Assembly (NCBI GenBank): GCA_903933735.1 | Contig: CAIZLB010000037.1 | Location: forward strand, 1 to 33,273 | Source: an uncultured bacterium | Lineage (GTDB): Bacteria > Patescibacteriota > Minisyncoccia > Phycocordibacterales > CAIZLB01 | Length of the DNA stretch: 33,273 nt | Direction of reading: 5' to 3' | Part shown: one piece after another, positions 1 to 33,273 of the stretch | How the letters are laid out: every line of letters begins with the position of its first letter | Numbering within the stretch: the stretch's first letter is position 1 | The notes under the pieces: generated by a model | Told to the model about the DNA's origin: nothing | Database searches by the model: none | Seen by the model: the letters and a program-made list of their open reading frames with translations, nothing else | Program-made: the position numbers and the translations under genes

Positions 1-6034: not shown

Positions 6035-6589
6035 ATGAAAAAAAAAGAAGAATTAGTACAAGATAAAAAATATACTTTAGGCAAAAGAGTTTTTTGGTTT
6101 TTGTTATTCAAACATAATAAGAAATTCATGGTATTTATTGTATGTTTGTTGGTTATGATTTATTTTGTAAATACAGACGCTTTTAATAACTGGTTAATCA
6201 CCATGAATACACTCATCACTCCAGGTATGTTAAATCTTTGGATAATATCTTTATCTTTCAGTGTGTTGATTTTAATATTTCTAAGTACTTTTGAAAGATA
6301 CATACAACATCGTTTTATTCTTGGTGAACATTCTTTTCATATCAGAAAAGGTATATTTATGATAAAAGAAAAAGTTATACCATATAGACACATACAAAAC
6401 GTAGACATAGAACAACCTTATCATTATAGAATATTAGGTTTGGCAAAATTAAACATCACTACTGCCAGATTAGATAATTTCGAAGATGAAAAGACTAACC
6501 TCATTCCTTTTATAGATAAAAATATGGCTAGAAAATTATCAGACTTTTTGATACAACAAGGTGTAAAAAGTCATAACAGCTTAGAATAA
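6035..6589 (+). CDS. bPH2-domain membrane protein
   Basis: A 184-aa protein with two transmembrane helices (about 27-44 and 57-80) and a C-terminal bacterial PH-like domain (bPH_2, about 95-175; RYIQHRFILGEHSFHIRKG, VIPYRHIQNVDI, LNITTA). Related YdbS/YdbT-type proteins are membrane-associated and of uncertain function. The start was placed at ATG 6035 because an upstream GTG at 5987 would lie inside tRNA-Leu and give a peptide encoded by the tRNA. It begins a run with PAP2 (4 nt away) and DgkA, which suggests an envelope-lipid role. The mRNA may be made by tRNA 3' processing. Confidence 0.82.
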   Translation: MKKKEELVQDKKYTLGKRVFWFLLFKHNKKFMVFIVCLLVMIYFVNTDAFNNWLITMNTLITPGMLNLWIISLSFSVLILIFLSTFERYIQHRFILGEHSFHIRKGIFMIKEKVIPYRHIQNVDIEQPYHYRILGLAKLNITTARLDNFEDEKTNLIPFIDKNMARKLSDFLIQQGVKSHNSLE

Positions 6590-6593
6590 TATT

Positions 6594-7157
6594 ATGTCAG
6601 AATTTTTAATTGAACTTGCAATACGTATATCAGATATATTTTCACCAGAGTCTACGGTATTTTTAAGTGTGATCTTAATAATCTTATCAGTTTTCTATTT
6701 GAAAATAAAAAAAATAAAATACAAAGAAATTATAAGTGTTAATTGTCCAAATAATATAAAAGGAATATTGATGATATCTATATCAGTATTCATTGCAACT
6801 GTTTTGTCACAGTTAATAAAATTCATTTTTAAAATACCAAGACCGGCAAATATGTTGATTCCTGAAAATGGTTATACTTTTCCAAGCGGTCATGCTACAT
6901 TGGCTTTTGCTGTATCCTCGATATGTATATTTTTGATGTTTAAATATTTTAAAAATTATAAGAAATATATAAACTACTTATATACAATCATTTTCATCCT
7001 AACGGCTTTATTAATTGCTACATCAAGAGTGGTATTACATGTTCATAGACCTATAGATGTTATAGTTGGGGCATTGGTCGGTATACTGTCTACATTTTTA
7101 TCAATTAAAATATATTATAATATAACAAGATATGTCGATAAAAAGATTTATAAATAG
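6594..7157 (+). CDS. PAP2-family membrane phosphatase
   Basis: A 187-aa integral membrane protein with about five or six hydrophobic helices. It has the three PAP2 signature motifs: K..IPRP (about 76-84), PSGH (97-100) and SRVVLHVHRPID (SR at 144-145, H151, D155), with the catalytic His pair present. Family members dephosphorylate lipid pyrophosphates or phosphates such as undecaprenyl pyrophosphate or phosphatidic acid. Its 26-bp overlap with a DgkA-type kinase gene suggests a paired phosphatase and kinase acting on undecaprenol or a lipid carrier. The exact substrate cannot be read from the sequence. Confidence 0.93.
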   Translation: MSEFLIELAIRISDIFSPESTVFLSVILIILSVFYLKIKKIKYKEIISVNCPNNIKGILMISISVFIATVLSQLIKFIFKIPRPANMLIPENGYTFPSGHATLAFAVSSICIFLMFKYFKNYKKYINYLYTIIFILTALLIATSRVVLHVHRPIDVIVGALVGILSTFLSIKIYYNITRYVDKKIYK

Positions 7158-7485
7158 TTTCAAATATGCTTACTGGGGTTTGAAGAAAGTTTTCATTGAA
7201 GAACAAAATTTTCAAATGCATACTTTGTCAGCTATTGTTGTTTTAATACTGTCTGTATTCGTTTTTAATTTTTCATATATAGAATTAGCAATAACTCTTA
7301 TCTGTATAGCCTTGGTTTTGACTGCTGAGATTATTAATACCGCCATAGAAAACACCTGGGATCATCTCGAGCCAAATCATCATCCTGTTGTAAAATCTGT
7401 AAAAGATATGATGGCCGGTACAGTTATGCTGGTTTCTATTTTCTCTACTGTCATATGGGTGATTATTATTATTCATCATTTTTAG
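7132..7485 (+). CDS. dgkA: DgkA-family diacylglycerol/undecaprenol kinase
   Basis: A 117-aa membrane protein with three hydrophobic helices and the prokaryotic DagK pattern: SFKYAYWGLKKVFIEEQNFQ at the N-terminus, AEIINTAIENTWD (the conserved acidic helix) and VKDMMAGTVML. Gram-negative DgkA phosphorylates diacylglycerol; the Gram-positive-type relatives phosphorylate undecaprenol, which may fit better here. The gene overlaps the PAP2 gene by 26 bp in another frame, so the two are probably coupled in translation. Confidence 0.92.
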   Translation: MSIKRFINSFKYAYWGLKKVFIEEQNFQMHTLSAIVVLILSVFVFNFSYIELAITLICIALVLTAEIINTAIENTWDHLEPNHHPVVKSVKDMMAGTVMLVSIFSTVIWVIIIIHHF

Positions 7486-7497
7486 GGTTTTTTGATG

Positions 7498-7527
7498 TTG
7501 TGGTAATTGTTACTCAGATGGTATAAT
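7498..7527 (+). promoter_or_regulatory. Promoter of the SIMPL gene, leaderless arrangement
   Basis: A possible -35 (TTGTGG, 7498-7503), 18 nt, then an extended -10 TGGTATAAT (TATAAT at 7522-7527). Only 6 nt separate the box from the ATG at 7534, so the transcript would begin at the start codon. This argues against the upstream TTG at 7507. Confidence 0.65.
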
Positions 7528-7533
7528 ACCCGT

Positions 7534-8412
7534 ATGAATACTATGCAACAAAATTTTACGGATTTAATACAATCCAGTAATTTAAGAAAAAATTTATTTA
7601 CTTTGATTTTGATATTTGTAGCTTTGTTTTTGATTGTAGAAACAGTTTTAACTTATAAAGAAGCTGTAGATTATAAAAACATAAACAATGTAAGTTATAT
7701 AAGTGTAAGCGGTAAATCTGAGATTTATACGAAACCAGATACTTTAACTTTTAATATAAATATAAATGAAGAAGGTAAAGATAATGCTGAAGCAACTAAA
7801 AAAGTAGCCGAGAAAGAGAAAAAGGCTATAGAGATATTAAAAGCCAATGGTGTAAAAGAAGAAAATATTAAACTACAAGGATATAGTACTCAAGATAAAT
7901 ATGAGAATGTAACACAACCTTGTGCATACCCAACTTTATCACCAGACTCAAGGATGCAACCTATGATAGCCCGACCTTGTGAAAATACTAATTCAAAGAT
8001 AGTAGGGCAAACTATAACTGAAACTATGGAAGTTAAGATTCGTGATATCGATACAAATGCGACTGCTGAGATAAGAACAAAAATTATGAGTGAATTATCT
8101 GCTCAAAATATAAAAGCAGATGGATTTACTTTCATAGTTTATGATGTTGATACTATCAAGAAACAGATGAGAGAAAAAGCTATAGCAAATGCTAAAGTAG
8201 ATGCTAAAAAACTAGCCAAAGAATTAGGCGTTAGATTGGATGAATTATCAAGCTTTTCAGATAATAATGGTATGTATCCAATGTATGGTATGGGAGGTGA
8301 TGCTATGATGAGTAAAAGTTCTATAGAAACACAGGCTCCTACAGCTCCTGAGTTAACTCCGGGACAACAAAAGATCACTTCAAATGTCACATTGACATAC
8401 TCTATCAAATAA
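7534..8412 (+). CDS. SIMPL-domain (DUF541) protein
   Basis: A 292-aa protein with one N-terminal transmembrane helix (about 20-40) and an extracytoplasmic SIMPL domain. Typical features are the opening SVSGKSEIYTKPDTLTFNI, EEGKDNAEATKKVAEKEKKAIEILKANGVKEENIK, and the closing AIANAKVDAKKLAKELGVRLDELSSF. The family (PF04402) is widespread and of uncertain function; some members affect envelope stress or outer-surface assembly. A Pro/Cys-containing insertion (about 130-155) and a Met/Gly-rich stretch near 250 are local oddities. It is a single-gene unit with its own promoter and terminator. Confidence 0.9.
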   Translation: MNTMQQNFTDLIQSSNLRKNLFTLILIFVALFLIVETVLTYKEAVDYKNINNVSYISVSGKSEIYTKPDTLTFNININEEGKDNAEATKKVAEKEKKAIEILKANGVKEENIKLQGYSTQDKYENVTQPCAYPTLSPDSRMQPMIARPCENTNSKIVGQTITETMEVKIRDIDTNATAEIRTKIMSELSAQNIKADGFTFIVYDVDTIKKQMREKAIANAKVDAKKLAKELGVRLDELSSFSDNNGMYPMYGMGGDAMMSKSSIETQAPTAPELTPGQQKITSNVTLTYSIK

Positions 8413-8430
8413 GATAATATAATAACTATG

Positions 8431-8459
8431 TTTAAAGCGCTCCAAAAGAGCGTTTTAAA
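8431..8459 (+). terminator. Intrinsic terminator after the SIMPL gene
   Basis: TTTAAAGCGCTC / GAGCGTTTTAAA (one G-T) with a CAAAA loop. The T-run is short. Confidence 0.65.
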
Positions 8460-8460
8460 T

Positions 8461-8488
8461 TTGAAAAATAATTAATATCTAATATAAT
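8461..8488 (+). promoter_or_regulatory. secE-nusG promoter, leaderless arrangement
   Basis: TTGAAA (8461-8466), 16 nt, TATAAT (8483-8488), then 6 nt to the secE ATG at 8495. Confidence 0.7.
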
Positions 8489-8494
8489 ACTAAT

Positions 8495-8671
8495 ATGTCT
8501 ATAATATCTCATATAAAAGAAGTTAAAGCCGAAACTAAAAATATAAAATGGCCAACAAAGAAACAGGTCATTAATTACACTATTATAGTTATAGTGCTAT
8601 CTATATTATTAGCTGCATATGTCGGAGCACTTGATGCTCTATTTGCAAAATTATTATCAATAATAATCTAA
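8495..8671 (+). CDS. secE: Preprotein translocase subunit SecE
   Basis: A 58-aa protein, shorter than most gene-finding cut-offs. It opens with an amphipathic helix, IKEVKAETKNIKWPTKKQV, including the conserved W-P-(S/T) turn of SecE. A single transmembrane helix follows (about 28-48). The Sec channel is formed with SecY and usually SecG. Position supports the call: secE directly before nusG and rplK is a conserved bacterial order. The ATG lies 6 nt after a -10 box, so the mRNA is probably leaderless. Confidence 0.93.
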   Translation: MSIISHIKEVKAETKNIKWPTKKQVINYTIIVIVLSILLAAYVGALDALFAKLLSIII

Positions 8672-8690
8672 TCTAATTTAAAATAAAAAA

Positions 8691-9233
8691 ATGGCAAAAC
8701 AAGTTGAAAAAGATAGAAATTGGTATGCTGTACAAACATATTCTGGATATGAAAATGCTGTTGTTCGTAATTTAAAACAGCGTATAGAATCCCTTGGTCT
8801 CGAAGATAAAATCTTCAATGTCTTAATACCAACAAAAAAAGTTATCAAAATAAAATCTGGCAAGAGAATAGAAGAGGATGAAAAGATTTATCCAGGTTAT
8901 GTATTGGTGGAGATGATTGTAAACGACGAAACATGGTTTAATGTTAGAAACACTCCTCGTGTTACAGGTTTCGTTGGATCAGGAAATATCCCTGTACCTG
9001 TTACAGATACTGAGTTGGCAGATATATTTGCTAATATGAAAGGAGACAACGCTATACATCATCTAGATGTCAATGTCGATGAGTATGTATACATAGTAGA
9101 TGGTCCATTTAAAGACTCAGAAGGTAAAGTATCACGTATTGATCAAGAGAAAGGAAAGCTTGTGGTACTCGTTTCTATGTTCGATCGAGAGATACCGGTA
9201 GAGTTAGACTTCTTGCAAGTAAAGAAAAAATAA
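8691..9233 (+). CDS. nusG: Transcription elongation/termination factor NusG
   Basis: A 180-aa protein with the NusG N-terminal domain (NWYAVQTYSGYENAVVRNLKQRIES, YPGYVLVEM, NVRNTPRVTGFVG) and a C-terminal KOW domain (about 125-180; VYIVDGPFKDSEGKVSRID). It binds RNA polymerase and links it to Rho or the ribosome. It lies 19 nt after secE. The ATG is preceded by A-rich sequence (AATTTAAAATAAAAAA) with no Shine-Dalgarno site. Confidence 0.97.
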   Translation: MAKQVEKDRNWYAVQTYSGYENAVVRNLKQRIESLGLEDKIFNVLIPTKKVIKIKSGKRIEEDEKIYPGYVLVEMIVNDETWFNVRNTPRVTGFVGSGNIPVPVTDTELADIFANMKGDNAIHHLDVNVDEYVYIVDGPFKDSEGKVSRIDQEKGKLVVLVSMFDREIPVELDFLQVKKK

Positions 9234-9269
9234 GTTATTATCAAACCTACAACAAAATAAACTAAAAAT

Positions 9270-9695
9270 ATGGCTAAAAAAGTAACAAAAATAATCAAAT
9301 TACAGATCGCTGCTGCGAAAGCAACACCAGCACCACCTATAGGTACAGCTCTTGGACCTGCAGGTGTTAATATAGGTGATTTCGTAAAGAAGTTCAACGA
9401 CGCTACACAGGCTATGATTGGGAATACTATCCCTGTAGTTATAAGTGTATACGATGATAGAACTTTTGACTTTATCATGAAAACACCTCCTGCAGCTGAG
9501 ATGGTTAAAAAGACTATAGGTATAGAGACAGGTTCAGGTGCTCCAAACTCTAAAAAAGTAGGTAAGATTACAAAAAAACAAGTAGAAGAGATTGCTGCAA
9601 GAAAGATGGTCGATATGAATGCTTTCGATCTAAAAGGTGCGGTTAAGATGATAGAAGGAACATGTAGGTCACTAGGGGTAGAGGTTGTAGACTAA
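9270..9695 (+). CDS. rplK: Ribosomal protein uL11
   Basis: A 141-aa protein of standard length. It shows [26 protein letters not shown], the [11 protein letters not shown] hinge region and the C-terminal rRNA-binding domain ([17 protein letters not shown]-like). It forms the ribosomal stalk base. It lies 36 nt after nusG with an A-rich leader. The expected next gene, rplA (uL1), is absent here; a terminator and an unrelated minus-strand gene follow. Confidence 0.98.
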
Positions 9696-9717
9696 TTTTA
9701 ATAAAAATATAGAAAGT

Positions 9718-9753
9718 AAAAAAACGTGAGTCCTGGTGGGGCTCACGTTTTTT
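9718..9753. terminator. Bidirectional terminator between rplK and the PEP-CTERM gene
   Basis: The stem AAAAAACGTGAG / CTCACGTTTTTT is symmetrical with runs on both strands, so it can serve both convergent genes. Confidence 0.85.
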
Positions 9754-9774
9754 GCACTATATTTGATAGGTTCT

Positions 9775-10377
9775 TCAGGTCCGCCGACGCTGGCAGGACA
9801 AGAGACCGAGAGCTCCGATGAGCAAGAAAGAGGATGGGACCTCGGGGATAACGATCTGGGCAATAGGGGTAGCCGGGATATTGGAACCCCAACGGAATGA
9901 TCCAGCGGTATAGTCACCGTTGACGTCGTAAGCGATGAAGTCCGCCGCGAACTTCAATGGCGCGTAATCATACGCTGCTGGGTTGAGTTTTATTTCCAAT
10001 ACCTTAAACCAGCCGTTCACTATGGGTGGCAGGTTTTTACCCTGATTGATTAGGTTAAAACCCGGCGTCTGGTATGGGGGGTTGTTGTTTGTGTAGCTGG
10101 ACAGATCCATATAGGAACCTACTGCCAGTTGCCCCATGCCGTAGGTGGAAAAGCAGATCTTCGCAGTCTTGCCGAGAGTTCGGCACTCGAATACTAGGTC
10201 TTGACCTGCGTACTCAGACCATCCTGTGGCACTACCCTGAGGGCCGACTGTGTAGTCGTAGATAAGGCCTTGGCTCACGTACCCTGGGCCTCCGAAGGTC
10301 AGTACAGTTGCAGCCGGAGCTGTAACAGCTGTTGAAATTAAACTCAATGCTAATGTTCCGATTTTTATCGTGTTCAT
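9775..10377 (-). CDS. Secreted protein with PEP-CTERM-like sorting signal
   Basis: A 200-aa protein. The N-terminal signal peptide (about 1-23, MNTIKIGTLALSLISTAVTA, then PAA) is followed by a Gly/Tyr/Asn-rich beta-type domain with two cysteines. The C-terminus has the three-part pattern of PEP-CTERM signals: VIPEVPSS, the hydrophobic run FLLIGALGLL, then QRRR. Such signals are processed by exosortases, mostly known from Gram-negative biofilm formers such as Verrucomicrobia, Planctomycetes and Proteobacteria. No exosortase is in this window. Higher GC, CGN codons and an A/C-rich leader point to transfer from such a donor. PEVP instead of PEP is a small deviation. Confidence 0.8.
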   Translation of the reverse strand: MNTIKIGTLALSLISTAVTAPAATVLTFGGPGYVSQGLIYDYTVGPQGSATGWSEYAGQDLVFECRTLGKTAKICFSTYGMGQLAVGSYMDLSSYTNNNPPYQTPGFNLINQGKNLPPIVNGWFKVLEIKLNPAAYDYAPLKFAADFIAYDVNGDYTAGSFRWGSNIPATPIAQIVIPEVPSSFLLIGALGLLSCQRRRT

Positions 10378-10473
10378 TGTACTTGATTGGTTGGTGTCTG
10401 ATTTGTTGGTGTTTGCTACTTAGCATCTTTATTAAATCATTTTATGAAAATAAAGTCAAATTTAAAATTATGG

Positions 10474-10479
10474 TATAAT
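10474..10479 (+). promoter_or_regulatory. Extended -10 box abutting the dCMP deaminase gene
   Basis: TGGTATAAT with TATAAT at 10474-10479, then 7 nt to the ATG at 10487. This is the leaderless arrangement. Confidence 0.65.
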
Positions 10480-10486
10480 CCAAGAT

Positions 10487-11002
10487 ATGACAAAAACTAC
10501 TAAAAAACCAATAAAACCAACAGGGGATAATAGACCGTCTTGGGATGAATATTTTATGGAATTAGTTGATACTATAGGCCATAGGGCAACATGCAATCGG
10601 GGAAGATCTGGTTGTGTGATAGTCAAAGATAAGCGTATATTGACTACTGGATACGTTGGCTCTCCTGTTGGTATAAAACATTGTGATGAAGTAGGTCATG
10701 AGATGAGTAAGGTGACTCATGAAGATGGAAGTGTTAGTCAGCATTGTATAAGAACAATACATGCAGAACAAAATGCAATAGTTCAGGCAGCGAAAGTGGG
10801 CATAGCTCTTGAAGGAGCAACTATATATTGCAATATGACACCATGTTATGTGTGTGCCAAAATGATTATCAATGTAGGAATAAAGAGGGTGGTAGCAAGG
10901 GCTGATTATCATGCTACGTCTCAAACCAAAAGAGTATTTAAAGAGGCGAGAATAAAATTTGAAATATTAGATAAAAAAATTGTTCCATATGATAATCAAT
11001 AA
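10487..11002 (+). CDS. dCMP deaminase (ComEB-like)
   Basis: A zinc-dependent deaminase converting dCMP to dUMP, the substrate of thymidylate synthase. The 171-aa protein has the catalytic HAEQNAI (H92, E94) and TPCYVC (C120, C123) motifs of the cytidine/deoxycytidylate deaminase superfamily, plus a second His/Cys-containing loop (GIKHCDEVGHE, QHC) typical of dCMP deaminases. It lies 17 nt before the dUTPase gene. Both enzymes make dUMP, so they form a functional pair. Codon use is AT-rich like the host. Confidence 0.93.
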   Translation: MTKTTKKPIKPTGDNRPSWDEYFMELVDTIGHRATCNRGRSGCVIVKDKRILTTGYVGSPVGIKHCDEVGHEMSKVTHEDGSVSQHCIRTIHAEQNAIVQAAKVGIALEGATIYCNMTPCYVCAKMIINVGIKRVVARADYHATSQTKRVFKEARIKFEILDKKIVPYDNQ

Positions 11003-11019
11003 TTAAATTATTTAAAAAT

Positions 11020-11445
11020 ATGCAATTAAAATTTAAAAAACTACATAAAGATGCGAAGATTCCAAGTTATGCATATAAGGGTGATGCGGGTATGGATTTA
11101 TATGTTCCAGAGGTTACTATGATAAAAGTTGGTGAGAGAAAAACTATACCACTCGGTATATCTATGGAAATACCTGAAGGATATGTAGGACTTATGTTTG
11201 ATAAAAGTTCTCTATCACATAAACATGGATTAAAAACTTATGGCAATGTCATTGATTCAGGTTATAGAGGAGAAATACATGTCGGTATAATGAATCATTC
11301 AGATAAAGATTACGAACTTAAGACAGGAGATAAAATAATACAGATGTTAATAATGCCTGTATTTCAAGTTGAAATATTGGAAGTTAATGAACTTTCAGAA
11401 TCTGATAGGAGTAAAGGTGGTTTTGGTAGTAGTGGATTAATATAG
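11020..11445 (+). CDS. dut: dUTP pyrophosphatase (dUTPase)
   Basis: Hydrolyses dUTP to dUMP and pyrophosphate, keeping uracil out of DNA and feeding ThyA. The 141-aa trimeric-type enzyme shows all five motifs in order: GDAGMDLYVP (1), DKSSLSHKHGL (2), GNVIDSGYRGEIHVG (3), GDKIIQMLIMPV (4) and RSKGGFGSSG (5). It lies 17 nt after the dCMP deaminase gene and is probably co-transcribed. The leader is A-rich, without Shine-Dalgarno. Confidence 0.97.
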   Translation: MQLKFKKLHKDAKIPSYAYKGDAGMDLYVPEVTMIKVGERKTIPLGISMEIPEGYVGLMFDKSSLSHKHGLKTYGNVIDSGYRGEIHVGIMNHSDKDYELKTGDKIIQMLIMPVFQVEILEVNELSESDRSKGGFGSSGLI

Positions 11446-11504
11446 GCTTTCAGATTGCTCTCGTGCCGTTTTTGAGTATGATGTAGTTTAGAAAGAACTA
11501 ATGC

Positions 11505-12140
11505 ATGAACATCTACATCTTCGAAGGTATCGACGGGGCAGGCAAGAGTACTGCGATTATGGCTGTTGAAAAGTTTCTTAAAGATAAGAGGGTTTTACGG
11601 CTCAAAGAGCCGGACGGTTTTTTCCATCACATATTGGCCAAAGCGGCAGCGACTAATAATGTCTCACCAATGGATGAATACATAACTTTCTGGCTGAATC
11701 GTTTTGATCTATGGATGAATAAAATACTTCCTGAGGTTGATAGTCTAGATGTTGTAATCATTATCGATAGATCTTTTGCTTCAACCTTTGCTTATCAGAT
11801 AGAGGGACGAGGTTTATTGGAATATGAGAAGTCATTTTTCTTTTGGAAAAAACAACTAATCAGTCTTCTTGACAGAAAAAATGTCCAAATACACCATATC
11901 TACCTGAGAGTCAGTGTAGAGATTGGTTTATCCAGAGTTGGTGTGCGTATACCTAATCAAAATGATTTGACTCAATTTGAAAGGAGAGATAATTTACAGC
12001 GAGTTAAAGCTGGCTTTGATCTATTTTACGGACCGGGATATAAGGATAGCTTTTCACCCATAGAACATATACATATTATAGATGCGAGCAAGACTCAAGA
12101 AGAAGTTATAGCTCAGATTAGAGCAGAGATTGCACTTTGA
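11505..12140 (+). CDS. tmk: Thymidylate kinase-like protein
   Basis: Phosphorylates dTMP to dTDP. The 211-aa protein has a P-loop at about 7-16 (EGIDGAGKST), a DR-type motif (IIIDRSFASTFAYQIEGRG, with the conserved DR and Q/G-rich substrate loop), a LID-like region around IHHIYLRVSVEIGLSRVGVR and a final Glu/Lys helix. The match to Tmk is good but divergent, and other deoxynucleoside kinases of the same fold are possible. It has its own strong terminator and higher GC than dut, so it may have been acquired separately from the dCMP deaminase-dut pair. Confidence 0.8.
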   Translation: MNIYIFEGIDGAGKSTAIMAVEKFLKDKRVLRLKEPDGFFHHILAKAAATNNVSPMDEYITFWLNRFDLWMNKILPEVDSLDVVIIIDRSFASTFAYQIEGRGLLEYEKSFFFWKKQLISLLDRKNVQIHHIYLRVSVEIGLSRVGVRIPNQNDLTQFERRDNLQRVKAGFDLFYGPGYKDSFSPIEHIHIIDASKTQEEVIAQIRAEIAL

Positions 12141-12161
12141 TATTTTGTTTGATTTTTTATT

Positions 12162-12195
12162 CCGCCGAAATGTGATTCACAGCTCGGCGGTTTTC
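12162..12195 (+). terminator. Intrinsic terminator of the thymidylate kinase gene
   Basis: CCGCCGA / TCGGCGG with a 15-nt loop, then TTTT. A -10-like TATATT follows at about 12200, probably for the next gene. Confidence 0.75.
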
Positions 12196-12243
12196 TGTTA
12201 TATTGAAAAAGTAAGAAAATTAAACAACGTAATCAAAACAAAT

Positions 12244-13479
12244 ATGAAAACAAGTTTACTCTATAAATTAAATATAGTTGACCCATCAGTTATTCCAGAC
12301 TTGATCAGTATGGCGGCAGATATGGGTTTGAAAATCAGAATTGTCACTTTAACAGGTGGTCCATGTGCTGGTAAGAGTGATTCATTAATCCATCTCGAGG
12401 GGGCTTTTATTAAACGAGGCTATCAAGTGATTGTGTTACCTGAAGCTCCTACCATTATTAGAAATCAAGGTTTTAGAGCTGAACAAGGGGTTTATCCCAA
12501 TGGTGTGTGTCAGAGAATGATGATTTTACAAAATGAATCATTTCTGATTAATGCTATTATTGCTGCGATTCATTCGCATATTCCAGGCACAGTGACAAAC
12601 ATGTTAATTATACGCGACAGGAACTCTATAGATTGTGCAGCGTATGTGCCCAGCGTTGCATCATTTGAGGCGATGTTGTCAGATATGAATATATCAGTAG
12701 CACATATTTGTCATTCTGATGTTACTGTATTCCTCCGTTCATTGGCTGTCGATAAGTCACGTCTCTATAAAAGATTTGCTAGGGATAATAGGATTAGATT
12801 TGAGACTGTCGATCAGGCTATTGAGGCTGATGAAAGATTGTTAAGTATTCACGCGAAGTATTCTCATCCTCATGTGGTCAATAATAGATTTAGAAGTTTT
12901 AAGCATAAAATAAAGAGGGTTATAGAAATTATCCTCGATGCTTTAGGTGAACCTAAGCTTGAAAAAGAGCTATCATTTATAGTAAGAGGAGATGCTGAAT
13001 CTATTTTGGAAAGACTTGGTATTTCTCGAGATTCATTTGTCGATATACATCAGTTTTATACAGCAGACGGATCAAGATATCGTCGTATAACTTATCCTGG
13101 CGGTATTCATAGATCTTACATTCAGGCCATAAAGATTGATACCGACAAGCCTGATACTCGCATTGAGATTGAAAGTCATGTCATGGCCTTAGAATTTGTC
13201 AATGCTTCCAACCATATCAATAAGGACTCAACACCGGTGGACAAGAGGAGGTATTTCAGTTTTATTGATAATGGTTATACCTGCTTCATTCTCGAGGTTG
13301 ATGTTTTTGCATCTGGTCTACCGAGAGGTTATATTCGCGTAGAAGTCGAATATGGACTGCGTAAACCAAATATCTCTTCCTTACTTGATGGTCTGGAATA
13401 TGTTGATGTCACTGGGCGTAAGGATTGTTCCAATCGATCTATCGCCTTCGGTACTTTTCCGACTGATTTATTTGGTTAA
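12244..13479 (+). CDS. AAA_28 P-loop NTPase fused to a CYTH domain (Ttd14-like)
   Basis: A 411-aa cytoplasmic protein. The N-terminal part (about 30-220) is an AAA_28/NadR-type P-loop domain with GGPCAGKS at 38-45 and a Walker B-like strand MLIIRDRNSID. The C-terminal part (about 235-400) has CYTH/triphosphate-tunnel features: paired charged residues on alternating strands (ELSFIVR, RYRRI, IEIESH, KRRYFSF, CFILEVDVF, YIRVEVEY). The same pairing occurs in eukaryotic Ttd14-type proteins, reported to bind GTP and phosphoinositides; the bacterial function is not known to me. The start at 12244 is chosen because earlier in-frame codons cross the preceding terminator. A triphosphate-binding role is inferred. 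Confidence 0.75.
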   Translation: MKTSLLYKLNIVDPSVIPDLISMAADMGLKIRIVTLTGGPCAGKSDSLIHLEGAFIKRGYQVIVLPEAPTIIRNQGFRAEQGVYPNGVCQRMMILQNESFLINAIIAAIHSHIPGTVTNMLIIRDRNSIDCAAYVPSVASFEAMLSDMNISVAHICHSDVTVFLRSLAVDKSRLYKRFARDNRIRFETVDQAIEADERLLSIHAKYSHPHVVNNRFRSFKHKIKRVIEIILDALGEPKLEKELSFIVRGDAESILERLGISRDSFVDIHQFYTADGSRYRRITYPGGIHRSYIQAIKIDTDKPDTRIEIESHVMALEFVNASNHINKDSTPVDKRRYFSFIDNGYTCFILEVDVFASGLPRGYIRVEVEYGLRKPNISSLLDGLEYVDVTGRKDCSNRSIAFGTFPTDLFG

Positions 13480-13499
13480 TTTATTTTGATTTTGCTTTG

Positions 13500-13535
13500 A
13501 ACCCGTTTCAGCACTGTACTGGAACGGGTTTTATT
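13500..13535 (+). terminator. Intrinsic terminator of the AAA_28-CYTH gene
   Basis: AACCCGTT / AACGGGTT with inner CAG..CTG pairing, then TTTTATT. Confidence 0.8.
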
Positions 13536-13578
13536 ATTCAATTCCATTTTATAAGCTTTTTTGCTATATTAAAACCAT

Positions 13579-15327
13579 ATGTTGCAAATCGCTGAAATTA
13601 TAAAAAAACATTGTATTTCATACTTAAAAATAAACAATATCGAGGATATTGTTATAGAAAGTGTACGTTTTACTGTTGATATCAATAAAGATATAGACAG
13701 AGGTGATCTATATACCAACTTTGCTTTGGTATCGTCTAAGATTTTAAAACAAGATCCAACAGCTATTGCGGTCAATCTTGCGCAATATTTGGATAAAGAG
13801 CTAGATAAAAATATTTTCAAAAAAATAGAAGCTATAGATAATTATGTAAACTTTTATTTAGTAGATGAATTCGTATCAGAAGATAGTGAAAATATTTATC
13901 ATAAAGATTTTGATTCCAAAAAGATTGCATATGAATACACTGATCCAAATCCCATGAAAGAATTTCATATCGGTCATCTTATGTCTAATACTATAGGGGA
14001 GACTCTTTCTCGTATAGCCCAGATGGCCGGAGCTGATATAAAGAGATATTCATATCAAGGTGATGCGGGACGGCATTTAGCTGTTACTATGTGGGGACTT
14101 CGATTCATGGAAACACCTTGGCCTGATGCTGATAACATATCTATAACAGATAAAGTAAAATTCTTAGGACAAGCTTATGTTATGGGTAATAAAAAGTTGT
14201 CTGAATCTAAAGAAAAAGGTGAAGATTCTGATGAATATAAACAATATATGCAAGAGATAGAGGTGATGAATCAGAAGATATATGATAGATCCGATGAAGA
14301 GGTGAATATTATATATGATCAAGGACGAGAATGGAGTTTGGAAAAGTTCGAAGAATTATATAATATTTTAGGTACTAAGTTTGATTATTATTTCTTTGAA
14401 AGTAAAAGTGCTCCTGTTGGATTGCAAATAGTAAAAGATGATTTAGAAAAAGAAAATTCTATTTTTGCAAAAGGGGACAATGATACTGTCATATTCAAAG
14501 GTGAAGATCATGGTCTGCATACTCGTGTCTTTGTAACTTCAAAAGGTATACCAACATACGAAGCTAAAGAGATCGGTTTAGCTAAGATAAAATACGATGT
14601 ATGGAATTTTGATAAAAGTATTGTTATAACAGCCAATGAACAAAATGAAGTATTTAAAGTAACTAATAAAGTTATATCACTCTTGATTCCAGATATAGGC
14701 CCTAAGATGTCACATATAAGTCATGGTATGATGCGTTTTGTCGGTGAGAAGATGAGTTCAAGAACAGGGAAAGTTATCGCAGGGGATGAACTTGTGGAAG
14801 ATATGATGAATGCCTCATATGAGAAAATGAAAGACCGCGACATGGAAGAAGGTGATAAAAAACAGATATCTCAAGATGTTGCAGTAGCTGCAATAAAGTT
14901 TAGTATCTTAAAACAGAATTTTAAAAAGGATATTATCTTCGATAAAGAAAAATCATTATCACTTGAGGGGGACTCAGGTCCATATATACAATATGCGGTT
15001 GTTCGTATAAATTCTATTTTAAAAAAGACAGAAGGTTTAGAGATAGCGAAAACAGAAAGAGAATTATCAAAAGAAACCGAGAATCTAAACAGAACATTAT
15101 GGCGATATAATCATATGTGTTTTAAGGCTATAGATGAGATGGCTCCACAATATATAGCACAGTATCTTATAGATCTAGCGTCTCGTTTTAATACTTTTTA
15201 TAATAAAAATAAGATTATAGAGGGTGATAAAGTTGATAAAGGTTTGTTGGAGTTATGTGTCAAAACTAAGGATATATTGACTAGGGGTTTGGATACTCTG
15301 GGGATTAGGGTGGTAGAGAGGATGTAG
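13579..15327 (+). CDS. argS: Arginyl-tRNA synthetase
   Basis: A class I synthetase charging tRNA-Arg in the cytoplasm; 582 aa is normal. It has the N-terminal additional domain (about 1-105), then DPNPMKEFHIGHL with the HIGH motif at 130-133, GDAGRH, the KMSSRTGKV loop at 391-399 (KMSS as in many ArgRS) and the C-terminal DALR anticodon-binding domain with RFNTFYNKNKI near the end. A TATATT box at 13565-13570 lies 8 nt before the ATG, again suggesting a leaderless mRNA. It is followed by lysS in the same direction after a short repeat-bearing gap. Confidence 0.98.
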   Translation: MLQIAEIIKKHCISYLKINNIEDIVIESVRFTVDINKDIDRGDLYTNFALVSSKILKQDPTAIAVNLAQYLDKELDKNIFKKIEAIDNYVNFYLVDEFVSEDSENIYHKDFDSKKIAYEYTDPNPMKEFHIGHLMSNTIGETLSRIAQMAGADIKRYSYQGDAGRHLAVTMWGLRFMETPWPDADNISITDKVKFLGQAYVMGNKKLSESKEKGEDSDEYKQYMQEIEVMNQKIYDRSDEEVNIIYDQGREWSLEKFEELYNILGTKFDYYFFESKSAPVGLQIVKDDLEKENSIFAKGDNDTVIFKGEDHGLHTRVFVTSKGIPTYEAKEIGLAKIKYDVWNFDKSIVITANEQNEVFKVTNKVISLLIPDIGPKMSHISHGMMRFVGEKMSSRTGKVIAGDELVEDMMNASYEKMKDRDMEEGDKKQISQDVAVAAIKFSILKQNFKKDIIFDKEKSLSLEGDSGPYIQYAVVRINSILKKTEGLEIAKTERELSKETENLNRTLWRYNHMCFKAIDEMAPQYIAQYLIDLASRFNTFYNKNKIIEGDKVDKGLLELCVKTKDILTRGLDTLGIRVVERM

Positions 15328-15333
15328 GGGTTA

Positions 15334-15360
15334 GTTCATAGTAGACTGTGAACTATGAAC
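15334..15360 (+). repeat. Short inverted repeat between argS and lysS
   Basis: GTTCATAG (15334-15341) and CTATGAAC (15353-15360). CATGAAT and TATGAAA variants follow directly, so the gap is a run of ATGAA-type repeats. There is no T-run, so it is not a typical terminator. Confidence 0.5.
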
Positions 15361-15401
15361 CATGAATTATGAAAGAGTTTTTTCATTTTCAAAAAACATG
15401 C

Positions 15402-15407
15402 TAAACT
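15402..15407 (+). promoter_or_regulatory. Extended -10 box abutting lysS
   Basis: TGCTAAACT (TGn plus TAAACT), then 6 nt to the ATG at 15414. The same TGCTAAA core precedes rpsF at 31360. Confidence 0.5.
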
Positions 15408-15413
15408 GGGCTC

Positions 15414-16877
15414 ATGACATCAATAGAAGAAATCCGCGATCAGCGTATAGAAAAAGTTAAAACCTTAGCCTCAAAGGGAATAGAATCATTTCCTGTAGTT
15501 TCCTATATAAACACCACCAATAAACATTTTAATGATAATTTTAAAGAATTATTAGACTCACAAAAAGAGATAATAGTTGGTGGACGTATTCTATCTATAC
15601 GAGGGCAAGGTAAAGTAGGTTTTGTTGATGTACTCGATGGAACAGGAAACAAAGTACAATGTTTTCTTTCTCTAGAAAATATGGGTGCTGACAATATAAA
15701 ATATTTTTTCGACTATATAGACAACGGTGACTTTATAGAGTTCACTGGTGTAGCCTATATCACACAACGTGGTGCCAACGCACTATCTGTTACATCATGG
15801 AGACTATTATCAAAGAGTTTAAGGCCTATGCCTGATTCTTGGTTTGGTTTAGAGGATGAAGATGAGAGGTTTCGAAAAAGATATATTGATATGGTCTTGA
15901 ATCCAGAACTTAGAGATATGATAAAGAGAAGATCTCTGTTTTGGAATACAATGAGAAGTTTTTTGCTTAAGAGAGATTATGTAGAAGTTGAAACACCAGT
16001 ACTCGAAAACACAACAGGAGGCGCCGATGCTAGACCTTTTGAAACTCATCACAATGCACTTGATATGGATATTTATCTTCGTATCTCAGCAGGTGAATTA
16101 TGGCAAAAGAGATTGTTGGTTGGAGGTTTACCAAAAGTCTTTGAAATAGGCCGTATTTTTAGAAATGAAGGTATGTCGGCAGAACATGCACAAGATTATA
16201 CTCAGATAGAATTTTATGAAGCTTATAGTGATTTTGATAAAGGTATGAAGATGGTTAAAGAGATGTATATACAGATTGCAGAAGAAGTTTATGGAAAAAC
16301 CCAATTCGAAAATAAAGGCCTCACTTTCGATCTAAAAGACGAATGGCAGATTTTCGATTTTTCAAAAATAATAAAAGAAAATTATAATATAGATGTACAT
16401 AATACTTCTGTAGAAGAGATAGAATCTGAACTTAAAAAAGCTGAGATAGAATACGATAAAAAAACTTTATCTCTAGAGAGAGGGGTTGATATTTTATGGA
16501 AGAAAATAAGAAAAACTTTATCTGGTCCAGGTTTTCTTATCGGTATACCAGTGTATCTTGAAACTTTGGCTAAGAAGTCAAGGGTTGACAATAGGGTGGT
16601 AGAGAGATTCCAGATTATTCTTGCAGGATCTGAAGTGGGTAAAGGTTTTTCAGAGTTAAATGATCCTATAGATCAAGAGGAAAGATTTAGAATACAACAA
16701 GCACTTCGTGATGCTGGAGATGATGAGGCTCAGATGGCGGATATGGATTATGTAGAGGCGATGGAATACGGTATGCCACCAGCTTTTGGTTTCGGTATAT
16801 CAGAAAGATTATTCAGTTTCCTTGAAGGAAAGACAGTTCGCGAGGCTCAGATATTTCCGTTGATGAAGAAAAGATAA
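15414..16877 (+). CDS. lysS: Lysyl-tRNA synthetase, class II
   Basis: A 487-aa class IIb synthetase. An N-terminal OB-fold anticodon-binding domain (about 50-145; GGRILSIRGQGKVGFVDVLD) precedes the catalytic domain. Motif 2 is seen as FEIGRIFRNEGMSAEHAQDYTQIEFYEAY and motif 3 as GFGISERLFSFLEGKTVREAQIFP. It charges tRNA-Lys in the cytoplasm. The stop codon lies within the start of the conserved 55-bp module that precedes the BRO-N gene. Confidence 0.97.
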   Translation: MTSIEEIRDQRIEKVKTLASKGIESFPVVSYINTTNKHFNDNFKELLDSQKEIIVGGRILSIRGQGKVGFVDVLDGTGNKVQCFLSLENMGADNIKYFFDYIDNGDFIEFTGVAYITQRGANALSVTSWRLLSKSLRPMPDSWFGLEDEDERFRKRYIDMVLNPELRDMIKRRSLFWNTMRSFLLKRDYVEVETPVLENTTGGADARPFETHHNALDMDIYLRISAGELWQKRLLVGGLPKVFEIGRIFRNEGMSAEHAQDYTQIEFYEAYSDFDKGMKMVKEMYIQIAEEVYGKTQFENKGLTFDLKDEWQIFDFSKIIKENYNIDVHNTSVEEIESELKKAEIEYDKKTLSLERGVDILWKKIRKTLSGPGFLIGIPVYLETLAKKSRVDNRVVERFQIILAGSEVGKGFSELNDPIDQEERFRIQQALRDAGDDEAQMADMDYVEAMEYGMPPAFGFGISERLFSFLEGKTVREAQIFPLMKKR

Positions 16878-16925
16878 AGTCATTAAAACACAACATGATA
16901 TTTTTGTCTTTGATATTATATTTTC
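16871..16925 (+). promoter_or_regulatory. Conserved 55-bp upstream module, copy 1
   Basis: 48 of the first 53 bases match 32791-32843, ending at the same distance from the ATG. It includes ATTAAAACACAACATG and TTTTTGTCTTTGATATTATA. TATTAT (16914-16919) is a likely -10 box, 6 nt before the ATG. Confidence 0.75.
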
Positions 16926-17741
16926 ATGGAACAAAATTTAACAATATTTGAAAATAATAATATAAGAAGAGTCTATGATGAAAAGTCAGGGAAGTGGTAT
17001 TTTTCTGTGGTTGATATTATAAGCATTTTAATAGAAAAGGACTTTCAAACAAGTAGAAAGTATTGGAAAGTATTAAAAGGGCGTTTAAATAAAGAAGATG
17101 ATGGTCAGTTGGTAACAAAATGTTACCAACTGAAAATGTTAGCTTCTGATGGTAAAACTTATTTAACCGACTCTATGGATGTCGAATCATTACTTCGTCT
17201 TATTCAATCTGTACCATCACCGAAAGCCGAACCTATAAAACTTTGGCTTGCTAAGGTTGGTTATGAACGTATGCAAGAGACTATTGATCCTGAGTTGTCT
17301 ATAAATAGAGCTCGTAAAAATTGGAAAAATGGTGGTAGAAGTGATAAGTGGATACAGCAACGTATGTTCGGTCAAGAAACTAGAAACAAATTGACCGATT
17401 ATTGGTCAAATAATGAAGTTAGGGAAGGTAAAGAGTTTGCGATATTGACCAATATGATTCATCAAGAGTGGTCAGATGTGTCAGTTAAAGATCATAAGAG
17501 TATTAAAGGGTTAAAAAAACAAAACCTCAGAGATCATATGTCAGAAGCAGAACTTATATTTACAGCATTGGCTGAACTTTCAACCAGACAGATTGCGGAG
17601 ACGTTAGAATCAAAAGGTTTGGAGGAGAATAAGGTACCCGCTAAAGAGGGTGGTAAGATATCAAAACAGGCTAGAATATCTCTCGAAAAAAAGACAGGTA
17701 AAAAAGTCGTCACCGGTAATAACTATTTATTAAATAAATAA
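16926..17741 (+). CDS. BRO-N domain protein (phage antirepressor-like)
   Basis: A 271-aa protein. The N-terminal BRO domain (about 1-115) shows FENNNIRRVYDEKSGKWYFSVVDII, KMLASDGKTYLTDSMDVE and LLRLIQSVPSPKAEPIKLWLAKVGYER. The C-terminal half is basic and helical, with a DinD-like pattern (ETRNKLTDYW, EGKEFAILTNMIHQEWS, NLRDHMSEAELIFTALAE). Such proteins bind DNA or act in phage or damage responses, and chromosomal copies are frequent in CPR genomes; the role here is unknown. The 5' module is shared with the DUF1016 gene. A perfect 13-bp inverted repeat lies inside the gene at 17105-17133. Confidence 0.85.
   Translation: MEQNLTIFENNNIRRVYDEKSGKWYFSVVDIISILIEKDFQTSRKYWKVLKGRLNKEDDGQLVTKCYQLKMLASDGKTYLTDSMDVESLLRLIQSVPSPKAEPIKLWLAKVGYERMQETIDPELSINRARKNWKNGGRSDKWIQQRMFGQETRNKLTDYWSNNEVREGKEFAILTNMIHQEWSDVSVKDHKSIKGLKKQNLRDHMSEAELIFTALAELSTRQIAETLESKGLEENKVPAKEGGKISKQARISLEKKTGKKVVTGNNYLLNK
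17105..17133 (+). repeat. Perfect 13-bp inverted repeat inside the BRO-N gene
   Basis: Arms TCAGTTGGTAACA (17105-17117) and TGTTACCAACTGA (17121-17133) with loop AAA. It encodes QLVTKCYQLK, a stretch I believe is conserved in BRO proteins, so it could be a coding constraint, an operator or an RNA hairpin. Confidence 0.7.
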
Positions 17742-17790
17742 TGTTATAATACAAACATAATCAAATTAACAATAAAATCAAAATAAAAAT

Positions 17791-18534
17791 ATGTCATCAA
17801 TAATACCAATAATTATATTTATATTATTAATCTCAATACGTCAGGTTAATCAATATGAAAAAGGATTAAAATTCATGTTTGGAAAATTTCATAAAACCAT
17901 GAACCCAGGTTGGAGAATAGTCCTACCCATAATACAATCATATCAAAAAGTAGATCTTAGAACTAAAGCTGTCGACGTCCCAGATCAAAACGCGATAACA
18001 AAAGACAATGTTCCCGTGAATGTAAACGCTGTTATATATTATAAAGTGGCCGATGCAGAAAAAGCTATACTTGAGATAGAAAACTTCAGATATGCCATCA
18101 TGCAATATGCACAAACAACTATGAGAAATGTTGTAGGTGAAGTCACTCTGGATGAACTTTTGGCATCAAGAGATAAGGTTGCTGATCGTATAGAGGTACT
18201 TGTCGAAACCGTGAGTAAGTCATGGGGACTTGAAGTTTCTTCGGTTGAATTGAAAGATGTAAAACTTCCAGAAAACATGGAAAGAACTATTGCAAAGCAG
18301 GCTGAAGCAGAAAGAGAGAAAAGAGCAGTTATAATTACTTCAGAAGGTGAACTTGCTGCGTCAGCCAATATGTCAGAAGCTGCGAGAGTGTTATCGTCAA
18401 CACCTGGAGCATTACACCTTAGAACACTTCAATCTATAAATGATATAGCTTCAGATCAATCAAATACTGTAGTATTTACAGTACCACTTGAGATCATGCA
18501 AGCATTTACAGGTTTTATGAAGAAAGGAGAATAG
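17791..18534 (+). CDS. Slipin / stomatin-like SPFH protein
   Basis: A 247-aa protein with an N-terminal membrane-inserting hydrophobic segment (about 2-14), then an SPFH/band-7 domain: RQVNQYEKGLKFMFGKF, NPGWRIVLPI, VDLRTKAVDVPDQNAITKDNVPVNVNAVIYYKV, TTMRNVVGEVTLDELLASRD. A coiled-coil tail rich in Ala/Glu (KQAEAEREKRAVIITSEGE) follows. It is the bacterial slipin type, thought to scaffold membrane microdomains. No NfeD partner is adjacent. TATAAT at 17745-17750 gives an A-rich leader of about 34 nt without Shine-Dalgarno, unlike the leaderless genes nearby. Confidence 0.93.
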   Translation: MSSIIPIIIFILLISIRQVNQYEKGLKFMFGKFHKTMNPGWRIVLPIIQSYQKVDLRTKAVDVPDQNAITKDNVPVNVNAVIYYKVADAEKAILEIENFRYAIMQYAQTTMRNVVGEVTLDELLASRDKVADRIEVLVETVSKSWGLEVSSVELKDVKLPENMERTIAKQAEAEREKRAVIITSEGELAASANMSEAARVLSSTPGALHLRTLQSINDIASDQSNTVVFTVPLEIMQAFTGFMKKGE

Positions 18535-18554
18535 TTAAACCCTACATTCAATAT

Positions 18555-18586
18555 AAAATCCCGGCCATAAAAAGCTGGGATTTTAA
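18555..18586 (+). terminator. Intrinsic terminator of the slipin gene
   Basis: AAAATCCCGGC / GCTGGGATTTT (one G-T) with an 8-nt loop. Confidence 0.75.
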
Positions 18587-18609
18587 CTTTATAAAACCTG
18601 AAAATAATG

Positions 18610-18615
18610 TATAAT
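18610..18615 (+). promoter_or_regulatory. -10 box abutting ileS
   Basis: TATAAT, then 7 nt to the ATG at 18623, implying a leaderless mRNA. Confidence 0.6.
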
Positions 18616-18622
18616 CCAATAC

Positions 18623-21600
18623 ATGAAAACCCCAAATGAGCGTGAGTCAGCTATACTAAAATATTGGCAGGACAATAATATTTTTCAAAAAACCCTTGAT
18701 AAAAATAAAGATAAGGAGTCTTTTAGATATTATGATGGACCACCATATGCTACAGGTTTACCTCATTTTGGTAGTGTTTTACCTTCAGCTATAAAAGATA
18801 TGTTCCCAAGATATAAGACTATGAGGGGTTATGATGTACCACGTTCATGGGGTTGGGATTGTCATGGTTTACCTGTTGAAAATCTGGCTGAAAAGATACT
18901 CGGTTTTAAAGGAAAAAAAGATATCGAAGAATCGGGGATAAAAAAATTTAACGAAACCGCCAGAAGTACAGTTTTTAAGTTTAGGGAGGATTGGAAAAAA
19001 GTTATACCAAGGCTTGGCCGTTGGGCTGATATGGACCATGATTATAGAACACTTGACGCTACCTTTATGGAGTCAAATCTTTGGGCTTTTAAACAACTTT
19101 GGAATAAGGATCTTGTATATGAAGGTTATAAAGTTATGCCATGGTGTCCACATTGTGAGACTGTGTTATCAAATTATGAGGTAACCGAGGGCTATAAAGA
19201 GATATTTGACCTATCTGCCTATGTATATTTTCGTATAGATGAAGGAGAGTACAAAGATACATTCATGATTGCTTGGACTACAACCCCTTGGACCTTACCT
19301 GGTAACATAGCCTTGGCTGTCAACAAAGATTTTTCATATCTATTATTAGATACCGGATCAAAAAAAATAATCGTTCTGAAATCATCATTGGATAAAGTGA
19401 ACACTTTTAAAAAAGAAGGGGAGACATTTTCTATAATAAAAGAAATAAAAGGAGAAGAACTTTTAGGTTTGTCATATAAACCTTTGTTTGATTATTATCA
19501 AGATTTAAAAACAGATAAAACTTGGAAAATATATCATGGTGATTTCGTTACAGATACTGACGGTACAGGTATTGTTCATATCGCTCCAGCTTTTGGTGAT
19601 GATGATATGAAATTATCTCAAAGAGAAGATTTGCCGGTTATTAAACATGTTAATCTACATGGTGATTTTATGTCTGAAGTCAAAGATTTTACAGGTCAAG
19701 TAAAGCCTAAGGATGATCATTCTAAAGCTGATATTGAAGTTATAAAATATTTAGCTCACAATGATTTGTTGTTTGCCAAAGAAAAATATACTCATACCTA
19801 TCCTCATTGTTGGAGATGTAAAACACCTTTACTTAACTATGCAACATCATCATGGTTTATAAAAACTACAGCAGTTAGGGATAGGATGATAGAGGTCAAT
19901 AACACTATTAACTGGTATCCTGATGAGATTGGTCATAAAAGATTGCAATCATGGCTTGAGAACAATAGAGATTGGGCTGTATCACGCAGTCGTTATTGGG
20001 GTACGCCTTTACCTGTATGGAAAAGTGAAAATGAAGAAAGTCAGAACAAATACATATGCTTAGGTGGTGTTGATGAAATAAAAAACAAAACTAGAAAAAA
20101 TACATACACAGCTTTTAGACATGGTGAAGCAACTCATCTAATAGAAAATGTTATGAGTTCCGGTGAGGAATTTTCTAAAAAACATCATTTAACTGAAAAG
20201 GGTAAAGAGGATGTTAGATTGTCAGTCGAGAAAATGATACTCGAGAATAATATACCCGATATCATCTATACATCACCTATAGTTCGTACAATAGAAACTG
20301 CTGAAATAATAAAAAATACAATCAAAGAAAAAACAGGAAAAGATATAGAGATAAAAGTAGATGATAGATTGAAAGAAGAACAGTTCGGTGATATGGACGG
20401 ACAAAGTATAGAAATACATAACGCTTACAGGGTCACAACTGAAGAAAAGGTTTCCAAAAAATTTCCAAATGGAGATTGCTTTTTAGATATAAAAAATAGA
20501 GTCGCTGATTTTATTTATGATATAGATAAAACACATGAAGATAAAAATATATTAATAGTATCTCATCAAGGTCTTATACACGCATTGTATTTTGTCACAA
20601 GGGGGGATAATACTGATCAAATAATTAATAATTATGAATCTTTTGGTTTAATCAAAACATCCGAATATATCAACATTGATTTTGCAAATATACCCCACAA
20701 TGATAACTTCGAACTAGATTTTCATCGTCCTTATATAGATGAGATTAGTTTTAAAGAGAACGGAGAGGTATATAAAAGACTAACTGAAGTTTTAGATGTT
20801 TGGTATGATGCCGGATCAATGCCTTTTTCTTCTGTACATTTTCCATTTGATTTTGATGATGTTGCACAAAAAGATTTCGCTAAAAATGTAACTGTTGATT
20901 TTGTGGCTGAGAGTTTGGATCAAACTCGTGGTTGGTTTTACTATATGTTATTTATGTCTGTAGCTTTGTTTGATAAAGCTCCTTTCAAAAATGTGATGGT
21001 TGGTGGTATGGTTTTGGCTGAGGATGGTAAAAAGATGAGTAAAAGTCTTGGTAATTATCCAGACTTATTGCCGGTAGTTGAAGAATTTGGAGCTGATTCA
21101 CTTCGATATTTTTTGCTTTCATCTCCAGTTACCCGTGCTGAAGAGTATGCATTTTCGCAGAAGATGTTGAATGAGATAAATAATAAATTTTTCAACAAGA
21201 TCTCAAACGTTATTTCATTCTTGGAGATGTATGGTGTTCAAGATTTAAATATTGATATTGATAAAGATTTTTCAAATGAGAATGAGTTAGATCAGTGGAT
21301 AAATATAAAGTTAAATAATCTAATAAAAGATATAACAGAAAATCTAGATAATTATCAAATAGATAGAGCCGCTCGTCCTATAATAGATTTTGTCGAAGAT
21401 TTATCTACTTGGTATCTACGTCGTTGTCGTGATCGTTTCAAGGATATAGATGAAGCCGGAAAAGTAACTAAAAATCTTCTTATAGTTTTGATAAAACTAT
21501 CAAAAATTATAGCACCGTTCACACCTTTTATGGCTGAAGAGATTTATTTATTCGTTAAATCATTTTCAAATAAAAATAATAATTTTCTAGAATCAGTTCA

Positions 21601-22081
21601 TCTTGAAAATTGGCCAAATATAAAAGTTATAAAAGATGTAGAGGTATTAGATAAGATGTCCCAAACTCGCCTTGTCATAGAGCAAGGATTAGCTCTTCGT
21701 AATAAATATAATCTTAAAGTTAGACAGCCTTTGGAATCTATTTCGGTTAATAAATATTTGATTTCGAATATATATCAAGACATCATAAAAGATGAATTAA
21801 ATATTAAAAATATATTGGAAGTTGAAGTAGGGGAGGAATTTGTTCTCGATATAAATATAACTGAGGAGTTAAGGCTTGAAGGTATTGTTAGGGATATGAT
21901 ACGTGAAATACAGTCTAAGAGAAAAGATCTTAAACTTATACCAACTGATAAAATAAGTTTGATTATTAAAAATAAAGACAATATCTCTTCATATATAGAT
22001 ATGATCAAAAATGCTGTAAACTCAGATACTGTAGAATTTATAAATTCTGATACCGATGAAATTGTTGTAAATAAAGTGTAA
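18623..22081 (+). CDS. ileS: Isoleucyl-tRNA synthetase with inserted histidine phosphatase domain
   Basis: A class I synthetase for tRNA-Ile, 1152 aa against about 1000-1050 for similar enzymes. Visible are PPYATGLPHFGS (HIGH region at 48-51, with Ser as the last residue), WGWDCHGLPVE, the editing-domain AWTTTPWTLPGN, CWRCKTPL, SRSRYWGTPLPVW, DVWYDAGSMPF and KKMSKSLGN (KMSKS 804-808), then the anticodon-binding region. Residues about 494-690 (bases 20102-20692) are a His_Phos_1 domain. It has FRHGEAT (R499, H500), LTEKGKED, SPIVRTIETAEII (R555), RLKEEQFG (E585) and VSHQG (H648). It is inserted between the catalytic halves just before FHRPYID. RecO follows 4 nt later. Confidence 0.96.
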   Translation: MKTPNERESAILKYWQDNNIFQKTLDKNKDKESFRYYDGPPYATGLPHFGSVLPSAIKDMFPRYKTMRGYDVPRSWGWDCHGLPVENLAEKILGFKGKKDIEESGIKKFNETARSTVFKFREDWKKVIPRLGRWADMDHDYRTLDATFMESNLWAFKQLWNKDLVYEGYKVMPWCPHCETVLSNYEVTEGYKEIFDLSAYVYFRIDEGEYKDTFMIAWTTTPWTLPGNIALAVNKDFSYLLLDTGSKKIIVLKSSLDKVNTFKKEGETFSIIKEIKGEELLGLSYKPLFDYYQDLKTDKTWKIYHGDFVTDTDGTGIVHIAPAFGDDDMKLSQREDLPVIKHVNLHGDFMSEVKDFTGQVKPKDDHSKADIEVIKYLAHNDLLFAKEKYTHTYPHCWRCKTPLLNYATSSWFIKTTAVRDRMIEVNNTINWYPDEIGHKRLQSWLENNRDWAVSRSRYWGTPLPVWKSENEESQNKYICLGGVDEIKNKTRKNTYTAFRHGEATHLIENVMSSGEEFSKKHHLTEKGKEDVRLSVEKMILENNIPDIIYTSPIVRTIETAEIIKNTIKEKTGKDIEIKVDDRLKEEQFGDMDGQSIEIHNAYRVTTEEKVSKKFPNGDCFLDIKNRVADFIYDIDKTHEDKNILIVSHQGLIHALYFVTRGDNTDQIINNYESFGLIKTSEYINIDFANIPHNDNFELDFHRPYIDEISFKENGEVYKRLTEVLDVWYDAGSMPFSSVHFPFDFDDVAQKDFAKNVTVDFVAESLDQTRGWFYYMLFMSVALFDKAPFKNVMVGGMVLAEDGKKMSKSLGNYPDLLPVVEEFGADSLRYFLLSSPVTRAEEYAFSQKMLNEINNKFFNKISNVISFLEMYGVQDLNIDIDKDFSNENELDQWINIKLNNLIKDITENLDNYQIDRAARPIIDFVEDLSTWYLRRCRDRFKDIDEAGKVTKNLLIVLIKLSKIIAPFTPFMAEEIYLFVKSFSNKNNNFLESVHLENWPNIKVIKDVEVLDKMSQTRLVIEQGLALRNKYNLKVRQPLESISVNKYLISNIYQDIIKDELNIKNILEVEVGEEFVLDINITEELRLEGIVRDMIREIQSKRKDLKLIPTDKISLIIKNKDNISSYIDMIKNAVNSDTVEFINSDTDEIVVNKV

Positions 22082-22085
22082 ATAT

Positions 22086-22658
22086 ATGGTCTACACTATA
22101 TACGAGACAAATTGTATTGTGTTTGATTTAAAGAATCTACAAGAAGATGATTGCCTGATAAGGGCTTTTTCTGATAAATTCGGTGTGATAAATATCATAG
22201 CTAAAAGTTTTAGAAAATCTCAATCTAAACTGAAGGCTAATATTAAAGCTTTCTCTGTTAATAAGATCGCTATAGTTCGCGGTCGCGAGTTTTTTAGATT
22301 AACTGATGTTAATCACATATTTTCATTTTCTAACTCCAAAAGCTTGGTAAGTTTTTTGAGATTAGCCGAGAGTTTGTTTTTTAATGATGAAAGAGATTAT
22401 TTTGATGAAATAAATAATCAAGTCTATAATATGATTATTCATTTATGTAAGTTTATAATCTATTTGATTAAAAATAATAAAAAAGATTCTATTGAAATAG
22501 TGAATATGTTTTTTATTATCTATGTTAGAAGTCTACAAGGTTTTGTAGTTAAGTTCGATATTGAAGAGATGACCGCACTCAAAGATAATGATTTGTTTAT
22601 ATGGTTCGAAAAAGAATCATCTAATATAAGAAATACTAATAAAAAAATAATACTCTAA
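22086..22658 (+). CDS. recO: DNA repair protein RecO
   Basis: A 190-aa protein with the RecO N-terminal OB-fold (TNCIVFDLKNLQEDDCLIRAFSDKFGVINIIAKSFRKSQSKLKANIKAF) and a helical C-terminal domain. RecO helps RecR load RecA onto SSB-coated DNA. It is shorter than the usual 230-250 aa, and the Cys4 zinc site of many RecO proteins is not present. Such short forms may be normal in reduced genomes. It starts 4 nt after the ileS stop, so it is in the same transcript. Confidence 0.85.
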   Translation: MVYTIYETNCIVFDLKNLQEDDCLIRAFSDKFGVINIIAKSFRKSQSKLKANIKAFSVNKIAIVRGREFFRLTDVNHIFSFSNSKSLVSFLRLAESLFFNDERDYFDEINNQVYNMIIHLCKFIIYLIKNNKKDSIEIVNMFFIIYVRSLQGFVVKFDIEEMTALKDNDLFIWFEKESSNIRNTNKKIIL

Positions 22659-22683
22659 TCTTGTGTCATGACCAATATAAGTT

Positions 22684-22689
22684 TACAAT
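22684..22689 (+). promoter_or_regulatory. -10 box before the surface-protein gene
   Basis: TACAAT, then 6 nt to the ATG at 22696. It sits inside an imperfect palindrome, CAATAT..AATATTG, just upstream of the gene. Confidence 0.45.
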
Positions 22690-22695
22690 ATTGTT

Positions 22696-24927
22696 ATGAA
22701 CAGTCCAAATGATGAAGAGTTAAATAAAATCAATAGATTGAGACAGAAACTTTATGCCAGGTCTTTAACTGATAATGCCTCTAAACTTAATATGTTGCAC
22801 AAACATAATCTAGATGTTCCTTCATCTTGGGAAGATAAGTCTGATAGTATTAAAGAGAGTAGTCCTGATAAATCATCATCTCCTAATAAGAAAGAGACAG
22901 TGGCCGATTTTTTGAATAATAAATTTGACAATATCCATACCGATACAGATAGTTTCAGTGAGGCTAGGGCTAACAGAATCGAAAATAGGATGGAGCAGAC
23001 TAGAGGTGTTTTAAAAATAGCTGAAGCTGAATTAATGGGAAGTAATAATCAACTATATCCAAATCTCAAGAAGGGTTTAAATAGTATAGAATCTAGTTTT
23101 CAGTCTGACTATCATCCTGATATTAAAACTGTAAAGATAGGTGAAACTGCTGATATGCAAGGTAAGGATATAAAAAAGAAAAAAAATAAAAATAATATCA
23201 CATTTAGCTTTGTCGTATTTATGTTTATATTCTTCTTTTTTGTCGGTGCGGGATTCTATGCTTATATAAATCTGATAAAGGGTGTAAATACAGTTTCAAC
23301 AAGTAAAATAGATATCAAAATTACAGGACCAAGCTCTGTCAAAAGTGGTGAAGTAAGTGATTTTATTATAGATATAACCAACAATAATTCCACAGATCTT
23401 GTTCTCTCAGATCTTATGGTGCAATATCCAGATGGTTCCAAATCTCCAATAGATAGAGCTATAGATCTAAATAATGAAAGAATATCTATAGGTACAATAA
23501 GATCGGGTGAGACGATAAGACAGAAAAATTCGGTAGTTTTCTTTGGTGAGCAAAATGCTAAAAAGAATGTAAAATATTCTTATGAGTTTAATATTGTTGA
23601 TTCATCAACTATATTTAAAAAAGAAAAAGACATAGGAGTGTTTATAGCAGGTAGTCCTATCAATGTTGTCATCAATAATATTAAAGAGATTAATAACAAT
23701 CAGGAATTAACTTTTGATATAGAGATCAATTCAAACACAGAAGAAGTTTTGAAAAACATACAATTAAAGGTTGAGTATCCTTTTGGGTATAAACTATTGG
23801 AGTCGAATCCTAAACCTGTAGCCGATAATAATACTTGGAGTTTTGATAGTATAGATGCTTTGTCGACAACCTCGATTAGGATAAAAGGTAAATTTACAGG
23901 AGAAATCAATGTTGATAAAAACTTCAGATTTATTTTAGGTGTGGAGGATAATAAAACTAAAGAGATGTTAACGGTTTTATCGACACAAGACACCCTAGTT
24001 GCTATACGTAAGCCATTTGTTGCCACAAGACTGTTAATAGATGGTGATGGTATGGATGTTAAATCAGTCACTTATGATCAAAATTTAAAATCTGATTTGA
24101 TCATAACTAACAATTTAAAAGAAATTATAACTGATGTTGTCGTCGAGGTGTCTGTTGCAGGTGTTCTGATTGACAGGATGAGTGTTAAAAGCTCTGATGG
24201 TTTTTATGACTCAAACAGAGACATCATCTTATGGGACAAATCATTAAATGCAGGTTTAACAAGTATACCGCCTGGAGAGAGTCGTGAACTTAGTTTTAAT
24301 ATAGCCACTATAAAGAGTGATGATAATCTAATTAAGAGTCTAAGAAGGGCTGTGTCTGATATAACTATAAATATTAAAGCAGGTAGAATGGGTACAGATA
24401 GGGTAACCGAAAATGTGAATGCAAGTACAAAAAAACAATTGAGACTTAAGACTGATGCATTCTTTAATTCAAATATGGGCTATAGTTCAGGAGTATTCTC
24501 ACCTGAGGTTAATAAAGAAGTTATCTATAAATATACAGGTAATATTTCAAATACAGCTAATACCTTGAAAGATGTTGTGTTTAACGCAAAATTACCACCA
24601 AATGCTATATGGAAAAATTCATATGTTAGTAATGTAACTATTAATCCGGCATCTGTCAGATATAATAAAAGCACAAGAGAGATCAGTATAAATCTAAGTG
24701 ATATAGAAGCCGGTGCTGGTATCGATAAAGTTTTAAGAGAGTTTTCATTCTTGATTGGTTTTATTCCGACATTAACTCAAACAGGGCAATATCCTATAGT
24801 AATCATGAATCCAACAATAACAGCCACAGACAGTTTTACAGGTGAAAGGATACAAATTAAAAATGAGTCTTTAAATACTAGTGTAACTATTGGTGATAAG
24901 ACAGATGTTTCTGGTATGGTGAAATAG
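22696..24927 (+). CDS. Large single-pass surface protein with repeated beta domains
   Basis: A 743-aa protein. The cytoplasmic N-terminal region (about 1-165) is polar and partly disordered. One transmembrane helix (about 168-194, SFVVFMFIFFFFVGAGFYAY) is followed by a long exported region (about 200-735). That region is built of Ig-like/DUF11- or CARDB-type beta domains: SGEVSDFIIDITNNNSTDLVLSDLMVQYP, EVLKNIQLKVEYPFGYKLLESNP, NTANTLKDVVFNAKLPPNA. It resembles CPR cell-surface proteins; adhesion to or contact with a host cell is an inference. It sits between recO and GlyRS. Confidence 0.75.
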   Translation: MNSPNDEELNKINRLRQKLYARSLTDNASKLNMLHKHNLDVPSSWEDKSDSIKESSPDKSSSPNKKETVADFLNNKFDNIHTDTDSFSEARANRIENRMEQTRGVLKIAEAELMGSNNQLYPNLKKGLNSIESSFQSDYHPDIKTVKIGETADMQGKDIKKKKNKNNITFSFVVFMFIFFFFVGAGFYAYINLIKGVNTVSTSKIDIKITGPSSVKSGEVSDFIIDITNNNSTDLVLSDLMVQYPDGSKSPIDRAIDLNNERISIGTIRSGETIRQKNSVVFFGEQNAKKNVKYSYEFNIVDSSTIFKKEKDIGVFIAGSPINVVINNIKEINNNQELTFDIEINSNTEEVLKNIQLKVEYPFGYKLLESNPKPVADNNTWSFDSIDALSTTSIRIKGKFTGEINVDKNFRFILGVEDNKTKEMLTVLSTQDTLVAIRKPFVATRLLIDGDGMDVKSVTYDQNLKSDLIITNNLKEIITDVVVEVSVAGVLIDRMSVKSSDGFYDSNRDIILWDKSLNAGLTSIPPGESRELSFNIATIKSDDNLIKSLRRAVSDITINIKAGRMGTDRVTENVNASTKKQLRLKTDAFFNSNMGYSSGVFSPEVNKEVIYKYTGNISNTANTLKDVVFNAKLPPNAIWKNSYVSNVTINPASVRYNKSTREISINLSDIEAGAGIDKVLREFSFLIGFIPTLTQTGQYPIVIMNPTITATDSFTGERIQIKNESLNTSVTIGDKTDVSGMVK

Positions 24928-24956
24928 GGTTGATTTTATGTTAATCTATACTTTAT

Positions 24957-26342
24957 ATGGATAACAATAAAACAACTTTAGAAGATATAATTTCTTTATG
25001 TAAACGACGTGGCTTTATATATCAAGGATCTGATATATATGGAGGTCTTTCTGGTACTTGGGATTACGGTCCGCTTGGACTCATGATTAAAGATCAAGTT
25101 AAAAAACTTTGGTGGGAAAGGTTTGTTGATAATCGTACTGATATGTATGGGGTCGATGCGGCTATACTCATGAATCCGAAAGTTTGGATCTCTTCAGGGC
25201 ATGTTGATACTTTCACTGATCCATTGGTAGAAGATCTTAAAACTAAAAAGAGATATAGGGCTGATCATATACTTGAAGCGGCAGGATTCTCTGTGTCTGG
25301 AAAAACTACAGATGAGATGTCGGCTATGATAAAAGATAATAAGATAAAATCTATAGACGGCAATGATTTTGGTGAAGTTCGCAAGTTTAACATGATGTTT
25401 AAAACAAATATCGGCGCCATAGAATCAGATGAAAATACAGTTTATCTTCGCCCTGAAACTGCTCCAGGGATGTTTGTTAATTTTAAAAATATACAAGATA
25501 CATTTCATCCAAGACTTCCTTTCGGTATGGCTCAGATTGGTAAAGCTTTTAGAAATGAGATTGCACCTCGTGATTTTGTCTTTAGAGTTAGAGAGTTTGA
25601 GCAGATGGAGATAGAATATTTTGTAAATCCTAAAAACTGGGAATCCACTTTTGAGCATTTTCAAAAAGAAATAAAAGAATTCTCACATGATATAGGACTT
25701 GATAGAGATAAGTTACATGAGCTTGAGGTATCTAAAGAAGATAGAGCGCATTATTCATCAAGGACAGTTGATTTTGAATACGATTTTCCTATAGGTAAAA
25801 AAGAGCTCTACGGTTTAGCCTATAGATCTGACTTTGATCTTAAGGCTCATATGGAAGGTTCTAAAGCCGACCTGACTTATTTTGATGAAGAAACTAAAGA
25901 AAGATTTATACCACATTGTATAGAGCCGTCTTTTGGATTGGATAGAACCATACTTGCAATACTTGGAACTGCTTATACAGTCGATACTATGGCTGATGAA
26001 GAGAGAATAGTCTTAAAACTTTCACCATCTGTAGCACCGTACAGAGTCGCTGTTTTACCACTTGTTAAAAACAAAGAAGATTTGGTGAATAAAGCTAAAG
26101 AAATATTTGAGAAAATAAAAAACATCGCTGGAAAAAACGGTATAGCAAAATCAAAGATTGTATATGATGAGACACAGAGTATAGGAAAGAGATACAGAAG
26201 ACAGGATGAGATAGGAACACCTATATGTTTGACTGTTGATTTTGATACTTTAGAGAAAGGTACGGTGACACTTAGAGATAGAGATAGTGGAAAGCAGGAG
26301 GTGGTTAAGGTGGAGGATTTGGAGGGGTTGTTTAGTAAATAA
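24957..26342 (+). CDS. glyS: Glycyl-tRNA synthetase, homodimeric (class IIa) type
   Basis: A 461-aa alpha2-type GlyRS, not the alpha2beta2 GlyQ/GlyS form. It shows LCKRRGFIYQGSDIYGGLSGTWDYGPLG, motif 2 region IGKAFRNEIAPRDFVFRVREFEQMEIEYF, motif 3 region IEPSFGLDRTILAIL and the C-terminal anticodon-binding domain (APYRVAVLPLVKNK). It charges tRNA-Gly. TATACT or TAATCT boxes lie within 10 nt of the ATG. The broken CYTH gene follows after 12 nt. Confidence 0.97.
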   Translation: MDNNKTTLEDIISLCKRRGFIYQGSDIYGGLSGTWDYGPLGLMIKDQVKKLWWERFVDNRTDMYGVDAAILMNPKVWISSGHVDTFTDPLVEDLKTKKRYRADHILEAAGFSVSGKTTDEMSAMIKDNKIKSIDGNDFGEVRKFNMMFKTNIGAIESDENTVYLRPETAPGMFVNFKNIQDTFHPRLPFGMAQIGKAFRNEIAPRDFVFRVREFEQMEIEYFVNPKNWESTFEHFQKEIKEFSHDIGLDRDKLHELEVSKEDRAHYSSRTVDFEYDFPIGKKELYGLAYRSDFDLKAHMEGSKADLTYFDEETKERFIPHCIEPSFGLDRTILAILGTAYTVDTMADEERIVLKLSPSVAPYRVAVLPLVKNKEDLVNKAKEIFEKIKNIAGKNGIAKSKIVYDETQSIGKRYRRQDEIGTPICLTVDFDTLEKGTVTLRDRDSGKQEVVKVEDLEGLFSK

Positions 26343-26354
26343 AAAATAAATATC

Positions 26355-26900
26355 ATGCAGAAAGAAATAGAGGTAAAAGCAAAAGTTAATGATTTAAATA
26401 TTTTAAAAAATAAATTAATAGATTTAGGCTGTGTGTTTACTGAGTCTATTGTTCAGAATGATGCTATTTTTACCAATTTTGATGATGCGGATTTTACAAA
26501 ATTTACTAATAATAAAAATTTTTTAAGAATAAGAAAAACTAGAGATAAAATATATTTTACTTTAAAAAGACCTCAGACTAATTAACTTGATTGTATTGAA
26601 AAAGAGATTGAAATAAATGATGTTGAGCAGATGAGAGGTATAATAGAGTTGTTGGATTATCATGAGGTTGTAAAAGTTGATAAAATAAGAACAAAAACAA
26701 GATATAATGACATGGAAATATGTTTAGATGAAGTGCAGAATCTTGGATCATTTATAGAGGTTGAAAAGATTGTTACAGGAGACGGGGATGTCGTGCAGGA
26801 GGAATTATTTACTTTTCTTGAGTCTATAGAAATCAAAAGAGAGGATAGGGTGTTTAGTGGATATGATACTTTGATGTACGTGAAGGGGGGTAATATATAA
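26355..26900 (+). pseudogene. CYTH-domain (CyaB-like) protein gene split by an in-frame stop
   Basis: The two open pieces, 26355-26585 and 26586-26900, are in the same frame and together encode a CYTH/class IV adenylate cyclase-like protein of about 181 codons. The first piece has the opening KEIEVKAKV (ExExK signature), NFLRIRKTRDKIYFTLKRP and then TAA at 26583-26585. The second continues without a break as LDCIEKEIEINDVEQM, ICLDEVQNLGSFIEVEKI and a final helix. A single-base change (for example GAA to TAA) explains the stop. It may be a real nonsense mutation or a sequencing error. The product, if whole, would bind triphosphate compounds. Confidence 0.8.
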
Positions 26901-26927
26901 AATAAAAACACCTCAAATTAAGAGATG
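26901..26927 (-). terminator. Intrinsic terminator of the minus-strand RNA gene
   Basis: On the minus strand CATCTC / GAGGTG (one T-G) with a 7-nt loop, then TTTTTATTTT. Confidence 0.7.
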
Positions 26928-27020
26928 ATTTTATTCCATGCGACGGGGCGCCAGCTTGTGAAGGTAAGGGTATTGTGTACCCATCTGGTCTAACGGACCT
27001 CTGTCCCTCCGGCTTGTTAC
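26901..27020 (-). ncRNA. Probable structured small RNA of about 120 nt, family unknown
   Basis: A GC-rich block between an intrinsic terminator (26901-26927) and a near-consensus promoter (27027-27054), both on the minus strand. Predicted pairings on the RNA are GCCGG with CUGGC (closing stem), AGGU with ACCU, GGUC-GUUA-type GACC hairpin and GGGUA-CACAA-UACCC hairpin. It lacks the GGAA tetraloop region of SRP RNA and the conserved core of 5S rRNA, so I cannot name it. A minus-strand frame is open across it but has no ATG start downstream of the promoter. The 5' end is estimated as 7 nt after the -10 box. Confidence 0.55.
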
Positions 27021-27026
27021 ATATAG

Positions 27027-27054
27027 ATTATATTCTTTCGATCGACAAAGTCAA
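27027..27054 (-). promoter_or_regulatory. Promoter of the minus-strand RNA gene
   Basis: On the minus strand TTGACT (plus-strand 27049-27054), 16 nt, TATAAT (27027-27032). It is one of the best sigma-70-type matches in the window, yet no minus-strand coding gene follows it. Confidence 0.75.
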
Positions 27055-27086
27055 TAAAATAAAACAACGCTCAAGCTGAGACGTTG
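27051..27086 (-). terminator. Hairpin with T-rich tail upstream of the RNA gene
   Basis: On the minus strand CAACG..CTCA-GCT-TGAG-CGTTG is followed by TTTTATTTTATT. It may insulate the small RNA promoter from transcription coming from the right, although no minus-strand gene is seen there. On the plus strand it would be a hairpin without a T-run. Confidence 0.5.
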
Positions 27087-27124
27087 CTGGCCCGAAGGCA
27101 ATGAGAGTAAAACTCTCGTATCTG

Positions 27125-27130
27125 TATAAT
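27125..27130 (+). promoter_or_regulatory. Possible promoter of the gene at 27206
   Basis: TATAAT with no clear -35. A start near 27137 would give a leader of about 70 nt. A small hairpin GAGAG-TAAAA-CTCTC lies just upstream. Confidence 0.4.
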
Positions 27131-27205
27131 ACCAAATCACCCATCTATGTCAAACGTTGCCACGGTCCCCGCAAAGTGATACTATTTTCATGTAAAAATA
27201 GCACC

Positions 27206-27823
27206 ATGAAGAAAAATCCGATACGTCTAACGGTTACAAATTTTGTGACCGCCAAAGGTCGGCGTCACAAGAAGCAAGAAAAGAAGAGGTTAACATTTGC
27301 TGATTTTTTTAACGATCTTGAAAACAGGGGACCATTCCAACCAGATTCTGTGTTTGAAAAATGGACCAGTACAATTCGCCGAGATATGATAAGGGCAGGT
27401 ACTTGGGTCAAAGAAGATGAAGATACAAGCATAATCTTTGTTCAGGAATATGTAAGTCGCCTACAGGCCGAATTCTGGAATATGGATAAAAATATGAAGT
27501 ATCTAAAGAAAAAACTTTATAATGTTTGGTCGTGTCATTTCTATTACCCTGACACTGAACACTTAAAGGTCTATAAAGATATATATCTTAAGATACGTGT
27601 ATATGGTCTTAGACATAAAAAGTTTTGTCTTTTGAATTCTCATATACGTGCTTCTATGTCATATAGGAGAACTGTCATCTTTACTTATGTTACAAGATAT
27701 GAATTTGGAATCGAATACGTTGAAAATTGGCGTGCTACCTGTTTAGCTAAAGAAGTCAATCATAAAGAAGAGTTTCATTATTGTAGACCTTTTGGTCTTG
27801 AAGAACTGTTCAGAAAAAAATAA
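27206..27823 (+). CDS. Hypothetical basic protein
   Basis: A 205-aa protein that I cannot assign: no signal peptide or membrane helix. It is rich in Lys/Arg, aromatic residues and Cys/His (TFADFFNDLENRGPF, WSCHFYYPDTEHLKVYKDIYLKIRVYG, FHYCRPFGLEELF). The basic N-terminus (KGRRHKKQEKKR) could bind nucleic acid. The ATG at 27206 is preferred over 27101 because the earlier region lies across a putative -10 box and hairpins. The gene stands alone with a strong terminator and CGN codons, like the other cassette-type genes. Confidence 0.6.
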   Translation: MKKNPIRLTVTNFVTAKGRRHKKQEKKRLTFADFFNDLENRGPFQPDSVFEKWTSTIRRDMIRAGTWVKEDEDTSIIFVQEYVSRLQAEFWNMDKNMKYLKKKLYNVWSCHFYYPDTEHLKVYKDIYLKIRVYGLRHKKFCLLNSHIRASMSYRRTVIFTYVTRYEFGIEYVENWRATCLAKEVNHKEEFHYCRPFGLEELFRKK

Positions 27824-27825
27824 CC

Positions 27826-27854
27826 GAATCGCCTCGATGTGGCGATTCTTTTTT
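27826..27854 (+). terminator. Intrinsic terminator of the gene at 27206
   Basis: GAATCGCC / GGCGATTC with a 7-nt loop and six T residues, starting 2 nt after the stop codon. Confidence 0.9.
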
Positions 27855-27886
27855 ATAACACATTTGCACATCCCAACAAAAAAACA

Positions 27887-27892
27887 TACAAT
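27887..27892 (+). promoter_or_regulatory. -10 box abutting the permease gene
   Basis: TACAAT, then 6 nt to the ATG at 27899. This places the true start 60 nt after the first in-frame ATG at 27839, which lies inside the preceding terminator. Confidence 0.55.
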
Positions 27893-27898
27893 ACAAAC

Positions 27899-28966
27899 AT
27901 GAAGATTACTGCTAAGGATATTTTTAAGATAATTATTGGAATTCTTGCTTTTATATCCCTGATTCATCTAAAATCACTCATAATAGCTATACTTGTATCG
28001 GTTATTGTAGCTTCTTTTATAGAACCTTTGATTTTATTCTTTAAAAAAAGAGGTATGGGACGAGGTTTATCAGTACTAATTTCTTATTTATTATTAGTTT
28101 TGATATTTGTATCATTTATACTTTTTGCTATACCCCCACTCTTAAAAGAGTCGATAACGGCTTTGAATTCTCTGCCTGATACTATAAAAACGTCAGATCT
28201 TTTGAACCCTATACAAAAAGGGCTATATAAAACAGCTAAAAATGTCTTTCCTGAAATACCTCAAACTGTATCATTGGAGGACTTGACCAGTATAGTAACA
28301 TCATCTTTCTCTAGTTTTGCCGGAGGTATGTTTGACACCTTCAATAGATTTTTCGATAGTATTGTTACTTTTATTTTAATTCTTGTCTTATCGATATATA
28401 TGTCTATAGAGGAGAATGGTGTTGCTAAGTTTTTGAGGCTTATGTCTCCAAAGGAATATGAAAAATATATAACAGAACTATGGGGTAGGGTTCAAAAAAA
28501 GATTGGTTTATGGATGCAGGGTCAACTTATACTGATGGGCATAGTATTTTTGATAGTATTGGTTAGCTTGTCTGTCTTAAAAATATTTCTAGGTGACCAG
28601 ATTCAGAATATATTACTCATATCTCTCATAGCTGGATTCATGGAATTCATACCCGTCATAGGTACTTTTGTTTCTATGATCATTGCCTTCTTGTTAAGTT
28701 TTATAAGTGGAGGTTTTGGTGTGGCTATAGTTGTAGTGATAGTCTTTACTGTGATTCATCAGATCGAGGCTCATGTTATATATCCAGCTGTGATAAAAAA
28801 GATCATCGGAGTACCTCCGATGTTGGTTATAATCTCACTTATAGCAGGTATAGAATTGTTCGGATTTATCGGAATAGTATTATCGATCCCAATTTCTGTT
28901 TTAATAGTGGAATTTATGGATGATAGATCTAGAAGAGGTGAGATTACGGGAGAGGAAAGTCTATAG
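27899..28966 (+). CDS. AI-2E (YhhT/PerM) family membrane permease
   Basis: A 355-aa integral membrane protein with two helix clusters: about 10-75 and 155-345. Family features include the opening FKIIIGILAFISLIHLKSLIIAILVSVIVASFIEPLILFFKKRGMGRGLSVLISY split across two helices, and the later GFMEFIPVIGTFVSMI and IHQIEAHVIYPAVI segments typical of PF01594. Members export AI-2 in some bacteria or act as sodium/proton antiporters, and the substrate here is unknown. MetRS follows 21 nt later. Confidence 0.93.
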   Translation: MKITAKDIFKIIIGILAFISLIHLKSLIIAILVSVIVASFIEPLILFFKKRGMGRGLSVLISYLLLVLIFVSFILFAIPPLLKESITALNSLPDTIKTSDLLNPIQKGLYKTAKNVFPEIPQTVSLEDLTSIVTSSFSSFAGGMFDTFNRFFDSIVTFILILVLSIYMSIEENGVAKFLRLMSPKEYEKYITELWGRVQKKIGLWMQGQLILMGIVFLIVLVSLSVLKIFLGDQIQNILLISLIAGFMEFIPVIGTFVSMIIAFLLSFISGGFGVAIVVVIVFTVIHQIEAHVIYPAVIKKIIGVPPMLVIISLIAGIELFGFIGIVLSIPISVLIVEFMDDRSRRGEITGEESL

Positions 28967-28975
28967 TTTTTGTGA

Positions 28976-28981
28976 TATATT
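28976..28981 (+). promoter_or_regulatory. -10 box abutting metG
   Basis: TATATT, then 6 nt to the ATG at 28988. It lies just after the permease stop codon. Confidence 0.45.
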
Positions 28982-28987
28982 GTTGAT

Positions 28988-30487
28988 ATGGAAAATACAT
29001 CAGAAAAGAAAAAGTTTTATATAACAGCACCTATTTTTTATCCGAATGGTGATTTACACATAGGTCATGCGTATACCGCTACAGTATGTGATGTTTTTGC
29101 TCGTATGTCGAGACTTGATGATAGATCAACCTATTTTCTCACAGGTGTAGATGAGAATAGCCTAAAAATACAGAAAAAAGCTGATGAATTAGATATGGAT
29201 GTTATGGATTATCTTGATGACTGGGTTAAGAAAAATGAGCTTTTATTTGAAAGGTTAAATATATCTCATGACCAATATATAAGAACAACTGATAAGATTA
29301 GACATCATCCCGGTGTTATAGCTATATGGAATAAGCTTAACGAAAAGGGTGATATATATGAGAATTATTATGAGGGCTATTATTGTGTAGGTTGTGAGGG
29401 TTTTAAGACCGAAAAAGATCTAGTAGATGGTGTGTGTCCGGATCACGGTATAAAACCAGATTTTATCAAAGAAAAAAACTATTTCTTTAGATTATCTAAA
29501 TATACCAATCAAATTAAAAAGGTTATAGAAGATGACATAATAAAGATATTTCCACAATCCAGAAAGAATGAAGTCTTGAGTTTTTTGGAACAAGGGTTAG
29601 AAGACATATCATTTTCAAGACCATATAAAGGACAGAAAAATGTTATACTCGTTCCAGGAGATGAGTCTCAAGGGATATATGTATGGGGGGATGCCTTAGT
29701 TAATTATATATCAGCTTTAGGCTACGGTTCTTTAGGACAGAGTCTGGACGAAAGCCTTTATAATCTATTTTGGAATAATAAAAATTCTGAGACTTTACAT
29801 GTTATAGGAAAAGATATATTAAAATTTCACTCTATCATTTGGCCAGCCATGTTGATGTCAGCGGAGATTCCATTACCAAAAAACATACTTATACATGGAC
29901 TTATGCAATCAGGTGGACGAAAGATGAGTAAAACCATAGGAAATACAATATCACCGACAGATATCATGAATAAGATAGGTGCTGAAGGCTTACGTTTTTA
30001 TTTTACTAATAATATACCAGTTTTCGATGATGGCGAAATAACTGAGGATTTGATTATCTCTAATTACAATAGCGGATTAGCTAATGGTTTGGGTAATCTT
30101 ACAAACAGATTGATCAAAATGATGATATCTTATGATGTTGTTATAAATTTAAAAGAAAAATTTAAAGAGAGTGAATTGTATAAGAATAACAGCCTGAGTC
30201 TAAAAAAAGTTTTACAGGATTTCAATATCAATGAATATACAAATATATTATGGAAACAATTATCTACAATAGATAATGAGATACAAACAAAAGAGCCATT
30301 TAAGTTGTTTAAAACTGATCCAGATGAGGCCAGAAAGATCGTTGAGCAGATGGTAAGGGATTTCTACACTATTATACATTTTATACAGCCAATACTCCCA
30401 AAAACCGTGGCGGTGATTTCAGAACATATAGAAAGCAGAGAAATGCCTGAAAAATCCTTATTTCCTAAGGTTGAAAAAGAATTATAA
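28988..30487 (+). CDS. metG: Methionyl-tRNA synthetase
   Basis: A class I synthetase charging both initiator and elongator tRNA-Met. It is 499 aa. Motifs are APIFYPNGDLHIGHAY (HIGH 24-27), TGVDENSLKIQKKA, a metal-knuckle region with CVGCEG and CPDHG (about 133-154), and GGRKMSKTIGN (KMSKT 312-316). It lacks the C-terminal EMAP/Trbp111 dimerisation domain. It is followed 2 nt after the stop by tatD, an order common in bacteria. Confidence 0.97.
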   Translation: MENTSEKKKFYITAPIFYPNGDLHIGHAYTATVCDVFARMSRLDDRSTYFLTGVDENSLKIQKKADELDMDVMDYLDDWVKKNELLFERLNISHDQYIRTTDKIRHHPGVIAIWNKLNEKGDIYENYYEGYYCVGCEGFKTEKDLVDGVCPDHGIKPDFIKEKNYFFRLSKYTNQIKKVIEDDIIKIFPQSRKNEVLSFLEQGLEDISFSRPYKGQKNVILVPGDESQGIYVWGDALVNYISALGYGSLGQSLDESLYNLFWNNKNSETLHVIGKDILKFHSIIWPAMLMSAEIPLPKNILIHGLMQSGGRKMSKTIGNTISPTDIMNKIGAEGLRFYFTNNIPVFDDGEITEDLIISNYNSGLANGLGNLTNRLIKMMISYDVVINLKEKFKESELYKNNSLSLKKVLQDFNINEYTNILWKQLSTIDNEIQTKEPFKLFKTDPDEARKIVEQMVRDFYTIIHFIQPILPKTVAVISEHIESREMPEKSLFPKVEKEL

Positions 30488-30489
30488 AA

Positions 30490-31326
30490 ATGAATAATGA
30501 TAATATTGAAGATATAAAAAGAACAACAAACCCGTATGTAGATTTACATGCTCATTTGCAATTTCCTGAATTTGATATAGACCGAGATGATATTTTAGAC
30601 CAGATGAGGAAAAATAATGTTGTAGCTATAGATGTCGGTGTTGACGAAAAAAGTTCTCGCGCTGGTATAGAACTTGCTAAAAATAATCAAGACCTACTTT
30701 GGTCTACTGTTGGTTTGCACCCTTTAAATCCCGATGATAACTATAGTATAGAAGATTTACTAAGAGATGAGAATTTAAAGAGTAATATCTGCGGAATAGG
30801 TGAATGTGGCTTAGACTATTTTAGAATAATGGATGAAGAAAATCAGGTTCAAAACCTGGACAAAATAAAAGATTTTCAAAAAGAAATCTTTATCAATCAA
30901 ATAAAAATGTCTATCAAATATGATTTTCCTCTTATGTTACATGTTCGGGATTCATACAGGGAAACTTTAGAAATTCTTTATGAAAATTTTAAGGGCTCTG
31001 TGAAAGAATATAAGGGTAATGTACATTTTTTTGCTGGCAATATAGATGAAGCCAAAGCCTTTTTAGATCTTGGTTTCAGTATATCTTTCACAGGTGTTGT
31101 TACTTTTGTCCCTTCTTATGAAGAGTTGATTCGTTTTGTCCCTATAGAACACATGTTCGCTGAGACTGACAGTCCTTATGTATCACCTAAGCCTTTTCGT
31201 GGACAAAGGAATAATCCTAACAATGTTATAGAAGTATATAAAAAGATAGCCGAGATCAAAGGTATATCACTTGACGAGGTTATTGACACACTCTATTACA
31301 ATGCCAAAAAACACTGGTTAAGATAA
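30490..31326 (+). CDS. tatD: TatD-family metal-dependent DNase
   Basis: A 278-aa TIM-barrel hydrolase of the amidohydrolase superfamily. It shows the metal-binding DLHAHLQF (HxH), GIGECGLDY (Glu ligand), LMLHVRDS (His), VHFFAGN (His) and FAETDSPY (Asp). Family members are 3'-5' DNases of DNA repair and fragment degradation. The HFFAGN stretch replaces the more usual HCFSG. It lies 2 nt after metG and is very likely co-transcribed with it. Confidence 0.95.
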   Translation: MNNDNIEDIKRTTNPYVDLHAHLQFPEFDIDRDDILDQMRKNNVVAIDVGVDEKSSRAGIELAKNNQDLLWSTVGLHPLNPDDNYSIEDLLRDENLKSNICGIGECGLDYFRIMDEENQVQNLDKIKDFQKEIFINQIKMSIKYDFPLMLHVRDSYRETLEILYENFKGSVKEYKGNVHFFAGNIDEAKAFLDLGFSISFTGVVTFVPSYEELIRFVPIEHMFAETDSPYVSPKPFRGQRNNPNNVIEVYKKIAEIKGISLDEVIDTLYYNAKKHWLR

Positions 31327-31362
31327 GAGCTTTAGATATTGGCTTTATTTAAGATAATATGC

Positions 31363-31368
31363 TAAAGT
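31363..31368 (+). promoter_or_regulatory. -10 box abutting rpsF
   Basis: TGCTAAAGT, with TAAAGT at 31363-31368, then 7 nt to the ATG at 31376. This decides the start in favour of 31376 over the GTG at 31367, which overlaps the box. Confidence 0.5.
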
Positions 31369-31375
31369 GTTCTTC

Positions 31376-31882
31376 ATGACCGAAATTAAAATAGAAAGCA
31401 CAAAAGAAGGCTTCAAGGTTTATGAATTAGGAATTCATCTCCTTCCAACCCTTTCTGAGGCTGATGTTCAAATAGAATTTTCAAAAATAAAGTCAAACAT
31501 AGAGAAATTAGAAGGAGAGATAATCTCTGAATCTCAACCTCGCATGTTTAAACTTGCTTATGAAATTCCAAAGACCATAAAAGCACAAAAGAAATGGTAT
31601 GAAACTACATATTTTGGCTGGGTTAAATTTGAATTAGATGCAAGTAAAATAGCGGTATTCGAAAAGTCTGTAAAAGAACTCGAGAATACTCTAAGATATC
31701 TTATTGTTAAAACAGTAAAAGAAAATACACTTGTAGCTAAGGATATTTTACCTAACTACGATGATGAAGTTAACTCAAAGGAAGCTGATGCAGTAGAAAC
31801 ATTGATACCAACTGAAGAAGTTGTTGATGATGTTGAAGCTGTTATCGCAGATGAACCTGTTTTAGAAACTGAAGAGAAATAA
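31376..31882 (+). CDS. rpsF: Ribosomal protein bS6
   Basis: A 168-aa protein. The core S6 ferredoxin-like domain (about 8-115) is followed by an acidic Glu/Asp/Val-rich tail of about 45 residues (EEVVDDVEAVIADE..). In the 30S platform S6 pairs with S18, whose gene is two genes downstream. Core pattern: YELGIHLLPTLSEADVQIEF, KLAYEIPKT, FGWVKFELD, LENTLRYLIVKTV. The ATG at 31376 is chosen because the -10 box covers the GTG. The rpsF-ssb-rpsR order is conserved in bacteria. Confidence 0.94.
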   Translation: MTEIKIESTKEGFKVYELGIHLLPTLSEADVQIEFSKIKSNIEKLEGEIISESQPRMFKLAYEIPKTIKAQKKWYETTYFGWVKFELDASKIAVFEKSVKELENTLRYLIVKTVKENTLVAKDILPNYDDEVNSKEADAVETLIPTEEVVDDVEAVIADEPVLETEEK

Positions 31883-31980
31883 TTTTCTCATAGCTTTATT
31901 AGTATGTAAGTGCGGCGAAATTGTCAAATCAATAGCTATAATAAACATACATTTATAAACTAAAATAAAAAAACAAAATT

Positions 31981-32454
31981 ATGTACATAAACAAGGTAAT
32001 ATTATATGGAAATCTGACTAAAGATCCTGAATTAAAATCATTGCCATCTGGCATGCACGTTAATTCATTTTCTATAGCCACAAATAGATCAACCAAAGAT
32101 GCTTCAGGTGCCAAAAAAGATATAGCAGAATTTCATAATGTTGTAGCTTTTGGTAAACAGGCTGAGGTTATACATCAATACGTAAAAAAGGGTAGTCCTC
32201 TATATATTGAAGGTAGAATACAGACTAGAAGTTGGGATGGTCAAGACGGAAAGAAAAACTATAGAACAGAGATTGTACTAGAAAACTTCCAATTCGGACC
32301 AAAACTAGGAGGATCATCTGCTTCAGGTAGTTTTTCACCTCAAGGGTCAAATCAGTCAGGACCACAAGCTGACAGTGGGGATCAATCAGTACCAGATACA
32401 GGCGAAGTTCAGTATCCAGATGAAGATATAAACCCAGAAGATATACCTTTTTAG
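31981..32454 (+). CDS. ssb: Single-stranded DNA-binding protein
   Basis: A 157-aa protein with an OB-fold (about 1-108: NKVILYGNLTKDPELKSLPSG, FSIATNRS, EFHNVVAFGKQAEVIHQYVKKGSPLYIEGRIQTRSW). A Gly/Ser/Gln-rich linker leads to the acidic tip NPEDIPF that recruits repair and replication proteins, RecO among them. The leader is A-rich, about 30 nt from TATAAT at 31937-31942, with no Shine-Dalgarno site. Confidence 0.97.
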   Translation: MYINKVILYGNLTKDPELKSLPSGMHVNSFSIATNRSTKDASGAKKDIAEFHNVVAFGKQAEVIHQYVKKGSPLYIEGRIQTRSWDGQDGKKNYRTEIVLENFQFGPKLGGSSASGSFSPQGSNQSGPQADSGDQSVPDTGEVQYPDEDINPEDIPF

Positions 32455-32498
32455 GTCTATAAAGTTACAATTAATAATTAAAATCAAATTACAAAAAA

Positions 32499-32705
32499 AT
32501 GTCAAAAAAGTGTTATTTCACAGAGCATAATATAAAACACATTGATTATAAAGATACTGATTTATTGAACAAATTTGTTAATAAATACGGTAGAATTATA
32601 GGAAGAAAAAGATCAGGTGTTACTGCTCAAAATCAAAGAAAATTAGCTTTAGCTATTAAGAGATCAAGATATATGGCCTTAACTCCGTATATCAATCTAG
32701 GGTAG
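32499..32705 (+). CDS. rpsR: Ribosomal protein bS18
   Basis: A 68-aa protein of normal length with the S18 core: IDYKDTDLLNKFVNKYGRIIGRKRSGVTAQNQRKLALAIKRSRYMALTPY is recognisable in two halves. It partners S6 on the 30S platform. A Cys at residue 5 may be the remnant of a zinc-ribbon N-terminus. The leader is A-rich. The usual neighbour rplI (bL9) is not found after it in this window. Confidence 0.97.
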   Translation: MSKKCYFTEHNIKHIDYKDTDLLNKFVNKYGRIIGRKRSGVTAQNQRKLALAIKRSRYMALTPYINLG

Positions 32706-32718
32706 GGTAAGTCTGTTT

Positions 32719-32755
32719 AAAAAAATGCCATACGAGAAAGTGTGGTATTTTTTTA
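32719..32755 (+). terminator. Intrinsic terminator of the rpsF-ssb-rpsR unit
   Basis: AAAAATGCCATAC / GTGTGGTATTTTT (two G-T pairs) with a 6-nt loop, then more T residues. Confidence 0.8.
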
Positions 32756-32790
32756 TTAGTATTTTATCTAGAGATACTACAGATAAAGAA

Positions 32791-32845
32791 AAAATAAAGT
32801 TATTAAAACACAACATGGGTTTTTTGTCTTTGATATTATATTTGA
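32791..32845 (+). promoter_or_regulatory. Conserved 55-bp upstream module, copy 2
   Basis: Nearly identical to 16871-16925 and ending, like it, directly at the ATG of the next gene. Differences cluster at one three-base position (GGT versus ATA) and near the start codon. Confidence 0.75.
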
Positions 32846-33133
32846 ATGATAAAAAATATTAATAACAATTTTGTAGAAAATAAAGAATATCTAGATTTTA
32901 TTCATCAGATAAGAGAGAGTATTAAACATGCTAAAAATACTGCAATTCTTAAAGTTAATACTGAACTTGTAAGTCTTTATTATAATATTGGAAAACTAAT
33001 AGTAGAAAAACAGAAAGTATCTAAGTGGGGTGAGGGTTTAATAGGTCAGATAGAAATCGATTTAAAATTAGCTTTTCCTATGATGTGTGGTTTTTCAAGG
33101 AGAAATCTAATCTATATGAAAGATATATACTCA
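32846..33133 (+). pseudogene. DUF1016 (YhcG-like) N-terminal fragment
   Basis: The first 96 codons match the N-terminal DUF1016 domain: YLDFIHQIRESIKHAKNTAILKVN, ELVSLYYNIGKLIVEKQ, SKWGEGLIGQIEIDLKLAFP and GFSRRNLIYMKDIYS. Whole members are about 330-350 aa and end in a PDDEXK-type nuclease domain (YhcG). Here homology stops at about 33130 and the frame ends 12 codons later at 33169, inside sequence that belongs to a transposase gene on the other strand. The gene has therefore probably been cut by an insertion sequence, with the rest beyond the window. Confidence 0.75.
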
Positions 33134-33139
33134 CGTATT

Positions 33140-33273
33140 CTAACCAATAGCTTGGAAACACTCTGTTAATAATTGACTTGGTGTTTTGAGATTGATACCG
33201 AGATGTAATCGTTCACTATTGTAGTATCTCAAATATTTCTTAAGAGCACAATTAATGACATCAACTTTTGTTT
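33140..33273 (-). CDS. Integrase-core transposase, C-terminal part
   Basis: Read on the minus strand from the window edge to TAG at 33140-33142, about 44 codons end with YLRYYNSERLHLGINLKTP and a short tail, CFQAIG. This is the C-terminus of a DDE (rve-type) transposase, where a Y-N-x-E-R-x-H-x-x-L-G-x-x-T-P pattern is standard, as in the IS481 and IS3 groups. The catalytic residues lie outside the window. The IS end should lie between this stop codon and the break in the DUF1016 gene at about 33130. Confidence 0.8.
   Translation of the reverse strand, partial: TKVDVINCALKKYLRYYNSERLHLGINLKTPSQLLTECFQAIG

Follow-up and report, generated by a model that had tools for sequence, protein, structure and literature searches.

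What is a histidine phosphatase doing inside an isoleucyl-tRNA synthetase (IleRS)? Few enzymes are as conserved as the aminoacyl-tRNA synthetases (aaRSs), and in those of class Ia the CP1 editing domain is the catalytic insert known best. In the window, by which we mean the whole 33,273-nucleotide stretch of DNA that was analysed, an uninterrupted open reading frame (ORF) of 1152 amino acids on the forward strand encodes a type-2 IleRS, and the original prediction placed a His_Phos_1 domain within it, just before the motif FHRPYID. Pfam bears out this arrangement: tRNA-synt_1 is split into two stretches (the best at residues 11-493), PF00300 lies between them, and Anticodon_1 (residues 890-1039) is located C-terminal to the phosphatase. 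The features to which we refer are the following.

13579..15327, forward strand: argS (Pfam); in relatives with an insert-free ileS, a stand-alone phosphatase gene can sit between argS and ileS
18623..22081, forward strand: ileS, type-2 IleRS with an inserted histidine phosphatase (ORF, Pfam, NCBIfam, predicted structure)
18764..18775, forward strand: HIGH motif of IleRS, reading HFGS, residues 48-51 (alignment)
19274..19306, forward strand: presumed CP1 editing-domain motif WTTTPWTLPGN, residues 218-228 (alignment)
19967..20002, forward strand: RDWAVSRSRYWG, counterpart of the yeast IleRS CP2-3 linker, after which the insert comes (alignment; passages of PMC7955072)
20090..20716, forward strand: inserted histidine phosphatase, residues ~490-698 (Pfam, alignment, domain model)
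20117..20122, forward strand: R499-H500, presumed catalytic Arg and nucleophilic His (alignment)
20138..20140, forward strand: residue 506 of RHGxxxxN, here Leu; 133 of 146 IleRS inserts have Asn (alignment)
20285..20287, forward strand: R555, second catalytic Arg (alignment)
20375..20377, forward strand: E585, catalytic acid (alignment)
20564..20566, forward strand: H648, second catalytic His (alignment)
20717..20740, forward strand: DFHRPYID, restart of the IleRS core, residues 699-706 (alignment)
21032..21046, forward strand: KMSKS motif, residues 804-808 (alignment)
22086..22658, forward strand: recO-like gene that follows ileS directly, also in relatives (Pfam, relative loci)

The ileS product reaches 836.3 bits against the NCBIfam ileS equivalog TIGR00392 (cut-off 621.4) and 329.9 bits against ileS_w_GNAT (NF040702), below its cut-off of 1999. 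It is the sole IleRS found in the window genome, where the remaining matches are frames of 708 and 810 amino acids and shorter or weaker pieces. The type-2 IleRS fold, the KMSKS motif and WTTTPWTLPGN, which from general knowledge of IleRS we take to be the editing motif of the CP1 domain, are all present. The HIGH motif reads HFGS, neither the canonical HxGH nor the (G/A)xHH signature, and in two congeners it reads HFGN. Across an alignment of 71 IleRSs (the window's and those of 70 of the 80 relative loci kept; ten that were truncated, split or too long were omitted), this motif departs from HxGH in 31 sequences, 17 of which have (G/A)xHH, and the CP1 editing residues T220, T221 and D328 are kept in all 71. 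An AlphaFold model of the full-length protein (pLDDT 91, pTM 0.86) finds its best matches among eukaryote-like IleRSs, namely yeast IleRS (9wqs; VIA Z 45.1, rmsd 2.9, 849 residues) and Priestia megaterium IleRS2 (8c8u; VIA Z 42.8, rmsd 3.7, 910 residues), and in this model the IleRS fold is preserved whole around the inserted phosphatase.

Where does the phosphatase begin and end? Alignment with insert-free IleRSs places the insert at residues ~490-698 (20090-20716), between RDWAVSRSRYWG...EIK and D699-FHRPYID; the interval originally assigned, 20102-20692, corresponds to the phosphatase core (residues 494-690). In the relevant passages of PMC7955072, ARDWNVSRNRYWG is the CP2-CP3 linker of yeast IleRS and lines the reveromycin A pocket in the tRNA site. 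Because RDWAVSRSRYWG is equivalent to this linker, the insert lies in CP3 (CP2 if two connective peptides are counted). The idea that the phosphatase sits next to the aminoacylation site holds as a statement of domain order, in that the insert follows the linker described in those passages.

The PF00300 match covers residues 498-656 (E 1.7e-25; domain score 95.1 bits, cut-off 21.7). A structural search with the whole window protein listed synthetases alone and no phosphatase, and the phosphatase domain was therefore modelled separately. The AlphaFold model of the domain (pLDDT 97) adopts the fold of a branch-1 histidine phosphatase and matches PspA (4ij6; VIA Z 21.8, rmsd 2.3, 184 residues), PhoE (1ebb, VIA Z 21.2, rmsd 2.4, 184 residues; 1h2e, VIA Z 21.1, rmsd 2.4, 185 residues) and GpgP (4qih; VIA Z 21.2, rmsd 2.4, 185 residues), matches within 1 Z being treated as ties. 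Modelling, suggested at the outset as a check, thus returned confident predicted folds for both synthetase and phosphatase. By sequence profile, PhoE and PspA are the best solved relatives. The domain reaches no cut-off of a named NCBIfam phosphatase subfamily, scoring 72.7 bits for alpha-ribazole phosphatase (cut-off 162.9), 71.6 for archaeal dPGM (225), 59.8 for PspA (350) and 29.8 for SixA (74.5). Judged by sequence and predicted fold, the insert is a complete branch-1 histidine phosphatase (PF00300) of the PhoE/PspA/CobC-like type.

Is the phosphatase catalytically competent? The RHG motif, the second Arg, the acidic Glu and the second His are all in place (R499, H500, G501, R555, E585 and H648), and R499, H500, R555, E585 and H648 occupy the very positions originally named for them; the roles of R499 as the catalytic Arg and H500 as the nucleophilic His are presumed from superfamily knowledge. 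These five residues are invariant in 20 IleRSs of the window's genus, family and order. In the 71-IleRS alignment, R499, H500, R555, R626 and H648 are found in every sequence and E585 in 70. A larger set of 179 domains (146 from IleRS, 13 from ValRS and 2 from partial aaRS frames, plus 18 others) was found by a profile of such domains and is biased toward intact motifs; among its 159 inserted Ile/Val domains, R499, H500 and R555 are each kept in 159, H648 in 158, and E or D at position 585 in 156.

The window's own copy presents a less uniform picture. The motif Asn of RHGxxxxN, which is common but not universal in the histidine phosphatase superfamily, is replaced by Leu in the window's protein, as it is in both congeners (N506L); in total, 13 of the 146 IleRS insert domains are without Asn at this position. 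Compared with the congeners, the window's phosphatase domain is 58-60% identical and the rest of the protein 77-83%, and dN is about twofold higher in the domain (0.29-0.31) than in the rest (0.12-0.16); dS is close to saturation or past it. For the congener pair, identity is 77% in the domain versus 82-84% in the rest. Selection on the window-branch phosphatase seems to have remained purifying while relaxing or shifting, and the phosphatases of this genus may have lowered or changed activity. The original expectation that the domain is likely active therefore fares well for the family, given that H500 and R555 are universal among the 159 inserted domains, and less well for the window's copy, given Leu506 and the roughly doubled dN. 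The phosphatase is probably active in most relatives, and for the window's own protein the balance tips slightly toward activity.

The fusion is real, widespread and recurrent. It had been suspected to exist in other CPR sequences, and it does, in 80 relative loci and in order- and phylum-wide matches. All 80 kept loci have the phosphatase domain in an IleRS-like frame (split across two frames in L078), a set that does not give an unbiased rate, since the IleRS motif beside the insert served as one of the search patterns. The named records among them are Parcubacteria-type Patescibacteria, and the others are unnamed bacteria. One record labelled Spirochaetia bacterium (L044) has an IleRS insert that groups with a Wolfebacteria record in the domain tree, and its label is probably a binning error.

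The domain lies inside a frame of at least 797 amino acids, which is of aaRS size, in 89 of the 98 genomes of the window's order, and all 13 genomes of the window's family carry the insert. One further genome (G029) has the start of the domain in a 595-residue frame at a contig end. Among the other eight, three are undecidable (G050, G537, G563) and five encode an IleRS of 950-980 amino acids that lacks the insert (G034, G041, G315, G533, G534). An order-wide domain search found no close stand-alone phosphatase copy in these five genomes, so the phosphatase function is dispensable somewhere. Among the order-wide matches listed, domain-bearing frames longer than 600 amino acids are of IleRS type, plus two of 933 and 945 amino acids that we take to be ValRS. 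Among the matches listed for 379 genomes of the phylum, at least 67 genomes place the domain in a frame of aaRS size, one of these frames (G402) being partial.

The phosphatase has also entered ValRS, and more than one place in either enzyme. Twelve ValRS frames carry the domain, one of them in two copies, and six of the twelve are confirmed as ValRS by NCBIfam. IleRSs of 1464-1490 amino acids contain two phosphatase copies, and one of 1572 amino acids contains three. Reading the flanks reveals at least four insertion places: A, the window's site; B, just ahead of DxLDTWFSS/DCWFESG; C, past that motif and ahead of ADFIAEGLDQ or its ValRS equivalent (L147, L155, L156); and D, where the half with KMSKS gives way to the anticodon domain (L147, L150, L163). 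In the domain tree, the ValRS and tandem copies stand apart from the inserts of the window's order. On an IleRS core tree from which the insert columns were removed (103 rows, comprising 57 with the insert, 7 with the operon arrangement and 39 with neither; G000 and G034 appear twice each), at least 15 switches between presence and absence of the insert map to branches with strong support, and some of these changes could stem from IleRS transfer between lineages.

Other enzymes accompany the phosphatase. IleRSs carry a serine hydrolase, NUDIX and phosphatase (L158), GNAT and phosphatase (L150), or phosphatase and a C-terminal HD domain (L038); ValRSs carry HAD, serine hydrolase and phosphatase (L154) or serine hydrolase and phosphatase (L152), and a ValRS-type frame carries NUDIX and a weak alpha/beta-hydrolase match (L230). 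Six long IleRSs without the phosphatase (L218, L219, L220, L208, L225, L203) contain no extra Pfam domain, and hence not every long IleRS is explained. Two of them (L218, L219; 1225-1226 amino acids) have additional segments at about 218-312 and 622-748, neither of which has a match in Pfam.

In addition to the fused form, a close stand-alone homologue is encoded beside ileS in some relatives. It abuts or overlaps ileS in L138, L139, L182, L183 and L197 and lies within ~2 kb in L141 and L179. Four loci (L138, L139, L140, L141) were chosen in a phylum-wide search for stand-alone homologues scoring above ordinary ones; three of these (L138, L139, L141) have the order argS-phosphatase-ileS with an insert-free IleRS, the genes abutting in L138 and L139, and the homologue of L140 is not at such a locus. 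Among 28 insert-free loci fetched by IleRS length alone, four have the stand-alone gene at most 2 kb upstream (L179, L182, L183, L197), with phosphatase and ileS frames overlapping or abutting in the last three; the other 24, some with little upstream sequence, are without it. In the domain tree (FastTree, modest support), the stand-alone proteins of L138, L139, L140, L182, L183 and L197 fall among IleRS inserts, and those of L141 and L179 group elsewhere.

The neighbourhoods hold further genes. An HD_4 domain gene lies between the stand-alone phosphatase and ileS in L141 (6045-6551). In the window, genes for a Bro-N domain protein and an SPFH/Band 7 protein (16926-18534) separate lysS from ileS, unlike in several relatives, where argS directly precedes ileS; a 743-residue ORF without a Pfam match at E 0.001 (22696-24927) is flanked by recO and the gene of a class II synthetase. 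Four loci of one bacterial family (L165, L166, L167, L168) encode frames of 437-463 amino acids with a C-terminal histidine phosphatase, and L165, the one scanned, has a VTT membrane domain N-terminal to it.

What, then, could the phosphatase do? We propose that a self-standing PhoE/PspA/CobC-like phosphomonoesterase module is housed in the connective peptide that follows the CP2-3 linker and that, tethered there, it would dephosphorylate a small ligand that is produced or bound in the course of Ile (and Val) charging. This is the best explanation, at about an even chance; it is supported by conserved catalytic residues, the predicted fold, recurrent IleRS/ValRS insertion and a stand-alone homologue beside insert-free ileS. 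That the phosphatase is active and functionally coupled to charging appears probable. Counting against the best explanation are the five genomes of the order that have an insert-free IleRS and no close stand-alone copy, Leu506 and the faster change in the window's copy, the presence of the upstream gene in only 4 of 28 loci and the other enzymes found on IleRS/ValRS. Insertion sites differ widely, so one fixed geometry relative to the active site is unlikely. A by-product of aminoacylation, as the original prediction envisaged, is a possible target. Our first choice of substrate, offered as a tentative guess, is an AMP-like nucleotide, because AMP is the sole phosphomonoester made by the charging reaction and because the best NCBIfam match, alpha-ribazole phosphatase, has a nucleotide-like 5'-monophosphate as its substrate.

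There is a broader possibility, which we put forward as speculation: Patescibacteria IleRS and ValRS may be recurrent docking platforms for small hydrolases, chiefly histidine phosphatases, acquired many times and at more than one site since dephosphorylating a ligand near Ile/Val charging pays. NUDIX, HAD, GNAT, serine hydrolase and HD domains on IleRS/ValRS fit a general docking site, and the same mixture fits equally a reading in which the phosphatase is a mere passenger. If a docking platform exists, it would imply an unrecognised catalytic step on aminoacylation, which might clear a product, proofread a phosphorylated intermediate or decoy, or serve control.

The passenger reading holds that a general metabolic phosphatase unrelated to charging resides in IleRS/ValRS, which would offer tolerant loops, constant expression and protection from loss in shrinking genomes. 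The multiple insertion sites and cargo types, the 15 or more state changes on the IleRS tree and the VTT membrane-domain fusion within the same superfamily all speak for it. However, fusion hosts are almost exclusively IleRS and ValRS among the matches listed, chance poorly explains repeated returns to the same two synthetases, and the stand-alone form can adjoin ileS. We consider this reading a minority one, with perhaps a one-in-five claim on the data. Less plausible is a sensor or regulator, whose pocket would bind a phosphorylated metabolite and tune charging allosterically with catalysis secondary. Its appeal is that the insert follows the linker that, in the passages of PMC7955072 cited above, lines a tRNA-site pocket in yeast IleRS, and that insert-free enzymes exist, so the core functions without it; yet the complete catalytic set is retained, beyond the needs of binding, and several distant insertion sites are at odds with a single allosteric route.

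Could the cargo instead protect the synthetase from inhibitors? On this proposal, which we regard as improbable, phosphatase, NUDIX, GNAT and serine hydrolase domains would break down nucleotide-like antibiotics on the very enzyme that these attack. In its favour, the cargo families are similar to enzymes known for detoxification, namely those of microcin C immunity. Moreover, 17 of the 71 aligned relatives have (G/A)xHH, a motif that confers mupirocin hyper-resistance in other IleRS2 enzymes according to passages of PMC10485003. On the tree, however, the insert shows no association with HIGH-motif (mupirocin-type) variants, a comparison of low power (15 independent pairs, few with differing motif), and its presence in most of the order suggests housekeeping.

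Replacement of a missing phosphoglycerate mutase, pyrophosphatase or ppGpp hydrolase is very unlikely, although the superfamily is shared with dPGM, ppGpp was an originally proposed target and the L141 operon includes an HD_4 gene. The window genome is among the 16 of 21 that have PF01676, an iPGM-type metalloenzyme, and the mutase idea is rejected there. Pyrophosphatase domains above cut-off are present in 18 of the 21 (family I in 10, family II-type PF02833 in 8, membrane type in 1), which makes that substitution unlikely; the window genome has a weak family I match (25.9 bits), and G007, G015 (61% complete) and G022 have no pyrophosphatase domain over the cut-offs. The RelA_SpoT domain is found in 6 of the 21 genomes, leaving 15 without it, among them all 13 of the window's family, where a ppGpp enzyme is accordingly unlikely and ppGpp disfavoured as a target. 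An assembly or frameshift artefact can be dismissed, since the frame is intact, the same architecture is present in two same-genus IleRSs (76% and 75% identical) and matching architectures occur across independent genomes.

In the open-access literature searched, which included passages of PMC7955072, PMC10485003, PMC12077802, PMC5370408 and PMC13114784, we found no paper on a phosphatase in IleRS or ValRS. Other aaRS domain fusions and domain swapping, in TyrRS/TrpRS, are described for CPR bacteria in passages of PMC5370408; its passages on CPR fusions contain no phosphatase, and the terms IleRS and ValRS are absent from its text. Passages of PMC13114784 treat the CP1 editing domain as an insertion in class Ia synthetases. 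The architecture may be visible, unremarked, in public domain listings (InterPro, UniProt). Newly seen beyond the fusion itself are the upstream stand-alone homologue, the ValRS inserts, the multiple sites, copies and cargo, and the at least 15 state changes. The order-wide insert, some ValRS inserts and the operon partner elsewhere suggest that charging is coupled to phosphate removal in a large uncultured group, and the operon/fusion pair makes this directly testable, since one and the same activity can be supplied or taken away, whether in cis or in trans.

How does this enzyme compare with known systems? Extra domains on aaRSs, as in the window, are also found in ileS_w_GNAT (NF040702) and in the CPR TyrRS/TrpRS fusions of the PMC5370408 passages. 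The window protein resembles the type-2 IleRSs of P. megaterium (8c8u) and yeast (9wqs) in synthetase fold and in its editing and KMSKS motifs; none of the solved relatives listed is named as phosphatase-bearing, and the window differs from them also by HFGS. The phosphoserine phosphatase PspA (4ij5/4ij6) and PhoE/YhfR (1h2e/1ebb) share the predicted fold and catalytic residues of the inserted domain, but they are stand-alone proteins with 24-25% identity to it, and the window's domain lies far under the NCBIfam PspA cut-off. CobC alpha-ribazole phosphatase (TIGR03162) provides the window's best NCBIfam phosphatase match, likewise under the cut-off. The CP1 editing domain is also an enzymatic insert in the same host and, from knowledge of the family, acts on charging products; its fold and chemistry are unrelated to those of the phosphatase, and it is general in IleRS/ValRS, whereas the phosphatase insert is limited in distribution and has been repeatedly gained or lost.
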